A stretch of 64,000 nucleotides of DNA from Bernardetiaceae bacterium (GTDB taxonomy: Bacteria > Bacteroidota > Bacteroidia > Cytophagales > Thermoflexibacteraceae). Below are positions 1 through 64,000 of the stretch, in pieces. Position 1 is the stretch's first letter, and each line of letters begins with the position of its first letter. The position numbers were made by a program, and so were the translations under genes. The notes under the pieces were generated by a model. The model did not search any database and had not been told where the DNA came from. It worked only from the letters and a program-made list of their open reading frames with translations. The stretch is taken from contig JANWWZ010000006.1 in assembly GCA_025057115.1 (NCBI GenBank), positions 62,001 through 126,000 of the forward strand, given 5' to 3'.

Positions 1-2
1 AA

Positions 3-692
3 CATTTTATTAGCCGCAAAGCTATGAACATTGATAGCATAGGGGCTAAAACAGTAGATTTATTTTTCGAAAAAGGACTTATCAGAACTCCTGCCGACTT
101 GTATCAGCTCCGCCGTGAAGATATTTTACAACTTGAAGGGTTTAAAGAACTTTCTTCGCAAAATATCATCAACGGCATTCAGGCTTCCAAAAACCAACCT
201 TTTAGCCGCGTGCTGTTTGCCTTAGGCATTCGCTTTGTAGGAGAAACAGTAGCAGAAAAACTAGCTGCTTACTTCAAGGATATTGATTCCTTGGCTAAGG
301 CTGACAAAGAAACGCTGATGCAAGTGCCCGAAATTGGCGAAAAAATAGCCGATAGTGTGCTCCGCTGGTTTGCCGATCCAGACAATCGCGCTTATCTGGA
401 AAGGTTGAAAGCTGCAGGAGTGCAACTAAGCATACCAGAAAATACAACAGTGCGTAGCCATAAGCTAGAAGGCAAAACTTTTGTTATTTCGGGTACTTTT
501 AAAAAGTATGGCCGAGAAGAGCTCAAGCAACTCATCGCCTCGCACAGCGGCAAAAATGTCAGTTCGGTTTCTTCTAAAACTGATTTTCTACTGGCGGGAG
601 AGGGAGTAGGACCTGCCAAATTATCAAAAGCTGAAAAACTGGGCGTCAAGATCATTTCAGAGGAAGAATTTGAACAGATGATAGCTGACTGA
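3..692 (+). CDS. ligA: NAD-dependent DNA ligase LigA, C-terminal part (5' end outside window)
   Basis: LigA seals nicks in duplex DNA using NAD+ and serves replication and repair. The frame is open to the left edge; the first residues (HFISRKAM) match the conserved start of the LigA helix-hairpin-helix region, so the adenylation and OB domains lie outside the window. Visible here are the HhH repeats (about the first 140 residues, including VPEIGEKIADSV) and a C-terminal BRCT domain beginning near KLEGKTFVISGTF. The stop codon TGA overlaps the next ATG by one base (TGATG), which suggests translational coupling to the membrane protein that follows. The call is secure; only the N-terminus is missing. 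Confidence 0.95.
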   Translation, partial: HFISRKAMNIDSIGAKTVDLFFEKGLIRTPADLYQLRREDILQLEGFKELSSQNIINGIQASKNQPFSRVLFALGIRFVGETVAEKLAAYFKDIDSLAKADKETLMQVPEIGEKIADSVLRWFADPDNRAYLERLKAAGVQLSIPENTTVRSHKLEGKTFVISGTFKKYGREELKQLIASHSGKNVSSVSSKTDFLLAGEGVGPAKLSKAEKLGVKIISEEEFEQMIAD

Positions 693-2056
693 TGGATTTT
701 CGGGACTTGCTCATTACACCAGTTTACATTTTAGTCATCAGCTTCGTGATGTATGCATTGCGGCGCCAACTTTCTCCGCCGCACTTGCGCAAGTTTTTCA
801 TGCCCGCGTTAATGGCAAAATTTGCAGGAGCAATTGCTCTTGGATTAATTTATTTTTTCTACTACGGCGGCGGGGATACGGATTTGTACTATATCTTGGG
901 TAGGTATATCACCGATAGTTTTTACAACAGCCCCTCAGCATTTTTCAAACTTATCTTCGGTCCCCTGGAGTACGACCCTGAAACTTTCCCCTACCTTTCC
1001 ATGAACATGTTTTACTACCGCAAGGACCATGACACGTACTTTTTGTTAAGGCTTGTAGCGGTAGCTAACCTGCTTACTGGAAGCGTTTACTCTGCCAGTG
1101 CTGTACTTTTTGCTACATTCAGTTTTCTAGGCAGTTGGGCTTTTTATTTAGCAATGGCACACATGTATCCACCCTATTACAGAACGCTAGCTATAGCCGT
1201 ATTATTTATTCCATCGGTTGTTTTCTGGGGCTCAGGGCTAATGAAGGACAGCATTACCTTCGGAGGTATGGGATTGGTGGTACATGCTTTTTACTTTGGC
1301 ATTATACAGCGCAAAAACCTGCTGCGCAACTTGCTCATAGGTGCACTTGGATTTTTCTTAGTAGCTTCTATTAAAATTTACATCATGTATTGCCTGATCC
1401 CTGCTCTTATGCTCTGGCTCTTCCTGCGCTTTCGCGACAATATGCGCTCAAAGTTAGCAAAGGCTCTTTCAGTTCCTTTTCTTATAGGAGTAGGGGGGAC
1501 GCTTAGCCTGCTAGCAGTACTAAAGCTCACTGCTGATACGGCTTATAGTTTAGACAAAATTGCCGCAAAAGCGGAAGTAACTGCTACCTATTTGCATCGC
1601 CAAGCCGAGGGACAGGGATCGGCTTATGAAATTCCAGAGTTTGATGGTTCCCTAACTGGCTTGCTAAAATATGTACCATATGGGGTCACTGTTTCGCTTT
1701 TTCGCCCATTTTTATGGGAAGCCAGAAGCCCTGTCCAACTAGTGGCAGCCATAGAAGCTACTTTCTTTATTTTTCTGACTTTGCGCGTGCTTTATAAAGT
1801 AGGTCTTCGCAAAGCAGTAGCTACTATTTTTGCAGAACACTTCGTTTTTGCTGCTTTGGCATTTGCCTTAGCTTTTTCCTTCGCAGTAGGAGTTACTTCT
1901 GGCAATTTTGGCACTTTGGTGCGCTACAAAATTCCCATGATGCCGTTTTATGTAGCGGCCCTGACTATTATATTAGAAAAAAACAAACGGCGCAGGTTAA
2001 TTCGGCAAATTCAGTTCGCTTCCACAGCTTCTTATCCTACTTATGCGCAAGCCTAA
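692..2056 (+). CDS. Polytopic inner-membrane protein, function unknown
   Basis: This 454-residue protein has about ten hydrophobic segments spread over its length, with longer polar stretches at residues 85-120 and 290-325. It has no signal peptide and no catalytic motif I can name. It starts on the last base of the ligA stop and its end overlaps the following glycosyltransferase by 14 nt, so the two are probably co-translated. From that neighbour and its shape, it could be a polysaccharide polymerase, flippase-like or lipid-linked sugar transferase component. That is inference from context only; I do not recognise the family. Confidence 0.8.
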   Translation: MDFRDLLITPVYILVISFVMYALRRQLSPPHLRKFFMPALMAKFAGAIALGLIYFFYYGGGDTDLYYILGRYITDSFYNSPSAFFKLIFGPLEYDPETFPYLSMNMFYYRKDHDTYFLLRLVAVANLLTGSVYSASAVLFATFSFLGSWAFYLAMAHMYPPYYRTLAIAVLFIPSVVFWGSGLMKDSITFGGMGLVVHAFYFGIIQRKNLLRNLLIGALGFFLVASIKIYIMYCLIPALMLWLFLRFRDNMRSKLAKALSVPFLIGVGGTLSLLAVLKLTADTAYSLDKIAAKAEVTATYLHRQAEGQGSAYEIPEFDGSLTGLLKYVPYGVTVSLFRPFLWEARSPVQLVAAIEATFFIFLTLRVLYKVGLRKAVATIFAEHFVFAALAFALAFSFAVGVTSGNFGTLVRYKIPMMPFYVAALTIILEKNKRRRLIRQIQFASTASYPTYAQA

Positions 2057-3161
2057 GATACTCTTTGCTGTAGGACATCGTCTGGGGCGCTCTCCAGGGC
2101 AACGCTTCCGCTTCGAACAATACCTCCAAGCTCTCTTGCAAGCAGGTTTTGACTACGACATTTCGCCATTGATTCCTACCCCACAAGAGGACCAAATTTT
2201 TTATTCTCATGGTAATTATCTAGGCAAGCTGAAAATTTTTCTTAAAAGTTTGTGGATTCGCTGTAAAGATTGGTGGCGCATCAAGCAATACGATATCGTT
2301 TTCCTCTACCGAGAAGCTCATTTTACTGGTTTAACGCTTTTTGAATGGCTCTTCAAACGCGCAGGTGTCAAAATGATTGTCGATTTTGACGATGCCATCT
2401 GGCTGCCAGTGGTTTCAGAGGGTAACAAGTCATTAGCATGGCTTAAAAATGCTCAAAAAATTAACAAAATTATCAAGTGGTGCGATTTAGTCATCGTAGG
2501 TAATCAATACTTAGCCAACTACGCCTTGCAGTTTAATCCTAGGGTAGCCATTGTTCCCACTACGTTAGACACTACTATTTTTTGCCCTCATAATCAGCGT
2601 TTTGCGCAAGCAAGAAAGCGCTACCGCCAGCAATCGCCCCGAGCCGTTGTCATCGGCTGGACAGGTAGCTTTAGCACTATTGAACATTTTGAATATGGCC
2701 TGCCAGCCTTGATTGCCATCAAAGAGAAATACGGGGCAAGGGTGCGCTTTAAACTCATCGGCGAGGCGCGCTACCACCATCAAGCTCTTGGCATTCAAGG
2801 TGTTGCTTGGCATCCTGACACAGAACTAGAAGAATTAGCTGAAATAGATATCGGCATTATGCCCTTGCCAGATACCCCCTGGACGCGCGGCAAGTGCGGC
2901 TTCAAAGGACTTACTTACATGAGTTTGGGCATTCCTGCCGTGCTCTCCCCTGTAGGAGTGAATCGAGAAATAATACGCGATGGCGAAAATGGATTTTTAG
3001 CAGCTACTGTGGAAGAATGGGTAGATAAACTTTCTTTACTCATTGAAAATGAGTCCCTTAGGGAGCAACTAGGGCAAGCTGGCAGAAAGACGGTAGAATT
3101 ATTTTACTCCCAACACTCTCAGCGCCAGCGATACGTACAACTGTTTCAAAGCTTGCTTTAA
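2043..3161 (+). CDS. Glycosyltransferase, family 4 (GT-B fold)
   Basis: This 372-residue protein has the two-lobed GT-B layout. The N-terminal lobe contains DFDDAIW and VIVGNQYLANYA segments. The C-terminal lobe starts near residue 200 with VIGWTGSFST and carries the donor-binding stretch around GKCGFKGLTYMSLGIPAV with GVNREII, typical of GT4/GT1-clan enzymes that use nucleotide-activated sugars. It would add a sugar to a cell-surface glycan or lipid carrier at the cytoplasmic face. It overlaps the upstream membrane protein by 14 nt, so the two probably act together in envelope polysaccharide synthesis. Sugar donor and acceptor cannot be told from the sequence. Confidence 0.88.
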   Translation: MRKPKILFAVGHRLGRSPGQRFRFEQYLQALLQAGFDYDISPLIPTPQEDQIFYSHGNYLGKLKIFLKSLWIRCKDWWRIKQYDIVFLYREAHFTGLTLFEWLFKRAGVKMIVDFDDAIWLPVVSEGNKSLAWLKNAQKINKIIKWCDLVIVGNQYLANYALQFNPRVAIVPTTLDTTIFCPHNQRFAQARKRYRQQSPRAVVIGWTGSFSTIEHFEYGLPALIAIKEKYGARVRFKLIGEARYHHQALGIQGVAWHPDTELEELAEIDIGIMPLPDTPWTRGKCGFKGLTYMSLGIPAVLSPVGVNREIIRDGENGFLAATVEEWVDKLSLLIENESLREQLGQAGRKTVELFYSQHSQRQRYVQLFQSLL

Positions 3162-3249
3162 TGCTAACAAGCAAAAAAAGTTAGCCATCACTTCCACAAG
3201 TGGCGGCATCTCTCTACATTAGAGCGCTTTTTTCAATTTTTATCTGCCT

Positions 3250-6200
3250 ATGAAAAGAAAAATTTTTACCAGCCTATTTGCCCTTTCGCTATCCTGGACG
3301 ATCCTAGGGCAAGAAAGGCAAATTAGCGGCGTTGTAACCGATGGCGCTGAAAAAGTTCCCTTGCCTGGTGTGTCGATTTTGGCCAAAGGCACGACCATAG
3401 GCACTGCTACCGATGGTGAAGGGCGCTACCAACTCAAAGTACCCGCTGAGGCTAAAGTGTTGGTCTTTAGCTTTGTTGGATTTGTAACCCAAGAAATAGA
3501 AATCGGCAATCGCACAAGCATTGACGTAGAAATGTTGCCTGACACGCGTACTTTGCAAGAAGTGGTTGTAACAGGCTATGGACAGCAAATTAAACGCGAA
3601 GTAACGGGAAACATTGCTAAAGTAGGGGGCACGGAAATTAAAGACATGCCATTACCTACTTTTGACAATGCCATCCAAGGCAAGGCGGCAGGAGTAGTAG
3701 TCAATGCAGGAGGCGGTAAATTGGGGCAGGCTATTCAAGTGCGCGTGCGGGGTCAGTCATCGGTATCGGCTTCTAATGAACCTTTGTATGTCATTGATGG
3801 CATTCCAGTTACTACAGCTGACTTAGGCAGCTTTGGCGGAGCTACTAACCCTCTGGCTGATATCAATCCTCAAGATATTGAATCCATTGAAATTTTAAAG
3901 GATGCTTCTGCAGGGGCTATTTTTGGTTCGCGGGCTGCTAATGGCGTAGTGCTAGTAACTACCAAGCGCGGAAAGGCTGGCAAAACCAATATCAACTTCG
4001 GAGTGCAATTGGGCAACAGCAAACCCACTCGCCGCGTCAAGTTTCTCAATGCACAACAATACCGAGAATTTTACCTCATGGCTGCCGCTAATTCTGACCG
4101 CATTGAAGGCATTTCCCCCAACGACCCCGATTCTTACACTACTTACATCAAAGAGTTCTTTGAAGTGCAAAGTTTAGGGCAAAATGTGGATACGGACTGG
4201 GGATCGCTTGCCTTCCAACATGCTCCTATGACGCAATACGACCTCAATATTAACGGCGGCAATGAAAAAACGGCTTTTTACGTTTCAGGACAACTGCTAG
4301 ACCAAAAAGGCATTTTAATAGGCAATGGTCTACAGCGCATTTCAGGAAGAGTTAATTTAGAACACCGGCTGTCCAATCGCTTTACTTTAGGAGCTAATAT
4401 GGGGCTTGCGCGCACGCTCAACCAGCGCATCTCGGGAGATCGGCAGTTTGACAACCCCATGCAAATAGTGGCAATCCCTTCCATCACTCCACACATCGAT
4501 CCGCAAACCAACTTGCCCATAGGCACCCCTCCTGGAGATATTAGCCTGCCCTTGTACTACAATCCCTTGATTAACATCGGCAACGCCTACTACAACACCA
4601 CCGTTTACCGCAACATCAGCACCTTATTCGGGCAACTAGAAATATTCAAAGGGCTAAGTTTCCGCTCTGAATTTGGAGTAGACCTCCTCAATCAACACGA
4701 GGAGCTATACTACAACAGCAAAACTCAACGCAACTTCGGAGCCCCTTTAGGGCTAGGGCGCAACCTCTATACCCGAGTGGAAAATTACAATACCAATAAC
4801 TTTTTCACCTTTGACCGCTCATTTGGTCAGCATGGCATTACTGCGGTAGCAGGTATATCCTACCAAGAGTCCCAACAAAAGGGCAACTTTATAGAAGGAC
4901 GCGATTTTCCTTCTGATGCTTACCGCATGATTGCCAGTGCTGCTCGCAAAACCGATGGTAGTTCTTCTCAAACTGATTTTCGCTTTTTGTCTTACTTCCT
5001 ACGAGCAAATTACAAGTTTAAAGAGCGCTATTTAGTTAGCCTAAGCGCCCGCGTAGATGGCTCGAGCCGCTTTGGCAACGAAAGCAAATATGGATTTTTC
5101 CCCGCTGCTTCTTTAGGGTGGATATTGAGCGAAGAGCACTTTTTGAAAGACAATGCAATAGTTTCTTTCCTCAAACTCCGCAGCAGCTATGGACGCACAG
5201 GAAACGCTGAAATTGGCAACTTTCCTGCTCGTGGTTTGTTTGCAGGTGCAGGCTATGCAGGCAACCCGGGACAAGCACCTGTTCAACTGGCAAACCCCCA
5301 TCTAAGCTGGGAAACCACCGACCAAATAGATGCTGGTCTAGACTTTGGACTGCTTAACAACCGCATTAGTGGAGAGATAGACTACTACTATAAGCATACC
5401 ACTGGCTTGCTGCTCAATGTGAATGTGCCAGCTACTACGGGATTTACTACCCAAGTGCGCAACGTAGGAGAGATGACCAACAAGGGCGTTGAAATAGTGA
5501 TCAACACCGAAAACCTTACGGGCGAACTTAGATGGCGCACCAGCTTTAATGCTGCTCGCAACATCAACAAAGTAACTAATCTGGCAGGGCAAATTATCGA
5601 AGCAGGGTTGAATAACATGAGCCGCGCCATGGAAGGGCAACCCTTAGGAGTATTCTTCACTGCTGAGTACGCTGGCGTAAATCCCGAAAATGGAGATGCC
5701 CTCTGGTACCGCAATCGCGTTTTGCCCGATGGCTCTATCGACCGCAGTACTACTAACCGATACAATGAAGCCCAACGCGTAGTAGTGGGCAGCCCCTTGC
5801 CTAAGTGGACAGGAGGTATTACCAACACTGTTAGCTATAAAGGATTTGACCTTAGCGTATTTTTCAACGCGCAGTTAGGACAAAAGATTAACTTCTACGG
5901 CGTGGGACGCTTCTCCTCTGCTAATGGTCGGTTTGAGGACAACCAAACGGTTGATCAACTCAATGCATGGACACCGCAAAATCGGAATACTGACGTTCCA
6001 GAGGCACGCTTGTTTTTCAACAATGGGGCGCAACCTTCGAGCCGCTTTATCTACGATGGTTCTTTTGTGCGCTTGCGAAACGTTACCCTTTCTTACAACG
6101 TGCCCAAGCAGTACGCTGCCAAACTAAAAATGAACGCTGCCCGCATTTTTATCTCAGGACAAAACTTAGCAACTTTCACCAAATACAAAGGCTGGGATCC

Positions 6201-6306
6201 AGAAGTCAATGCCGATGATATTGTAACTAACATTGCGCAAGGCTATGACTTTTATACCGCTCCTCAGCCGCGCACTGTTACCTTTGGGATCAATGTAGGA
6301 TTTTAA
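3250..6306 (+). CDS. SusC/RagA-type TonB-linked outer-membrane transporter
   Basis: This 1018-residue protein has a signal peptide (residues 1-20, ending ILGQ), a CarboxypepD_reg-like beta domain (about 24-97), a TonB-box-like LQEVVVTGYG (102-111), a plug domain (about 115-240) with the SusC signature DIESIEILKDASAGAIFGSR, and a 22-strand-type barrel ending in Phe. SusC proteins import oligosaccharides, peptides or other large nutrients through the outer membrane with TonB energy. The SusD partner follows 14 bp downstream. An ExbB/ExbD/TonB set lies at 28.2-30.1 kb. No glycoside hydrolase, peptidase or regulator is beside the pair, so the substrate is unknown. Confidence 0.96.
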   Translation: MKRKIFTSLFALSLSWTILGQERQISGVVTDGAEKVPLPGVSILAKGTTIGTATDGEGRYQLKVPAEAKVLVFSFVGFVTQEIEIGNRTSIDVEMLPDTRTLQEVVVTGYGQQIKREVTGNIAKVGGTEIKDMPLPTFDNAIQGKAAGVVVNAGGGKLGQAIQVRVRGQSSVSASNEPLYVIDGIPVTTADLGSFGGATNPLADINPQDIESIEILKDASAGAIFGSRAANGVVLVTTKRGKAGKTNINFGVQLGNSKPTRRVKFLNAQQYREFYLMAAANSDRIEGISPNDPDSYTTYIKEFFEVQSLGQNVDTDWGSLAFQHAPMTQYDLNINGGNEKTAFYVSGQLLDQKGILIGNGLQRISGRVNLEHRLSNRFTLGANMGLARTLNQRISGDRQFDNPMQIVAIPSITPHIDPQTNLPIGTPPGDISLPLYYNPLINIGNAYYNTTVYRNISTLFGQLEIFKGLSFRSEFGVDLLNQHEELYYNSKTQRNFGAPLGLGRNLYTRVENYNTNNFFTFDRSFGQHGITAVAGISYQESQQKGNFIEGRDFPSDAYRMIASAARKTDGSSSQTDFRFLSYFLRANYKFKERYLVSLSARVDGSSRFGNESKYGFFPAASLGWILSEEHFLKDNAIVSFLKLRSSYGRTGNAEIGNFPARGLFAGAGYAGNPGQAPVQLANPHLSWETTDQIDAGLDFGLLNNRISGEIDYYYKHTTGLLLNVNVPATTGFTTQVRNVGEMTNKGVEIVINTENLTGELRWRTSFNAARNINKVTNLAGQIIEAGLNNMSRAMEGQPLGVFFTAEYAGVNPENGDALWYRNRVLPDGSIDRSTTNRYNEAQRVVVGSPLPKWTGGITNTVSYKGFDLSVFFNAQLGQKINFYGVGRFSSANGRFEDNQTVDQLNAWTPQNRNTDVPEARLFFNNGAQPSSRFIYDGSFVRLRNVTLSYNVPKQYAAKLKMNAARIFISGQNLATFTKYKGWDPEVNADDIVTNIAQGYDFYTAPQPRTVTFGINVGF

Positions 6307-6320
6307 AACGGAAAAGCCAT

Positions 6321-7664
6321 ATGAAAATTGCAAATATTCTTTCTCTTGCCGCTCTTGTGCTCTTTTTGATAGCCTGCGGCGAAAGGCTCAATGTAGAACC
6401 TACCCAAAGTATCGACGAAGGCATTGCCTTAAGCGATGACCAAGCAGTAAAAGTAACCCTCACAGGGGCTTACGATGGCTTATCTAGTGGCAATGTGTAC
6501 GGCGGAGCTTTGCTCTATACTGCTGAATTACTAGGCGATGACCGCGAAGTAGTCTTTGGCGGCACTTTTTCTACCTTAGATGAAATCTGGCGAAAGTCCA
6601 TCACCACTACCAACGGAGTAGTGGCAGGTATATGGAGTAGTTGTTACAACGTCATTAACCGAGCCAATAACGTGCTTTCGGCTTTGGATAAGGTCAATCC
6701 GCAGGACAGGGCAAGGGTAGAAGGGGAGGCATTATTCATTCGCGGCATTATGCTCTTTGAGCTAGTGCGCTTATATGCCAAAACTTGGGGCGATGGCAAC
6801 AATGCTACCAACCCTGGCGTGCCTATTATCCTCAAACCTACTCGCATAGTAACCGATGCAGATTTTGTCTCGCGCAATTCGGTAGAGCAGGTTTACAACC
6901 AAGTAATTGCCGACCTGACCAAAGCAGAGCAGTTACTACCTACCTCTAACGGCATCTTTGCCACCAAAGGCGCTGCTGCTGCCATGCTTTCGCGCGTGTA
7001 TCTCATGCAAGGACGCTACGCGGAGGCTCGCGATGCCGCTAACCGCGTTATCAACACTGGACGCTATGCAATGGCGCGCAATTTTGCCGATGTATTCAAC
7101 GAAAATGCCGCTGACTATGCCCGAGAACACATCTTCCGCATTGTGGTTACCGACCAAGATGGAGTAAACAACATGAATACTTTTTACGCCTCGGCGGCCT
7201 TCCAAGGCAGGGGAGACATTCGCGTGCAGACAAAGCACTTGGACTTGTATAGCCCTGGCGACCTGCGGCGCGACTTTTTTTATCGCACAGGAGCTAATAC
7301 TTTCACTTCTAAATACAAAGACCAGTATGGCGACATATCCGTAGTCCGAATTACGGAGATGTTTCTTACTCGTGCCGAGTGCAATTTCCGACTGAATCAG
7401 CAAGTGGGGGCTACTCCGCTTGCGGATATTAATGCAGTCCGTCAGCGCGCAGGCTTACCGCCTTTGACTACTTTAACTCTCAGCGATATCCTTCGAGAGC
7501 GCAAGCTAGAACTTGCTTTTGAAGGACATCAAATTCACGACCTGAAGCGCAATCGCCTGCCCGTAACGGCAAGCCTGAATTTTAACGCCAACGCATTGGT
7601 GTTGCCCATTCCTCAGCGCGAAATAGACACCAACAAAAACTTAGTACAAAATCCAGGCTATTGA
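6321..7664 (+). CDS. SusD/RagB-type surface lipoprotein
   Basis: This 447-residue lipoprotein has a signal peptide with lipobox LIAC (Cys19) and the helical TPR-like SusD fold, with recognisable stretches such as GEALFIRGIMLFELVRLYA, the FATKGAAAAMLSRVYLMQGR region and the C-terminal LRERKLELAFEGHQIHDLKR followed by VLPIPQREID. SusD proteins sit on top of the SusC barrel at the cell surface and act as a lid that captures ligand. It lies 14 bp after susC, so they form one transcription unit that ends at a strong hairpin. At 447 residues it is shorter than many glycan-binding SusD proteins, which fits a peptide or small-ligand RagB-like role, but that is not certain. Confidence 0.95.
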   Translation: MKIANILSLAALVLFLIACGERLNVEPTQSIDEGIALSDDQAVKVTLTGAYDGLSSGNVYGGALLYTAELLGDDREVVFGGTFSTLDEIWRKSITTTNGVVAGIWSSCYNVINRANNVLSALDKVNPQDRARVEGEALFIRGIMLFELVRLYAKTWGDGNNATNPGVPIILKPTRIVTDADFVSRNSVEQVYNQVIADLTKAEQLLPTSNGIFATKGAAAAMLSRVYLMQGRYAEARDAANRVINTGRYAMARNFADVFNENAADYAREHIFRIVVTDQDGVNNMNTFYASAAFQGRGDIRVQTKHLDLYSPGDLRRDFFYRTGANTFTSKYKDQYGDISVVRITEMFLTRAECNFRLNQQVGATPLADINAVRQRAGLPPLTTLTLSDILRERKLELAFEGHQIHDLKRNRLPVTASLNFNANALVLPIPQREIDTNKNLVQNPGY

Positions 7665-7677
7665 TAAGGTGCAAATA

Positions 7678-7717
7678 AACTGGCTGCTGGCTAGATGTTG
7701 GTCGCCAGCAGTCAGTT
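7678..7717 (+). terminator. Strong hairpin after the susCD pair
   Basis: Two 14-nt arms (7678-7691 and 7704-7717) pair along their full length with one G-T wobble and enclose a 12-nt loop. The hairpin sits 14 bp after the susD stop. The bases after it are only moderately T-rich, so it may act as a terminator or as an mRNA 3' end stabiliser. Confidence 0.6.
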
Positions 7718-7748
7718 CTTAAAAATTTAGCTTGCGTCGAGATTTTCT

Positions 7749-8234
7749 ATGCCTAAAGCTATCCATTTACACATTTCGTTTTGGCTATACTCTTGCCTTG
7801 AAGAGTTACCAGAAAAAGAACGCTTCGTGTTAGAAACAGCGCGGCGGGCTATTTCTACTGCTTATGCTCCTTACTCTGGCTTTTGCGTAGGAGCTGCTGC
7901 ATTGTTATCCAATGGCGTAGTGGTTATAGGTAGTAATCAAGAAAATGCGGCTTATCCTTCGGGCTTGTGTGCTGAAAGAACGGCATTATTTGCAGCAGGT
8001 GCTCACTACAGTGGTCAAACCATTGAGATGTTAGCAGTAAGTGCGCAAAGGGCAGGAGAGAACAGGTACCGCCCTGCCCATCCTTGCGGAGCTTGTTGCC
8101 AAGTCATTGCAGAGTACCAAGATCGGCAGCAAAAATCCATGCGCATCATCATGGAAGGAGAGGACGGTCAAATTAGAGTGGTAGATGGCGTTGAAGCTCT
8201 TTTGCCTTTTCGGTTTGGCAAACATAGCTTGTAA
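7749..8234 (+). CDS. cdd: Cytidine deaminase
   Basis: Converts cytidine and deoxycytidine to uridine and deoxyuridine in pyrimidine salvage, in the cytoplasm. The zinc site is complete: CAE at Cys74 and catalytic Glu76, and PCGAC with Cys113 and Cys116. Substrate-binding segments YAPYSGFCVGAA and NQENAAYPSG match the homotetrameric cytidine deaminase family. At 161 residues it carries an N-terminal extension of about 25 residues over the shortest members; an internal start is possible but no better ATG exists before the conserved region. It is transcribed alone, after the susCD hairpin and convergent with the following gene. Confidence 0.95.
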   Translation: MPKAIHLHISFWLYSCLEELPEKERFVLETARRAISTAYAPYSGFCVGAAALLSNGVVVIGSNQENAAYPSGLCAERTALFAAGAHYSGQTIEMLAVSAQRAGENRYRPAHPCGACCQVIAEYQDRQQKSMRIIMEGEDGQIRVVDGVEALLPFRFGKHSL

Positions 8235-8282
8235 ATGTCATTGATTTGAATTTTTTGCATTTGATTTTGATTACAACTGATG

Positions 8283-8771
8283 CTACATGCAAATTTTTTC
8301 GGCAATCCAGCAGGCAAGTTGTTCTAAAAAATACTGGTCTGTAGTATCAAAGTTGTTGAGTTGGTCGCTGTCCACATCCAGCACCATAGTTACTTGGTTG
8401 TCTTTTATCACCGGCACTACAATTTCTGACTTAGAGAGGGTGCTGCAGGCAATATGTCCTGGAAATTGTTCTACATCGGGCACTAGAACAGTTTGGCGCA
8501 TTTGCCATGCATAGCCACAAACTCCTTTGCCAAAGTCGATGCGCGTGCAAGCTACAGGTCCTTGAAAGGGACCTAACACGAGTTGATTTCCTTTGACTAG
8601 ATAAAAACCGACCCAAAAAAATCCCATTGCTTCTTTCAAGGCAGCGGCTATGTTAGCCAAATTTGCAATCATGTCGTTTTCATTTTCAGTGAGGGCATAA
8701 ATTTGTGGCAAAAGGGCAGTGTATTTTTCCGCCTTGCCAAGAGTGGGGTCAATTGTAATGCTTTCAGCCAT
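8283..8771 (-). CDS. msrC: Free methionine (R)-sulfoxide reductase, GAF domain (MsrC type)
   Basis: A 162-residue single GAF-domain protein of the fRMsr family, which reduces free L-methionine-(R)-sulfoxide using a thiol relay recharged by thioredoxin. All three family cysteines are present: Cys75 (VACTRI), Cys85 (GKGVCGYA) and Cys109 (GHIAC), along with the SEIVVPV strand. It is convergent with cdd and divergent from metZ, placing methionine repair beside methionine synthesis; a protein-bound methionine sulfoxide reductase (MsrA) lies 6 kb away. The start ATG leaves 66 bp to the divergent metZ start, room for promoters for both. Confidence 0.93.
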   Translation of the reverse strand: MAESITIDPTLGKAEKYTALLPQIYALTENENDMIANLANIAAALKEAMGFFWVGFYLVKGNQLVLGPFQGPVACTRIDFGKGVCGYAWQMRQTVLVPDVEQFPGHIACSTLSKSEIVVPVIKDNQVTMVLDVDSDQLNNFDTTDQYFLEQLACWIAEKICM

Positions 8772-8837
8772 GGCTCAAAGATAGGTCCTCTTGTAAAAGT
8801 TTTGCTAAAAATAGAATTGCCTTGCTAAATTGCAACT

Positions 8838-10031
8838 ATGGAAAATCAACGCCACTTTGAGACCCTTGCTATACGCACCCAAGCAGAGCGGACTCATTTT
8901 AGAGAACACGCCGTTCCCCTGTACCTTACTTCGAGTTTCACTTTTGAAGATGCTGAGCAAGGGCGTGCTCTTTTTGCCGAAGAAATATTGGGCAATATTT
9001 ATACGCGTTTTTCTAATCCCAACACCTCTGAACTGGTAGAAAAACTTTGCAAGTTAGAAGGTACAGAGGATGGAGTGGCTACTGCTTCGGGCATGGCTGC
9101 TATGTTTATCAGTATGGCAGCTTTGTTGCGCAGCGGCGATCATATCGTGGCATCCAGGTCTGTGTTCGGTTCTACTCACCAAATTTTGACTCAAATCTTG
9201 CCACGTTGGGGCATTGCGCACACCTATGCCGACCTGCATCGCCCTGAAAGTTTTCAGCAAGCCATTCAGCCTAATACGAAAATGATTTTTGTAGAAACGC
9301 CTTCCAATCCCGCCTTAGACTTAATTGATCTTTCATGGTTGGGAGAGATAGCCCACAGGCACGGCATCATCCTTAACGTAGATAATTGCTTTGCCACGCC
9401 TTACTTGCAAAATCCTGCCCGCTATGGAGCGCATATCGTCACTCACTCGGCTACTAAGTTTATAGACGGACAAGGCAGGGTAATTGGCGGAGCGGTACTG
9501 GGAAAAAAAGAGCTCATTAAGGAGGTGCGTTTTTTTGCAAGGCATACAGGACCTGCTATGTCGCCGTTTAATGCATGGGTATTGTCCAAGAGTTTGGAGA
9601 CGCTGGCAATTCGGATGGAAAAACACTGTGCCAATGCTTTGGAGATAGCCCAGCGGCTAGCCAGTCATGAGCAAGTGGCGTGGGTTAAATACCCGTTTTT
9701 GCCTACTCATCCCCAGTATGAATTAGCGCGCCGACAAATGCGATTAGGCGGCGGCGTAGTGAGTTTTGAACTCAAAGGAGGAGCACAAAGAGCCAAAAAG
9801 TTCATCGATGCCTTGCAAATGCTTTCTCTTACTGCTAACTTAGGCGATGCGCGCACCATCGTTACCCATCCAGCAACTACTACGCATTCCAAACTCACAG
9901 AACAAGAGCGCACTGCCGTTGGAATTACTCCTGGGCTGATAAGAATTTCAGTAGGTTTGGAAAATCCAGCAGATATTTGGCAAGATATTTTGCAAGCAAT
10001 AGAGCAGTCAAAAGAGGAGCTTGAAAAGTGA
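8838..10031 (+). CDS. metZ: O-succinylhomoserine (or O-acetylhomoserine) sulfhydrylase
   Basis: A 397-residue PLP-dependent enzyme of the Cys/Met metabolism family that makes homocysteine from an activated homoserine and sulfide. The PLP lysine is Lys207 in SATKFIDGQGR; other conserved parts are YTRFSNPNT, ATASGMAAMF, FVETPSNPAL and DNCFATPYLQ. The DGQGRVIGG sequence after the lysine is typical of MetZ/MetY proteins rather than cystathionine gamma-synthase. Succinyl versus acetyl substrate cannot be settled here. Its 3' end overlaps the convergent sigma factor gene by 24 nt. A TAAATTG element lies only 4-5 nt before the ATG, so the leader may be very short. Confidence 0.9.
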   Translation: MENQRHFETLAIRTQAERTHFREHAVPLYLTSSFTFEDAEQGRALFAEEILGNIYTRFSNPNTSELVEKLCKLEGTEDGVATASGMAAMFISMAALLRSGDHIVASRSVFGSTHQILTQILPRWGIAHTYADLHRPESFQQAIQPNTKMIFVETPSNPALDLIDLSWLGEIAHRHGIILNVDNCFATPYLQNPARYGAHIVTHSATKFIDGQGRVIGGAVLGKKELIKEVRFFARHTGPAMSPFNAWVLSKSLETLAIRMEKHCANALEIAQRLASHEQVAWVKYPFLPTHPQYELARRQMRLGGGVVSFELKGGAQRAKKFIDALQMLSLTANLGDARTIVTHPATTTHSKLTEQERTAVGITPGLIRISVGLENPADIWQDILQAIEQSKEELEK

Positions 10032-10577
10032 TATTACCACTGACAAGAATGGTTTGAGGTATTGCCGCAGCACCTTGAGCGATTGAGTGATATGGTACTC
10101 TACCGCTTTTTCACTAATGGCAAGTTGCTGGGCGATTTCCTTGTTTGAAAAGCCTTCAAAGCGGCTCATGCGAAAAACAAGCTGCGTTTTAGCAGGCAGT
10201 TGACTGAGGGCCTGTTCTACAGACTGCATGATTTCGTTTAAAAAACATTCATTTGTTTGGCAATATTGGCTATTTTGTTGATGATTTTGCAAGGAGAAGC
10301 GTTCTTTTATCCATTCGTGGCGAAAATGGTTAATAAGCCCGTAGCGCACTGCTGCCAACAGGTAGGCAGCAAGGTTACCTACGGGCTGAGTGCGATTTTG
10401 CCAAAGTCTTACGAATACTTCCTGAACAATTTCTTGCGCCGTTTCCAGAGCAACTTTGCGTACTGCTACTGCAAACAGCCGCCGCGCATACCGGGTATAA
10501 ATGGCTTCGAAAGCCTTTGCGTCGTGGGCGGCGAGTTTTTGTAGCAGTTCTTCATCGCTCAGTTGCGCGTATTTCAC
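10008..10577 (-). CDS. ECF-type RNA polymerase sigma-70 factor
   Basis: This 189-residue protein has sigma region 2 (residues about 20-90, with FEAIYTRYARRLF and QEIVQEVFVRLWQN) and region 4 (about 120-175, with LPAKTQLVFRMSRFEGFSNKEIAQQLAISEKAVEYHI), as in the extracytoplasmic-function sigma factors expanded in Bacteroidota. It begins with GTG; no in-frame ATG occurs before region 2. No anti-sigma factor (FecR-like) is adjacent, so it is an orphan here. The 3' end overlaps metZ by 24 nt. A small gene starts only 19 bp upstream on the same strand and may be co-transcribed. Confidence 0.92.
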   Translation of the reverse strand: MKYAQLSDEELLQKLAAHDAKAFEAIYTRYARRLFAVAVRKVALETAQEIVQEVFVRLWQNRTQPVGNLAAYLLAAVRYGLINHFRHEWIKERFSLQNHQQNSQYCQTNECFLNEIMQSVEQALSQLPAKTQLVFRMSRFEGFSNKEIAQQLAISEKAVEYHITQSLKVLRQYLKPFLSVVISLFKLLF

Positions 10578-10596
10578 ATGAGTAAGCTATCAGGCG

Positions 10597-10809
10597 TTAA
10601 GGTTTAAATTTAGGGATAGGTTCAGCAATGTAGCCAGTAGTGCCTATGTGCATGCCATTGCGGAATGCTTGGATAAAAAATTGCGGGTAGCCGCATGCCG
10701 TCGCCACTTGTACACAAAGGGCATGACTTTCAGACTCAAAAACAGGAAAGCCTAAGTAAAGCACCCTGAATTTCATTTTTGGTTTACGACGCCAATCGTT
10801 ATTAGGCAT
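10597..10809 (-). CDS. Small protein of unknown function upstream of the sigma factor
   Basis: A 70-residue reading frame (or 59 residues from the internal Met12, MKFRVLYLGFPVF). It is mixed alpha/beta in character, has two cysteines (CVQVATACGYP) and no membrane segment. It ends 19 bp before the GTG start of the ECF sigma factor on the same strand, so it could be the first gene of that operon. I do not recognise a family. The balanced composition and the snug spacing favour a real gene, but a chance frame cannot be ruled out. Confidence 0.45.
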   Translation of the reverse strand: MPNNDWRRKPKMKFRVLYLGFPVFESESHALCVQVATACGYPQFFIQAFRNGMHIGTTGYIAEPIPKFKP

Positions 10810-10895
10810 ATGGCATGTCCTCCTATGGTTCTATTCACAATTATTATACCTCATTCCCTGTATCGGTTCCCTTCTGACAAAATGTCGCTTTTGGT

Positions 10896-11915
10896 TTAGA
10901 GGACCCCTATTTTTTCCAAGCGCTCTATTACCAAGGCTTGCATGTGCATAAAGTGACCTCGGTCAGGCTCTTGAGCTAGCAATGTATTGGGGGGATAAAA
11001 ACTGTGTTCGGCATAACTTTGGGCATAGAGCTCAAAGCGCTGCCGTGCAAGAAAATTTCCCATTCCAGGGCGGCGGCGAAAATGGCGCAGCGCATGCAAA
11101 TCTATCTCTGCGTTTGCCACCATGCTTTCTCCATATCCTGCTTCTGCTAACACAAGCCCATTGTAGTTGATAATTTTCGAGCCCCCATCAGTGGAAGCCA
11201 TTGGAATGGGGGTGCCCTCAATGCCTGCCGAGTTAGCAGAAACCACGTAAGCCATATTTTCTATAGCCCGTGCCAGCTTTGCTACATTTTTTTGCGTGAG
11301 CATGGGGCTGCCGATTTCTGAAGTATTGTGCAAGAATATCTCTGCGCCGCGCATGGCAAAACAACGAGCTATTTCGGGGTACAAGATTTCTTCTGAAGCA
11401 ATGCAAGCAAGGTTGCCGATGTCAGTTTTGACTACTGGAAAAACATTTTCCAATCCATAGATATCCAGGTATTTTTCCCATACGTCGTGCGGAGTAGGGG
11501 CGAACATGGAATTAAGCCGACGATAGCGCAAAATTACATCTCCTGAAGGAGCGATAATAAAACTGCACTGAAAATACAAATTAGGAAAATGTCGATCTGT
11601 TTCGTAGGCGTTGCCACATAGATAGAGGCTATTTTCTTGGGCTAGTTGCCCTAGCTGCTGGTATGCTTCTCCATCGGGGTCGATGCAGGCTTTGTAGCGC
11701 CAGCTTTCTATGCTTTCTCCCATTGGGAAGCCCGTCAGGAAATACTCAGGCAACACTACTAGCTTTACATCCTTACCGATAAAGGAAATGGACGCCTTGA
11801 TTTGGGCTCCAATGCGCTGAATTTCCCTTTGAATATGTGCCTTTACTTCTTCTTTCGTCTTTAGCTGGTTGATGGCACGGCAAGTAACTTGTAATGCCAG
11901 CGCTTTGTAAATCAT
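10896..11915 (-). CDS. Nitrilase-superfamily carbon-nitrogen hydrolase, divergent
   Basis: A 339-residue member of the nitrilase/amidase superfamily. The expected Glu57 (LPEYFLTGF) and Cys171 (GNLACIASEE, YPEIAR) are present, but the position of the catalytic lysine in the usual YRK motif reads YRR (Arg133). The stretch between the cysteine and YPE is also three residues longer than in the common CYDxxFPE motif. The C-terminal half keeps superfamily features (MRGAEIFLHNTSE, ARAIENMAYVVSANSAG, STDGGSKIINYNG). Members hydrolyse amides, nitriles or carbamoyl groups; the substrate here is unknown. It is encoded as a single gene. Confidence 0.82.
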   Translation of the reverse strand: MIYKALALQVTCRAINQLKTKEEVKAHIQREIQRIGAQIKASISFIGKDVKLVVLPEYFLTGFPMGESIESWRYKACIDPDGEAYQQLGQLAQENSLYLCGNAYETDRHFPNLYFQCSFIIAPSGDVILRYRRLNSMFAPTPHDVWEKYLDIYGLENVFPVVKTDIGNLACIASEEILYPEIARCFAMRGAEIFLHNTSEIGSPMLTQKNVAKLARAIENMAYVVSANSAGIEGTPIPMASTDGGSKIINYNGLVLAEAGYGESMVANAEIDLHALRHFRRRPGMGNFLARQRFELYAQSYAEHSFYPPNTLLAQEPDRGHFMHMQALVIERLEKIGVL

Positions 11916-11973
11916 GAGCAGGGGATTAGTAATCCAACAAGTAAGTGCATTTTTGCCAATTTGTCAAGGTGTT

Positions 11974-12528
11974 TTAGCCAGTTTTTATAGTCTTGACAAT
12001 GGCGCGAGCAATGGGTTGCCATCGGCTGCGAACCTCAGCAGGGCAGGTAAAATTTACAATGTAAACATTTTCGCCAATGACAGTGTAAAGTATGTAAGTG
12101 TAATTGACTTTAGGAGGGCGTTTGATAGCATCTTTGGCATCGCTGCGAAGTTCGGAGATGAACTCGAAAAAAGCATACCGACGATTGTTAATTTGTTCAA
12201 TTCCTTCGCGAATAAAATTGACACTGGTAAACATTTGCATGATGGTTGCCTTGTAAAAACTTTTTAAAATATCTAAATCCTCGTATCGCCAGGTAGTTGC
12301 TGCCATGTTAAGCCCAAAATCTACTACGCCGCCTTGATCGGTATACATAGCCAATGGCTTGCGATAGGTAAGGTAACGGGAAGCAATTTCGTCATTGGTC
12401 ATGGGGCGAAAGTCTTCAGGCAGTTGCACTGTAATGCCGTCAGTGAGCTTGACCTTTTTCATTTTGGGCAAATCACTTGCTGGCAGTGCTGCCAGCACGC
12501 TTAGTAGTGTGCAAGCAAGAAAAGCCAT
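11974..12528 (-). CDS. Secreted or periplasmic protein of unknown function
   Basis: About 185 residues when started at the ATG before MAFLACTLLSVLAAL, which gives a signal-peptide-like hydrophobic N-terminus. An upstream in-frame ATG at 12618 would lie inside the divergent nth gene and is less likely. The mature part starts with KLTDGITVQLPEDFRPMT and shows the layout of short Bacteroidota proteins that resemble lipoproteins of the PsbP/DUF1795 type (beta-sheet domain, NRRYAFFEFISE, NVYIVNFTCP). I do not assign a function. It is divergent from nth with 82 bp between starts. Confidence 0.65.
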   Translation of the reverse strand: MAFLACTLLSVLAALPASDLPKMKKVKLTDGITVQLPEDFRPMTNDEIASRYLTYRKPLAMYTDQGGVVDFGLNMAATTWRYEDLDILKSFYKATIMQMFTSVNFIREGIEQINNRRYAFFEFISELRSDAKDAIKRPPKVNYTYILYTVIGENVYIVNFTCPAEVRSRWQPIARAIVKTIKTG

Positions 12529-12562
12529 AACACTCAACAATTTCCAGTCAAACGGGGTTGTA

Positions 12563-12590
12563 TTGCAGTACTTTTTCAAGATTAAATTTG
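12563..12590 (+). promoter_or_regulatory. Putative Bacteroidota promoter for nth
   Basis: TTG at 12563-12565 is followed after 17 bp by TAAATTTG at 12583-12590, a perfect match to the TAnnTTTG -7 consensus known from Bacteroides and Flavobacterium. Transcription would start near 12597, giving a leader of about 14 nt before the ATG at 12611. Confidence 0.6.
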
Positions 12591-12610
12591 CAAATCTGAT
12601 ACCGAAGGAA

Positions 12611-13291
12611 ATGACCAAAAAGCAAAAGGCGCGTGAAATTGCAGCTATTTTGGACCAACTTTATCCCCAAACGCCTGTGCCGCTGCACCATAGCGACCCT
12701 TATACATTGTTGATTGCCGTCTTGCTTTCGGCTCAATGCACAGACGAGCGCGTAAACAAAATTACGCCAATTTTATTTGCAAAGGCAAACAATCCCTTTG
12801 ACATGATAAAACTTTCCGTAGAAGAAATTCGAGAAATTATCAAGCCATGTGGACTTGCCCCTAGAAAGTCCGTGGCAATATATGAGCTTTCTAAAATTTT
12901 AGTAGAAAAATACAATGGAAAAGTGCCGCAGACCTTTGAAGAATTAGAATCCTTACCTGGCGTAGGGCACAAAACAGCTTCAGTGGTCATGTCGCAAGCT
13001 TTTGGGGTGCCTGCTTTTCCAGTAGATACGCACATTCACCGTTTAGCAGCGCGCTGGGGACTTAGCAGCGGCAAAAGCGTTGAACAAACGGAAGCAGATT
13101 TGAAGAAATTATTTCCTAAAAAACTGTGGAATAAATTGCATTTGCAAATTATTTTCTTTGGTCGGCAATACTGCCCTGCTAGAGGGCATCAGCCAGAAAA
13201 ATGCCCTATTTGCAGCCGTTTCGGAGTAATAAATCAACAACAAAGCAAAAATATCAACAAGAAAAAAGTAGTTCAACACTCTTCTACTTAA
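12611..13291 (+). CDS. nth: Endonuclease III (base-excision repair DNA glycosylase/AP lyase)
   Basis: A 226-residue HhH-GPD protein that removes oxidised pyrimidines and cuts at abasic sites. The catalytic pair is present: Lys121 in LPGVGHKTAS and Asp139 in VDTHIHR. The iron-sulfur loop is not standard: Cys188, Cys198 and Cys201 are seen (YCPARGHQ, KCPICSRFG), spaced C-x9-C-x2-C, and there is no fourth cysteine, whereas the usual pattern is C-x6-C-x2-C-x5-C. The start follows a good -7 element with a short leader; an upstream in-frame extension would cross the divergent gene. A lysine-rich tail ends the protein. Confidence 0.93.
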   Translation: MTKKQKAREIAAILDQLYPQTPVPLHHSDPYTLLIAVLLSAQCTDERVNKITPILFAKANNPFDMIKLSVEEIREIIKPCGLAPRKSVAIYELSKILVEKYNGKVPQTFEELESLPGVGHKTASVVMSQAFGVPAFPVDTHIHRLAARWGLSSGKSVEQTEADLKKLFPKKLWNKLHLQIIFFGRQYCPARGHQPEKCPICSRFGVINQQQSKNINKKKVVQHSST

Positions 13292-13304
13292 CTTGTCAGC
13301 GACT

Positions 13305-13595
13305 ATGTTTCCAAACCGAGTACCGTATTTTGCTGCCATAGCATGGATTGGGCTGTTGATGGTAGCTATATTGTCAATAGCTTTTTATCGCCTTCCTGCA
13401 CTTGCGCTGCACCCTTGGGCAGAGCGGCTATTGCTTACTGACTTTTGCCTTACTACCGAAGCGCGCTACCTAAGACATTTCAACACCTTTGAGCCTCTAG
13501 CTCCTTTTCAAGATTTGCCAGGTTACTACGAGCATGCCCCTGGTGCTTCCTTTATCTTGCCTCCGGTTCCTTTACATCAACGGGCAAAGAGATAG
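13305..13595 (+). CDS. Small single-span membrane protein of unknown function
   Basis: A 96-residue protein starting 13 bp after the nth stop (ATG at 13305), with one transmembrane helix at residues 9-27 (YFAAIAWIGLLMVAILSIAF) and a C-terminal soluble part with TTEARYLRHFNTFEPL and FQDLPGYYEHAPG. It may share the nth transcript. Its last 44 nt overlap the convergent transglycosylase gene. The ordered polar tail suggests a real protein rather than a chance frame, but I cannot name the family. Confidence 0.55.
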   Translation: MFPNRVPYFAAIAWIGLLMVAILSIAFYRLPALALHPWAERLLLTDFCLTTEARYLRHFNTFEPLAPFQDLPGYYEHAPGASFILPPVPLHQRAKR

Positions 13596-14496
13596 TGTAA
13601 GATTTTCCTTTGGGAACCACAAGGCGATAGTCGGAGCTGTTGAGCCAGGGATTGTAAATTTTTAAGATTTTGTAGGTAATACCTCTTTCCAATGCAAACT
13701 GAGGCAGATCGTTAATGGTGGTATCTATTTGCACTTGCTTGGTAAGGTAAGGAGGATATTTATCTGATTCACTGATGTTAAAGCCGTATTCGGAGGGGTT
13801 TTCCATAATCAGTTTGAGGGCTAAAATGCGCATCACGTAGCGATAAGTTTCGCGGTTGAGGTACAAGTCGTAAAAACTGCTGACTTTTTGAGCTTTGAGG
13901 GCATTTTCTATGCCTGCTATGCCACGATTGTAAGAAGCAGCCACTAAAGTCCAATTGCTAAATTTGCGATAAGCCTCCTTGAAGTAACGGCAAGCCGCAT
14001 AAGTAGAAGCGATGGGGTCGCGGCGCATGTCTACTTGATCGCTTACTTCTAAGCCGTACTTATTAGCCGTGTTTCTGATAAACTGCCAGAACCCTAGTGC
14101 GCCTACGGGGGATTGAGCGTATTCGTCTAGTTCGCTCTCGGCAACGGCCAGATAAAAAAAGTCTTCTGGCACGTCTTGTTCTTTTAAAATGCGGGTAATG
14201 AGTTGCCGCCAGCGTTTTTCGCGCTTGAGAATCAAGATAGTGGCTGAATGTTTGTAGGCATTTTGTATTATTTCGCGCTCAAGGCGCTCGCGTATTTCGG
14301 CATCTTCCAAAGGCACTGCCTCGCCAGCAAACTCCAATCTACTGGGCAAGGGGAACACTCCTACACTTTGAATGGCAGTCTTTCGCTTTAGCGAGTCCGA
14401 AGATAGAGAAGAAGAATCCGCCACTACCAACAGAGAGCTACTGACTAAAGTCAATACAATTGCCACAACAAAAGTATATTTCGCACTAAACAACAT
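13552..14496 (-). CDS. Lytic transglycosylase (SLT domain) with C-terminal LysM-like segment
   Basis: About 314 residues from the ATG at 14496, which gives a hydrophobic export signal (residues 5-27). The SLT lysozyme-like domain (about 95-240) holds the catalytic Glu120 in LAVAESELDEYAQSP, followed by VGALGFWQF, the Y-AACRYF and SYNRG motifs typical of MltD/Slt70 domains. A weak LysM-like segment follows (GITYKILKIYNPWL, VPKGKSY). It cleaves peptidoglycan glycan strands with anhydro-MurNAc formation in the periplasm. It is divergent from msrA (52 bp apart). Longer upstream frames would run into the msrA coding region. Confidence 0.9.
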   Translation of the reverse strand: MLFSAKYTFVVAIVLTLVSSSLLVVADSSSLSSDSLKRKTAIQSVGVFPLPSRLEFAGEAVPLEDAEIRERLEREIIQNAYKHSATILILKREKRWRQLITRILKEQDVPEDFFYLAVAESELDEYAQSPVGALGFWQFIRNTANKYGLEVSDQVDMRRDPIASTYAACRYFKEAYRKFSNWTLVAASYNRGIAGIENALKAQKVSSFYDLYLNRETYRYVMRILALKLIMENPSEYGFNISESDKYPPYLTKQVQIDTTINDLPQFALERGITYKILKIYNPWLNSSDYRLVVPKGKSYTISLPVDVKEPEAR

Positions 14497-14548
14497 GCTT
14501 TCAAAAGAGGTTTTGTTGGTGATATCAGCGCAAAGATTGCTAAAATTG

Positions 14549-15196
14549 ATGCATCTTTCTACAAGTTTTTTACTATTGTGGATCATTAGCATTGCCAATG
14601 TTGCATGCCGATCTGCTTCACAACACAAACAAGAGCTGACTATGACTGTCCCTACTACTCGCACCGATACCGCTACTTTTGGAGGAGGCTGTTTTTGGTG
14701 TGTAGAAGCCATCTTCCAACGCGTTGAAGGCGTATTACATGTGGAATCAGGCTATGCAGGAGGGCATGTAAAAAACCCCACCTATGAACAAGTGTGTCAA
14801 AAAAATACAGGGCATGCTGAAGTGTGCCGCATCGTATATGATCCTGACAAAATTTCTTACGAAGCGTTACTAGAGATTTTTTGGAAAACTCATGACCCTA
14901 CTACTCCTAATCGACAAGGCAATGACATTGGTCCACAATACCGCTCCGTCATTTTTTACCACAACGATGTGCAACGGCAAATCGCTCAGAAGTACAAAGC
15001 AGCCCTTGAGGAGGCAAAAATTTTTGACAAACCAATTGTAACAGAAATTGTTCCGCTCAACGATAACTACTACAAAGCAGAAGAATACCACCAAAATTAT
15101 TTTAACCGCCATCCGCATCAGAGCTATTGCGCTTTTGTAATTGCCCCTAAGGTAGAAAAATTTGAAAAGTTGTTCAAGCATAAGCTAAAAAAGTAA
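14549..15196 (+). CDS. msrA: Peptide methionine (S)-sulfoxide reductase MsrA, predicted lipoprotein
   Basis: A 215-residue protein that reduces Met-(S)-sulfoxide in proteins. Catalytic Cys48 lies in GGGCFWC; the GYAGG, TGHAE and DPTTPNRQGNDIGPQYRS motifs are all present. Starting at the ATG at 14549 gives an N-terminal hydrophobic stretch ending in a lipobox (NVAC, Cys20), so the enzyme is probably anchored in the envelope rather than cytoplasmic. An internal start (MTVPTTRTD) would give a cytoplasmic form; the clear signal peptide makes the longer form more likely. No MsrB domain is fused. It is divergent from the transglycosylase. Confidence 0.93.
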   Translation: MHLSTSFLLLWIISIANVACRSASQHKQELTMTVPTTRTDTATFGGGCFWCVEAIFQRVEGVLHVESGYAGGHVKNPTYEQVCQKNTGHAEVCRIVYDPDKISYEALLEIFWKTHDPTTPNRQGNDIGPQYRSVIFYHNDVQRQIAQKYKAALEEAKIFDKPIVTEIVPLNDNYYKAEEYHQNYFNRHPHQSYCAFVIAPKVEKFEKLFKHKLKK

Positions 15197-15415
15197 AATT
15201 TACAAGCACTCGTTTTTCGCAGTGCGCATTTTTTACTATCGCGAGCATTTTTTGGCTTTATGAAGGAATGTTTGCCTTCATTTGAAATTCAGCTTGCAAT
15301 TTTTGCAGTTTAACCTGCAAAATGTCGTTCTATTTGTCTAAGTCCAGTTTTGCCGATTTTTACGACGATGAGATTTTAGTTTGGCTAACTTGCTCATTGC
15401 GCTCTGGTTCTAAAG

Positions 15416-15823
15416 TTACTCAAAATAAGGTTGCAGTGCTTTCAAAAGTTGTACAGGAGCGCGGCAAGGCTTGCGATTTTCTTTGCTAATGAAAACAAGT
15501 GTAGTGTAACCGATGTGAATTAATTGTTCATGTTGGTTAAAAATTTCGTAGTGGAACGTTATACGCGCTGAAGGCAATTCTTTAATTACTACTTTAATGG
15601 TAAGCAAATCGTCAAAAGCAGCAGGGGCAAGATAGCGCGAGTACAGCTCATAAACAGGCATCATCACCCCTGAGGCTTCGAGCTCTTTGTAGTTTAGCCC
15701 AATGTTGCGAAGTGCCTCTAGGCGAGCAATTTCAAAAAATTCTGCATAATTCCCATAGTAAACATATCCCATTTGGTCGGTATGGGCATAGCGAACTCGC
15801 ACTTGCACCTGACTTGTGAACAT
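15416..15823 (-). CDS. Acyl-CoA thioesterase, 4HBT/YbgC type
   Basis: A 135-residue hotdog-fold thioesterase. The catalytic Asp16 lies in RYAHTDQMGYVYYGNY, the signature of the YbgC/FadM branch of the 4-hydroxybenzoyl-CoA thioesterase family, which hydrolyses acyl-CoA or acyl-ACP thioesters in the cytoplasm. Length is normal. It is divergent from the WbqC-like gene, whose likely start at 15864 leaves 40 bp between them. No Tol-Pal genes are adjacent, so the Tol link known in Proteobacteria is not supported here. Confidence 0.9.
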   Translation of the reverse strand: MFTSQVQVRVRYAHTDQMGYVYYGNYAEFFEIARLEALRNIGLNYKELEASGVMMPVYELYSRYLAPAAFDDLLTIKVVIKELPSARITFHYEIFNQHEQLIHIGYTTLVFISKENRKPCRAPVQLLKALQPYFE

Positions 15824-15863
15824 ACTCCACTTGCCTTACTTTGCGGGCAAAAATACACCCTTA

Positions 15864-16499
15864 ATGCAACCCGAAGCGGTGATAGACTTGCATTATTTTC
15901 CAAGCGTAGAAACTTTTATCCATTTGTTGGATAAAGAAAAAGTGTTAGCAGAATTTTATTGCCACTACGAAAAGAAAACCTGTAAAAATCGATGCTATAT
16001 TTTAGGTCCTCATCAAGTGCAGCGGCTTACTGTCCCCGTACTCAAAACAGAGGGTAAAACTCCTTACTGCCAAGTACGCATAGACTACCACCAGCCATGG
16101 CAAAATCACCACTGGCGAAGCATTCGCACAGCCTATGGCAAAGCGCCTTATTTCGAGCATTACGCCGATACTATTCAAAAGTTAATTTATTCCCGAGAAG
16201 AATATTTGGCACAGCTCAATTTTAAAATACTGACAATTTGTCTTGAAATCTTGCAGTTGCCTGTCAAAGTAAACCCCACAACGGAATATCGCAAAAATTA
16301 TTTACCACCTCTGCAGGACTTACGCGACAAAATTAGCTGCGCCCCTGTGTACAACGCTCCGCAGGAAGGTTATGCCCAGTTGTTTGGTAAAAGTTTTGTT
16401 CATAACTTGTCAGTGATTGACATGTTGTTTTGCCAGGGGGCGCAAGCAGTTTTGTTTTTGAGGAAAAATGCGCTGCCCCCTACAAAACAACTTCTTTGA
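15864..16499 (+). CDS. WbqC-like family protein
   Basis: About 211 residues from the ATG at 15864. An earlier ATG at 15816 would overlap the divergent thioesterase start and adds nothing conserved. The family hallmarks are visible: LHYFPSVETFIHLL near the start, KKTCKNRCYILGP, LTVPVLK, and RIDYHQPWQNHHWRSIRTAYGKAPYFEHY. WbqC-like proteins occur in polysaccharide or O-antigen gene clusters and in Bacteroidota genomes; their biochemical role is not established. The conserved His/Asp/Lys pattern hints at an enzyme. It is followed 55 bp later by clpC. Confidence 0.85.
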   Translation: MQPEAVIDLHYFPSVETFIHLLDKEKVLAEFYCHYEKKTCKNRCYILGPHQVQRLTVPVLKTEGKTPYCQVRIDYHQPWQNHHWRSIRTAYGKAPYFEHYADTIQKLIYSREEYLAQLNFKILTICLEILQLPVKVNPTTEYRKNYLPPLQDLRDKISCAPVYNAPQEGYAQLFGKSFVHNLSVIDMLFCQGAQAVLFLRKNALPPTKQLL

Positions 16500-16500
16500 A

Positions 16501-16532
16501 TTTGGGTTTTGATAATTAAAACATTATCTTTA
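16501..16532 (+). promoter_or_regulatory. Putative promoter for clpC
   Basis: TTTG at 16501-16504 and TATCTTTA at 16525-16532 are 20 bp apart and match the Bacteroidota -33/-7 pattern, with one deviation at the last base of the -7 element. The predicted transcription start gives a leader of roughly 15 nt before the clpC ATG at 16555. No CIRCE-like inverted repeat is seen. Confidence 0.5.
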
Positions 16533-16554
16533 CAAAAGTCAAAGACGTAATTGA

Positions 16555-19089
16555 ATGGAAGCCAAGTTTTCGAAAGTTGTAAGAGATGTAATATCCCTCA
16601 GCCGTGAAGAAGCTATTCGGCTCGGGCACGATTATATCGGCACTGAGCACCTAATGCTTGGGCTTCTAAGAGAAGGCGGAAGTATGGGCGCTATGTTGCT
16701 CAGAAAACTACACGTACCTTTTGAAGAATTGCGGGAAGCTATCGAAAATGCCACGCGGCGTTCAGCCAATTTTAACGTGCGCAACCTTGCCAATATTCCT
16801 CTTACTCGCCAGGCTGAAAAGGTACTCAAACTCACTGTGATAGAAGCAAAGAACTTCAAAAGCGATATCGTAGGTACAGAGCATTTGCTACTGGCTATTT
16901 TGCGAGATGACACCAACGTAGCCACGCAGCTAGTAGCTCGCTATAACGTCAATTATGATGTAGTAAGGCAATTGCTAGAGTACCACTTGCAAAATCCCAC
17001 TGCAGAAATACCTGATACAGATGACCCTGATGACGATAGTGGTCGCATCTTCAGCAGTGGAAGCTCTTCTAGAAGTAGTGAAAGCAAGCCAGGTGAAAAG
17101 TCGCGCACCCCTGTACTGGATAACTTTGGTCGCGACTTGACCAAAATGGCTGAAGAAGGCAAACTAGATCCCATCATTGGTCGAGAAAAAGAAATCGAGC
17201 GCGTTGCCCAAATCCTTAGCCGACGCAAAAAGAACAATCCTATTTTGATAGGCGAGCCTGGGGTAGGAAAAACTGCCATTGCAGAGGGACTTGCCCTGCG
17301 CATTGTAGAAAAAAAAGTTTCGCGCGTACTTTTTGGCAAACGCGTAGTCACTCTTGACCTAGCTTCGCTGGTGGCAGGCACTAAATACCGCGGTCAGTTC
17401 GAAGAGCGAATGAAAGCCGTCATGAACGAACTGGAGAAAGCTCCCGAAGTCATTTTGTTCATAGATGAGATTCACACAATTGTAGGAGCAGGTGGCGCCT
17501 CAGGTTCTCTGGATGCCTCTAACATGTTCAAGCCCGCTTTGGCGCGCGGAGACATCCAGTGCATCGGTGCCACTACTTTGGATGAATACCGCAAGTATAT
17601 AGAAACTGACGGAGCGTTAGCAAGGCGTTTCCAAATGGTGATGATAGAAGCCACTACTCCCGAAGAAACCATCGAAATTTTGCACAATATTAAGAATAAA
17701 TACGAGGAGCATCACCATGTGCGCTACGAGCCAGAAGCCATAGAGGCTTGCGTGCGCCTTTCTGACCGCTACATCACTGATAAATTCTTGCCTGACAAAG
17801 CTATTGACGTGCTTGATGAAGCAGGAGCTAGAGTGCATATTAACAACATTCACGTGCCTGAAGAAATTGTCCGTCTAGAGGAGCAAATAGAACAAATCAA
17901 AAAGCAGAAAAACCAAGTTGTCAAGAGTCAAAAGTACGAGGAAGCTGCTCAGCTGCGCGACCGCGAAAAGCGCTTGATGGAACAACTGGAAATTGCCAAA
18001 CACCGCTGGGAAAACGAAACGCGCAAGCAAATCTATCCCGTAACAGCGGAGGACGTTGCCGAGGTAATCTCCATGATGACAGGTATTCCTGTAAATAGAG
18101 TAGCCCAGAGCGAAAGTCAAAAACTCCTTCACATGAAGGAAGACCTCATGAAGCAGGTCATCGGACAGGAGGAAGCCATTACCAAACTGGTAAAAGCCAT
18201 TCAACGCACCCGCGTAGGATTGAAAGACCCCAAAAAGCCTATTGGCTCTTTCATCTTCTTGGGTCCTACAGGAGTGGGCAAAACAGAACTGGCTAAAGCA
18301 CTGGCTACCTACCTGTTTGACCGCGAAGATGCTCTTGTGCGGATTGATATGAGCGAGTACATGGAGAAATTCTCCGTTTCAAGACTGGTAGGAGCTCCTC
18401 CTGGTTACGTAGGGTATGAAGAAGGTGGTCAGCTCACCGAAAAAATCCGCCGCAAGCCTTATAGTGTAGTGTTGCTCGACGAAATCGAAAAAGCCCATCC
18501 CGATGTATTTAATATCCTCCTCCAAGTGCTCGACGATGGCATTTTGACCGACGGGCTAGGCAGACGAGTAGACTTCCGCAATACGATCATTATCATGACT
18601 TCCAATATCGGTGTGCGGGACCTTAAGGACTTCGGCAGTGGCATCGGCTTTGCCACTAAAGCTCGCACAGAAAACCAAGATGCCTTAATCAGAAGCACTA
18701 TTCAAAATGCTCTTAAAAAAGTCTTCTCGCCGGAGTTTCTCAATCGTTTAGATGACATCATCGTGTTTAACTCTCTGGAGCGTCATCATATTCATAAAAT
18801 CATCGACTTGTCGCTAAACAAGTTATTCCACCGCATTACTAACTTGGGCTATAAAATTGAGCTCACAGAAGCAGCCAAAGACTTTTTAGCAGAGAAGGGC
18901 TATGACCCGCAATACGGCGCCCGTCCTCTCAACAGGGCTATCCAAAAGTATCTAGAAGACCCTATTGCGGAAGAATTGCTCAAAGGCGAAATTGCAGAAG
19001 GGGATATCATCAAAGCTGACTACGAACAAGGAGCCGACGGATTGAAATTGCAAATTCTCAAACCTAGTTTGGAAGCGCAGCAAGGCTAA
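16555..19089 (+). CDS. clpC: ClpC, ATP-dependent Clp protease ATP-binding subunit
   Basis: An 844-residue Hsp100 unfoldase that feeds proteins to ClpP and takes part in protein quality control. In order: two Clp N-terminal repeats (about 1-145), an acidic linker (about 150-190), AAA module 1 with Walker [10 protein letters not shown] (from about 233) and Walker B FIDEIHTI (about 300), a UVR-like motif within a coiled-coil middle region (about 430-475, [15 protein letters not shown]), and AAA module 2 with [12 protein letters not shown] (about 570) plus the C-terminal D2-small domain. The short middle domain distinguishes it from ClpB. No McsA, McsB or CtsR gene is adjacent. A hairpin terminator follows at once. 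Confidence 0.97.
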
Positions 19090-19117
19090 CGAGACTCCAG
19101 TTTTGTAAATAATTAAG

Positions 19118-19151
19118 CTGACCTTGAAGAATTTTCCAGGGTCAGTTTTTT
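19118..19151 (+). terminator. Rho-independent terminator of clpC
   Basis: Arms CTGACC (19118-19123) and GGTCAG (19140-19145) enclose a 16-nt loop and are followed directly by six T (19146-19151). It lies 28 bp after the clpC stop. The 3' arm, T-run and the CTTTGCAG after it are repeated within the repeat-family cores at 19482-19588 and 37695-37800. Confidence 0.75.
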
Positions 19152-19312
19152 CTTTGCAGCGTTGTGTTTTTAATCACGAGTGGTTGTTCGTGCGGATACG
19201 AACAGTGGTTGTTCGTGCAGACACGAACAACGGCGGTGCGGAGTGTGAGGATAAATTTTGTTTGCAGTTCTGCCTTGGTTGTTGCGTTTTTAATCACAAG
19301 TTGTTCGTGCAG

Positions 19313-19480
19313 ACACGAACAATGGCGGTGTAGACACGAACAATGGCATTACGGACACGAACAACGATAGTGTGGACGCGAACAACGGCGGTGCGGACAC
19401 AAACAACGGCAGTACGGACGCGAACAACGACAGTGTGGACGCGAGCAACGGCGGTGCGGACACGAACAACGGCAGCGCAA
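19313..19480 (+). repeat. Tandem array A2: eight 21-bp units
   Basis: Eight consecutive units of exactly 21 bp, each built on ACRCGAACAAYGGC plus seven more variable bases. Variation is nearly all substitution with no length change. All arms read CACGAACAAC or close variants, which is also the right arm of the adjacent inverted repeat. Confidence 0.92.
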
Positions 19481-19481
19481 C

Positions 19482-19588
19482 GGCAGGGAGAAACTCTTCA
19501 AAGTCAGCTTTTCTTTGCAGCAAGGCGATAAAATGTGAGGATAAATTTTGCTTGCAGTTCCGCCTTGGTTGTTGCGTTTTAATCACAA
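19482..19588 (+). repeat. Full-length core of the dispersed repeat (copy A)
   Basis: About 107 bp running from GGCAGGGAGAAACTCTTC to GCGTTTTAATCACAA. It matches the reverse complement of 37695-37800 at roughly nine of ten positions with one 2-bp indel. Partial copies lie at 19146-19190 (middle missing) and 19243-19300 (left half missing). Confidence 0.9.
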
Positions 19589-19601
19589 GTTGTTCGTGTG
19601 G

Positions 19602-19817
19602 ACACGAACAACGGCAGTGCAGACACGAACAATGGCAGTAGTTGTTCGTGCAGACACGAACAACGGCGGTGCGGACACGAACAACGGCGGTGCGGACACG
19701 AACAACGGCAGTGTGGACACGAACAATGGCAGTGTAGACACTAACAATGGCATTACGGACACGAACAACGGCAGTGTGGACGCCAACAACGGCGGCGCAG
19801 ACGCGAACAACGGCAGC
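19602..19817 (+). repeat. Tandem array A3: about ten 21-bp units
   Basis: One full unit (19602-19622), a unit interrupted by an extra GTTGTTCGTG arm (19623-19653), then eight units in strict 21-bp register from 19654, the last one slightly shortened. The array ends about 80 bp before the ugd stop codon on the opposite strand. Confidence 0.9.
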
Positions 19818-19899
19818 TTATTTTTAATTCAAACCGACGCCCTGCTACTTATAGCCATCGATAGCTATGCTTTCAAAAACTGCTTTCCGACATGTTCAA

Positions 19900-21234
19900 C
19901 TAGCTTGGCTCACCTTGTCGGTGAGGAAGAATTGTTTTCCTTCCTATGCTAGCGTAGTACCAATCTCTTTCTTGCATAGTTTCTAAGTGGTACAAATTGC
20001 GTCCGTCAAAAATTACTTTGGCTTTCATCAGGCTAGCCATTCGGTCAAAGTCTGGGGTGCGAAACTCTCCCCATTCGGTAATAATAGCCAAAGCATCAGC
20101 CCCTTCTAGAGCTTGGTAAGGGTCTGAGGCGTAACTAATGCGATTGCCTAGCACTTTGCGAGTATTTTCTATTGCTTCAGGGTCAAAGGCAGTAATAAAA
20201 GCTCCTTCATTGAGCAAATCCTCAATAATGTAAAGGGCGGGTGCTTCGCGTATATCATCGGTATTAGGTTTGAAAGCCAACCCCCACACGGCGATTTTTT
20301 TGCCCGCTAGCTCATTGCCATAAAAGTCCTTAATTTTTGAAGTCAACACATGTCTTTGGCGCTGATTGACCGCCATAACGGCTTCCAAAATTCGGAAATG
20401 GTAGTGATGCTGCTTAGCCATTAAGCTAAGGGCTTGTACATCTTTAGGGAAACAACTGCCGCCATATCCCACGCCTGGAAAAAGAAAACGCGGACCAATG
20501 CGTTTGTCGCTTCCTATGCCGCGGCGCACTTGATCCACATCAGCCCCTAGCAGTTCGCACAAGTTGGCGATTTCATTCATGAAGCTAATGCGAGTAGCTA
20601 AGTAGGCATTGGCTGCATACTTAGTCATTTCAGCCGAGCGCTCGTCCATAAAAATGATCGGGTTTCCTTGCCGAACATAAGGCTCGTAAAGCCGTTGCAT
20701 AATTTCCTTTGCTTTTGGAGAGGAAGTGCCAATGACCACTCTATCGGGTTTGAGGAAATCTTCTACTGCAACGCCTTCGCGCAAAAATTCAGGATTAGAA
20801 ACTACATCGAACTCTGCTTGGGCATGGGCAGCAATGATTTGGCGCACTTTTTCTGCTGTCCCTACTGGAACGGTGCTTTTGTCCACAATAATTTTGTACT
20901 CATCAATCATAGGACCGAGCTGATGGGCTACCGTGAGCACATAGGACAAGTCTGCAGAACCATCTTGACCCGCAGGAGTAGGTAATGCCAAAAAAATAAT
21001 TTGCGATTCTTTGACTGCCTTTTCTAAATCAGTGGTAAAATGCAGCCTGCCTAAGCGCGTATTGCGTTGAAAAAGCACCTCTAGCCCAGGCTCGTAAATG
21101 GGCAACTTGCCCGCAAGCAATTGATTGACTTTTTCTGCATTGTTATCTACACAAATTACGTAGTTGCCTGTTTCTGCAAAACAAGTTCCTGAAACAAGAC
21201 CTACATAGCCTGTTCCTATAACAGCTATTCGCAT
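19900..21234 (-). CDS. ugd: UDP-glucose 6-dehydrogenase
   Basis: A 444-residue enzyme that oxidises UDP-glucose to UDP-glucuronate with two NAD+, supplying precursors for surface polysaccharides. The Rossmann start (VIGTGYVGLVSG), Lys205 (AEMTKYAANA), catalytic Cys261 in GYGGSCFPKD, and the C-terminal UDP-binding domain (WGLAFKPNTDDIREAPA) are all present. Length is normal. It is the last gene of a minus-strand run with rpiB (15 bp upstream) and the LRR gene. Its 3' end faces repeat locus A. Confidence 0.96.
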   Translation of the reverse strand: MRIAVIGTGYVGLVSGTCFAETGNYVICVDNNAEKVNQLLAGKLPIYEPGLEVLFQRNTRLGRLHFTTDLEKAVKESQIIFLALPTPAGQDGSADLSYVLTVAHQLGPMIDEYKIIVDKSTVPVGTAEKVRQIIAAHAQAEFDVVSNPEFLREGVAVEDFLKPDRVVIGTSSPKAKEIMQRLYEPYVRQGNPIIFMDERSAEMTKYAANAYLATRISFMNEIANLCELLGADVDQVRRGIGSDKRIGPRFLFPGVGYGGSCFPKDVQALSLMAKQHHYHFRILEAVMAVNQRQRHVLTSKIKDFYGNELAGKKIAVWGLAFKPNTDDIREAPALYIIEDLLNEGAFITAFDPEAIENTRKVLGNRISYASDPYQALEGADALAIITEWGEFRTPDFDRMASLMKAKVIFDGRNLYHLETMQERDWYYASIGRKTILPHRQGEPS

Positions 21235-21249
21235 ATCAGTAAGGTGAGT

Positions 21250-21693
21250 TCAGTAAGAGCACGCAATTTTACGGATTCTATTGAGATGCCTTCCTCCTTC
21301 AAAAGGAGTTTGAAGAAAAATTTCTACCATTTCGATAGCTTGTTGTTGGGTTACAAAGCGTGCAGGGAGACAAATTATATTGGCATCGTTGTGTTGGCGG
21401 GCAAGAGCGGCAATTTGCACACTCCAGCAAAGGGCTGCTCGAATTTGTTGATGTTTGTTAGCCGTGATGGCTACTCCGTTGCCACTACCACATAAAAGAA
21501 TGCCGTAATCAGCTTGCCCTTGTTCTACTGCACTGGCTACTAAATGGGCAAAATCTGGATAGTCCACAGACTGGTCGGAAAAAGTTCCCACGTCTTGCAA
21601 GGCTATCCCTTTGGACTGAAGGTAACTTACAAGAGCATTTTTGTAGTCAAATCCTGCATGGTCAGCACCTATGACTACTTTCAAGTCTTTCAT
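21250..21693 (-). CDS. rpiB: Ribose 5-phosphate isomerase B
   Basis: A 147-residue isomerase that interconverts ribose 5-phosphate and ribulose 5-phosphate in the pentose phosphate pathway. Conserved parts are GADHAGFDYKN, the catalytic Cys68 in LLCGSGNGV, and the NDANIICLPAR segment near the C-terminus. The ATG at 21693 is preferred over an upstream TTG at 21702 that overlaps the stop of the LRR gene. Spacing of a few base pairs to both neighbours indicates one transcription unit with the LRR gene and ugd. Confidence 0.95.
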   Translation of the reverse strand: MKDLKVVIGADHAGFDYKNALVSYLQSKGIALQDVGTFSDQSVDYPDFAHLVASAVEQGQADYGILLCGSGNGVAITANKHQQIRAALCWSVQIAALARQHNDANIICLPARFVTQQQAIEMVEIFLQTPFEGGRHLNRIRKIACSY

Positions 21694-21698
21694 GCTAG

Positions 21699-23114
21699 TC
21701 AATCCAAAGAAATTTGTATTTTGGCAAAAACTTGTTGCAATCGCTGTTTTTCTTCTTTGCTAAGCTGGTTATGGTCCAAGTCAATGACTTTTAACGAGGA
21801 CATTTGAGCCATGCAATCAGGTATGTGATGTAATTGATTGCTCATTAAATCTATGGCTTGCAAATTGCCCAACTGACAAATTTCCTCTGGCAGTTCATCG
21901 AGTCTATTGCCCCACAATATTAACACTTGTAGGTTTTTCATTTGCCCGATAGTAGAAGGAAGGCTAGAAATTCGGTTGGAATTTAGATCTAATTTTACAA
22001 GCTTGTTCAGCCTCAAAAGCACAGGAGGCAGATGAGTAAAATTGTTTTTCCATAGTACTAATTCACTGAGTTGCTCAAGTTGCTCAAACCCTGCTGGCAA
22101 AGTAGCAAGTTTGTTAGCATTCAAACTTAGTTGCTCAAGAGTTTTGAGGTTGCCTATCTGTTCGGGTAATTCTCTAAGCAGGTTATGGGAAATATCAAGG
22201 CTGCGTAACTTCGGCAAGCGGCAAATTACCTCAGGGAAATAGAAAAAATGATTATGCGATAAATCCAACTCTTGTATTTCTTCCAGGTGAGCCACATCGG
22301 AAGGCAGTTCTTGTAATCCGTTGATAGAAAGATTTAAACGCCGTATTTTGCCATGGCTAGCAAAGCCAAATGGAATTTCACTCAAGTGGTTGTTTTGCAA
22401 ATTTAACTCCACAAGGGCGGGAAAGGCAGCAAGTGTTTTGGGCAAACTTTTCAAATGATTTTGCGAAAGGTTAATTTCCACTAGCGACCTTGCTACATAA
22501 TCTGCAGGGGGAGTGCTCCAGTGGTGAATTTCGTTATCACTCAAGTTGAGCACTCGCAAAGCAGGAAGAGAAAAAATTTCGGGAGGAAAGTGCTGTAGCC
22601 GATTGCCTGACAAATTCAAAGTGTGCAACTGTTGCAAAGCCTTGATGGATGCAGGTAACTTTTCTAACATATTGTCCTGCAAATCAAGGACTTTCAAGTA
22701 CTGCAATGGGGCTATTTCCCTCGATAACATCCTCAGGTTGCACCGCCTGATTTGCAGCCGCTGCAAATAAGGGAATTTGCCAATCCAAACGGGAAGGGTG
22801 CGCAGTTCGTAATTTTCTATCACTAACTCTTGCAAAAAAGTTAGCTTGGTCAAGGAAGCAGGCAACTGTTGAAGGCTGTCTTCAAATATTTCATCCCAAA
22901 GATCGGTAGCTGCATCTTTCAAATGTAGCCTTATTACTTGGTGAGGTTCTTTGAGAGCTTTTTCCAAAGAGGTATATACGGGCATCTTAGCCAATTCAGC
23001 AGAGTCTAGAAGAATCGTTTTAGCATCTACTAAATTGACCACTTGCTGCCCTTGTGCTACTGCTGATTGAGTGCACAACACCAAAACTGTAACTAAGAAA
23101 GGCACACTGCGCAT
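21699..23114 (-). CDS. Secreted leucine-rich repeat protein
   Basis: About 471 residues starting with the ATG at 23114, which opens a clean signal peptide (cleavage near VAQGQ). The mature protein is almost entirely leucine-rich repeats of the 23-residue bacterial/plant type (LxxLxxLxLxxNxLxxLPxxI), about 15 repeats from residue 95 to 455. The repeats make a solenoid for protein or glycan binding; no enzyme domain or sorting signal is visible, so final location (periplasm, surface or released) is open. It is the first gene of the run with rpiB and ugd. Divergent from efp. Confidence 0.88.
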   Translation of the reverse strand: MRSVPFLVTVLVLCTQSAVAQGQQVVNLVDAKTILLDSAELAKMPVYTSLEKALKEPHQVIRLHLKDAATDLWDEIFEDSLQQLPASLTKLTFLQELVIENYELRTLPVWIGKFPYLQRLQIRRCNLRMLSREIAPLQYLKVLDLQDNMLEKLPASIKALQQLHTLNLSGNRLQHFPPEIFSLPALRVLNLSDNEIHHWSTPPADYVARSLVEINLSQNHLKSLPKTLAAFPALVELNLQNNHLSEIPFGFASHGKIRRLNLSINGLQELPSDVAHLEEIQELDLSHNHFFYFPEVICRLPKLRSLDISHNLLRELPEQIGNLKTLEQLSLNANKLATLPAGFEQLEQLSELVLWKNNFTHLPPVLLRLNKLVKLDLNSNRISSLPSTIGQMKNLQVLILWGNRLDELPEEICQLGNLQAIDLMSNQLHHIPDCMAQMSSLKVIDLDHNQLSKEEKQRLQQVFAKIQISLD

Positions 23115-23213
23115 AGCTTTTAAAGAATAGAATTTCAATACTTAAGAGTTAGCAAGTTATAACTAATAACGCTACCACGCCGATTAAATTTTAGACGGAT
23201 TGCAGGTTTTGGC

Positions 23214-23221
23214 TATTTTTG
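23214..23221 (+). promoter_or_regulatory. Putative -7 element for efp
   Basis: TATTTTTG is a perfect TAnnTTTG -7 element 18 bp before the efp ATG, which predicts a leader of about 12 nt. The -33 TTG is not well placed, so the assignment rests on the -7 box alone. Confidence 0.45.
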
Positions 23222-23239
23222 CGGCAAAATACGCAATTT

Positions 23240-23803
23240 ATGGCATTGGCATCTGATCTTTCACTGGGATCTTTTATTAGATACAATGGCGATATATGTC
23301 AAATTATTGAGTGGCAACATCGCACCCCTGGCAACTGGAGGGCGTTTTACCAAGCTACTATGCGCAACCTTCGCACAGGTGGAAAAACGGAAACCCGTTT
23401 TCGCCCAGACGAGGCCGTCGAGGTAGTGCGTTTAGAAATGCGCGAACTTCAATACCTCTACCGCGATGGCGATAGCCTCGTTTGTATGGATAATGAAACC
23501 TATGAACAACCCTACGTAAATGTGGCACTTTTCGGCGAGAATATAGACCTGCTCAAGGAAGGCTCTATGGTAATAGTGGGCTTTGACGGGGATACACCCG
23601 TTATCGGGCAACTACCTCATACAGTAGTATTGGAAATTACCTATACAGAACCAGGTGTAAAAGGCGATACAGCCACTAAAGCCATGAAACCTGCTACTTT
23701 AGAAACAGGCGCTCAAATTAAAGTACCTTTGTTTTGCGATGTCGGCGACAAAATTAGAGTAGACACCCGCACACGCGAGTACATGGAGCGCGTAAAAGAA
23801 TAA
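23240..23803 (+). CDS. efp: Translation elongation factor P with atypical tip loop
   Basis: A 187-residue EF-P with the expected three beta-barrel domains: KOW-like domain I (1-65), domain II (65-128) and C-terminal domain III ending VDTRTREYMERVKE. EF-P relieves ribosome stalling at proline runs. The tip of the domain I loop reads HRTPGNWRAF, so the position that carries a modified Lys or Arg in studied EF-Ps is Asn32. The rest, including TYTEPGVKGDTAT and GAQIKVPLF, is canonical. The ATG at 23240 follows a consensus -7 box. No epmA, epmB, earP or ymfI gene is nearby. Confidence 0.95.
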   Translation: MALASDLSLGSFIRYNGDICQIIEWQHRTPGNWRAFYQATMRNLRTGGKTETRFRPDEAVEVVRLEMRELQYLYRDGDSLVCMDNETYEQPYVNVALFGENIDLLKEGSMVIVGFDGDTPVIGQLPHTVVLEITYTEPGVKGDTATKAMKPATLETGAQIKVPLFCDVGDKIRVDTRTREYMERVKE

Positions 23804-23822
23804 ACTTGGGGCTGGCAAAAGT

Positions 23823-23857
23823 GAAAAAGCGCTACCTAAAGCGCTTTTTCGCTTTTT
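23823..23857 (+). terminator. Rho-independent terminator after efp
   Basis: A perfect 10-bp stem (23823-23832 with 23841-23850), an 8-nt loop, then GC and five T. It lies 20 bp after the efp stop. Confidence 0.8.
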
Positions 23858-23984
23858 AAAGGGTTGGGCTCTCAAACCGCGCTGAATTTTTTCTCCTATA
23901 AAAATGCACCTGCATTGCTTAAAAAATCTCCTTTTTCCAGCAAAAATTCTCCACAGCTCTTATTTTTGTCTGAAATTGATGTTT

Positions 23985-24437
23985 ATGGCATTAATGGTGG
24001 GCTCGCAGGCTCCTGATTTTATTTTGCCTGCTGTATCAGGAGGCAATTTTCAACTCTATCAGCAAATGGCAGGCAAATCCTGCATTTTGTATTTTTATCC
24101 CAAGGATTTTACTACCATTTGTACTGCAGAAGCCTGTAGCTTTCGCGACCATTTTGAAATATTCCGCAATCTAAATGTAGCTGTCATCGGCATTAGCCGC
24201 GATAGCCTTTCTACTCACCAGCGCTTCAAAGCCCAATACCAACTCCCTTTTGAACTGCTTTCAGATACAGAAGGGAAGGTAGCTGCCCTTTACCGCGCTG
24301 TAGTGCCTATTATCAATTTGCCCAAGCGCATTACCTATTTGCTGGATACTACTCATAAAATCATTGCTGTACACGAAGGCTTATTCGACAGTGCTCAGCA
24401 CGTTCGCAGTATGGTGAAAGCGCTCCAACAAAAGTAA
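23985..24437 (+). CDS. Peroxiredoxin, BCP/PrxQ type
   Basis: About 150 residues of the AhpC/TSA fold. The peroxidatic Cys46 and a second cysteine five residues on (Cys51) lie in TTICTAEACSFRD, the PrxQ/BCP arrangement, with FYPKDF just before and an SxxFELLSDTEG segment behind. It reduces hydrogen peroxide and organic peroxides with thioredoxin. Three ATGs (23979, 23985, 23994) could serve as start; an upstream ATG at 23904 adds a stretch with no homologous look. The usual PGCT motif reads TICT, a mild deviation. It is followed 46 bp later by pnuC. Confidence 0.9.
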   Translation: MALMVGSQAPDFILPAVSGGNFQLYQQMAGKSCILYFYPKDFTTICTAEACSFRDHFEIFRNLNVAVIGISRDSLSTHQRFKAQYQLPFELLSDTEGKVAALYRAVVPIINLPKRITYLLDTTHKIIAVHEGLFDSAQHVRSMVKALQQK

Positions 24438-24483
24438 AAGACTGCTGTACTGGGTAGCAACAAGTACAAAACAAGGTACAAGG

Positions 24484-25083
24484 ATGGCAGTATGGGAATT
24501 TGTTGTTAATTATTTACACAAAAATCCTATAGAACTGCTTGGTGCTGTGCTCACTGTTATTTGTGTGTGGCTCAATACGCAACAAAATCCATGGGGCTGG
24601 CTGGTGGGCATACTCGGCATTATTTGTTATCTGTGGGTTTTTTACCAAGTGCGTCTGGTAGGCGATTTTCTTTTGAATATCTACTTTTTGCTCACTAGCC
24701 TCTACGGTTGGTATCACTGGCGCTACGGAAAGGGCAACATGAAAAAATTACCCATTTCTCGGCTTTCTTTGCCTAAATTAATGACTTATGTCATTGCTGG
24801 TTTGGTTTTAGGAGTTATCTTTGGAGAAATTTTAGCCCGATATACGTCAGCTTCCGTACCTCGTTGGGACGCCATCGCCACCACTTTTAGCGTGATTGCC
24901 CAGTGGCTACTGGCGAAGAAAAAAGTAGAAAGCTGGGGCTTTTGGATTTTTGTAAATGTGATATATGTAGGCATTTTTTTGGTGCAAGAACTTTTTGCCA
25001 CCATGCTGGTATATGCCATTTTACTTGCCTTGGCAATAAAAGGATATTGGCAGTGGAAGTTAGAACTGATTAGCAATAATTAA
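24484..25083 (+). CDS. pnuC: PnuC-family vitamin transporter (nicotinamide riboside or thiamine)
   Basis: A 199-residue membrane protein with about seven transmembrane helices, matching PnuC in the WLNTQQNPWGW and SLYGWYHW motifs that line the substrate path. PnuC proteins carry nicotinamide riboside by facilitated diffusion; close relatives in Bacteroidota (PnuT) carry thiamine. No TPP riboswitch, thiamine kinase or NadR gene is adjacent, so the substrate cannot be settled. It lies between the peroxiredoxin and pckA on the same strand. Confidence 0.88.
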   Translation: MAVWEFVVNYLHKNPIELLGAVLTVICVWLNTQQNPWGWLVGILGIICYLWVFYQVRLVGDFLLNIYFLLTSLYGWYHWRYGKGNMKKLPISRLSLPKLMTYVIAGLVLGVIFGEILARYTSASVPRWDAIATTFSVIAQWLLAKKKVESWGFWIFVNVIYVGIFLVQELFATMLVYAILLALAIKGYWQWKLELISNN

Positions 25084-25096
25084 CCTTACACTTCTC

Positions 25097-26698
25097 ATGT
25101 ACGCTTTATCTTGTGTTTCAGAGCACTTAGCCGCTTTAGGGCTACGACCAGGCAGGATTTTTTACAACTTGCCTGTAGGTGAACTAGTGGAGCTGGCTCT
25201 TGCCAGAGGCGAAGGCAAATTGACCGATGAAGGCGCCCTCATGTACGACACGGGTAAGTTTACAGGGCGAGCACCCAAGGACCGTTTTATTGTCAAAGAT
25301 GCAATTACCAGTGAGAGAGTTTGGTGGGGAGAAATCAACCAACCTTTTGATCCACAACATTTTGATGCCTTGCTTGCCCAAATGATTCAGTGGGCAGCGG
25401 GCAAAGACCTTTTTATACGCGATGCATTTGTGGGAGCAGATGAAAATTATCGCTTGCGCGTTCGGATCATTGGGCAGCAGGCTTCGCATAATTTGTTTTG
25501 CTATAACATGTTTATTCGTCCAAAGCCAAGTGAATTGCAAAATTTTACGCCAGACTTTACCGTTATTGCCTTTCCAGATTTTCAAACCGAGCCAGCAAAG
25601 TTCGGAACGCGCAGCCCTAACTTCGTCGTTATCAACTTTACCAAGAGAATGATCATCATTGGCGGTACGGGCTACACAGGCGAAACAAAGAAAAGCCTCT
25701 TTACTGTGATGAACTTTTTATTGCCTGTTAACTACCACGTGCTGCCTATGCACTGCGGAGCTAATATGGGCAAAAATGGAGAGGTGGCGGTCTTTTTCGG
25801 CTTATCGGGTACTGGTAAAACAACTCTCTCGGCCGATCCTAATCGCTATCTCATCGGCGATGATGAACACGGCTGGTCAGACAATGGCATTTTCAACTTT
25901 GAGGGGGGCTGTTATGCTAAAGTAGTCAACTTGAGCAAGGAGAACGAGCCAGATATTTGGAATGCTATCCGCTTTGGGTCGTTGTTGGAAAACACGCGCT
26001 TCTATGAAGGCACGCGCAAGGTAGATTTTTCCAACACGAGCGTAACTGAGAACACGCGCGTTTCTTATCCTATCTATTTTATTAACAATTTCCTCGAGTC
26101 GGGGAAGGCAGGCGTGCCGCGGCATATTTTCTTTCTCACCTGTGATGCCTATGGGGTATTGCCTCCCATCTCGCGGCTTAACAAAGCACAAGCCATGTAT
26201 CATTTCCTTTCTGGATACACTGCCAAAGTAGCAGGCACAGAACTGGGCGTTACCGAACCTACTGCCGTGTTTTCTACCTGCTTTGGAGCGCCTTTCATGC
26301 CTTTACATCCTACTGAATATGCTCACCTGCTAGGTAACAAGCTCCAAAAATATGGTACCTCTGTTTGGTTAGTCAATACAGGCTGGACAGGAGGACCCTA
26401 TGGCATAGGCTCGCGCATCAAGTTGCCCTACACCCGTGCTATGATTACAGCGGCTATCAACGGTCAGTTGGACAAGGCACCTACAGAAATGCATCCTGTG
26501 TTTGGGCTGCAGATGATCGCCTCTTGCCCTAACGTACCAGATTACTTGCTCAACCCTCGCAATACATGGGCAGACAAGGACGCTTATGATGCTCAAGCAC
26601 AGCACTTGGCTCAAATGTTTGTCCACAACTTTGAAAAGTTCACTGACCTTGCCAGTGAGGAGATTCTATCTGCTGCTCCTAAAGTGCTGGTAAGCTGA
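25097..26698 (+). CDS. pckA: Phosphoenolpyruvate carboxykinase (ATP)
   Basis: A 533-residue gluconeogenic enzyme that converts oxaloacetate and ATP to PEP, CO2 and ADP. The kinase loop GLSGTGKTTLSAD (near residue 235) and metal-binding region LIGDDEHGWSDNGIFNFEGGCYAK identify the ATP-dependent class rather than the GTP class. Further conserved parts are TGRAPKDRFIV and NTGWTGGPYGIG. Length is normal. It begins 13 bp after pnuC and ends before a strong terminator. Confidence 0.97.
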   Translation: MYALSCVSEHLAALGLRPGRIFYNLPVGELVELALARGEGKLTDEGALMYDTGKFTGRAPKDRFIVKDAITSERVWWGEINQPFDPQHFDALLAQMIQWAAGKDLFIRDAFVGADENYRLRVRIIGQQASHNLFCYNMFIRPKPSELQNFTPDFTVIAFPDFQTEPAKFGTRSPNFVVINFTKRMIIIGGTGYTGETKKSLFTVMNFLLPVNYHVLPMHCGANMGKNGEVAVFFGLSGTGKTTLSADPNRYLIGDDEHGWSDNGIFNFEGGCYAKVVNLSKENEPDIWNAIRFGSLLENTRFYEGTRKVDFSNTSVTENTRVSYPIYFINNFLESGKAGVPRHIFFLTCDAYGVLPPISRLNKAQAMYHFLSGYTAKVAGTELGVTEPTAVFSTCFGAPFMPLHPTEYAHLLGNKLQKYGTSVWLVNTGWTGGPYGIGSRIKLPYTRAMITAAINGQLDKAPTEMHPVFGLQMIASCPNVPDYLLNPRNTWADKDAYDAQAQHLAQMFVHNFEKFTDLASEEILSAAPKVLVS

Positions 26699-26721
26699 GG
26701 CGGAAAAAGTCCTAACAATTT

Positions 26722-26753
26722 GCCCAGTAAGTAAAATACTTGCTGGGCTTTTT
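26722..26753 (+). terminator. Rho-independent terminator of pckA
   Basis: Arms of 12 nt (26722-26733 and 26737-26748) pair fully with one wobble around an AAA loop and are followed by five T. It lies 23 bp after the pckA stop. Confidence 0.85.
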
Positions 26754-26825
26754 GCTTTTGTACTTGGGTGCGCTCTAGCATGGGACAAGATAATTTACTG
26801 GCGATTGCATAACTTTGTAAGTCCT

Positions 26826-28067
26826 ATGAAAGACTACGAGCTTTGGGAATTCCCCTCCGGCTTGCGTTTAGTCCATAAGCGGATAACTCACACTAAAATT
26901 GCTCACTGCGGAATTATTCTCGACGTCGGCAGCCGCGATGAGCGCCCCCACGAACAGGGAATTGCCCATTTTTGGGAGCATATGGCTTTCAAAGGAACTA
27001 CTAAGAGAAAAGCCTACCACATTCTTAGCAGACTGGAAGGTGTCGGCGGTGAATTAAATGCCTATACTACCAAAGAAAAAGTTTGTTTCCATGCTTCGGT
27101 AATAGAAAGTCATTTTGAGAAAGCCCTGGAGCTCCTTGCCGACATTGCCTTTCATTCCACTTTCCCCGAAAAAGAAATCGAGAAAGAAAAATCAGTCATT
27201 TTAGAAGAAATGGCAATGTACCGCGATGACCCCAGCGATGCAATTTTTGACAATTTTGATGAAATTCTCTTCCCTAATCATCCCTTGGGTTGGAATATTG
27301 TCGGTACAACAGCTAGCATTGGTAGTTTTACTCGACAACATTTTCTGGATTTTGTTCGCAGAAATTTGCACAACCAACGGATTGTCATTTCAGTGGTAGG
27401 CAATATTGCTTTTGAAAAAGCGCGCTACCTAGTGCAAAAATACTTTAGTGATTTGCCCCATTACTCTGCTCAGCTTGAAAGAGAATACCCTCAGCAGTAC
27501 CAACCTCAAAGGATAGTGCAACATCGCCACACACAGCAAGCCCATTGCATTATCGGTGGACGCACATATAGCCTTTACGACAGTAAACGCATTCCTTTTT
27601 TCATGCTCAATAATTTGCTAGGGGGTCCAGGCATGAACTCTCGCCTTAGCATGAGCCTGCGCGAAAAGCATGGGCTAGTGTATAGCATTGAATCCAATTA
27701 CAGCGCTTACACCGATGTGGGAGCTTTTACCATCTATTTTGCCACTGACGCTGCCGCCCTTGACAAATGCCGCCACTTGGTCATGAAGGAATTGGAAAAA
27801 TTGCATCGGCAGCCTTTGGGCACTCTTCAACTGCACCGAGCTAAGCAACAGCTCAAAGGACAGCTTGCAATGGCAGAAGAAAGCAACCACGGGCTAATGC
27901 TCATGATGGGCAAAAGCATTTTAGATACAGGACGCGTAGAGAGCCTTGCTGAAATTTTCGACCAAATAGAACAAGTAACCGCCGCTGATTTGCAAGAAAT
28001 TGCCTGCGAAATATTTGCCCAAGACCAGCTAAGCGAACTGGTTTTCCTACCAGAAAAATCTCCCTAG
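26826..28067 (+). CDS. M16-family zinc metallopeptidase
   Basis: About 413 residues from the ATG at 26826. The inverted zinc motif HFWEH (48-52) and the downstream Glu in VILEEMAMYRDDP are present, so this is the active-subunit type of M16 protease (processing-peptidase-like). The second, inactive-like M16 half is also seen (residues about 215-400, with LNNLLGGPGMNSRLS and REKHGLVYSI). It has no signal peptide, so it would act in the cytoplasm. It degrades or processes peptides; the target is unknown. It stands alone between pckA and exbB. Confidence 0.93.
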   Translation: MKDYELWEFPSGLRLVHKRITHTKIAHCGIILDVGSRDERPHEQGIAHFWEHMAFKGTTKRKAYHILSRLEGVGGELNAYTTKEKVCFHASVIESHFEKALELLADIAFHSTFPEKEIEKEKSVILEEMAMYRDDPSDAIFDNFDEILFPNHPLGWNIVGTTASIGSFTRQHFLDFVRRNLHNQRIVISVVGNIAFEKARYLVQKYFSDLPHYSAQLEREYPQQYQPQRIVQHRHTQQAHCIIGGRTYSLYDSKRIPFFMLNNLLGGPGMNSRLSMSLREKHGLVYSIESNYSAYTDVGAFTIYFATDAAALDKCRHLVMKELEKLHRQPLGTLQLHRAKQQLKGQLAMAEESNHGLMLMMGKSILDTGRVESLAEIFDQIEQVTAADLQEIACEIFAQDQLSELVFLPEKSP

Positions 28068-28203
28068 CCCGCGTTACATACCTACCCAATTTAGACTGCA
28101 AATTCCCTTTCCCTGCTGCAAATTTGCCTTCTCAAAAAATGTAGCAAAAAGCGCAAAACTTGCCTATTTTGCAGGCTGGCTGCGAATTCAATTTCAAGAT
28201 ACT

Positions 28204-28881
28204 ATGCTTCTCCTACAAGCTGATACATTAGCTGCTGAAAGTTACGAGCTTCAAGACGAGATTACCCTTATTGGGCTGCTGATGAAAGGCGGTTTTATCA
28301 TGATTCCCTTGGCCTTGTTAGGGGCAGCTGCCATTTTCATTTTCATTGAACGCTATCTGAATATTTCAAGAGCTTCTCGCAACCCCGACCAACTATTTGA
28401 GCAAGTGAAAGCGGCTGTGCTGGAAGGCAATTTGCAAAAAGCCCGCGCTATTTGCGCCAGGGAAGACAACCCCATTTCGCGCATGCTAGACCGAGGAATC
28501 GGAAAACTGGGCTTTGATATGAAGAGCATCGAGGCTACCATAGAAAACGCAGGCAAGCTAGAAATTTATCGCTTGGAGAAAAACTTAGGCATTTTGGCTA
28601 CTATTTCAGGAGCCGCTCCCATGCTCGGATTTTTTGGAACAGTAACAGGCATGATTTCTGCCTTTATTGCCATTGCCCAGCAAGAAGGTGCTGTAAGTCC
28701 TAAAATGCTCTCTTCAGGCATTTACGAGGCTATGATCACCACTGCTGCAGGGTTGTTCGTGGGCATTATTGCCTATGTGGGTTACAACTACTTGGTAACT
28801 CGCATACAAAAAGTAATTTACAACATGGAACTTACTACACTGGAATTCATAGAACTTCTAGAGCGCCCCCATGTAAGGTAA
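28204..28881 (+). CDS. exbB: ExbB/TolQ/MotA-family proton-channel protein
   Basis: A 225-residue inner-membrane protein with three transmembrane helices: one near residues 28-48, then a cytoplasmic helical part, then two near the C-terminus with the conserved GAAPMLGFFGTVTGMISAF and ITTAAGLFVGIIAYVGYN segments. It forms the pentameric channel that uses the proton gradient to drive TonB or Tol. exbD follows after 12 bp and a TonB-like gene after that, so the three make one operon. Confidence 0.93.
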   Translation: MLLLQADTLAAESYELQDEITLIGLLMKGGFIMIPLALLGAAAIFIFIERYLNISRASRNPDQLFEQVKAAVLEGNLQKARAICAREDNPISRMLDRGIGKLGFDMKSIEATIENAGKLEIYRLEKNLGILATISGAAPMLGFFGTVTGMISAFIAIAQQEGAVSPKMLSSGIYEAMITTAAGLFVGIIAYVGYNYLVTRIQKVIYNMELTTLEFIELLERPHVR

Positions 28882-28893
28882 CAAGCAACTACT

Positions 28894-29286
28894 ATGGCAC
28901 TGGACTCTAAAAACAAAATCAGCGCAGATTTTAACATGTCCTCCATGACCGACATGGTTTTTCTGCTGCTGATCTTTTTTCTGCTCACTTCCAACTTTGT
29001 AACTCCTTCTGGTTTGCCCATTAACGTTCCCACAAGCAAAGTGGGCGGTAAGGTCATTCCTAAAATTAGTGTAAGCATTACCAAAGATCGGCGTTATTTT
29101 GTCAACGAAGTACAAGTCCCTTACTATCGGCTTGAAACTGAGCTTCGCGCCCAGTTAAAAAACCGAGAAGATGGACTGGTAGTGTTGCAGATAGACAAGG
29201 AAGTACCTGTTCAATACTTAGTAGATGTGGCAAGCATTGCTACCAACCTAAAGGCAAAAGTTTCCATTGCTACCAAACCCGACTAG
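28894..29286 (+). CDS. exbD: ExbD/TolR-family protein
   Basis: A 130-residue protein with a short cytoplasmic start, one transmembrane helix with the channel aspartate Asp20 (SSMTDMVFLLLIFFLL), and a periplasmic domain (about 60-130, with RYFVNEVQVPY and VLQIDKEVPVQYLVDVASIA). It partners ExbB in energising outer-membrane transport. Bacteroidota sets often have two exbD genes; only one is seen here. The downstream TonB-like gene starts 4 bp after its stop. Confidence 0.93.
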   Translation: MALDSKNKISADFNMSSMTDMVFLLLIFFLLTSNFVTPSGLPINVPTSKVGGKVIPKISVSITKDRRYFVNEVQVPYYRLETELRAQLKNREDGLVVLQIDKEVPVQYLVDVASIATNLKAKVSIATKPD

Positions 29287-29290
29287 AGCT

Positions 29291-30100
29291 ATGAACAGTG
29301 CAAGGCAAGAAATGCGCGACCGCCAACTTGCTGGCATTCTTACCATAGTCATTTGCGCTGTTTTGCTGGTGGTATTCATTTTTACTGTCGTCTGGTCGCC
29401 ACCTGATCCACCTATTCCTCTTTATGGCATCGAAATTAATTTCGGCACTGTGAACGCTGGGAGTGGATCAGTCCAAAGCCGAGCCCGTCCAAGTAGTACT
29501 CCCACTTCGGAAGAACTACCTCCTACAATGCAGCCCAACCCTGCCACAACTCAGCAAGTAACTGAGAGTCCCTTGCAAAAAATAGAATCACCAGTTTCTC
29601 CTCCTCCTGTTGCTACTCAAGACCCCCACAGCCCCGATATAAGGCAAGAGCAGAAAAATTTTCCTTCCGCCCCTGGTGAGCAAACCCAAAAGTTAGAGCA
29701 GCCATCTACTTGGGAAAGCGGCAAAGGATCCAGCCAGCAAAGCCATACAGCCAACAATGGCAATAGTGACCAAGGAAAGCCCGAAGGCAGCCTCAACACA
29801 GATGCTTTGCTAGACGGCGGAAGCAACGGCGGTACTTCTCTCGATCTTGTCGGTTGGACGTGGGAAACCCATCCTGTGGTCAATGACTACTCCTCAGAAA
29901 CTGGCAGGTTAGAATTTGAAATCCGAGTGGACAAAAATGGAGAGGTAGTGGGGGTAAGATTGTTATTCCGTTCGGTCAGTCCCTCAGTAGCAAGAGTTTA
30001 CGAGGAAGCCCTCAGGGAAGTTACCTTCCGACCTACCTCTGCAGGCTCCAGACCCTCCATAACAGTAGGCAGAGTAGTGTTCAACATCACAGCTAAATAA
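29291..30100 (+). CDS. TonB-like energy transducer
   Basis: A 269-residue protein with one N-terminal membrane anchor (about 14-35), a long Pro/Ser/Gln-rich linker (about 60-190) that would span the periplasm, and a small folded C-terminal domain (about 195-269) with GRLEFEIRVDKNGEVVGVRL and the YEEALREVTFRPT pattern that looks TonB-like. From position after exbB-exbD it would transmit energy to outer-membrane receptors such as the SusC protein in this window. The C-terminal domain is divergent and a TolA-like role is the alternative. Start at 29291 is chosen over an upstream TTG that overlaps exbD. Confidence 0.8.
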   Translation: MNSARQEMRDRQLAGILTIVICAVLLVVFIFTVVWSPPDPPIPLYGIEINFGTVNAGSGSVQSRARPSSTPTSEELPPTMQPNPATTQQVTESPLQKIESPVSPPPVATQDPHSPDIRQEQKNFPSAPGEQTQKLEQPSTWESGKGSSQQSHTANNGNSDQGKPEGSLNTDALLDGGSNGGTSLDLVGWTWETHPVVNDYSSETGRLEFEIRVDKNGEVVGVRLLFRSVSPSVARVYEEALREVTFRPTSAGSRPSITVGRVVFNITAK

Positions 30101-30319
30101 AATGCCTTTTGCCGAGCAGATGGTGGCAAACGCTCCTTGTGATTTGCAAGTAGCTAGCGCAAAGCATCATCGCCGATCTTTTTTCAATATGGATAAAAAT
30201 TTAACTGGCTGCAGAAACACGCTTTTAGTTTATGGCTTAACTTCGCGCAATTTTTGGGCATGCCTTTACTTTGTCCAAAAAGCAAATTGACAGGTTGAGT
30301 TTTCCTAACACAGCGAAAA

Positions 30320-33136
30320 ATGCCGAAAAACCCAGCAATTAAATCTGTCCTTATTATCGGCAGCGGTCCTATTGTCATTGGACAGGCTTGCGAGTTTGAT
30401 TATTCTGGTTCACAAGCAGCGCGCTCCTTGCGCCAGGAAGGCATCGAAGTGACGCTGATCAATTCCAATCCAGCCACTATCATGACCGACCCCGTCACTG
30501 CCGACAACGTGTATCTATTGCCGTTGGAAAAAAAATCTATCGTCAAAATTTTGGAAAAACACAAAATAAATGCAGTCCTTCCTACGATGGGGGGTCAAAC
30601 AGCGCTCAATTTAGCCATAGAGTGCGAAAAGGCAGGTATTTGGAAGAAGTACGGCGTTGAAATGATTGGCGTGGATACCAATGCCATCAGGACTACAGAA
30701 GACCGCGAACTGTTCCGACAAAAGATGATTGAGCTCGGTGTAAAGGTCTGCCGAGGCCGCATTGCGCGATCGTTTCTAGAAGGTAAGGAAATAGCTCAAG
30801 AAATAGGCTTTCCGCTGGTGATTCGCCCTTCTTTCACCCTGGGAGGCTCAGGCGGTAGTTTTGTCAATACTCCTGAAGAATTTGAGCGCGCCCTGCAGCA
30901 TGGACTGCAAACCTCGCCAGTGCACGAAGTACTCGTCGAGCAAAGCATTTTAGGATGGCGCGAATATGAACTAGAATTGCTGCGAGACAACAAGGGCAAC
31001 GTGGTCATTATCTGCTCAATTGAAAACTTCGACCCGATGGGCATTCACACAGGCGACTCCATCACAGTTGCTCCTGCGATGACCTTGCCCGATACAGTCT
31101 ATCAACAAATGCGCGACCTTGCCATTAAAATGATCAACGGCATTGGTCAGTTTGCTGGCGGCTGCAATGTGCAATTTGCTGTTAATCCCGTAGATGACAC
31201 CATCGTAGCAGTGGAAATCAATCCGAGAGTGAGCCGATCTTCGGCTCTGGCTTCCAAGGCTACTGGCTACCCCATTGCTAAAATAGCTGCCAAGCTAGCC
31301 ATTGGGTATAACCTAGACGAGTTAGTCAATCCCATCACTAAAACCACTTCTGCCTACTTTGAACCAGCGCTAGATTACGTAGTAGTAAAAATCCCGCGCT
31401 GGAATTTCGACAAGTTTCGCGGTGCCAATACCGAGCTAGGTTTGCAAATGAAATCTGTCGGAGAGGCAATGGGCATTGGCAGAAACTTTCAAGAGGCTCT
31501 GCAGAAGGCTTGTCAATCGCTGGAAATACGCCGCAATGGACTGGGGGCAGATGGCAGAGAGCTCACCGACCAAGAAGCTATTTTGCGCAGTTTAGCTCAC
31601 CCTAGCTGGAACCGCCTTTTCCATATCTATGATGCCTTTAAAATGGGCATTGCCTTCAAGACCATCCAAAAGCTCACTAAAATAGACCGCTGGTTTTTGA
31701 GCCAGATAGAAGAACTGGTCCTACTGGAAAAGGAAATCCAAAAATATACCCTTGAAACCATTCCCCGCGAGTTATTGCTCACTGCTAAGCAAAAAGGCTA
31801 CTCCGATAGGCAGCTAGGACATTTGTTGCATTGCCTTGAAAGCCAAGTGCGAGCTCGGCGCAAAGCCTTGAACATCAACCGCATTTACAAGTGTGTGGAC
31901 ACCTGCGCAGCAGAGTTTGAGGCTAAGACCCCTTACTACTACAGCACTTTTGAAGAAGGGGAAAACGAATCTATTGTATCTAATCGACGCAAGGTAATTG
32001 TCCTGGGATCAGGACCTAACCGAATAGGGCAAGGTATTGAGTTTGACTATTCTTGCGTGCACGGCGTGCTAGCAGCCCGTGAGGAAGGTTTTGAAACAAT
32101 TATGATTAATTGCAATCCCGAAACAGTTTCTACTGACCCCGATATTTCGGACAAACTTTACTTTGAACCCGTTTTTTGGGAGCATCTCATCGACTTGATT
32201 GAGCACGAAAAACCCGAAGGAGTCATTGTACAGCTAGGGGGGCAAACAGCTCTTAAATTAGCGGAAAAACTCCATCGGCATGGTATCAAAATTTTCGGCA
32301 CTGACTTTGAAAGCCTCGACCTTGCCGAAGACCGCGGCAAGTTCTCCGACCTGCTCAAGGCTCATAAAATCCCTTATCCTGCCTACGGAGTCATCCGAGA
32401 TGCCGACCAAGCTACCGAACTTGCCAAAGAGCTGGGCTATCCGCTCCTGGTGCGACCAAGTTACGTACTGGGCGGGCAAAGCATGAAAATTGTCATCAAC
32501 GACCAAGAACTTGAGCAGCACGTGGTAAATATTCTCAACCAAGACCCTGACAATCGAGTCTTGTTAGATCATTTCTTGGACGGAGCCATCGAAGCCGAAG
32601 CCGACGCCATTTGCGACGGAGAGGAGGTGTATATCATTGGCATCATGGAGCACATCGAACCTGCAGGTATCCACTCTGGCGACTCCAATGCCGTATTGCC
32701 GCCTTTCAACTTAGGGGACTGGGTACTCAAACAAATCCGCGATCATACGCGCACCATCGCCCTTGCTTTAAAAACCGTAGGGCTGATCAATATCCAGTTT
32801 GCCATCAAAAACGACGTGGTATATGTAATTGAAGCCAATCCGCGAGCCAGCCGTACCGTTCCTTTTATCTGCAAAGCCTACCGCGAGCCTTACGTAAACT
32901 ATGCCACCAAAATTATGTTAGGCACTAAAAAACTGAAGGACTTTACTTTCAACCCCCATCGGCAAGGATATGCCATCAAAATACCCGTGTTTTCCTTCAA
33001 CAAGTTTCCTGAAATTACCAAAGAGTTAGGTCCAGAGATGAAGTCCACAGGGGAAATGATTTATTTCATTCAGGATTTGGACGATGAGAAATTTTTGGAG
33101 CTATATGCGGAGCGCAACTTGTATTTGAGTCGATAA
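30320..33136 (+). CDS. carB: Carbamoyl-phosphate synthase large subunit
   Basis: A 938-residue synthetase with the duplicated ATP-grasp halves: carboxyphosphate half (about 1-400, GSGPIVIGQACEFDYSG), oligomerisation region (about 400-550) and carbamoyl-phosphate half (about 555-930, GSGPNRIGQGIEFDYS). It makes carbamoyl phosphate from bicarbonate, glutamine-derived ammonia and two ATP for pyrimidine and arginine synthesis. The C-terminal MGS-like allosteric domain (residues about 940-1073 in E. coli) is absent. carA is not in the window. Upstream 219 bp shows nothing I can assign. Confidence 0.96.
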   Translation: MPKNPAIKSVLIIGSGPIVIGQACEFDYSGSQAARSLRQEGIEVTLINSNPATIMTDPVTADNVYLLPLEKKSIVKILEKHKINAVLPTMGGQTALNLAIECEKAGIWKKYGVEMIGVDTNAIRTTEDRELFRQKMIELGVKVCRGRIARSFLEGKEIAQEIGFPLVIRPSFTLGGSGGSFVNTPEEFERALQHGLQTSPVHEVLVEQSILGWREYELELLRDNKGNVVIICSIENFDPMGIHTGDSITVAPAMTLPDTVYQQMRDLAIKMINGIGQFAGGCNVQFAVNPVDDTIVAVEINPRVSRSSALASKATGYPIAKIAAKLAIGYNLDELVNPITKTTSAYFEPALDYVVVKIPRWNFDKFRGANTELGLQMKSVGEAMGIGRNFQEALQKACQSLEIRRNGLGADGRELTDQEAILRSLAHPSWNRLFHIYDAFKMGIAFKTIQKLTKIDRWFLSQIEELVLLEKEIQKYTLETIPRELLLTAKQKGYSDRQLGHLLHCLESQVRARRKALNINRIYKCVDTCAAEFEAKTPYYYSTFEEGENESIVSNRRKVIVLGSGPNRIGQGIEFDYSCVHGVLAAREEGFETIMINCNPETVSTDPDISDKLYFEPVFWEHLIDLIEHEKPEGVIVQLGGQTALKLAEKLHRHGIKIFGTDFESLDLAEDRGKFSDLLKAHKIPYPAYGVIRDADQATELAKELGYPLLVRPSYVLGGQSMKIVINDQELEQHVVNILNQDPDNRVLLDHFLDGAIEAEADAICDGEEVYIIGIMEHIEPAGIHSGDSNAVLPPFNLGDWVLKQIRDHTRTIALALKTVGLINIQFAIKNDVVYVIEANPRASRTVPFICKAYREPYVNYATKIMLGTKKLKDFTFNPHRQGYAIKIPVFSFNKFPEITKELGPEMKSTGEMIYFIQDLDDEKFLELYAERNLYLSR

Positions 33137-33145
33137 CCCAAAATT

Positions 33146-33174
33146 GCTGGGTAGGGCAGCTTTGCCTGCCCAGC
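33146..33174 (+). terminator. Possible hairpin after carB
   Basis: GCTGGG (33146-33151) and CCCAGC (33169-33174) pair, with further G/C-rich pairing inside the loop; followed by GAATTTTAT, only weakly T-rich. It sits 9 bp after the carB stop and may be an inefficient terminator before the HAD gene. Confidence 0.4.
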
Positions 33175-33197
33175 GAATTTTATCAACAGTGCGTGTT

Positions 33198-33725
33198 ATG
33201 TTTAACCCCATTTGTAGCGCGCTTTTTTTAGATCGCGATGGCGTGATTAACTACCGCCTGCCAAATGATTACGTAAAAAATATCGAGCAGTTTGTTCTAA
33301 TGCCTGGCGTCGTTGAAGCCCTCGCCGCTTTGCAACCTTTATTTGCTCGCATCATCGTGGTTACCAATCAGCAAGGCGTTGGCAAGGGGCTTATGACTGA
33401 GGTGGATCTAGAAGCTATCCACGCTGAAATGCTGAGAAAACTGCCTATGATAGACCGCGTATATCACTGTTCTGCCTTAGCTACTGCCCAACATCCAGAC
33501 CGAAAACCCAATATCGGCATGGCTCTAAAAGCTGCACGCGACTTCCCTGAAATCGACCTTGGCGCCTCCATCATGATAGGGGACACAGCCACCGATATAG
33601 AATTTGGCAAGCGCGCAGGCATGAAAACGCTCCATTTCGGCAACGAACCATTGCCAGTTGACTTGAAGGCGGATTTTCATGCTTCCAATTGGCAAGAAGT
33701 GGTAGAGCTTTTGCTTGTCAGATGA
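33198..33725 (+). CDS. HAD-IIIA phosphatase, histidinol/heptose bisphosphatase-like (GmhB type)
   Basis: A 175-residue HAD hydrolase with the nucleophile motif DRDGVINY (Asp12, Asp14), TNQQGVGKG motif II, the HPDRKPNIGM lysine region, and motif IV IGDTATDIEFGKRAGM. This is the family of D-glycero-D-manno-heptose 1,7-bisphosphate phosphatase and of histidinol-phosphatase. The zinc-binding cysteine loop of classic GmhB is not obvious (CSALATAQHPD instead of CxCRKP), so substrate is uncertain. Start at the ATG at 33198; an upstream TTG is unlikely. Confidence 0.85.
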   Translation: MFNPICSALFLDRDGVINYRLPNDYVKNIEQFVLMPGVVEALAALQPLFARIIVVTNQQGVGKGLMTEVDLEAIHAEMLRKLPMIDRVYHCSALATAQHPDRKPNIGMALKAARDFPEIDLGASIMIGDTATDIEFGKRAGMKTLHFGNEPLPVDLKADFHASNWQEVVELLLVR

Positions 33726-33768
33726 GAGCCAAGCACATGAGCAAAGTTGGGATTTTACAGCATCTCTT

Positions 33769-34686
33769 TTACATCACTTTGGCTAAATAAGTGCCCACGC
33801 CTAGCAAAGTAGTAAAAAACAAAGCGCTGAAAGCCATTTGCTTGAGATAAAAATCCAAAACGGGGCTGTTTTTCAACCGACTTACTGCTAACCCATTGCG
33901 AACCAGCGAGGGAGTAGCGCCCATGAACAAAAGGGGATAAAATCCTTTGTTGAGCAATAAAGCGTAAGCAATACAACAAACGATAGCTCCAAGAAGCAAC
34001 AACCAGTGATATAGCACCGCATTTTCTACCCCTATCCGAACAGGCAAAGAACGCTTACCCGCCTTCTTGTCCGATTCTATGTCGCGAATGTTGTTAATGT
34101 TCAAGACAGCCACTGCTAATAGTCCGCAGGCAGTAGCAGGTAAAAATAAGGTAGGAGTAAAATGCAGGGTTTGCAAGTAGTAGGCTCCTATAACGCCTAC
34201 CCAACCGAAAAATATAAGCACTGCTAAGTCGCCTAGTCCTGCATAGCCATAAGGATGAGCTCCAACAGTGTAGGTAATGGCGGCGGCAATAGCAACCAGT
34301 CCTGTTAAGAGAAAAATCCAAAAAATGGGGTTTTGCGTGCCCAAAGAGATGAAAAGCAGTGCAAGTCCACTTAAAAGAGCCAGCAAGGAGCACACTAATA
34401 TGGCGCGCTTCATGGCTGACCGACTAATTTTACCCGATTGCACTGCCCTTGCAGGACCCTTGCGCTCTTTAACAAGGTCAGCTCCATGCACTGCATCGCC
34501 GTAGTCATTGGCAAGGTTGGAAAGAATTTGCAGCAGAAGAGTAGTTAAAGCAGTAAGCAAGAACACGCTCCAGCGAAAAGCTCCTTCGGCGGCTGCCAGC
34601 CAATTGCCCAGTAGTACACTGGAAAGGGCAAGAGGCAATGTGCGCAATCGAAAAGCCTCTATCCAATCTTTTACCGAATGGCTCAT
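33769..34686 (-). CDS. menA: 1,4-dihydroxy-2-naphthoate polyprenyltransferase
   Basis: A 305-residue UbiA-family membrane enzyme that joins a polyprenyl chain to 1,4-dihydroxy-2-naphthoate in menaquinone synthesis. Both aspartate motifs are present: ANDYGDAVHGAD (59-70) and NNIRDIESDKKAGKRSLPVRIG (198 onward). About eight to nine transmembrane helices are predicted. The ATG at 34686 starts 9 bp after the stop of the gene upstream (34695), so it is likely co-transcribed with two conserved secreted-protein genes. Menaquinone is the usual respiratory quinone in Bacteroidota. Confidence 0.94.
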   Translation of the reverse strand: MSHSVKDWIEAFRLRTLPLALSSVLLGNWLAAAEGAFRWSVFLLTALTTLLLQILSNLANDYGDAVHGADLVKERKGPARAVQSGKISRSAMKRAILVCSLLALLSGLALLFISLGTQNPIFWIFLLTGLVAIAAAITYTVGAHPYGYAGLGDLAVLIFFGWVGVIGAYYLQTLHFTPTLFLPATACGLLAVAVLNINNIRDIESDKKAGKRSLPVRIGVENAVLYHWLLLLGAIVCCIAYALLLNKGFYPLLFMGATPSLVRNGLAVSRLKNSPVLDFYLKQMAFSALFFTTLLGVGTYLAKVM

Positions 34687-34694
34687 GAGCAAAA

Positions 34695-35528
34695 CTATCG
34701 GTTTTCTCGATAAACGTAACTCAACATTACATTTTTCTGTTCTGGCGGCAATCGGACTAGGTTGCTAATGAGCCAGCCACTATTCAGCCCTGATCGGTTA
34801 AAGTTGGCTACTTCAAAATACCAGCCCTTAACTTGGAAAAAATGAAAACGCGTTTCGTTGACTGTAATAAACCGAATCATGCCGCGCCGCAGTTCGTAGA
34901 GAAATAGCTGCAAATGGGTAAGGGATTCATAGTTTTTTGAAGTATAGTCCTCTATTGTAGAGGCTGTTTCAAAGGCGCGGTTTAAGTTCATGAAGCCCAG
35001 TTCATGGCTTTGAGGATGCAAGAAGTTGTTTGGGTTTTTAGTCAGCGGTTTGATGTAAGCCGCATAAGGTCGGAAATAGGCTCTGTCTATGACCCATTTA
35101 TACCCTTGCCGATCTTTCTCCAGATTCATGAACAAAATTGCTTCTTCTTCCTTGCCGTTGTAGCTCACCGCTACGCGTACTTCTGCAAACCACTCTCCTC
35201 CGAAAAAATCTAGAAAAATGGGAGCCTCTTTTTGAGTAACCTCGACAATAAATTCCTTTCGCAGGCTTTGTGGAATGGTGAGAGCTTGCTGGTCAAACAA
35301 GAGATGAAGGTACTCCTTGCGTTGCTCTGGCTCTCGATAAAGAGGGCTTTTGGGGTCATAGGCAACTCCCTGTCGGTCTTCTTCGTTGTTGAAGCGCTTA
35401 AAAAACTGGGCGATCTGTTTGGTAGAGGCATACAGGTCAGTGATATCTCCTGCAGCAATTTTTTGTGCCCATAAGTTGAGCCCCCCTGCCCACCACAATA
35501 CTGCTACTAAAATGTTACTCCACTTCAT
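34695..35528 (-). CDS. Conserved secreted protein of unknown function
   Basis: About 277 residues from the ATG at 35528, with a signal peptide ending near LNLWAQ. The mature part is a mixed alpha/beta protein with conserved-looking stretches HPQSHELGFMNLNRAF, LQLFLYELRRGMIRFITV and RSGLNSGWLISNLV. I recognise this as a Bacteroidota-type exported protein but know no function. The ATG overlaps the stop of the upstream gene by one base (TAATG) and menA follows 8 bp after its end, so translation of all three may be linked. Confidence 0.8.
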   Translation of the reverse strand: MKWSNILVAVLWWAGGLNLWAQKIAAGDITDLYASTKQIAQFFKRFNNEEDRQGVAYDPKSPLYREPEQRKEYLHLLFDQQALTIPQSLRKEFIVEVTQKEAPIFLDFFGGEWFAEVRVAVSYNGKEEEAILFMNLEKDRQGYKWVIDRAYFRPYAAYIKPLTKNPNNFLHPQSHELGFMNLNRAFETASTIEDYTSKNYESLTHLQLFLYELRRGMIRFITVNETRFHFFQVKGWYFEVANFNRSGLNSGWLISNLVRLPPEQKNVMLSYVYRENR

Positions 35529-36112
35529 TAACCTCTTCGGGTTTCTGTTACTTTGATATCTCCCAGCAATACATCCCAAAAGCCAATGAGCCGTCCACCA
35601 ATTTGTTGCTGTTTTCGCTCTACGTAAACGGTAATGTCTTTCTTGGTTACATCCACATAGCGCATGCCGTCTTCCATCGTACCTTCAAAGCGCTGGTAGA
35701 TAGTAATAACGCCTACAAACCTGCCGTCGGGCTGTTGCACTAAATCGCTGATGTATTGAATGTTGTACCACTCTATGTTTACTTTTTGGTAGTTAAGTGC
35801 CCTTAAACGCTCTAAGTACTTGCGCACAGGATAGTAGCGCACTCCTTTGCGGTTGAGGGAGGAAACGCCCATTTGCGCACCGTCCATGAAAAGCTCTAGA
35901 GTGCGGTCAATCACTCGATTGGACTCTGTGAGGGGAGTTGCTTTATCGCCAATGATGCTGATGTATTTGCTTAGGTCGCGCACTTTTTCCAGTGCTAAAG
36001 AGTCAATAGCGCGCTTGCGTTCAGGGGTAATATTAACGGGTTGAGCATGAATATCACATGCCAAAGCTGTCAAGCATGCCAGTAGTGCAAAAGATTTTAG
36101 CAGTGAGTTCAT
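35528..36112 (-). CDS. Conserved secreted protein of unknown function
   Basis: A 194-residue protein with a signal peptide (LLACLTALACDIHAQ, cleavage near HAQ) and a mature region with KVRDLSKYISIIGDKATPL, NRVIDRTLELFMDGAQM and VDVTKKDITVYVERKQQ. It overlaps the next secreted-protein gene by one base, which points to a functional pair. A lipobox reading (LTALAC) is possible instead of signal peptidase I cleavage. No family is assigned. Confidence 0.78.
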   Translation of the reverse strand: MNSLLKSFALLACLTALACDIHAQPVNITPERKRAIDSLALEKVRDLSKYISIIGDKATPLTESNRVIDRTLELFMDGAQMGVSSLNRKGVRYYPVRKYLERLRALNYQKVNIEWYNIQYISDLVQQPDGRFVGVITIYQRFEGTMEDGMRYVDVTKKDITVYVERKQQQIGGRLIGFWDVLLGDIKVTETRRG

Positions 36113-36155
36113 ATTCGGATAAATTTAATTAAATGCATTCAAATGCTTTGCCAAT

Positions 36156-36956
36156 TCAAGCAGGGGCTTTGTGAGCCCGAAAGGAGCGCGCGTAAATCCA
36201 CAGACCGATTGCCACCAAGGGAATACTAAGAAGTTGTCCCATGTTCAAGGGCAAGTTTTCTTCAAAGGGCACTTGATTTTCTTTAATGAATTCATATCCG
36301 ATACGTAGCCCAAAAACTACCCACACAAAGATGCCAAACAATCGACCTTGTGGCGTTTTCTCTTTGTATTTCATGTAAATGCGGTACAAGATAGTGAAAA
36401 GAATAAGGCAAGAAATAGCTTCGTACAATTGGGCGGGATGGCGCGGCAGCTCATCTACTTTGTGAAAGATAAAAGCCCAAGGAAGAGTGGTAGGTTTGCC
36501 GATGATTTCCGAGTTCATCAGGTTGCCAATTCTAATCAATCCTCCCCCTAAAGCAACTACGATGACGATGCGATCTAACAGCCAGATATAGGGTTGGTCG
36601 GGACGCTTGCGCGAATAAAGCCAAAGCCCGAGTAAAATCCCTATAGCTGCCCCATGACTGGCAAGCCCTCCTTCCCAGATTTTGAGAATATCTATCGGAT
36701 GAGCAAGGTAGTAGTCTGGTTGGTAAAAAAGACAATGTCCTAGCCGCGCTCCCACTACAGTGGAAATGATCATGTAAAGTAGCAGCTTCTCTAAATCTGC
36801 TTGGGGTTTGCCTTCTAACCGATAAATATGAGCCATAATAAATTGCCCTATGAAAAAACCCAGGGCAAACAGCAACCCGTACCAACGGATAGTAAACGGT
36901 CCAATTGAAAAAATTTCTGGATCGGCATTCCAATGGATGAACAAGAGCCATTTCAT
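36156..36956 (-). CDS. lgt: Prolipoprotein diacylglyceryl transferase
   Basis: A 266-residue inner-membrane enzyme that transfers diacylglycerol to the lipobox cysteine of prolipoproteins, the first step of lipoprotein maturation. The essential His101 (GGLASHGAAIG), Arg142 and the Lgt signature GNLMNSEIIGKPT (144-156) are present, with about seven transmembrane helices and HPAQLYEA near residue 180. The ATG at 36956 is preferred over longer frames because it sits just after a consensus -7 element and the alternative would overlap the divergent gene at 37006. Confidence 0.95.
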   Translation of the reverse strand: MKWLLFIHWNADPEIFSIGPFTIRWYGLLFALGFFIGQFIMAHIYRLEGKPQADLEKLLLYMIISTVVGARLGHCLFYQPDYYLAHPIDILKIWEGGLASHGAAIGILLGLWLYSRKRPDQPYIWLLDRIVIVVALGGGLIRIGNLMNSEIIGKPTTLPWAFIFHKVDELPRHPAQLYEAISCLILFTILYRIYMKYKEKTPQGRLFGIFVWVVFGLRIGYEFIKENQVPFEENLPLNMGQLLSIPLVAIGLWIYARSFRAHKAPA

Positions 36957-36961
36957 ATAAG

Positions 36962-36969
36962 CAAAGATA
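36962..36969 (-). promoter_or_regulatory. Putative -7 element for lgt, very close to the start codon
   Basis: On the minus strand the sequence TATCTTTG, a perfect TAnnTTTG match, ends 5 nt before the lgt ATG. The transcription start would fall at or next to the ATG, implying a leaderless or nearly leaderless mRNA. Confidence 0.45.
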
Positions 36970-37005
36970 GAAAAACCCAGTTCAAAAGAATGCATAGCTT
37001 TGCGA

Positions 37006-37533
37006 ATGCAACAAAACCTTATCAAGGCATCTTTTACAACAAGTGTAGCAATAGCCCTGACGATTGCTGTTTTTGTGATGGCTTTGCATAGGGCAGGGGT
37101 AAATCCATTCGGGCAATACAAAATGCTTTTTATGCCTCTTTATGCTACCGTGCTTGCTATTGGGCTGTGGCGCTTCCGAAAACGACAAGGCGGTTGGTTG
37201 CATGGATGGCAAGGCGTATTTTTTGGAGCCCTTACGGCTGTGTTTGCCGCTGCTATTTATGGACTTGCAATATATGTTTTGGTAAAGTACCTTGTCCCTG
37301 AAGTGCTTGCGGTGCACAAAAGTAGCCTTATGGAGTGGATGAAAACTCATCGTAGTGCAATAGTGGAGCATTTGGGTGAAAAAAGCTATCAAAACAATCT
37401 GGAAGGAATTGCTCACCTTACTGCCCGCGACATAGCAGTAGATGAATGGCTTAAAACTGCTGCAGTAGGTTTTGTCATTGGCATGGCAATGGGGCTGGCT
37501 TTTAAAAAATCGCCACCCAAAGCAAATACTTAG
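37006..37533 (+). CDS. DUF4199-family membrane protein
   Basis: A 175-residue protein with four transmembrane helices (about 12-32, 44-60, 75-105 and 150-168) and a soluble loop at 105-145. The length, helix order and the GWQGVFFGALTAV segment fit the DUF4199 family common in Bacteroidota; function is unknown. ATG at 37006; the divergent lgt start is 49 bp away. Its 3' end faces repeat locus B. Confidence 0.75.
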   Translation: MQQNLIKASFTTSVAIALTIAVFVMALHRAGVNPFGQYKMLFMPLYATVLAIGLWRFRKRQGGWLHGWQGVFFGALTAVFAAAIYGLAIYVLVKYLVPEVLAVHKSSLMEWMKTHRSAIVEHLGEKSYQNNLEGIAHLTARDIAVDEWLKTAAVGFVIGMAMGLAFKKSPPKANT

Positions 37534-37587
37534 GATCGAGAAGGAAAGGTATTAGGTTGTAGAAAGCAACTACAAGGATGCAATTTT

Positions 37588-37832
37588 TCTCCCTGCCGTT
37601 GTTCGTGTCTGCACTGCCGTTGTTCATGTCCGCCCTGCCGTTGTTCGTGTCTGCACGAACAACCCCTGCCGTTGTTCGTGTCTACACGAACAACTTCTTA
37701 TGATTAAAACGCAACAAGCAAGGCGGAACTGCAGGCAAAATTTATCCTCACATTTTATTGCCTTATTGCAAAGAAAAACCGACCTTGAAGAGTTTCTCCC
37801 TGCCGTTGTTCGTGTCTGCACTGCCGTTGTTC
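37588..37832. repeat. Repeat locus B: second copy of the dispersed repeat, opposite orientation
   Basis: The 423 bp between convergent DUF4199 and LytTR genes (37534-37956) carry this repeat and no credible gene. On the minus strand it reads: two tandem units, the 105-bp core (37695-37800), a perfect inverted repeat (37671-37680 with 37685-37694), another inverted repeat (37640-37649 with 37654-37663), then about three units. The family is the same as locus A at 19146-19817, shorter and in reverse orientation. Confidence 0.9.
37695..37800 (-). repeat. Core of the dispersed repeat (copy B)
   Basis: About 106 bp matching 19482-19588 in reverse complement with about ten substitutions and a 2-bp insertion. 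The best-kept stretch covers AATGTGAGGATAAATTTTGC and the CAGTTCCGCCTTG after it. Confidence 0.9.
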
Positions 37833-37956
37833 CAAAATTTTTAGACATGAGTAAAACCTTAGAAAAATTTGTCTGCTAGTGCTGGTAGGGCGGCAGTTAG
37901 CTTTGTGTGGCAGGAGCTAATTTTCGATAGGGAAGAGCCAATTAGTTAGGTTCTGC

Positions 37957-38640
37957 TTATAGCTTTCTAATTTTTTTAAAAAACTCCTGTTGATAAGTCC
38001 GACTAATGGGAATTTCTTTGCCTTTGATGATAATTTCGTTATCGCTGATGCTTTCTATGCGACTAATATTGACGATGTAGGAGCGATGCACGCGCACAAA
38101 CCGATCAGAAGGCAATTTCTCCTCAATGGACTTGAGCGTAGTGTTGACCACGTATTGTTTTTGATCTGTATGAATGAGCACGTAATCCGAAAGTCCTTCT
38201 ACGAACCATATTTCGGAAGCAGCGAGGCGCACCATTCTGTGGTTTACTTTAATGAAAAAATCTTCACAATGAGCTGCATCACTTTGATTTCTATGGCGAA
38301 TAATTTTGACAGCAGATTTAGTAAAACGGGCAAAGTCAATAGGTTTTACCAGATAGTCTGCAGCATCTAATTCAAAAGCCGTAAGGGCAAAGTCGGGGTA
38401 GGCGGTAGTGAAGATAGTAGTAGGAGGTTTGGGCAGGGCTTTGATTAGCTCAATTCCAGATAAATCGGGCATGCTAATATCCAAGTAAAGCACGTCTACA
38501 GGAGTTTGCAACAAATAGTGAAGAGCCTCTTTACTAGAGGCAAAAGAAGCTACGCATTCCAGAAAATTAGTCAGGCTAATGAAATGCTCTAAAATTTTCC
38601 GCGATTGCTCATCGTCATCTATCACTACGCACCGAAGCAT
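37957..38640 (-). CDS. LytTR-family response regulator
   Basis: A 228-residue two-component regulator: receiver domain (1-115, acidic pocket IDDDE, phospho-acceptor Asp54 in LYLDISMPDL, Thr in FTTAYPDFALTAFELDAADYLVKP) and LytTR DNA-binding domain (about 128-228, with EGLSDYVLIHTDQKQYV and VRVHRSYIVN). Such regulators usually pair with a LytS-type histidine kinase, but none is adjacent, so it is an orphan here. The ATG at 38640 lies about 27 bp after a perfect -7 box. Confidence 0.94.
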   Translation of the reverse strand: MLRCVVIDDDEQSRKILEHFISLTNFLECVASFASSKEALHYLLQTPVDVLYLDISMPDLSGIELIKALPKPPTTIFTTAYPDFALTAFELDAADYLVKPIDFARFTKSAVKIIRHRNQSDAAHCEDFFIKVNHRMVRLAASEIWFVEGLSDYVLIHTDQKQYVVNTTLKSIEEKLPSDRFVRVHRSYIVNISRIESISDNEIIIKGKEIPISRTYQQEFFKKIRKL

Positions 38641-38667
38641 AGCATATTTTTGCGGCAGTTTTTTTAT

Positions 38668-38675
38668 CAAAAGTA
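38668..38675 (-). promoter_or_regulatory. Putative -7 element for the LytTR regulator
   Basis: On the minus strand TACTTTTG, a perfect TAnnTTTG match, lies 27 bp before the ATG and just downstream of the terminator at 38694-38723, consistent with a fresh transcription start. Confidence 0.5.
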
Positions 38676-38693
38676 ACTACAAAAACATTACCG

Positions 38694-38723
38694 AAAAAAA
38701 GAAAGCGCAGCTAAAAGCTACGC
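38694..38723 (-). terminator. Rho-independent terminator (minus strand)
   Basis: GCGTAGC and GCTGCGC pair (one wobble) around a TTTTA loop, followed by TTTC and seven T. It ends the hemB or structured-RNA transcript before the LytTR promoter. Confidence 0.8.
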
Positions 38724-38893
38724 CCTCTCACAAACTACATAATTAGGATTAATGTATATGTTTGACGCCGGAGGCTGTGATAATTCTCTGTAAAATTCCC
38801 TGCCCGTGGGCAGGGGGAGGAGCATTGTAAAGTTTGGTTTTAATAGGTTTGTGCTCAACACGGAGACCCACCTAATTTAAAAATGGTTGCAAG
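38694..38893 (-). ncRNA. Candidate structured RNA between hemB and the LytTR gene (possibly 6S-like or a hemB 3' UTR)
   Basis: This 190-nt stretch after hemB has no reading frame but clear secondary structure when read on the minus strand. A stem CACAAAC-C-TA with TAGTTTGTG (one bulge) closes about 100 nt; a GC hairpin CCCTGCC-CACG-GGCAGGG sits in the middle; an intrinsic terminator ends it at 38694-38723. Size, a long closing stem, open flanks and an apical hairpin resemble 6S RNA, but I cannot confirm the family. A weak promoter-like TAAATTTT lies upstream, 23 bp after a TTTG. It could also be the 3' end of the hemB transcript. Confidence 0.4.
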
Positions 38894-38904
38894 CCGAAAA
38901 AAAT

Positions 38905-39882
38905 TTAATGAAAGTTTTTTTCGATAAGAGCAAACTCCTTAGCAAAATAAGTCAAAATAGCAGTTGCCCCAGCGCGGCGAATACTTAGCAAGCATTCCTG
39001 CATTGCCCGTTTGCCGTCTATCCACTGCTGGGCGGCTGCGGCTTTGATCATGGCATATTCACCGCTTACGTTGTAGGCAGCAATGGGCAAGTGAAAGGTA
39101 TCTTTTAGTAAGCGAATAATATCCAAGTAAGCCAAGGCAGGTTTGACCATTAAAAAATCAGCTCCTTCAGCAGCATCGAGAGTAGCTTCTAAAAGTGCTT
39201 CTCGGGCATTGGCAGGATCCATTTGGTAAGTTTTTTTATCGCCGAAGCGCGGAGCAGAGTCTAGCGCATCGCGGAAAGGACCATAAAAAGCGCTGGCATA
39301 CTTGGCTGTATAGCTCATGATGGAAACGTTTGTAAATCCCTCTTTATCAAGCGCTTGGCGAAGGTAGCCTACTCTGCCATCCATCATATCGGAAGGGGCA
39401 ATGATGTCGCTGCCAGCCTGTGCTTGAGCAATAGCCATTTTTGCCAAAATTTCCAACGTTTTGTCGTTGACAATTTCGCCGTTTTCTACCAGACCATCAT
39501 GTCCATCAGAGCTATAGGGATCCATTGCCACATCCGTTACTAGCACCACCTCGGGAAAGCGTTCTTTAACAAGCCGAATGGTGCGAAGATACACGTTGTC
39601 TTCTCGCCAACTTTCAGAGGCAAATTTGTCTTTTAGCTGGTCAGCAATATGGGGAAAAGGAGCAAATATTTTCAAGCCGAGTTGTAGACATGCTTCAATT
39701 TCTCGCAAAGCCTCATCAGGAGAAAAGCGAAAAATATCAGGCATGGAGCGAATGGGTATGCGCAACCCCTTGCCTTCCGTGATGAAAATAGGATAAATGA
39801 GATTGTCTACGGTTACTCGAGTTTCTTGCACTAGCCGGCGTATGGGTTCACACTTGCGATTTCTTCTTGGGCGATGTACCAT
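38905..39882 (-). CDS. hemB: Delta-aminolevulinic acid dehydratase (porphobilinogen synthase)
   Basis: A 326-residue enzyme that condenses two 5-aminolevulinates to porphobilinogen in heme synthesis. The two Schiff-base lysines are Lys194 (SYTAKYASAFYGPFRDA) and Lys247 (FLMVKPALAY). At the metal site the sequence reads DVAMDPYSSDGHDG (117-130), lacking the cysteine triplet of zinc enzymes and resembling the aspartate-type, magnesium-dependent class. The ATG at 39882 (MVHRPRRNRK) is preferred over a GTG further up. The 3' side leads into the structured RNA candidate. Confidence 0.96.
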   Translation of the reverse strand: MVHRPRRNRKCEPIRRLVQETRVTVDNLIYPIFITEGKGLRIPIRSMPDIFRFSPDEALREIEACLQLGLKIFAPFPHIADQLKDKFASESWREDNVYLRTIRLVKERFPEVVLVTDVAMDPYSSDGHDGLVENGEIVNDKTLEILAKMAIAQAQAGSDIIAPSDMMDGRVGYLRQALDKEGFTNVSIMSYTAKYASAFYGPFRDALDSAPRFGDKKTYQMDPANAREALLEATLDAAEGADFLMVKPALAYLDIIRLLKDTFHLPIAAYNVSGEYAMIKAAAAQQWIDGKRAMQECLLSIRRAGATAILTYFAKEFALIEKNFH

Positions 39883-39997
39883 AACGTTCCTCTTGAGCAC
39901 ATGACAAAAATACACTCCTGCATCGGCATTTGGCTTTTATTTGTAGCTTTGTTTGCTCGTATTGTTTTTTTGTTACAATTGCATAACCGAAAGAAAA

Positions 39998-40660
39998 ATG
40001 AAAACGCTAACTACCCTTTTTTCTTTGATCTTTTGGACGGCTTTCGGATGTAAAGCACAAACGGTGGGAGCGTGGGAAGATCTTTCCTCTTTAGACAAGT
40101 GGCGCAATTTCAAAAGCCAAACTATCAATCAACAATGGCAGCCGATTAAAAACGGTTTTATGCTCCGTGCCAAAGGCGGCGGTGATATCATCACTAAAGA
40201 TCAATACGAAAATTTTGAGCTGCAGCTAGAGTGGAAAATTTCGCCCAAAGGCAATAGTGGCATTTTTTTTCACGTGGTTGAGAATGAAAAGGTAAATTAC
40301 GTATGGGAGTCTGGTCCAGAAATGCAAATTTTAGACAATGAGGGTCACCCCGATGGAAAAATCCGCACTCATCGCGCCGGAGATAACTACGACCTGCATT
40401 CTTGTAGCGTGGAAACTGTCAAACCCGTTGGTAAATGGAACAAAGTAAAGATTATCGTCAATCGGGGGAAGGTAGCGTACTGGCTCAACGGCACTAAAGT
40501 GGTAGAATACCAGCTAGGCAGCCCTGAATGGGAAGAATTGTACCGCAAAAGCAAATTCAAAGACATGCCCTACTACGGTAAAGCAGGAAAAGGACACATT
40601 GCCTTGCAAGATCACGGCGATGTAGTCTGGTTCCGCAATATTCGCATTCGTCGGCTTTAA
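39998..40660 (+). CDS. DUF1080 (3-keto-disaccharide hydrolase-like) exported protein
   Basis: About 220 residues from the ATG at 39998, with a signal peptide and possible lipobox (FGC). The mature part is one concanavalin-like beta-jellyroll DUF1080 domain (about 28-218): WEDLSSLDKWRNF, GGDIITKDQYENFELQLEWKIS, GNSGIFFHV, EMQILDNEGHPDG and IALQDHGDVVWFRNIRI. Some members hydrolyse 3-keto-glycosides, others bind sugars; activity here is not shown. It ends 2 bp before the GSCFA gene, so they are probably co-transcribed. Confidence 0.88.
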   Translation: MKTLTTLFSLIFWTAFGCKAQTVGAWEDLSSLDKWRNFKSQTINQQWQPIKNGFMLRAKGGGDIITKDQYENFELQLEWKISPKGNSGIFFHVVENEKVNYVWESGPEMQILDNEGHPDGKIRTHRAGDNYDLHSCSVETVKPVGKWNKVKIIVNRGKVAYWLNGTKVVEYQLGSPEWEELYRKSKFKDMPYYGKAGKGHIALQDHGDVVWFRNIRIRRL

Positions 40661-40662
40661 AT

Positions 40663-41646
40663 ATGCAGTTTAGAACTGAGCTCAACGTATTGCCTTCAGC
40701 GCATCCCATTACCCACAGCAGCCGACTTTTGCTAGTGGGCTCTTGCTTTGCCGAAGAAATTGGCCAAAAATTGTTGGACAATAAATTTGAAGTGCTGGTC
40801 AATCCTTTTGGCACTATTTTTAACCCGCTGAGTTTGTTTGAATTACTGGAAAAATCTTTTACAGGGGGGCAACTGCCCTCCTTAGTGGTGGAACGCGAGG
40901 GACGTTTCTTTCACTACGGACTGCATAGCTGCCATAGCGCTCCTACTGCCCAAGCCATGGAACAACTTGCTCAAGCACTCTTGCGCCATACCGCTGAATG
41001 GATTGACCGCCCTCCTAAAAACGATGCAAGAATCATTATCACTCTAGGTACGGCTTGGATTTACGAGCTTGCTCAAACAGGCATTCCAGTAGCCAACTGC
41101 CATAAAATGCCCGCTCATTTGTTTAACAAAAGATTGCTCAAGGTAGAAGAAATTGTAAGCGCATTTGATAATCTTTTTAACCGTTTACCTTCCTACTGCC
41201 GAATCATTGTAACAGTAAGTCCTGTGCGACATCTCAAAGATACCTTGCCGCTTAATGCGGTGAGCAAATCAGTATTGCGTTTGGCAGCCCATCAAATATG
41301 CCAAGATTTTCCTGGCGTAGAGTATTTCCCAGCTTACGAACTCCTGCTGGACGACTTGCGCGACTATCGCTTTTATGCCAAAGACCTCCTACACCCTTCC
41401 GAAGAAGCAGTAGAATACATTTTTGAAAAGTTTGCAACTGCTTATTTTTCTGCTCAAACCATGCAACTTATTCAACGCTGGGAAAAAATTAGACAAGCCT
41501 TGCAGCATCGCCCTTTGCAGCCGTACAGCCTCTCGCATGGTCAATTTTTAGAACAACTCCTTGAGCAACTGCGCAAAATAGCACCTTATCTACCTGTCAG
41601 TCAAGAGCTTGCTTTTGTTGAAGAGCAGCTAAAGCGCTGCAGTTAA
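40663..41646 (+). CDS. GSCFA domain protein
   Basis: A 327-residue protein named for its motif, seen as VGSCFAEEIG (25-34), followed by NPFGTIFNPLS, ITLGTAWIYE, TVSPVRH and a C-terminal DLLHPSEEAVEYIFEKF. GSCFA proteins look like SGNH/GDSL hydrolases (Ser or Cys in the first motif, Asp-x-x-His near the end; here KDLLHPS), so an esterase or acyl-transfer role is likely but unproven. It starts 2 bp after the DUF1080 gene. Confidence 0.88.
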   Translation: MQFRTELNVLPSAHPITHSSRLLLVGSCFAEEIGQKLLDNKFEVLVNPFGTIFNPLSLFELLEKSFTGGQLPSLVVEREGRFFHYGLHSCHSAPTAQAMEQLAQALLRHTAEWIDRPPKNDARIIITLGTAWIYELAQTGIPVANCHKMPAHLFNKRLLKVEEIVSAFDNLFNRLPSYCRIIVTVSPVRHLKDTLPLNAVSKSVLRLAAHQICQDFPGVEYFPAYELLLDDLRDYRFYAKDLLHPSEEAVEYIFEKFATAYFSAQTMQLIQRWEKIRQALQHRPLQPYSLSHGQFLEQLLEQLRKIAPYLPVSQELAFVEEQLKRCS

Positions 41647-41679
41647 ACCGACTATTTCAGAACTTTTTTCTGCTGGCAA

Positions 41680-42399
41680 ATGCAATTAGCAATAATTTTT
41701 CTATGCAGTAGCATGTTTGTTTGCTCGTGGGTTCACGGGCAAGGTGCTTTAGGAAGTTGGAATACACTGCACCTTCGCTATGGATATAGCCCTCGGCTGA
41801 GCTTATTTGCAGAAGTGCAGTTGCGTTCTTTGCGATTTTACCACCATTTCCACTATTACGAGTATAAGGGCGGTTTCATTTCCCCTATCTATTCGAATGT
41901 GTATGCAGGGTTAGGTTTGGGCAAATACGAAACCTATAGGGAAGGAGGTAACTTCGTCCTTCCTAAAAATAACAGCGAAATGCGCCTTTGGTCGCATCTT
42001 TCTCTTATGGAGCCAATTGGCAAGCTAAAGATTGAGCAGCGCTATCGCATAGAAATGCGCTTTACTCAATCTGGCTATCGCAATCGGTTTCGCTATCGGC
42101 TAAGCAGTGCCTATCCTTTCTTTGACTCGGGGAAAGGGTATTCCCTCTTTCTTCTTAGCGCTGCCAGCGAGATATTTTTCACCGACAAGGAACCCTACTT
42201 TGAGCGCCATAGGTTTAATTTAGCACTAAACTGCCGCTTTTCACCTCATACCTCCTTGCAAGTTGGATATTTGTACCAGTTCGACTACCGCATTAACGAT
42301 GAAATTGGTACTTGCTTTTTACAAGTAGGCTTATTTATTGAGCTTTCTAGCAAGAGAGCTTCTTTTCCAGTGCTACAACCCGAAATAAGAGAAAACTAA
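41680..42399 (+). CDS. DUF2490-family outer-membrane beta-barrel protein
   Basis: A 239-residue protein with a signal peptide (cleavage near VHGQG) and alternating hydrophobic/polar strands typical of a small beta-barrel: WNTLHLRYGYSPRLSLFAEVQLRS, LRLWSHLSL-like strands, YRIEMRF, NRFRYRLSS and a final SLQVGYLYQFDYR. This matches DUF2490, an outer-membrane family of unknown role. Its last four bases overlap the convergent fusion gene. Confidence 0.82.
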   Translation: MQLAIIFLCSSMFVCSWVHGQGALGSWNTLHLRYGYSPRLSLFAEVQLRSLRFYHHFHYYEYKGGFISPIYSNVYAGLGLGKYETYREGGNFVLPKNNSEMRLWSHLSLMEPIGKLKIEQRYRIEMRFTQSGYRNRFRYRLSSAYPFFDSGKGYSLFLLSAASEIFFTDKEPYFERHRFNLALNCRFSPHTSLQVGYLYQFDYRINDEIGTCFLQVGLFIELSSKRASFPVLQPEIREN

Positions 42400-44000
42400 G
42401 CCGTACCATTGGAGCCAGTTTGTTTTTTTAGCCAACGCACTTCGTAAAGGTCCCTGCGGCGGTCTTTGAGGTTGCGCACACTGCCAGCTGTGTGCAGTTC
42501 TTTGAGCAGGCTCAAGTCCACATCGGCAATGATGGTCATTTCTGCATTGGGAGTGGCTTGTGCTACAATGGCATTGTTAGGGAAAGCAAAATCAGAAGGG
42601 GAAAAAACAGCCGACTGGGCATAATTCAGGTCCATATTTTTTACTCGAGGTAAGTTGCCTACGTTGCCAGCGATAGCCACGTAACATTCGTTTTCAATAG
42701 CTCGCGCTTGGGCACATTTGCTTACGCGGTGGTAACCATTTTGAGTATCTGTTAAAAAAGGCACAAACAAAATTTGCATGCCTTGATCTGCCAAAATGCG
42801 CGACAGTTCCGGAAATTCCACATCGTAGCAAATTAAAATGCCGATTTTGCACACATCGGTTTCAAAAACATGTAGTTTATTGCCTCCTTGTACGCCCCAG
42901 TGATTTTTTTCATCAGGGGTGATGTGGAGTTTGTATTGTACATCCCAGGTGCCGTCGCGCCTGCAGAGATAGCTGACGTTGTAAAGTTCTCCATCGGTAT
43001 AAAGGGGCATGCTGCCAGCGATAATGTTGGTGTTATAGGCAACAGCATATTCTACGAACTTATTGCGCAGTTCCTCGGTGTAGCTTGCCAGTTTGCGAAT
43101 GGCTTTAGCGGCTGTGTCTTCGTTAAAAAGTCCCATTAAAGGAGCGTTAAAAAATTCAGGGAAGAGCACGAAATCAGCCTTGTAAGCACTTACCGCATCG
43201 ATGAAAAACTCTACATTTTCCAGCAATGCTTGTAGAGAAGGAACGTTGCGCATTTGCCACTGCACCACGCCTAGCCGTACAAACTCCTTCGGTCCGCCAA
43301 TGATGGGGCTGGGTTTTTCTGTATAGTAAATGTTGTTCCACTCCAACAAGGTAGCGTACGCTTTGGACTCCTTGTCTCCTGGCAAGTAGTTGGTGAGTAC
43401 TTTTTTGACGTGGAAGTCATTGCTGAGCTGAAAAGAGAGGATAGGGTCAGAAATTTCCTTGTTTTTTACCAGCTCAATGTATTCGCGTGGAGTGAGTTTA
43501 TCAGCGTACTGGGCGTATCCTGGAATGCGCCCTCCAGCAACAATTGCTTTTAGATTGAGATGCTCGCAGAGTTCTTTTCGCGCATCGTAAAGACGCCGCC
43601 CTAACCGCAAACCTTGAAACTTGGGATGGACAAAAATATCAATGCCATAGAGTACATTGCCGTTTTTAAGGTCGTGAGTAGTAAACTTGTAGTTGCCCGT
43701 TATCTGGGCATAGGTGTGATTGTCGCCAAATTTGTTGTAATCAATCACAATACTAAGGGCACAAGCTACTACTTTTCCATTGTCTTCTATACAAATTTGT
43801 CCTTCGGGGAAGATGTTGAGCAAAGTTTCAATATCGCTTTTGGGCCAGATGCCATCGCCGATATTAGAGTAAACCAACTGCATAATTTCTAGCATGTCGT
43901 CATAATCTTCTATTCGCAAGTTGCGCAGGAGAAGTTTATGACCTGATGCGTTGGTAACTTGCTGAGGTGCTTTAGGCAACTCGGGCTTATGGATTGACAT
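42396..44000 (-). CDS. Fusion: GNAT acetyltransferase plus nitrilase-type carbon-nitrogen hydrolase
   Basis: About 534 residues from the ATG at 44000. The N-terminal GNAT domain (about 20-200) has the acetyl-CoA loop HPKFQGLRLGRRLYDARKEL. The C-terminal carbon-nitrogen hydrolase domain (about 240-520) keeps the full catalytic triad Glu282 (FPEFFNAP), Lys357 (QYKLHITP) and Cys391 (LICYDVEFPE). This two-domain layout is known in many bacteria and its substrate is unknown. It differs from the other nitrilase in this window (10896-11915), which has Arg at the Lys position. Confidence 0.93.
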   Translation of the reverse strand: MSIHKPELPKAPQQVTNASGHKLLLRNLRIEDYDDMLEIMQLVYSNIGDGIWPKSDIETLLNIFPEGQICIEDNGKVVACALSIVIDYNKFGDNHTYAQITGNYKFTTHDLKNGNVLYGIDIFVHPKFQGLRLGRRLYDARKELCEHLNLKAIVAGGRIPGYAQYADKLTPREYIELVKNKEISDPILSFQLSNDFHVKKVLTNYLPGDKESKAYATLLEWNNIYYTEKPSPIIGGPKEFVRLGVVQWQMRNVPSLQALLENVEFFIDAVSAYKADFVLFPEFFNAPLMGLFNEDTAAKAIRKLASYTEELRNKFVEYAVAYNTNIIAGSMPLYTDGELYNVSYLCRRDGTWDVQYKLHITPDEKNHWGVQGGNKLHVFETDVCKIGILICYDVEFPELSRILADQGMQILFVPFLTDTQNGYHRVSKCAQARAIENECYVAIAGNVGNLPRVKNMDLNYAQSAVFSPSDFAFPNNAIVAQATPNAEMTIIADVDLSLLKELHTAGSVRNLKDRRRDLYEVRWLKKQTGSNGTA

Positions 44001-44060
44001 ACAAGTAGTTGAGTAATATTGCACAAAGTTCGGCGAAAAACTGGGTGCAAACAACAATCT

Positions 44061-44789
44061 TTACAAGGCACGTAGGTCTAAAATCACTTCAGGGTACTGG
44101 TCCTCATTGTCCAACAGATGGACAAACTTTTCTGCTACTTCTTCAGGGGTGCTTAGTTGGCGATTTTCTTTTAAGAGTCGGAATCGTTCAATGCGGCTAA
44201 AGCCTTCCGTTTTGGCTTGGCGAATTTCCTGCTGCATTTGAGTGTCTACTACCCCTGGAGAGACTGAAAAGATGCGGAAGCCCAGTTCGCGAATATCTTG
44301 CTCAATTTGAATGCAGCGAGAAAACATATCCAGCCCTGCCTTGGCTGCACAATAGGCTGCCCAACCATCGTAAGGAGTCTTTCCAGCCCCTGAACTGACG
44401 TTGATAATGATTTTAGGTATATTCAAATTGCGATAGTATCTGATAAACAGGCTGCAAAGCAAAGCAGGAGCAATTAAATTCACTCGGAAAGAAGCAATGA
44501 TGCTGCTTTCTGCAATTTCGCCTACGTAACCAATCTCGCCTAAGGTACCAGCGTTGTTAATTAGCACTAGTCTTTTAGCAGTAGGTTTTTCAGTAAAAAG
44601 TTGCTCCGCTAAAGCAGGGAGTTTATCTACTTCTGTTAAGTCGGCAATGACGTGACTGTAGCGGCTATGTTGAAAAGTAGCATGGCGAGCAATGCCTACC
44701 ACATGATAAAGGGGATTTTTTACTAATCGCTCTGCAAGGGCTCTGCCAATGCCGCGGCTTGTACCTGTAATAAAAAAATGCGTTTCCAT
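44061..44789 (-). CDS. Short-chain dehydrogenase/reductase
   Basis: A 242-residue SDR with the cofactor motif TGTSRGIG (8-15), NNAG (78-81), catalytic Ser near 132 (INVSSGAG) and Tyr146/Lys150 in YCAAK. The GTSRGIGRALAE start and the NPLYHVVGIAR segment resemble sepiapterin-reductase-like SDRs, NADP-dependent, but the substrate is open. The ATG at 44789 starts the conserved Rossmann fold. It ends 60 bp before the start of the GNAT-nitrilase fusion on the same strand. Confidence 0.9.
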   Translation of the reverse strand: METHFFITGTSRGIGRALAERLVKNPLYHVVGIARHATFQHSRYSHVIADLTEVDKLPALAEQLFTEKPTAKRLVLINNAGTLGEIGYVGEIAESSIIASFRVNLIAPALLCSLFIRYYRNLNIPKIIINVSSGAGKTPYDGWAAYCAAKAGLDMFSRCIQIEQDIRELGFRIFSVSPGVVDTQMQQEIRQAKTEGFSRIERFRLLKENRQLSTPEEVAEKFVHLLDNEDQYPEVILDLRAL

Positions 44790-44954
44790 ACTTTTGCGAA
44801 AATAAAATTTTTCGACCACCTTTTCGCTATCATCCCTTGTGGGCGGTTGCACTCTTTCAAGCCGAGTGAGCAGAAAACTTATTGCATGAAAAAAGTAAAG
44901 TCCCCATTCCGATTGATTTTTTACAAGGGGCTGGAAGTAAAGCGTGTATGCATT

Positions 44955-46259
44955 TTAGGGGTTTTGAAGAGGCTCTCCCTGCACTAAAGACATTCCAATG
45001 CTGCACTGCAAACAACGGCAAGGAGTGCAAAACTCGTTGTAGAGTTCAATAACAGCCTGGCTATCAGCGGCATTTTGGAGTGGCAGAGGCAATCCTTGCC
45101 AGCGGCGCGTGATAGCGTTTGTTTCAGCGGGCAGTTGCTGGAGCAGTTGCAAGGCTTTTTCAATGGCTTGGGGATTGCCTCCATGGCGCGCATAGGCAGT
45201 TAGAATGGGAAACAAAGTATTGATAATCAAAGTGTTAGCGCTTTCTTCTCCAAGACCGCCCAGCTTTCTTGCCGAAGTTTTTTCCGCAAGATAGTGCTTT
45301 TGCCAATAGGGAGAAGGTGGCACTTGAAAAGCCTCTTTTAAAGTTGAAATGGAATCAATTTCCACCAAAGAAGAAAATAGGTCGGGTAGGTGACATAGCA
45401 AAGCAGCTGCTTGCGCTAACCGCCGAACAGGAAAATTAGCTGGACGCATTCGGGCAGTTTTCCATGCGCTTTGATGCATTTTTTTGTCCTTTAAGTCAAA
45501 CTTATGTGCCAAGTACCAAAACTCTTTTTGCAATTGCTTCAAATAATCGTCAGAAAAATTGTCATCCAGCCAGCCTGCCATGCCTAAGAGCAGTGCCTCA
45601 ACGGATGTGCGTTCATGCGACACTTTGCGCAAAATATCGTAGGGCAACCTTTGAGCAAGTTGCAACATGGCTTCGGCATTGGTTTTAAACCCCATGTTGC
45701 GCATTAAAAGCATGTAAGTTACTTGTTGCCAATGACCGCGATAGTAGGCAAGCCATTGCAAGATTTCTTCAGATTTGCGATAAAGCCGCCTCATGATCAT
45801 TTGGTGCGCCGCATTGACGAGAATGTTTGTTGGAACTCGATGTAGTTGGGTAGCACAAGCAATGGGTCTGCTCGTCGGCACCATTAAAACTGCATACCGC
45901 TCCCATAAAAGGGGATCGACGCGACCTTTGAGAGATAGCACGGGAATGGGAGATTTATCGCTGCGGCAAATGGGTTCTGCCAAATCGTTTTCCCACACCA
46001 CGTGTAGGATTACACTTTCATAGGCTCTATCAACTTGATGACCATGCTTAAGCCAGTGAGAAGTTTTTACGTGGATTTCTATATTGCCATACCAGCGCAA
46101 ATTTTCAATTTGTAATACGGCTTCGAAAAAATCTGGTCCTGCATGGGTGTTGCGCTTGCCAGGATAGATCACTACAATGGATTGTCCCGCCTCAGTTTGC
46201 AAATGGTTTTTGTTGAAATACTGAAATTGCCAGAGGTAAGCGAGAAACTCTTCGGTCAT
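44955..46259 (-). CDS. DUF2851 family protein
   Basis: A 434-residue protein of the DUF2851 family common in Bacteroidota. Recognisable parts are the N-terminal EEFLAYLWQFQYFNKNHLQT, the GKRNTHAGPDFFEAVLQI and YGNIEIHVKTSHWLKHGH segments, and a C-terminal cysteine cluster (FCTPCRCLQCSIG). The first 120 residues look nuclease-like (Asp/Glu, GxI-EIHVK pattern), which is an inference. Function is not established. The ATG at 46259 fits the conserved start; an upstream TTG is unlikely. Confidence 0.87.
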   Translation of the reverse strand: MTEEFLAYLWQFQYFNKNHLQTEAGQSIVVIYPGKRNTHAGPDFFEAVLQIENLRWYGNIEIHVKTSHWLKHGHQVDRAYESVILHVVWENDLAEPICRSDKSPIPVLSLKGRVDPLLWERYAVLMVPTSRPIACATQLHRVPTNILVNAAHQMIMRRLYRKSEEILQWLAYYRGHWQQVTYMLLMRNMGFKTNAEAMLQLAQRLPYDILRKVSHERTSVEALLLGMAGWLDDNFSDDYLKQLQKEFWYLAHKFDLKDKKMHQSAWKTARMRPANFPVRRLAQAAALLCHLPDLFSSLVEIDSISTLKEAFQVPPSPYWQKHYLAEKTSARKLGGLGEESANTLIINTLFPILTAYARHGGNPQAIEKALQLLQQLPAETNAITRRWQGLPLPLQNAADSQAVIELYNEFCTPCRCLQCSIGMSLVQGEPLQNP

Positions 46260-46325
46260 GGCTGCTAACAAAAAATAATTCGTTTTTTGCTACTGCAGCA
46301 AAGAGGATGCGTTTTACTTCAAACG

Positions 46326-47711
46326 CTATCTTGCCTGTTGTTGCTTGCTTAGCTCTGTGAAGTAGTGGTAAAAGTAGGGAATTGTCTCAATGCCCTTGAG
46401 GTAGTTGAAAAGTCCAAAATGTTCGTTGGGCGAGTGAATGTTGTCCGAGTTTAAGCCGAAGCCCATCATAATGGTATTCACTTTAAGGATTTGGTGAAAG
46501 AGAGGTACAATGGGAATGCTACCTCCTTCGCGTTGGGGAATGGGCTTTTTGCCAAAGGTTTTTTCCATTGCCAGCTCGGCTGCTCGGTAGGCGATAGAAT
46601 CCATAGGAACAACAACAGGCTGCCCTCCGTGATACAGTTGAATATTAACTTTAATGCCTCTGGGCGCAAGACTGGTAAAGTAGTCTGTAAAGAGTTGACC
46701 GATTTCATGAAAATCTTGGTCAGGCACAAGGCGCATAGAAATTTTGGCATACGCCTTAGAGGGAATGACTGTTTTGGCTCCTTCCCCTGTATAGCCTCCC
46801 CAAATGCCATTGACATCTAACGTAGGGCGAATGGTCATGCGCTCTAGCGTAGTATAGCCTTCTTCTCCTGCTACTCCTTCTACAGCTAATTCCTTTTTGA
46901 AATTCTCCTCGTCAAAGGGCACTTGGGCTAAAGCAGCTCTTTCTTGTGGAGATAGCTCCGTTACTTTGTCGTAAAATCCAGGAATGGTTATTCTTCCTTT
47001 CTCATCTTTCAGGCAGGCTATCATTTGGCACAAGGTGTTAATAGGATTGATGACTCCGCCGCCGTAAACTCCAGAGTGCAAATCGCGCTGGGGTCCAGTG
47101 AGCTCCACTTGCAAATAGACAATGCCGCGCAGCCCTACTGTAAGGGAAGGAGTATGGTTAGCTATCATAGAAGTATCAGAAATGAGCACTACATCAGCAG
47201 CCAGCCCTTCAGCATTGCTCTTTAGGAAGGCAGGCAAACTCTCTGAGCCCACTTCTTCTTCTCCTTCTATAATAAATTTGGCATTACAGGGAAGCTCACC
47301 AGTTTTTACCATTGCTTCAAAGGCTTTCAAATGCATGTAGGTTTGTCCTTTGTCGTCACTGGCGCCGCGAGCAAATATTTTTCCATCTCGGATAACAGGC
47401 TCAAAAGGCGGCGAGTGCCATAGGTGAAGGGGTTCTACAGGTTGTACGTCGTAATGCCCATACACTAAAATTGTAGGCAAGCGGGGGTCAATTATTTTTT
47501 CAGCATATACAATGGGATGTCCATAAGTGGAGACGAGTTTGACGGCATCAGCGCCTGCTTCTTTAAAGCGCTCAATTAAAAAAGAGGCCGCTTTTTGAAG
47601 ATCCTCCTTGTGCTCTGCCTTAGTGCTAATGGAAGGAATGCGAAGGAAGGCAAGCAACTCATTTAAAAAGCGGTTGAGATTTGTTTGTATATATTGCTGA
47701 GTCTTTTGCAT
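46326..47711 (-). CDS. M20-family dipeptidase/metallopeptidase
   Basis: A 461-residue zinc peptidase of the M20 family with the metal ligands His86 and Asp88 (VYGHYDVQP), the catalytic EGEEEVGS (149-156), and a dimerisation domain inserted between. The pattern (EPLHLWHSPPFEP, RGASDDKGQ, LHSGVYGG) matches cytosolic dipeptidases of the CNDP2/PepV-like group that cleave dipeptides for amino-acid use. It has no signal peptide. It starts 34 bp after the end of plsC on the same strand. Confidence 0.94.
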   Translation of the reverse strand: MQKTQQYIQTNLNRFLNELLAFLRIPSISTKAEHKEDLQKAASFLIERFKEAGADAVKLVSTYGHPIVYAEKIIDPRLPTILVYGHYDVQPVEPLHLWHSPPFEPVIRDGKIFARGASDDKGQTYMHLKAFEAMVKTGELPCNAKFIIEGEEEVGSESLPAFLKSNAEGLAADVVLISDTSMIANHTPSLTVGLRGIVYLQVELTGPQRDLHSGVYGGGVINPINTLCQMIACLKDEKGRITIPGFYDKVTELSPQERAALAQVPFDEENFKKELAVEGVAGEEGYTTLERMTIRPTLDVNGIWGGYTGEGAKTVIPSKAYAKISMRLVPDQDFHEIGQLFTDYFTSLAPRGIKVNIQLYHGGQPVVVPMDSIAYRAAELAMEKTFGKKPIPQREGGSIPIVPLFHQILKVNTIMMGFGLNSDNIHSPNEHFGLFNYLKGIETIPYFYHYFTELSKQQQAR

Positions 47712-47745
47712 AAAATTGCAGCACGGTTAGGTATGTTTATCAAAG

Positions 47746-48492
47746 TTACACATCCTGTTGCAAAAATTTGCGAATGGCTTGTTCAGTGGCTTGAATAATT
47801 TCTTGATTCGTCTTGCCGGTGCGGCTAATGGGAGGCAAGGCAGTACAGCGCAAGTGTACTCCTAAGGGAACGGGAAAAAAGTTATACCGAGCCAGTTCGT
47901 GGGAACCCTCAATAGCCACAGGTACTACAATAGCGCTAGGAGCTGCCTTGAGCAAGACGTTCAATCCCTGAGGTTTAAAGGGCTTCATTTTGCCATCAGG
48001 CGAGCGAGTACCTTCGGGAAAAATGCAACCCGCATAGCCTTTTGCTTCTAAATACTGTCCAAATCGCTCCAAAGCTGGGATTGCTTGGCTGGGATTGCGC
48101 CGATCAATACACACCGAACCGCCATGGCGAAGGTTATAAGACACACTAGGAATGCCCCAGGCAAGCTCCATCTTGGAAACATACTTGGGATGGTGTTGGG
48201 CAAACATGGCCCCTAGCAAGGGAATATCGTACATGCTTTGGTGGTTGCTCACTACAATTAAAGGACGATTGGCAGGCAGTGAGTAGTCTTTTTTCAAAGT
48301 GATGCGCGCACCCGTCATCAGACGTAGTTGCCAGAGCAAAGCATAGATTAATCCATCTACTGTTTTTTTATGCGCCTGATAACCGCCCACCTGCCGAGCT
48401 ACTACTTGCGCCAAGTGGAACACTACTAATATCCCGAAGAAAACAATTACAAAAAATGGATAAATTAGCCAAGCAAGCAACTTTTTTAGCAT
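47746..48492 (-). CDS. plsC: 1-acyl-sn-glycerol-3-phosphate acyltransferase
   Basis: A 248-residue membrane-anchored acyltransferase that makes phosphatidate from lysophosphatidate. The catalytic HX4D motif is NHQSMYD (His84, Asp89) and the substrate motif FPEGTRS spans 158-164. One N-terminal transmembrane segment (about 8-30) anchors it in the inner membrane. Length is normal for the family. Confidence 0.94.
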   Translation of the reverse strand: MLKKLLAWLIYPFFVIVFFGILVVFHLAQVVARQVGGYQAHKKTVDGLIYALLWQLRLMTGARITLKKDYSLPANRPLIVVSNHQSMYDIPLLGAMFAQHHPKYVSKMELAWGIPSVSYNLRHGGSVCIDRRNPSQAIPALERFGQYLEAKGYAGCIFPEGTRSPDGKMKPFKPQGLNVLLKAAPSAIVVPVAIEGSHELARYNFFPVPLGVHLRCTALPPISRTGKTNQEIIQATEQAIRKFLQQDV

Positions 48493-48713
48493 TACTGAGG
48501 ACTTGTACGTGAAGCGGCTACAAATATCGGCAATTTGGTCTAAGAAAAGTTTTCTGCAGCACTTCCTTCCAATCGAGCCTAAACTCTTGCACTGCTGCTT
48601 TGCCGTTGCACTTTGCCCAAAATTCTCAAAAAGGCAATAACTTTCGCACTTAAGGTTGAACTTTTACGCCTAATTTTAAGTAAAATGGTATAGACAACCA
48701 AACAAACGGCAAA

Positions 48714-51242
48714 TTGAAAACATTTCAACTGCTCCTTGGACTTTTAGTTGTAGGATTTTTTAGCGCTTACGGTCAAATTACTCGCCTTTCGGGCAGAGTA
48801 ACCGATGGAGAAACAGGGGATCCCATGCCTTTTGTCAATATCTTTTTCAAGGGAACTACCATCGGCACCACCACGGACTTTGAAGGCAATTACCTGTTGC
48901 AAACTCATGCCCCTGTTGATTCAGTAGTGGCATCCTATCTGGGTTATAACCTTGTTGCCAAGCCAGTCAAAAGGGGAGTGAGCCAAGTGATTAACTTCCA
49001 ACTGTATCCAGAAGCCACTGTGCTGCAGACTGTTACGGTCCGTCCCCAAGACTACGAAAATCCCGCTTGGGAGATTTTGCGCGGAGTCATGGCTCACAAA
49101 CGCCAGTATGATTTTGACCGGCTCAGCGCCTACCAGTATGAAAGTTACACCAAGCTAGAACTTGCCATTGACAATATTTCCGACCAATTCAAGCAAAAAA
49201 AATTGCTTCAGCAAGCATTTCGCGCCATAGATAGCACCAAAGTAGCCCATGGCGATGATGGAAAACCTATTTTGCCAGTGTTCTTTTCTGAAACTGTGTC
49301 GGATTATTTTTATCGGAAATCACCTGAGCGCCGCCGCGAAATTATCCGCAAAACGCGCGTCAATGGCGTTGGCATTACAGATGGAAGCCTAGTGGCTCAG
49401 GTCATTGGCAGCACTTTTTTGCAATACAATTTTTATCAAAACTGGCTGCGCATTGCTGAAAAAGACTTCGTCTCTCCTATTGCCGAGAGTTGGAAAGCCT
49501 TTTACGAGTACCAACTCAAAAAATCTGACGAAACACTCAACGGCAGGCGCTGCTTCCGCATCGAGTTTCAGCCCAAGCGACCTCAAGATTTGGCTTTCAG
49601 CGGGGTGATGTGGATTGCAGACTCCCTAGACCCTGTTTCGCCTTATGCCTTGTTGCAAATCGATGCCAGTGTAGGCAAATCTGCCAATTTGAATTTTATA
49701 GAAAAAATTAAAATTCAGCAGGAACTCGCCCTTGTAGATTCTTCAACTGGAGTTTGGATGCCAGCCAAAACGCGCATTCTGCTAGATATTGGCGATATTA
49801 AGGACGACTGGGCTGGCTTGTTGGCAAAATCCTATATCTCCAATAAAAATTTCAAAGTCAATTTTCCGCATCCGCTCAAATTTTATGAAGAAAATGTCAC
49901 TGTTGCCGAAGATGCTCTTATAAGTAATGAACAATATTGGCAAGAAAATCGCCATGATTCGCTTTCTACCCTCGAGAAGCAGCTCTACCAAATGATAGAT
50001 ACGATAAAAAACTTGCCCACTGTAAAAACATATGTGGAAATTGCCGAGCTGCTTATCAATGGCTTTCATCGCTTTGGCAAAATAGATATAGGCATCAATA
50101 GTTCTTCCTATGCCTTCAATGACTTAGAAGGTCATCGCATTAAGTTGCAACTCACCACTAATTATTTCCTCAGTCGGCGATTTACTTTTTACGGTTCTGC
50201 TATTTACGGCACTGCGGACAGGCGTTGGAAGTTCAACGCAGGAGTGGATTACATCATCAGCCGCAAACCTTGGAGGCAAGTTGGCTATTCACACACGGAA
50301 GATTACAACCAATTAGCCCTATTTTCGGATCATTTCCTCAGTCCCAGCAATGCCCTTTTCATGGCTTTTACGCGTTGGGGCAATTTTAGCCAGCGCCGCC
50401 CTTTCTTTCAAATTCACAACCAAGCCTATTTTCAAACCGATATTGCTCGCGGATTTACCCAACGCATAGTATTGAACCGCTATCACACCGATCCCTTATT
50501 CGATTTTGAATTTATCGACCTGAAAAATGACGCAGTCCGCCGTCGGGATTTTATTACCTCTGAGCTGGTTTTTGAAACTCGCATCGCCTTCGGAGAAAGA
50601 TACATTCAAAACGAAAATAAGCGCCTCATTGCCAATTATACCACCAAACCAATCATTACCCTGCGCTACACTTGGGGACTAGAAAACTTCATGGGCAGCG
50701 ATTTTGGCTATCAGAAATTTCAGCTCAACGTTACTCATCGCTTTTCAGCAGGAGCAGCAGGCAATACTACTTATTCAGTCAATGTAGGATATATTCCAAC
50801 GCGAGTGCCTTATCCCATTTTGGCAGTGCACTTGGGCAATGAAACTATTTTTTACAACTGGCAGGCTTTTAACATGATGCGTTTTTTCGAGTTTGTCAGC
50901 GACCGCTATGCTTCTTTGACCCTTACTCATCGCTTTGAAGGCTTGCTGTTCAATCGCCTACCCCTGCTGCGACGACTCAAGTGGCGTACACTGGCAACGG
51001 CTAACGTGTTATATGGAGGATTAAGTGAGGCAAACCGCACTTTAACACCACCTTTCAAACTAGATGGAACTCCACTGCCCAATGTAAACGGATTGGGAAA
51101 ACTGCCCTACATAGAGGTAGGCTACGGCATTGAAAATATCTTCCGCTTTGTGCGAGTGGACTTCATTCACCGCCTTACCTACTTGGATAGCCCTTCCATA
51201 CAGCCTTTTGGTATTCGGCTTGCCACCCAATTTAGGTTGTAG
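48714..51242 (+). CDS. DUF5686 outer-membrane protein with CarboxypepD_reg-like domain
   Basis: About 842 residues starting at TTG (no in-frame ATG before a stop codon), which opens a clean signal peptide ending near AYGQ. A CarboxypepD_reg-like domain (about 22-110, LSGRVTDGETGDPMPFVNIFFKGTTIGTTTDFEGNY pattern in pieces) is followed by the long DUF5686 region, which includes a C-terminal beta-barrel (about 470-842). The family is common in Bacteroidota and may bind or import something at the outer membrane, but no substrate is known. No TonB plug domain is seen. Confidence 0.88.
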   Translation: MKTFQLLLGLLVVGFFSAYGQITRLSGRVTDGETGDPMPFVNIFFKGTTIGTTTDFEGNYLLQTHAPVDSVVASYLGYNLVAKPVKRGVSQVINFQLYPEATVLQTVTVRPQDYENPAWEILRGVMAHKRQYDFDRLSAYQYESYTKLELAIDNISDQFKQKKLLQQAFRAIDSTKVAHGDDGKPILPVFFSETVSDYFYRKSPERRREIIRKTRVNGVGITDGSLVAQVIGSTFLQYNFYQNWLRIAEKDFVSPIAESWKAFYEYQLKKSDETLNGRRCFRIEFQPKRPQDLAFSGVMWIADSLDPVSPYALLQIDASVGKSANLNFIEKIKIQQELALVDSSTGVWMPAKTRILLDIGDIKDDWAGLLAKSYISNKNFKVNFPHPLKFYEENVTVAEDALISNEQYWQENRHDSLSTLEKQLYQMIDTIKNLPTVKTYVEIAELLINGFHRFGKIDIGINSSSYAFNDLEGHRIKLQLTTNYFLSRRFTFYGSAIYGTADRRWKFNAGVDYIISRKPWRQVGYSHTEDYNQLALFSDHFLSPSNALFMAFTRWGNFSQRRPFFQIHNQAYFQTDIARGFTQRIVLNRYHTDPLFDFEFIDLKNDAVRRRDFITSELVFETRIAFGERYIQNENKRLIANYTTKPIITLRYTWGLENFMGSDFGYQKFQLNVTHRFSAGAAGNTTYSVNVGYIPTRVPYPILAVHLGNETIFYNWQAFNMMRFFEFVSDRYASLTLTHRFEGLLFNRLPLLRRLKWRTLATANVLYGGLSEANRTLTPPFKLDGTPLPNVNGLGKLPYIEVGYGIENIFRFVRVDFIHRLTYLDSPSIQPFGIRLATQFRL

Positions 51243-51295
51243 CATCATGCTGTAGTTTCTTTTTGCAATAAAATTGACGCATGTGGTTGATTTTT

Positions 51296-51727
51296 CTACC
51301 GAGTGCGAAGTTTTTTGAAAAAATCTTTTAACAGAGCGCTGGCTTCTGCTGCTAAGAGTCCGTGCTGAACGCAGGTTTTAGGATGGAAGCAGCAGTGAGG
51401 AGGAATACCTAATTTGGAAAATCCATTCTTCTCATCGGGAGCAGCGTATACTACCCTGCTTAGCATTGCCCAGTAGCAGGCTCCTGCACACATAAGGCAA
51501 GGCTCCAAAGTCACGTAGAGTGTACATTCGTTGAGGTAGCGCGAGCCTAACTGTTGGGATGCTGCAGTGATGGCAATCATTTCAGCATGGGCAGTGGGAT
51601 CGTTTAGGGCAAGGGTTTGATTGTATCCCTTTCCGATAATGCGGTCCCGCCAGGCAACTACCGCACCGACGGGAACTTCCCCTACTTGACTGGCTCGCCT
51701 TGCTAAGGCAAGGGCCTGATGCATCAT
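51296..51727 (-). CDS. tadA: tRNA-specific adenosine deaminase TadA (CMP/dCMP deaminase family)
   Basis: About 143 residues from the ATG at 51727 (longer frames lack an ATG start). The zinc site is complete: His47 and Glu49 in TAHAEMIAI, Cys77 and Cys80 in PCLMC. TadA converts A34 to inosine in tRNA-Arg; TAHAEM with PCxMCxGA is typical of TadA rather than guanine deaminase, though a related deaminase cannot be fully excluded. It lies 28 bp downstream of the aldo/keto reductase. Confidence 0.9.
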   Translation of the reverse strand: MMHQALALARRASQVGEVPVGAVVAWRDRIIGKGYNQTLALNDPTAHAEMIAITAASQQLGSRYLNECTLYVTLEPCLMCAGACYWAMLSRVVYAAPDEKNGFSKLGIPPHCCFHPKTCVQHGLLAAEASALLKDFFKKLRTR

Positions 51728-51755
51728 GTGATAGTCCGTAGGGGTGAATATGTCA

Positions 51756-52787
51756 TCACTTGCGGAATACAATTTTATCTTTTGTATCAGCAAACATTAC
51801 ATCCTTTACCGTAGGTAGTTGCAAAAAGTCATGGGGAAATCCCAACTCAATTTTGCTGGCTTGGTCTAGGGTTGCCAGGTGCTCTGCAGGAATTTGCACT
51901 TGGAGACAAGCCAAACAATCGCGGATTTGTTCTAGATTGCGAGCTCCTAAAATGGGGATAATGTTATCGCCTTGTTGCCGCAGCCATGCCAGCGCTACCT
52001 GAGCAGGTGTCGCTCCAATGGCATTAGCTACTTGGCACACTACTTGAGCAATAGCTTGATTTCTGCTATTGTACTTAGGGCTCTTTTCCGTTAATCGAGC
52101 AGGTTGGTTTGTGGGGATTCCCTTGTTGTACTTTCCTGTGAGCATCCCTGCCCCTAGAGGAGACCAAGGGGTTACTGTCATGCCAAAGTGCTTAGCCATG
52201 GGCAATAAGTCGCGCTCGGCACTGCGTTGGATGAGACTGTATTCAATTTGCAGTCCTGCAAAGGCGGTCCAACCGCGCAGTTCAGCGAGGGTATTGCATT
52301 GAGCCACTATCCACGCAGGAGTATCGGAAATACCCACATAGAGCACTTTTCCCTGCCGTACTAAGTCATCCAATCCCCGCATGACCTCTTCAGGAGAGGT
52401 AGTAAAGTCCCACATGTGCACCCATAGAATGTCGATAAAGTCGGTTTGGAGTCTCCGCAGGCTGCCTTCTACGGAGCGAATCATGTTCTTGCGGTGGTTG
52501 CCGTTGGCATTAGGGTTGCTGCGATTGTCGTAAAGAGTGTACTTGGTAGCTACTACAAAATAGTCGCGGTCGGAGGCGATAAATTCACCTACCCATTTTT
52601 CGCTCGTGCCTTCTGTATAGCGGTTGGCAGTGTCGATAAAGTTGCCTCCTAAATGGGCATAAGCCTCAAATATTTTCTTGCTGGTTTCGTAGTCTGCACC
52701 AGTGTTCCACTCTGTTCCAAAAGTCATAGTACCTAAACAAAGCTCTGACACGCGCAGGCCTGTTTTGCCAAATAATTTGAACATCAT
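51756..52787 (-). CDS. Aldo/keto reductase
   Basis: A 343-residue AKR with the catalytic tetrad Asp52, Tyr57 (FIDTANRYTEG), Lys82 (ATKYTLY) and His124 (LWVHMWD). It reduces aldehydes or ketones with NADPH; the layout matches the AKR family near potassium-channel beta subunits and YghZ-type enzymes. Two adjacent ATGs are equally good starts. The substrate is unknown. Runs with the tadA gene downstream. Confidence 0.92.
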   Translation of the reverse strand: MMFKLFGKTGLRVSELCLGTMTFGTEWNTGADYETSKKIFEAYAHLGGNFIDTANRYTEGTSEKWVGEFIASDRDYFVVATKYTLYDNRSNPNANGNHRKNMIRSVEGSLRRLQTDFIDILWVHMWDFTTSPEEVMRGLDDLVRQGKVLYVGISDTPAWIVAQCNTLAELRGWTAFAGLQIEYSLIQRSAERDLLPMAKHFGMTVTPWSPLGAGMLTGKYNKGIPTNQPARLTEKSPKYNSRNQAIAQVVCQVANAIGATPAQVALAWLRQQGDNIIPILGARNLEQIRDCLACLQVQIPAEHLATLDQASKIELGFPHDFLQLPTVKDVMFADTKDKIVFRK

Positions 52788-52799
52788 AAGCAACAGCAG

Positions 52800-53327
52800 T
52801 TAATTTTTTAAACGATATTTTTCCAATGGAATCGTAATGCGTTCGTAGGTGATAAAAGCGTTAGGATATAGGGATTTAATTTGCGTGTAAAGAGCAAAAG
52901 CCTCGGTGCGGTAGAAAAAATTGCCCAACTTGACGCGAAAATTAGGCTGCTCGTAAACCAATTCGGGCTTTTCGGTGGTGATTTTTTGCAAATCTGAAAG
53001 CACTTTCGTTGCTTCTTGGCGGCTATTGCCAGAATAAACCACAATTCTGTAACCTTGAGAAAATTTGAGATTTCTGTTTGTGTTTGCCATCGCTTGGCGC
53101 AACGTATCTAATTGGGTTTGGATGGTATTGGTAATACTGACTTGCTCTGTGCTGGGCGGTGGCAAGTTTGTCTGCTCGGAAGGGTTGTTCAAAGTACTAG
53201 ACGGCTCGGGAAAATAAGGACGGTAAGGACTCAAATCCATTGAAAAGGAAGGTACCGTCTTGGGAACCCCACTTTTGCACCCAGCCAAAAAAAACAGCAC
53301 AGCACAAATGCTTACCAAAGGCTTCAT
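52800..53327 (-). CDS. SPOR-domain lipoprotein
   Basis: A 175-residue lipoprotein: signal peptide with lipobox LAGC, a proline/serine-rich linker (about 25-80), and a C-terminal SPOR-like domain (about 92-170, with GYRIVVYSGNSRQEATKVL, VRLGN-like NFRVKLGNFFYRTEAFALY). SPOR domains bind denuded peptidoglycan at division sites or elsewhere. Start at the ATG at 53327 because it opens the signal peptide. It is divergent from the type III PKS gene (52 bp). Confidence 0.85.
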   Translation of the reverse strand: MKPLVSICAVLFFLAGCKSGVPKTVPSFSMDLSPYRPYFPEPSSTLNNPSEQTNLPPPSTEQVSITNTIQTQLDTLRQAMANTNRNLKFSQGYRIVVYSGNSRQEATKVLSDLQKITTEKPELVYEQPNFRVKLGNFFYRTEAFALYTQIKSLYPNAFITYERITIPLEKYRLKN

Positions 53328-53378
53328 TTTCCTTTTTGTTTGGCTAAATTGATGCAAAATAAAAAAATCTATTGTTCG

Positions 53379-54494
53379 ATGCGCCAACCTCATATTACCG
53401 CTTTAGGCGTTGCAGTTCCTGCCTACCTAATTAAGCAAGAAGACGCTCCCGATTGGATAGCTACTTACTTGGCGCTTCCTGCTAAAGAATTGCGCAAACT
53501 TAAACTAATTTACCGCGCCAGTGGCATTGATACGCGTTATAGCGTCATTCCCGATTTTAGTTATACAACCCAAAGAGTGCTTTTTCCGTTGTCGGAGGAC
53601 TTGGAGCCTTTTCCTACCACTGCCCAGCGCATGCAAATATATCAACGCGAAGCACTTCCCTTAGCTCTCCAAGCCATTAGAAGTATGAATTTACCCAAAA
53701 ATTATTTGAGCCGAATTACTCACCTTATTGTAGTAAGCTGTACAGGCATGTACGCCCCTGGACTGGAAATAGACTTGATAAACGCCCTTTCTCTAACCCC
53801 TTGCGTCCAACGCCTTTGCGTTCACTTCATGGGTTGTTATGCCGCTTTCAGCGCTTTGAAAATTGCCGATGCCATCTGTAGGGCAGACCCTCAAGCCAAG
53901 GTGCTTATTGCTGATGTAGAGCTATGTACTTTGCATTTTCAGAAAGTGTACAACCAGGATCAATTGCTTGCTAATGCACTTTTTGCAGATGGAGCTGCTG
54001 CTGCATTAGTGGAATGTGTCTGCCCAGAGGAGGGATTGCTTTCACTGGAGGGTTTTTATAGCACCTTAGTACCCGCCGAGAGCAACTCAATGGCTTGGCA
54101 TATTAGCGACCATGGCTTTCAAATGCAACTTTCTTCATATGTGCCTTACATCATAGGCAGCGAGATTTACAGCTTTGTAGAAAAAATAAGACAAGATGCA
54201 AAAACCAACTTTGATTATTATGCCTTTCATCCAGGTGGCAAAAAAATACTACTTGAAATTGAGCAAGCCATCGGAATTACTGCCCAGCAAAATAGTTGGT
54301 CATACCAGGTAATGCGGCACTTTGGCAATATGTCTTCAGCAACTATTTTTTTCGTTTTGCAAAGGTTAATTGCCCAGCTCAAGGAGCGTTCCAGGCAAGA
54401 AGGCAAAACCCTTTTAGCCGCCGCTTTTGGACCAGGGCTTGTGGTGGAAGCTGCTGTGATGCAGATTAAAAACCTTCATTTTAGCCATGCCTAA
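53379..54494 (+). CDS. Type III polyketide synthase (chalcone/stilbene synthase family)
   Basis: About 371 residues from the ATG at 53379; ATGs at 53340 and 53352 are possible but leave almost no space to the divergent lipoprotein gene. The catalytic triad is complete: Cys121 (VSCTGMYAPG), His284 (AFHPGGKKIL) and Asn317 (GNMSSATIFF), plus the C-terminal AFGPGL motif. These enzymes extend an acyl-CoA with malonyl-CoA and cyclise it to pyrones, resorcinols or phloroglucinols. The stop overlaps a methyltransferase gene by 8 nt, so the product is probably methylated. Product identity is unknown. Confidence 0.95.
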   Translation: MRQPHITALGVAVPAYLIKQEDAPDWIATYLALPAKELRKLKLIYRASGIDTRYSVIPDFSYTTQRVLFPLSEDLEPFPTTAQRMQIYQREALPLALQAIRSMNLPKNYLSRITHLIVVSCTGMYAPGLEIDLINALSLTPCVQRLCVHFMGCYAAFSALKIADAICRADPQAKVLIADVELCTLHFQKVYNQDQLLANALFADGAAAALVECVCPEEGLLSLEGFYSTLVPAESNSMAWHISDHGFQMQLSSYVPYIIGSEIYSFVEKIRQDAKTNFDYYAFHPGGKKILLEIEQAIGITAQQNSWSYQVMRHFGNMSSATIFFVLQRLIAQLKERSRQEGKTLLAAAFGPGLVVEAAVMQIKNLHFSHA

Positions 54495-55188
54495 CTTTGC
54501 TTGCCGCAGCCTACAGCCTGAGCTGATAGACGATTTCACCTTGAGTGGTGAAACATTGTCCCGAAACCTTCGCGAACTGGAGTACATCAATGCCTACTTA
54601 GGCGGTAATGCAGTAACTCTCAAAGGGGTCAAATACTTTGTAAAGCGATTGGGCACCCCTATTTCCATCGCTGATGTAGGTTGTGGCGGAGGAGATACAC
54701 TTGGCTATCTTTCTCGATGGGCCGGGCGCTATCGCTACACCTTGCAGCTCTCTGGCTATGACGCCAATCCTTTCATAGTGGAATACGCCTTGAAGCGCCA
54801 TCAGGACTATCCCGATATTAGGTACTACTGCCTTGACGTTTGGTCAAAGGAATTTGAACAAGTGCAACCCGATGTATTTTTGCTTAGCTTGTTTTGCCAT
54901 CACTTTGGAGATGAACAATTGAAAACACTACTTGCTAGACTGCTGCATCAAGCGCGGAAAGGAATTATTATCAATGATTTGCAACGGCATCCAATGGCTT
55001 ATTATAGCATTCGCTGGCTGGCTCGATTGCTAGGAGGATCCCATTTACTACAACACGATGCCCCTCTTTCCGTGTTGAAAGGATTTCGAAAAGAAGAACT
55101 GCAAACCTTGTTACAGGAAATTGCTCCGAAAAAATTTCAAATTAGTTGGCATTGGGCGTTTCGCTACTTGGTGATAATTGAGAAGTAA
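54487..55188 (+). CDS. SAM-dependent methyltransferase linked to the type III PKS
   Basis: A 233-residue class I methyltransferase with the SAM-binding motif [15 protein letters not shown] (about 61-75), acidic end of strand 2 (SGYDANPF), and a C-terminal active-site region ([23 protein letters not shown]). It overlaps the PKS gene by 8 nt, strong evidence that it methylates the PKS product or an intermediate. The His-rich stretch after motif II is seen in O-methyltransferases of phenolic compounds. Its last 47 nt overlap the convergent DnaJ gene. Confidence 0.9.
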
Positions 55189-56260
55189 TGTAACTTTCGC
55201 AGAAATAATCTAAAGATTCATCGCGCAAGCGGCGGTTGAGCTTTTTGGCTACATTCCAATCACGGCAAGCATTCCCTAGTTGAGTTAAATTGACGTAAGC
55301 CCATGCTCGGCGATAGTACCACTCCCCATTGCGTGGGTTGCACAAAATAGCCTTGGAGTAGGCTTCTACTTCAGCGGCGTAGTTTTCTTCTGCATTGGCG
55401 ATAATGCCTAAATTAGCGTATACGGCTTCATCAGCCATGCCTCGGCGAATCATTTCTTGGAGAATTACTTTTGCCTCAGGAGGCGATTGGCTGGTATAAA
55501 GCAACAGCACTGCGGCGCGCATCCATTTTTGTTTATCAGTAGGCATTTGGTTAAAGGCATAGAGGAAGTCTATGCGTGCCGAGTCAGCTTTTTGTAAATG
55601 AGCATTTGCCACAGCGCGATAGAAGTAAAATTCAGGAGAGGAAATAGGGGCATTGTCAATGGCGGCTTGAATAAAATTGCGCCCTTGCTCATAAAAACCA
55701 AAATATTCGATATAGATTTTGCCGCGCAAAAACAGGGCGCGAAAATAGTAAGGGTCAGTGGTGAGCCCTTGGGTGAGGTAGTGTTCGGCAGCTAAGTAAT
55801 CGCCTTCTTGATAGGCTTGATATGCCCAGTAGTAATTCACTCGCCCAATAAAGTCAAACACTGAATAGACGATAAAAAACATATATCCCACAAAGGCAAT
55901 GGCTATCCAAGGGGCAGCTTTGAGGTAGCGCTCGTACTCAGCTTGCTCTTGAGGCGACATAGGACGCGGACGAGGTCTTCTCCGCATGGGCGGCGTCCAT
56001 GTCCATTGAGGACGATAGAACACTACGGGTCTTGGCTGATATCCCAGCCGAAGCATATTGTCGTAGCGAGCCTTTTTTTCTGGGTTGCTCAAACACTGGT
56101 AAGCGTGATTAATTGCTTTGAATTTTTCTTCCGCTTGCGGGTCACCAGGATTGCGGTCAGGATGGTATTGAAGCGCTAGTTTTTTAAAAGCGGCTTTTAC
56201 CTCTGCAATAGAGGCGAAGTTAGGTAGCCCTAGCGCCTCGTAAAGATTGACCATCGGCAT
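55142..56260 (-). CDS. Membrane-anchored J-domain protein with TPR repeats
   Basis: About 372 residues from the ATG at 56260. An N-terminal J domain (about 4-70, HPD at 33-35, YHPDRNPGD) recruits Hsp70 (DnaK). A basic, proline/arginine-rich linker (about 75-100) leads to one transmembrane helix (115-137), then TPR-like helical repeats (about 145-355: [38 protein letters not shown]). Topology puts either the J domain or the TPRs in the cytoplasm; the J domain is expected there. It may be a membrane co-chaperone. The last 47 nt overlap the methyltransferase. Confidence 0.88.
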
Positions 56261-56302
56261 ATTTTTGAGGAAAATTACTATGTTTTTTACAAAAAAACTC
56301 CT

Positions 56303-56872
56303 ATGCCTGCCCGCTTGTTGCTCTTGGACAATTACGACTCTTTTACTTACAACTTGGCGCAACTGATTGAAGAAAATTTTATGGGTCAGTTTGATGTGCG
56401 CACCTATGATGCAATTTCACTTGCCCAAGTAGGGGATTATGACAAAATTATTTTCTCCCCTGGTCCAGGAGTTCCTTCGGAAATTCCACTCATGCAACAA
56501 ATTTTACTTACCTATGGGGCTAGCAAGTCTATTTTAGGAGTTTGTTTAGGTCACCAAGCCATTGCTGAAAGTTTTGGCGCAAGGTTGTATAACCTGCCAA
56601 AGGTACAGCACGGCTTGCGAATCCCACTGCAAGTGACAGAGCCGCAAGAACTACTTTTCAAAGGTTTGCCGCGCCAGTTTTACGTCGGTTTATATCACTC
56701 TTGGGCAGTAACTGACTTGCCTGCGTGCTTAAAAACAACAGCCATAAGTGCCAATGGCGTAGTAATGGCTATTGCTCATCAGAGTTACGACATCAGAGGT
56801 GTTCAATTTCACCCTGAGTCGTTTATGACGCAATACGGAGCAGAGATGTTGCAAAATTGGCTAAGTAGTTAG
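56303..56872 (+). CDS. pabA: Glutamine amidotransferase, anthranilate/aminodeoxychorismate synthase component II
   Basis: A 189-residue class I glutamine amidotransferase with catalytic Cys81 (GVCLGHQ), His170 and Glu172 (FHPES), and the start [13 protein letters not shown] typical of TrpG/PabA. It supplies ammonia from glutamine to chorismate for tryptophan (with TrpE) or folate (with PabB). Neither partner is adjacent, so the pathway cannot be chosen; the symbol is provisional. The gene is divergent from the DnaJ-TPR gene and ends before a perfect hairpin. Confidence 0.88.
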
Positions 56873-56879
56873 CGCAAGG

Positions 56880-56905
56880 CTGTCGCTTGTAGCAACAAGC
56901 GACAG
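56880..56905. terminator. Perfect hairpin between convergent genes
   Basis: Arms CTGTCGCTTGT and ACAAGCGACAG pair over 11 bp around an AGCA loop, in the 42-bp gap between pabA and the convergent ALDH7 gene. No T-run follows on either strand, so it is probably a shared bidirectional stop or stabiliser. Confidence 0.6.
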
Positions 56906-56914
56906 GGGAAAATG

Positions 56915-58474
56915 TCATATTTCAAATTTGATGCCTTGCGCTAAAGGCAGCGATGAAGAGAAATTAATTGTATTGGTTTGACGGCGCATGTAGGCTTTCC
57001 AAGCATCAGAGCCAGATTCGCGTCCTCCGCCTGTTTCTTTTTCTCCTCCAAAGGCTCCGCCGATTTCAGCTCCTGATGTACCTATATTCACATTAGCAAT
57101 GCCGCAGTCCGAGCCCCAGGCACTTAAAAACGTTTCCGCTTGCCGCAAGTGATCGGTAAAAATGGCCGAGGAGAGCCCTTGCCTTACATTGTTTTGCAGA
57201 TCAATAGCGTTTTGGACATGGCCGCGATACTTGATAAGGTACAAAATCGGCGCAAAGGTTTCCTCCTGCACGGTGGGATAATGATTTTCAGCTTCTACAA
57301 TAGCTGGCTCTACGTAATTAGGTCCAAGAGTAGGTATTAACTTGCCACCTATTAGCAATTTCCCTCCTTCGGCTTGCACTTGCTCAAGGGCTTTTTGAAA
57401 ATTGCTCACTGCCGCTGCATCAATGAGTGGACCGACGAGCGTGTCAGGCTCTAAAGGATTGCCGATTTTGATTCGTTGATAGACCTTCACCAAGTGGTCG
57501 CGTACATCATCGTAGACATCTTCATGTACAATGAGGCGGCGGGTAGTGGTGCAGCGCTGTCCACAAGTGCCTACTGCTCCAAATACTACGGCGCGTATGG
57601 CTAAATCCAAATTGGCATGTTCGGTGATAATAACAGCATTGTTACCACCTAGTTCGAGAATGGTTTTTCCCAGCCGAGCAGCTACTGCCTGAGCGACTTT
57701 CTTGCCCATGCGCACTGAGCCAGTGGCGGAAATAAGTGGCAGGCGACTATCGCGTGCAAGCATTTCTCCCAAAGAGGGTCCGCCGATGAGCAAATTGAAA
57801 ATGCCTTCAGGTAAATGATTTTCTTTCAACACTTTGCCGATAATGTGCTGGCAAGCAATAGCGCACAAAGGAGTTTTTTCTGAAGGTTTCCATATGCACA
57901 CATTTCCACATACAGCCGCAATCATGGCATTCCACGACCACACTGCCACAGGGAAGTTAAATGCCGAGATAATTCCTATTATGCCCAAGGGATGCCATTG
58001 CTCGTACATGCGATGTTCTGGACGTTCAGAGTGCATGGTGAGCCCATAGAGCTGGCGCGAAAGTCCTGTAGCAAAATCGCATATGTCTATCATTTCTTGC
58101 ACTTCGCCCAGTCCTTCTTGAAGGATTTTTCCCACTTCAAGAGTCACTAAGGTGCCTAACGCCTCTTTGTGTTGCCTGAGCGCTTGACCTATTTGTCGGA
58201 CAATCTCACCGCGTTGAGGGGCGGGGATGCGTCGCCATAACTTAAAAGCCTCTTGTGCTTTTTCTACCACTAATTCGTAGTCGTCCTTATCAGCTATTTT
58301 GACCGATGCTAGCAATTGCCCATCGATAGGTGAAAAAATATTGCGCGTAGGAGCGCTTGGCTGTCCTCCCCACTGCAAACCAGTGCTGTAGGCAGGGTTT
58401 ACAGGTTGGATGCCTAAGGTTTCCAACAACTGACTTACTTGCTGGTGGTACACTGAAACTGCTGTTTCCATCAT
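56915..58474 (-). CDS. Aldehyde dehydrogenase, ALDH7/antiquitin type (piperideine-6-carboxylate dehydrogenase)
   Basis: A 519-residue NAD-dependent dehydrogenase. Catalytic Cys308 (GTCGQRCTTTRR) and Glu274 (LELGGNN) are present, and NIGTSGAEIGGAFGGEKETGGG with RESGSDAWKAYMRR is the ALDH7 C-terminal signature. ALDH7 enzymes (AmaB, antiquitin) oxidise alpha-aminoadipic semialdehyde/piperideine-6-carboxylate in lysine breakdown and other aldehydes. No other lysine-catabolism gene is nearby. Start has two adjacent ATGs. Confidence 0.93.
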   Translation of the reverse strand: MMETAVSVYHQQVSQLLETLGIQPVNPAYSTGLQWGGQPSAPTRNIFSPIDGQLLASVKIADKDDYELVVEKAQEAFKLWRRIPAPQRGEIVRQIGQALRQHKEALGTLVTLEVGKILQEGLGEVQEMIDICDFATGLSRQLYGLTMHSERPEHRMYEQWHPLGIIGIISAFNFPVAVWSWNAMIAAVCGNVCIWKPSEKTPLCAIACQHIIGKVLKENHLPEGIFNLLIGGPSLGEMLARDSRLPLISATGSVRMGKKVAQAVAARLGKTILELGGNNAVIITEHANLDLAIRAVVFGAVGTCGQRCTTTRRLIVHEDVYDDVRDHLVKVYQRIKIGNPLEPDTLVGPLIDAAAVSNFQKALEQVQAEGGKLLIGGKLIPTLGPNYVEPAIVEAENHYPTVQEETFAPILYLIKYRGHVQNAIDLQNNVRQGLSSAIFTDHLRQAETFLSAWGSDCGIANVNIGTSGAEIGGAFGGEKETGGGRESGSDAWKAYMRRQTNTINFSSSLPLAQGIKFEI

Positions 58475-58572
58475 TTTCCTTGCATAAACTAAAGCAAAAG
58501 TAACAAAACTGCAGTGGCAGTTTTTGTTATCAACTTGTAAAAAGGTAACTTTAAACCATCTAAGATGGCACT

Positions 58573-59487
58573 ATGAACTTGCTATCAGATTCAATTATTC
58601 CTATCGATATCCAGCGGGAGTTACCTTTTGCTGTCAATGCTCAGGTAGCATCTTTGCCAGAAGAAGTGCAGAGAGAATTTTTGCAAGAGTACCGCCGCCG
58701 TGCTAAAAATATTATCATTCCCTACATCCTACATTTTTTTGTTCCTGCCCACTACCTTTACTTAGATAAACTTGTCATGCAATTGCTATTTTGGTTTACT
58801 CTTGGAGGATTGGGTCTTTGGTGGTTCATAGATATTTTCCGCATTCCTTCCCTTGTTAAAAGGCGCAACGCTGAAATAGCAGATGAAGTGCTGCGGGATC
58901 TCTTACTGCGCCATGGCAAAAAACAAACAAGGCAAAAAGCAACTGTTTTAGATCCTCAACCGCGTCCTTTAAATGTTGCCTTTGACCCCACGCGGATTAC
59001 TTTGGATAACCTTCAAGTGGGTTATTTACTGGATTATGGATTGAAAACTTGGCAAGTGGTCAATCAAATTCAGTATGATTGGAATGATGGCACTTCAGAA
59101 CGAGAGTACAAACTACTTTCTGAAAATGAGGTGCTTTATTTGTCTTTGTGGCGCGAAGGAGCCTTGCTGGAGTGCCGCATCGGAAGAGCGATAAACGTTT
59201 ACGCTATTGATGCTCAACTAGATATAATCATACAACGCGAAGGAACTCCCCCCAGTTTTCTTCGCTATGCTGACTTTGCTTTGTACAGGGAAAAAAGGTA
59301 CGCGGGGTATGCCTTTAACCAGGCTCAAGGAAACAAGGCAGTCAAAATAGTGGCATGGGATTACATGGACAAAACCCACACTTATCACTTGCGCATTGCC
59401 TGCAATGAATATCAAAATTTTTTTGCTCTCTTCTCCAAACGAGTAAGCGAAATTGAGTTTTCTGAAATCCTTCCCAAAAGCCAATGA
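58573..59487 (+). CDS. TM2-domain protein with DUF4178
   Basis: About 304 residues. The N-terminal part (1-45) is soluble; a TM2-type pair of membrane helices spans about 48-92 (YILHFFVPAHYLYLDK, TLGGLGLWWFIDIF); a beta-rich C-terminal region (about 138-290) with LDNLQVGYLLDYGLKTWQVV looks like DUF4178. TM2 proteins sit in the inner membrane; DUF4178 is often found in systems linked to phage-shock or membrane stress, but the function of this combination is not known. ATG at 58573. Confidence 0.8.
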   Translation: MNLLSDSIIPIDIQRELPFAVNAQVASLPEEVQREFLQEYRRRAKNIIIPYILHFFVPAHYLYLDKLVMQLLFWFTLGGLGLWWFIDIFRIPSLVKRRNAEIADEVLRDLLLRHGKKQTRQKATVLDPQPRPLNVAFDPTRITLDNLQVGYLLDYGLKTWQVVNQIQYDWNDGTSEREYKLLSENEVLYLSLWREGALLECRIGRAINVYAIDAQLDIIIQREGTPPSFLRYADFALYREKRYAGYAFNQAQGNKAVKIVAWDYMDKTHTYHLRIACNEYQNFFALFSKRVSEIEFSEILPKSQ

Positions 59488-59747
59488 ATGCGAGCGTTTT
59501 TAAAACTTTTCTAATAAAAGTTCTTTGCTTGATAAAAATTTGCAACTTTGCTCGATTTTAGGCAAGGATTGTAAAAAAACGCCCAATTCGGCAACATTTC
59601 TGAATGATTTCGCGGTTGCTGCTGGATAGGATAATTGTCATTCATTTGGAATGAGCTGTTGTTATTTTAACTTGCACAGGGCAGTTTCCCATCCTCTTCT
59701 TGGCAAAACACTTTGGCAACTAACTCGGTTACCTAGTTGTGAGAAAT

Positions 59748-60296
59748 ATGCGGCTTTGGCTACTGCTTCTGGCAGTGCAACTAACTCATTGCAATCCCGA
59801 TAAGTACAAAAAAGTGAGCACTGAAGAGGTACACTTTGGCACTTCAGCAAGTTCAGTATTGTTTTTTAAAAATGTAAGGCAGATTTTCTATGAGCGCCAA
59901 GAAAATAAGGCTGCCAAAGCTATCATTTATCGCCTTAGAGAACGGGCAAGAGATGCTAGCATACCTTTGCTTTATCCGACAATTGTACTACTATGGGCGC
60001 AGGATGAGGCAAGTGTAATTCTGGAGAAAAACGAGTTTCTCGCCCATACAGATACGCTGTGTTTTATTTGGGAGGATACTGCTCGCCACCTTTCGGGTCA
60101 ATACGTTTTTCCTAATGGGGATCGGCGCTCGCATTACAAGTTAGCCGCTCAGCTTTACCATAGTATTCAGGAAAAGCATTTGTTGTGGCTTAAAACTGAT
60201 TCGGCAAACATTCCATTTTTTACTACTGAACACCAACGCGAACCTTTTCGCAAAACGATGATAGATTACTTTCGCCTAGTCAACGTCCTGCGATGA
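59748..60296 (+). CDS. Lipoprotein of unknown function
   Basis: A 182-residue protein from the ATG at 59748 (an upstream GTG is possible). The signal peptide ends in a lipobox-like LTHC (Cys15). The mature part has no motif I can name; it is helical in the middle (RQIFYERQENKAAKAIIYRLRERARD) with a WLKTDSANIPFF segment near the end. It ends 5 bp before the convergent globin gene. The 251 bp upstream hold no clear feature besides an AT-rich weak hairpin. Confidence 0.6.
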   Translation: MRLWLLLLAVQLTHCNPDKYKKVSTEEVHFGTSASSVLFFKNVRQIFYERQENKAAKAIIYRLRERARDASIPLLYPTIVLLWAQDEASVILEKNEFLAHTDTLCFIWEDTARHLSGQYVFPNGDRRSHYKLAAQLYHSIQEKHLLWLKTDSANIPFFTTEHQREPFRKTMIDYFRLVNVLR

Positions 60297-60300
60297 TTAA

Positions 60301-60744
60301 TTACTTGTTCTTATGTGCTTTTTCTTGCACGCTTTTAATGTTAGCTGCAATGGCATTACCTATAGCTTCCATTACTTCTCGCCATGCTTGAGTATGTTCA
60401 GGTTTCCAGCGCTCTCCTCTTACTTCCGCAATTGTTTCTACCAACAGCTTAATAAAAGGTTTGAAATACTCGGGTTGTACGCCGTATTTTACATGGCGCA
60501 TAGCTAAGGAGCGCACTTCTTCAGCTATTTGGTCTATTTTGTTGAGCTTGGTTACTACCAGCGTAATGGCAAAAGCCAGCTTGCGATGCTGGTCGTGAGG
60601 ATTATTTTTAAATAACTTTTTGTAGGCAGGGTATTGCTGAAAAAGGCGATTATAAAACCTCTCACCTATTTCAGGACCATGACCAATAAGCTCTGCCCAT
60701 GTATCCTTAACTATTTGAATGCTTTCGGGATTAACAGTTTGCAT
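60301..60744 (-). CDS. Single-domain globin
   Basis: A 147-residue three-on-three globin-like haem protein. The proximal histidine is His84 in MRHVKYGVQPEY (the pattern matches flavohaemoglobin and single-domain bacterial haemoglobins), with a Gln/His at the distal position (NPHDQHRKLAFAI, about 48-60). It has no reductase domain. Such globins bind O2 or NO and may detoxify nitric oxide. The ATG at 60744 fits the conserved start; longer frames add a hydrophobic stretch with no match. It is convergent with the lipoprotein gene. Confidence 0.9.
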   Translation of the reverse strand: MQTVNPESIQIVKDTWAELIGHGPEIGERFYNRLFQQYPAYKKLFKNNPHDQHRKLAFAITLVVTKLNKIDQIAEEVRSLAMRHVKYGVQPEYFKPFIKLLVETIAEVRGERWKPEHTQAWREVMEAIGNAIAANIKSVQEKAHKNK

Positions 60745-60930
60745 GGCGTTGTTTCGGGTTATTCGTGAAAAGGTACAAATGTTTTTGGAAAAAAACACTA
60801 AAAGAGTCGCAAAAAATATCAAGAGCAGTAAATTTAGGTTAGATATGTGCTGTGCAAACTAACTGTGAAGCACTATAAGTGCACTAAAGGGCCTGCAATT
60901 TAATGCATATGTTGCAAAATGCATCTAAAT

Positions 60931-61497
60931 TCAAGTAGCGGGGGAGGAACTGGCAGGCTGCTCTTGCTCCCCTACCGGCGCTTGCAGGGTAGACTCTTCT
61001 GACAAAGTCGTTTGAGAGGATGAAGGTTTTTGTACACTCTTTAAACGACCTGACATAATCATTTCCTCTTCTTCAGAAATATAGGGAATCACCTCTACAA
61101 TAGAAGTTAAATTCACATCGGTAATCTCGTAAGGCACCACCCATGTGCTTAGTTGCTCTTCTATTCGCTCAATGGCTTGACGACAGTTCTGAGCAGCTAC
61201 CAACATGAGGGAAGAAAATCGCTTTTCCTTGCCGCTGGATTGGTCTACATCTTGATAGACTACTTTGCACTTGTACCACGTTTCGCAGTCTTCGTAATTA
61301 AAAATTTCCTTAAATGCTGTCTTGGTAACACTTAAAATGAGAAAGTCGGGGATAGCGGTGCTCAAACTGCGGTAGAGCCTTGCCTCTGCATCAGTGAAGG
61401 AAACTGCGTCTACTAGGTAAGTTTCAGCGACAATTTTCATTTTGTCATTGCTTGAAACCTTAGGATATTGTATTTTGCACTGAAACCAAGTTGCCAT
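60931..61497 (-). CDS. DUF4494 family protein
   Basis: A 188-residue protein matching DUF4494, a Bacteroidota family: the start MATWFQCKIQYPK, VAETYLVDAVSFTDAEARLY, WYKCKVVYQDVDQSSGKEKR and IVEVIPYISEEEE. The C-terminal 35 residues are low-complexity (Ser/Thr/Gln/Glu-rich). Function is unknown; the two similar halves (CKIQYP and CKVVYQ strands) suggest an internal duplication. Transcribed alone. Confidence 0.85.
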   Translation of the reverse strand: MATWFQCKIQYPKVSSNDKMKIVAETYLVDAVSFTDAEARLYRSLSTAIPDFLILSVTKTAFKEIFNYEDCETWYKCKVVYQDVDQSSGKEKRFSSLMLVAAQNCRQAIERIEEQLSTWVVPYEITDVNLTSIVEVIPYISEEEEMIMSGRLKSVQKPSSSQTTLSEESTLQAPVGEQEQPASSSPAT

Positions 61498-61598
61498 ATT
61501 AAAATAGACCTGCCTTACCGCGCTGCAAGTTAAAGAAGAATTGAGGTTGTTACAAAATTTACTGACAAGTCGAAGGACATTCCAAAGTTTGCACCGCT

Positions 61599-62213
61599 AT
61601 GAAAAAAACTGCTCAAAAGGGTTCAACTTCCTTTATTAAACGACTGGAAAGAATTCACCCGCATTTGATGCTAATTTACATGGGCATTATCGGCAGTTCA
61701 CTGCTTTTTCTTTTCCTTTCGTTGTTGTTTGTTGTTACTGCAGTGCAACAACCAGCAGCTATAAACCTGCCCAAATCGTTCGCCTTTAGCACGGCAGCAC
61801 TTCTAGTAAGTAGTTATTTTGCCCACCAGTACTTGCAGCATTTCAAAAATGACCGAGCATCAGAATTGAGCCATTCAGCAAACGCTCTGTTAATCACGGG
61901 GATAGCATTTGCCATTTCTCAAATGATAGGCTGGCAAGAACTTGCAGCTAACGGTACTCTTTTCAGCGGAAAAACTACAGGTGCTTATTTATACTTGCTT
62001 TCTGGGTTGCACTTGGCTCACTTAGTAGGGGGATTGATATTCACTTTAGTACAAGCCCTTTCGGCTCGCAACCTAAAAAAGGATGCTGTCAAAGCGCTTA
62101 TCATTTTCACTAATCCATATGAACTTGTCAAAGCGCGCATGCTGGCAGTTTACTGGCATTTCTTGGATGCAGTCTGGCTGGTGCTGTTTGTTGTTTTTCT
62201 GATTTTGCTTTGA
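61599..62213 (+). CDS. Cytochrome c oxidase subunit III-like protein
   Basis: A 204-residue membrane protein with five transmembrane helices and the heme-copper oxidase subunit III features: helix 3 region with FAISQMIGWQEL, AYLYLLSGLHLAHLVGGLIF and final YWHFLDAVWLVLFV. It is stand-alone, without subunits I, II or IV next to it. It may join a cbb3/aa3-type oxidase encoded elsewhere or act as an assembly or orphan subunit. Length is close to the short 5-helix form. Confidence 0.88.
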   Translation: MKKTAQKGSTSFIKRLERIHPHLMLIYMGIIGSSLLFLFLSLLFVVTAVQQPAAINLPKSFAFSTAALLVSSYFAHQYLQHFKNDRASELSHSANALLITGIAFAISQMIGWQELAANGTLFSGKTTGAYLYLLSGLHLAHLVGGLIFTLVQALSARNLKKDAVKALIIFTNPYELVKARMLAVYWHFLDAVWLVLFVVFLILL

Positions 62214-62214
62214 G

Positions 62215-62799
62215 CTAGGTTCTACTGCGGTCTTTCATGAGTTTTTGCACAGTGATGGGGGTATAAGTAAGCATTTTCTCATAGAGGGCTTCTATGTTAT
62301 TGTCGTGTAATAGCAGGCGTCGGCATTCTGGTTTGCACAATCCTTCTTTGGCAATTGTATCAAAGAATTCTAGCAATTTATCAAAGTAATTGTTCACGTT
62401 CAAAAGCCCAATAGGTTTGTGATGCAATCCTAGTTGAGCCCAGGTGAGAATTTCAAATAAGGCTTCGCAAGTACCTATACCTCCTGGCAAGGCTAAGAAA
62501 GCGTCAGCCATTTCGAACATTCTCGTTTTTCGCTCGTGCATGCTTCTGACAATGATCAATTCATTTATTTGATTGTGCCCTATTTCTGTCTGTAGTAAGA
62601 AATCGGGAATGACGCCAGTTACCCTACCTCCTGCTTGCAAAACGGCATCTGCCAATACGCCCATGAGCCCTACTTTTGCCCCCCCGTAAATAAGGCGAAT
62701 GTTTCTTTGAGCCATAAAGTTACCTACTTGAGCAACTACTTGGCTATAAACCTGATGATGCCCCGGTTGTGCACCACAGTAAACGCAAAGGTTTTTCAT
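62215..62799 (-). CDS. LOG-family protein (cytokinin riboside 5'-monophosphate phosphoribohydrolase-like)
   Basis: A 194-residue protein of the TIGR00730/LOG family with PGGIGTCEALFE (105-116) and the SMHERKTRM motif (Arg90, Lys91), the catalytic and phosphate-binding signature. Family members cleave the N-glycosidic bond of nucleoside 5'-monophosphates. A Rossmann-like start (VYCGAQPG) fits. Its substrate in bacteria is commonly an AMP or cytokinin nucleotide. It begins one base after the oxidase gene's stop (convergent). Confidence 0.9.
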   Translation of the reverse strand: MKNLCVYCGAQPGHHQVYSQVVAQVGNFMAQRNIRLIYGGAKVGLMGVLADAVLQAGGRVTGVIPDFLLQTEIGHNQINELIIVRSMHERKTRMFEMADAFLALPGGIGTCEALFEILTWAQLGLHHKPIGLLNVNNYFDKLLEFFDTIAKEGLCKPECRRLLLHDNNIEALYEKMLTYTPITVQKLMKDRSRT

Positions 62800-62819
62800 A
62801 TCAACGAGTTGTAATTTTT

Positions 62820-63509
62820 TCAGATTACTCTTCTTGCACCACGATAGCGCGGAGCAAAGTATTCAGTGAAAATGGGCTGCTCTACCACTCCTCGGGAAGT
62901 GCTAGCATGTATGAACATAGCTTCCTGAGGAGGTCCGCCTCGTGTAACGATGCCTACGTGAGAAATTCGCATGGGATCGCTATCTGTGGTGGCGAAAAAA
63001 ACTAAGTCGCCAGGTTGGAGTTGATCTACCCCCACTGGAACTCCTTGCATGATTTGCTCTCTGGAAGAGCGCCCTAAATTGACAGGCATGCCCGCTTCCT
63101 TGAACACCAGTTGGGTGAACCCTGAGCAATCTAATCCTGTTTGTCTGGAGGTGCCACCAGGTCGGTAAGGTGTGCCGATAAATGTGCGGGCATGGGCTAG
63201 CAAGCGGTTAATCAATTCGCTGCGCTGAAGACTTTGTCCCTGAGCAGGGACGGATCTAGTAGGCTGATTGGATTTGATTAAATTGTTAAAAAAATCATCA
63301 AAAACTTGTTGATGTATTCGCAAATCTACTTGGCAGGCAGTGAGATTGCCCTTGCTGTCGCGCAAAAACTGCAACCCTTGTGTGTTGCCTGAAGCGATGA
63401 GTTTATCAAAAAAACGCTCAAACTCCTGCTGATGAGTAGTCAGGTCTATTTGCGCGCCCCAAAGATTGCCTTTGCTATCTTTCAAAAAAGTAATGCCAGG
63501 AAGTTGCAT
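62820..63509 (-). CDS. NlpC/P60 peptidoglycan hydrolase with N-terminal duplicated segment
   Basis: A 229-residue peptidase. The C-terminal NlpC/P60 domain (about 97-229) has catalytic Cys128 (GLDCSGFTQ), His184 (ISHVGIV) and a likely third His201 (MFIHAST); it cleaves gamma-D-Glu-diamino acid links in peptidoglycan. The N-terminal 90 residues are two tandem units of about 40 residues (5-44 and 45-82), each with FLxDSKGNL, Q-x-DL and HQQ-F-FF. No signal peptide is seen, unusual for this function. Confidence 0.9.
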   Translation of the reverse strand: MQLPGITFLKDSKGNLWGAQIDLTTHQQEFERFFDKLIASGNTQGLQFLRDSKGNLTACQVDLRIHQQVFDDFFNNLIKSNQPTRSVPAQGQSLQRSELINRLLAHARTFIGTPYRPGGTSRQTGLDCSGFTQLVFKEAGMPVNLGRSSREQIMQGVPVGVDQLQPGDLVFFATTDSDPMRISHVGIVTRGGPPQEAMFIHASTSRGVVEQPIFTEYFAPRYRGARRVI

Positions 63510-63634
63510 ATCCTCGTGTTGCTTGTGTTTTGATTTACCTTTGAGCTATACCACTAGCTTAATTTATAATTTTTTGCGCATAATTTGCAAAAACGCTTTT
63601 GGAGTGCAAGTTCACTTTACCATTTTTGCTTGCG

Positions 63635-64000
63635 ATGGGGTTTTCCAAACTACTAATTATACAGACGGCTTTTGTTGGTGATGTAATTTTATCAACAGCT
63701 TTGGTAGAAAAAATACGCCAAAAGTTTGGCAACAACATGCGAATAGATTTTTTGCTGCGCAAGGGCAATGAAAGTTTGTTAGAAAATCATCCGTATATTT
63801 ATCGCTTATGGGTATGGGACAAACAAAAAAATAAGTATTTCAACATGGCGCGCTTGATTTATCAATTGCGTCATCAAAAATACGATCATGTCATCAACGT
63901 ACATCGCTTTGCCACTTCTGGATTGCTTGCTGTTCTTTCTGGTGCAAAAGAAATATCAGGTTTTGTCAAAAATCCTTTCAGTGTGTTTTTTACGCACTGC
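63635..64000 (+). CDS. Glycosyltransferase family 9 (heptosyltransferase-like), 3' end outside window
   Basis: The first 122 codons of a protein that runs past the right edge. The start MGFSKLLIIQTAFVGDVILS, with TALVEKIRQKFG, HPYIYRLWVWDK and VINVHRFATSGLLA, is the family 9 pattern of ADP-heptose:LPS heptosyltransferases (WaaF/RfaF). It adds heptose or a similar sugar to the LPS core. The ATG at 63635 has a nearby purine-rich context. The sugar donor cannot be judged from this fragment. Confidence 0.85.
   Translation, partial: MGFSKLLIIQTAFVGDVILSTALVEKIRQKFGNNMRIDFLLRKGNESLLENHPYIYRLWVWDKQKNKYFNMARLIYQLRHQKYDHVINVHRFATSGLLAVLSGAKEISGFVKNPFSVFFTHC

Follow-up and report, generated by a model that had tools for sequence, protein, structure and literature searches.

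An overlapping polyketide synthase and methyltransferase pair

The window, by which we mean the whole stretch of 64,000 nucleotides analysed here from a Bernardetiaceae bacterium, carries on its plus strand a gene for a type III polyketide synthase (PKS; 53379..54494, 371 aa from the ATG at 53379). The assignment comes from the open reading frame and from Pfam, where both Chal_sti_synt_N (1.3e-22, 80.8 bits) and Chal_sti_synt_C (9.6e-21, 74.8 bits) pass the cut-off of 27. The next gene on the same strand encodes a class I SAM-dependent methyltransferase (MT; 54487..55188, 233 aa; assigned by Pfam, NCBIfam and a structure model), and the two reading frames share 8 nt, ATGCCTAA, at 54487-54494. 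An earlier, sequence-only reading of this locus had described a catalytically complete type III PKS overlapping a SAM methyltransferase by 8 nt; the reading frames and their coordinates agree with this, and the catalytic triad is indeed intact (Cys153, His284 and Asn317). The same three residues are kept in 78/78 rows of our PKS alignment, of which 12 are repeat copies of the same genomes, leaving 66.

The closest sequence relatives of the PKS in the PDB are Steely1 (8.6e-47) and then PKS18 (1.5e-42), and the protein falls below every curated NCBIfam cut-off. Its top model there is that of DpgA, the 3,5-dihydroxyphenylacetyl-CoA synthase (NF042429), against which it scores 124.4 bits vs a required 425. 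The MT matches Methyltransf_25 in Pfam (2.3e-8) and, below cut-off, PRK06202 as its top NCBIfam model (130 vs 243 bits), whilst its structure model is a confident class I methyltransferase (mean pLDDT 90) with a His138-His139 pair that is invariant across 18 aligned members. The structures closest to this model are CouO (Z 20.2, rmsd 2.7 over 206) and NovO (Z 20.0, rmsd 2.8 over 206), both C-methyltransferases, tied with plantazolicin methyltransferases (Z 20.1); with such a tie, we dropped the attempt to read C- versus O-specificity from structure.

Upstream of the PKS, a short AT-rich gap at 53328..53378 is presumed to be the promoter region; its borders, taken from the list of open reading frames, are the first codon of the PKS and the probable first codon of a divergent gene. 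The divergent neighbour is a lipoprotein-like gene on the minus strand with a sub-threshold SPOR match; with the start codon given in the list, the ATG at 53393, it would overlap the PKS, and an internal Met23, which gives a start at 53327, is likely to be the true one. On the other side, a convergent J-domain/TPR gene on the minus strand ends at 55142 and shares 47 nt (55142-55188) with the 3′ end of the MT gene. These flanking genes look unrelated to the pair, and the earlier remark that no oxidase, prenyltransferase or transporter is adjacent holds for adjacency within the window. The pairing of PKS and MT is itself not a chance arrangement, since the two lie within 10 kb of each other in 19/21 sampled genomes of the phylum that have the PKS and a strong match to the prenyltransferase described below, and overlaps recur in three other genomes of the window's genus (8, 8 and 14 nt).

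Partner genes on other contigs

A genome scan with the window PKS gave 18 loci, 17 of them titled Algoriphagus and one from a Cyclobacteriaceae MAG. In 17/17 loci with enough flank (L018 ends before its neighbours and was left out), four genes stand together: an FAD oxidoreductase, a UbiA-family prenyltransferase on the opposite strand, the PKS and the MT. Both partners have a single match each at E <= 0.01 in the window's own genome of 2,995,891 bases, namely the UbiA-family prenyltransferase at G000:C1:38654-39526 on the minus strand (45% identity, E 3.2e-74) and the FAD oxidoreductase at G000:C19:12315-13481 on the plus strand (48% identity, E 2.9e-103). Each is interior to its contig (the UbiA gene at 38.7 of 93.5 kb, the FAD gene at 12.3 of 19.5 kb), and a by-eye reading of the open reading frames around them revealed no evident PKS- or MT-like gene. 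The minimal two-gene pathway that the sequence-only reading had proposed is rejected on these grounds: the genes that neighbour the pair in relatives exist on other contigs of the same genome, so that the pathway is scattered, not minimal.

The UbiA protein passes the Pfam cut-off for PF01040 (68.3 vs 34.2 bits); it reaches no NCBIfam cut-off, has no PDB sequence relative at E <= 0.1 and finds no match among plasmid records at E <= 1e-5. The first Asp-rich motif, NxxxDxD, is present in 40/40 aligned UbiA rows, and the second fits our search pattern in 32/40, the other 8 coming from 5 distinct genomes.

A natural fusion of prenyltransferase and polyketide synthase

One genus has four genomes (G360, G411, G443 and G467) in which the UbiA enzyme and the PKS form one protein of 652 residues, with UbiA first. 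The fusion genes lie at L100:2506-4464 (minus strand), L101:3124-5082 (plus), L102:2991-4949 (plus) and L103:2670-4628 (minus), each encoding 652 aa with no inner stop and with the PKS triad motifs retained, and both domains score over the Pfam cut-off in the two fusions scanned. MT and FAD genes follow the fusion gene. With pairwise identities of 77.5-99.4% among the four proteins, the fusion is seen in at least three distinct sequences. A fifth genome of this genus, G423 (L104), has separate UbiA and PKS genes that overlap by 4 nt. We regard the fusion as strong evidence that the UbiA enzyme and the PKS act together.

Co-occurrence across phylum and order

A fixed draw of 296 genomes from the phylum was searched at E <= 1e-20 for the PKS, <= 1e-25 for the FAD enzyme, <= 2e-19 for the MT and < 1e-45 for a strong UbiA match, and returned 134, 63, 64 and 21 genomes, respectively. 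Every genome with the FAD enzyme also has a PKS (63/63), and FAD enzyme and MT occur together in 62; this count excludes 33 weak MT matches (E 1e-18 to 9e-11), whose genomes all have a PKS match and none an FAD match. The 21 strong-UbiA genomes, which all fall among the 23 best PKS genomes, carry PKS and FAD enzyme without exception and the MT in 20 cases, and their genes are frequently linked: within 10 kb, PKS and MT in 19, PKS and FAD in 16, PKS and UbiA in 15, and all four in 12. The exception, G190 (L077-L079), belongs to the same order and has PKS, UbiA and FAD genes with no MT match, and a CAAX-protease-like (Rce1) gene follows its PKS. Weaker UbiA matches (E 1e-20 to 1e-28) in 26 genomes were kept out of this tally; each of these genomes has a PKS match, in none do the two lie within 10 kb of each other and in none is there an FAD match, and we suspect that these UbiA matches are EboC-like enzymes.

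The order was sampled by a second draw of 187 genomes, which shares some genomes with the first and for which the PKS threshold was set at 1e-60. PKS and UbiA were found together in 130 genomes, UbiA only in 6, PKS only in 1 (G435) and neither in 50. Three of the 6 UbiA-only genomes have a PKS match barely short of the threshold (1.7e-59 to 7e-58), and G362 (99% complete), G408 (81%) and G418 (84%) have the UbiA without any PKS match. The association gives a Fisher p of 1.7e-37, a value uncorrected for kinship which, as related genomes are not independent, overstates the case; physical linkage and the fusion stand independent of such p-values.

Could the UbiA enzyme nonetheless serve something else, the rest being a plain three-enzyme alkylresorcinol or alkylquinone pathway of PKS, MT and FAD hydroxylase, as in srsABC, hidABC or pkqABC? 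The phylum draw does contain 42 more genomes that have such a trio but lack this UbiA, with all three genes linked in 35, and plasmids from Psychrobacter, Roseomonas, Deinococcus, Paludisphaera and Novosphingobium carry the trio too; moreover, passages of PMC10896814 report that planctomycete PKSs of such operons yielded alkylresorcinols in a heterologous host. We nevertheless consider this unlikely for the window's genome, since the UbiA tracks one PKS lineage (21/21 in the phylum draw and 130/136 in the order draw), adjoins the PKS in 15/21 genomes and is fused to it in four.

Scattering within the family of the window

In the family of the window, 13 genomes, all draft assemblies, were searched: 12 have the PKS, the UbiA and the FAD enzyme, and one (G393) matches none of the four. 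PKS and UbiA lie on different contigs in 12/12 of these drafts, and all three genes lie on separate contigs save in G355, where UbiA and FAD share one. The sequence-only reading had named a split of PKS and MT in close relatives as a finding that would count against their operon, and the outcome depends on the rank: the pair is kept in 4/4 genomes of the window's genus, but of the 9 family genomes outside it, 8 have the PKS and the MT stands beside it in 0/8. The MT is found elsewhere in 5 of these (in G328 on the same contig, ~47 kb off), and 3 have no MT at E <= 1e-20. Given that the genes are mostly linked outside this family, we read its arrangement as the scattering of an older cluster whose parts have been retained.

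The FAD enzyme: hydroxylase, halogenase or reductase

The FAD protein falls in a superfamily that includes geranylgeranyl reductases, hydroxylases and halogenases, and the matches alone point in several directions. Its first four PDB sequence matches are FADH2-dependent halogenases, from Mpy16 at E 4.5e-12 to 5.6e-9, and the structural list for the model, which was built from the Algoriphagus protein and not from that of the window's genome (mean pLDDT 79), likewise opens with halogenases in its first six rows (Z 32.3-34.0), followed by aromatic hydroxylases (up to 30.4) and geranylgeranyl reductases (up to 29.4). A phenol halogenase at this step would give a halogenated, methylated and prenylated resorcinol, for which the chlorinated hierridin C could serve as a comparison. 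However, the WxWxIP motif shown by four aligned solved halogenases is missing from the FAD enzyme of the window's genome, which reads GGYCGISRI there, and neither W.W.I nor W.W.[IL]P was found in any of 61 FAD-enzyme rows. Halogenation was therefore set aside as the leading reading and kept as a rival, one that we hold to be very unlikely.

Perhaps the enzyme acts instead on the prenyl chain, so that PKS, MT, UbiA and a reductase would together yield a phenol whose prenyl tail is saturated. The best NCBIfam match is indeed the geranylgeranyl reductase superfamily TIGR02032, at 113.7 bits and below its cut-off of 158.8 (the Algoriphagus protein scores 114.3 bits), and the product of the agq cluster, discussed below, is named a dihydrogeranyl ether in a paper title. 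Against this, PKSs occur with members of this FAD family also in 42 genomes with no UbiA match at E <= 1e-10, and a prenyl chain on which a reductase could act is not known there. The motif that we take to mark geranylgeranyl reductases, YxWxFP, is absent in 61/61 FAD rows, and an assignment by motif was rejected accordingly; prenyl reduction seems to us distinctly improbable. Ring hydroxylation, preferred over halogenation on account of the missing WxWxIP, is most likely the role of this enzyme, and it is also the step of which we are least sure. One row of the structural list deserves mention in its own right: PDB 3nix, a Cytophaga hutchinsonii flavoprotein of unknown function (Z 32.1, 17% identity to the model), is possibly a relative from the same phylum.

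The ring-forming step

Judged by its motif, Trp240 of the window PKS would correspond to Gly256 of chalcone synthase. A Trp stands there in 48/48 PKS rows of the UbiA-type lineage (39 without repeats), in the PKSs of five PKS-MT-FAD trios from three other phyla and, by the PDB alignment, in Steely1. According to passages of PMC9927152, Trp281 of ArsB, in place of a Gly in ArsC, partly explains why one forms resorcinols and the other pyrones. We infer from sequence that Trp240 is the same site as ArsB Trp281, which would be suggestive, and only suggestive, of a resorcinol-type product. The sequence-only reading had allowed for a pyrone, and a pyrone or another non-resorcinol ring would fit the second-best PDB relative of the window PKS, PKS18, which is an alkylpyrone synthase. 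Yet PKS18 has, in our reading of the alignment, a Leu where the window PKS has Trp240, and although the equivalence with ArsB Trp281 is itself our inference, we give a ring of this other kind little credence.

A proposed four-enzyme pathway

We are highly confident that the PKS, the MT, the UbiA enzyme and the FAD enzyme belong to one pathway; the genes, their intact catalytic motifs, their co-occurrence, their clustering in relatives and the UbiA::PKS fusion were all computed directly. On balance, we also lean, if modestly, towards the fuller proposal that the PKS-MT pair of the window is half of a four-enzyme pathway scattered over three contigs, with the chemistry as follows. The PKS would add malonyl units to a starter, either acyl or acetyl, and form a resorcinol-type ring, which the MT would methylate on carbon or oxygen. 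The FAD enzyme would hydroxylate the ring, leading to a hydroquinone or quinone, and the UbiA enzyme would add a prenyl chain in the membrane, as a C- or an O-linked substituent. The type of ring, the order of these steps, the sites of the methyl and prenyl groups and the hydroxylation are predictions, and the expected outcome is a phenolic or quinone lipid that carries both a prenyl and a methyl group. The aromatic or phenolic-lipid output which the sequence-only reading had suggested is likewise the likely one.

Relation to known systems

A cluster with PKS, MT, flavin hydroxylase and UbiA-like genes, agq of Actinoplanes missouriensis, was reportedly described by Awakawa et al. in 2011, with alkyl-O-dihydrogeranyl-methoxyhydroquinones as its products. 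The likeness to our case, by description, lies in a UbiA-family enzyme tied to the PKS, here by co-occurrence and fusion. The difference is that agq belongs to an actinomycete, whereas the Bacteroidota genes are found order-wide, scattered in the window's family and fused in another genus. Passages of PMC10896814 state that alkylresorcinols of the agq type III PKS, AgqA, get prenylated and hydroxylated, and a passage of PMC4044012, citing the agq paper, mentions a membrane-bound prenyltransferase which acts on a small polyketide by O-prenylation.

The trio of PKS, MT and FAD enzyme has several relatives. SrsB, for its part, is a methyltransferase of a different type. Passages of PMC9927152 describe srsABC of Streptomyces griseus and pkqA-C of mycobacteria and Streptomyces as sets of PKS, methyltransferase and oxidoreductase or hydroxylase that lead to alkyl benzoquinones; the plan is the same as here, the tailoring enzymes are likened by description, and these passages name no prenyltransferase. 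The trio is also seen in hidABC of cyanobacteria, for hierridin B (in part of PMC8086630), and in a planctomycete MT-FAD-type III PKS operon (in part of PMC10896814, in whose available text the word prenyltransferase is absent). A plasmid trio of Paludisphaera borealis, a record not necessarily among those assayed in PMC10896814, is homologous to the PKS, MT and FAD enzyme of the window's genome (38%, 27% and 28% identity; E 4.2e-74, 1.4e-20 and 8.9e-22, respectively). In contrast to the srs, pkq, hid and planctomycete systems, with their three genes in one operon, the window's genome has its FAD gene unlinked, on another contig.

UbiA-family enzymes have been met in neighbouring contexts. Ubi-297/EboC of the ebo cluster comes from marine Bacteroidota, one tested enzyme being from Algoriphagus; it sits with eboA-E, and 'polyketide' and 'type III' are absent from the available main text of PMC9235831, whereas the UbiA here sits with a PKS. 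One cyanobacterial hierridin-like cluster also has a prenyltransferase (a passage of PMC8086630), and the loseolamycin PKS has a UbiA gene nearby (gene table of PMC7587189). Type III PKS clusters of Bacteroidota have been listed from antiSMASH in PMC10752948 and PMC11225308, in passages that do not analyse their genes. Among the full-text matches listed, which cover few subscription journals and are weak evidence of absence, none describes a UbiA-linked type III PKS in Bacteroidota or a UbiA::PKS fusion. The PKS-MT-FAD trio is already known and the addition of a prenyltransferase appears to have a precedent in agq; the order-wide Bacteroidota pathway, its scattering and the fusion may be new.

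How far could this be taken? It is conceivable, though we hold it to be doubtful, that the order (130/187 genomes) makes an undescribed prenylated polyketide hydroquinone or quinone lipid as a near-core constituent of its membranes, which might serve alongside menaquinone as a redox carrier or an antioxidant, with the PKS docked to the membrane prenyltransferase, as the natural fusion suggests, and with the pathway functionally intact where its genes are scattered. If true, a wide group of environmental Bacteroidota would share an uncharacterised prenylated phenolic lipid, and genome mining based on adjacency would misread its pathway as a two-gene orphan; indeed, the case shows how tools that rely on adjacency miss scattered pathways. 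A plain type III PKS call has grown into a hypothesis of four enzymes, two of them encoded by partner genes identified on other contigs, and the fusion is a ready protein for studying how a soluble ketosynthase may pass its product to a membrane prenyltransferase.

Other gene sets around related synthases

The PKS tree, drawn from 56 of the 78 rows (12 repeats and 10 Algoriphagus rows were left out), separates the gene-set types: the UbiA type (29 rows, support 86, not starred), a type with ketosynthase, SDR, dehydratase and PPTase genes (10 rows, support 100), one with a UbiH-like FAD enzyme after the MT (9 rows, support 97), the PKS-MT-FAD type (5 rows, support 100) and one with the PKS apart from MT and FAD (3 rows, support 100). 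The rows, also those behind the motif counts, are a non-random sample, which includes the 30 best PKS loci of the first draw and 40 further regions picked to cover the gene-set types, and the gene sets were named by Pfam in L055 for the second type and in L088 and L089 for the third, then extended by homologous reading frames or tree position. In chalcone synthase numbering, again assigned by motif, the ketosynthase type has Thr197/Phe256 near its active site vs His197/Trp256 in all others. The His/Trp pocket residues are also present in PKS lineages without this UbiA; occurring with and without it, they are uninformative on prenylation, and we abandoned the attempt to read the choice of starter from the pocket for the same reason.

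Loci of the ketosynthase type (L054-L063, for example L055:3003-9363) consist of an FAD enzyme, an MT and a divergent type III PKS followed by accessory genes, which in L055 are by Pfam an SDR, a FabA-like dehydratase, a FabF-like ketosynthase, a small gene with no Pfam match and a PPTase. The PKS of these loci seems to come with a dedicated source of acyl chains. It is an attractive idea, of which the residues are no proof, that this type draws its chain from the acyl set and the UbiA type from a prenyl donor.

Among plasmid records, the PKS most similar to that of the window (48.6% identity) is on plasmid 5 of the gammaproteobacterium Psychrobacter urativorans, where it lies with an MT and an FAD enzyme (L094:5989-8812); a recombinase gene and an IS630-related gene are close by. 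Neither annotation nor Pfam shows a prenyltransferase within 6 kb of this trio, and two 'hypothetical' genes beside it have no Pfam match at E <= 0.001. The plasmid PKS suggests transfer between phyla. Finally, plasmid pLA3 of Novosphingobium pentaromativorans carries a PKS, an FAD monooxygenase, an MT, a ketosynthase and a phosphopantetheine-binding protein (L098:713-5696), a set which resembles the L054-L063 architecture in another phylum.
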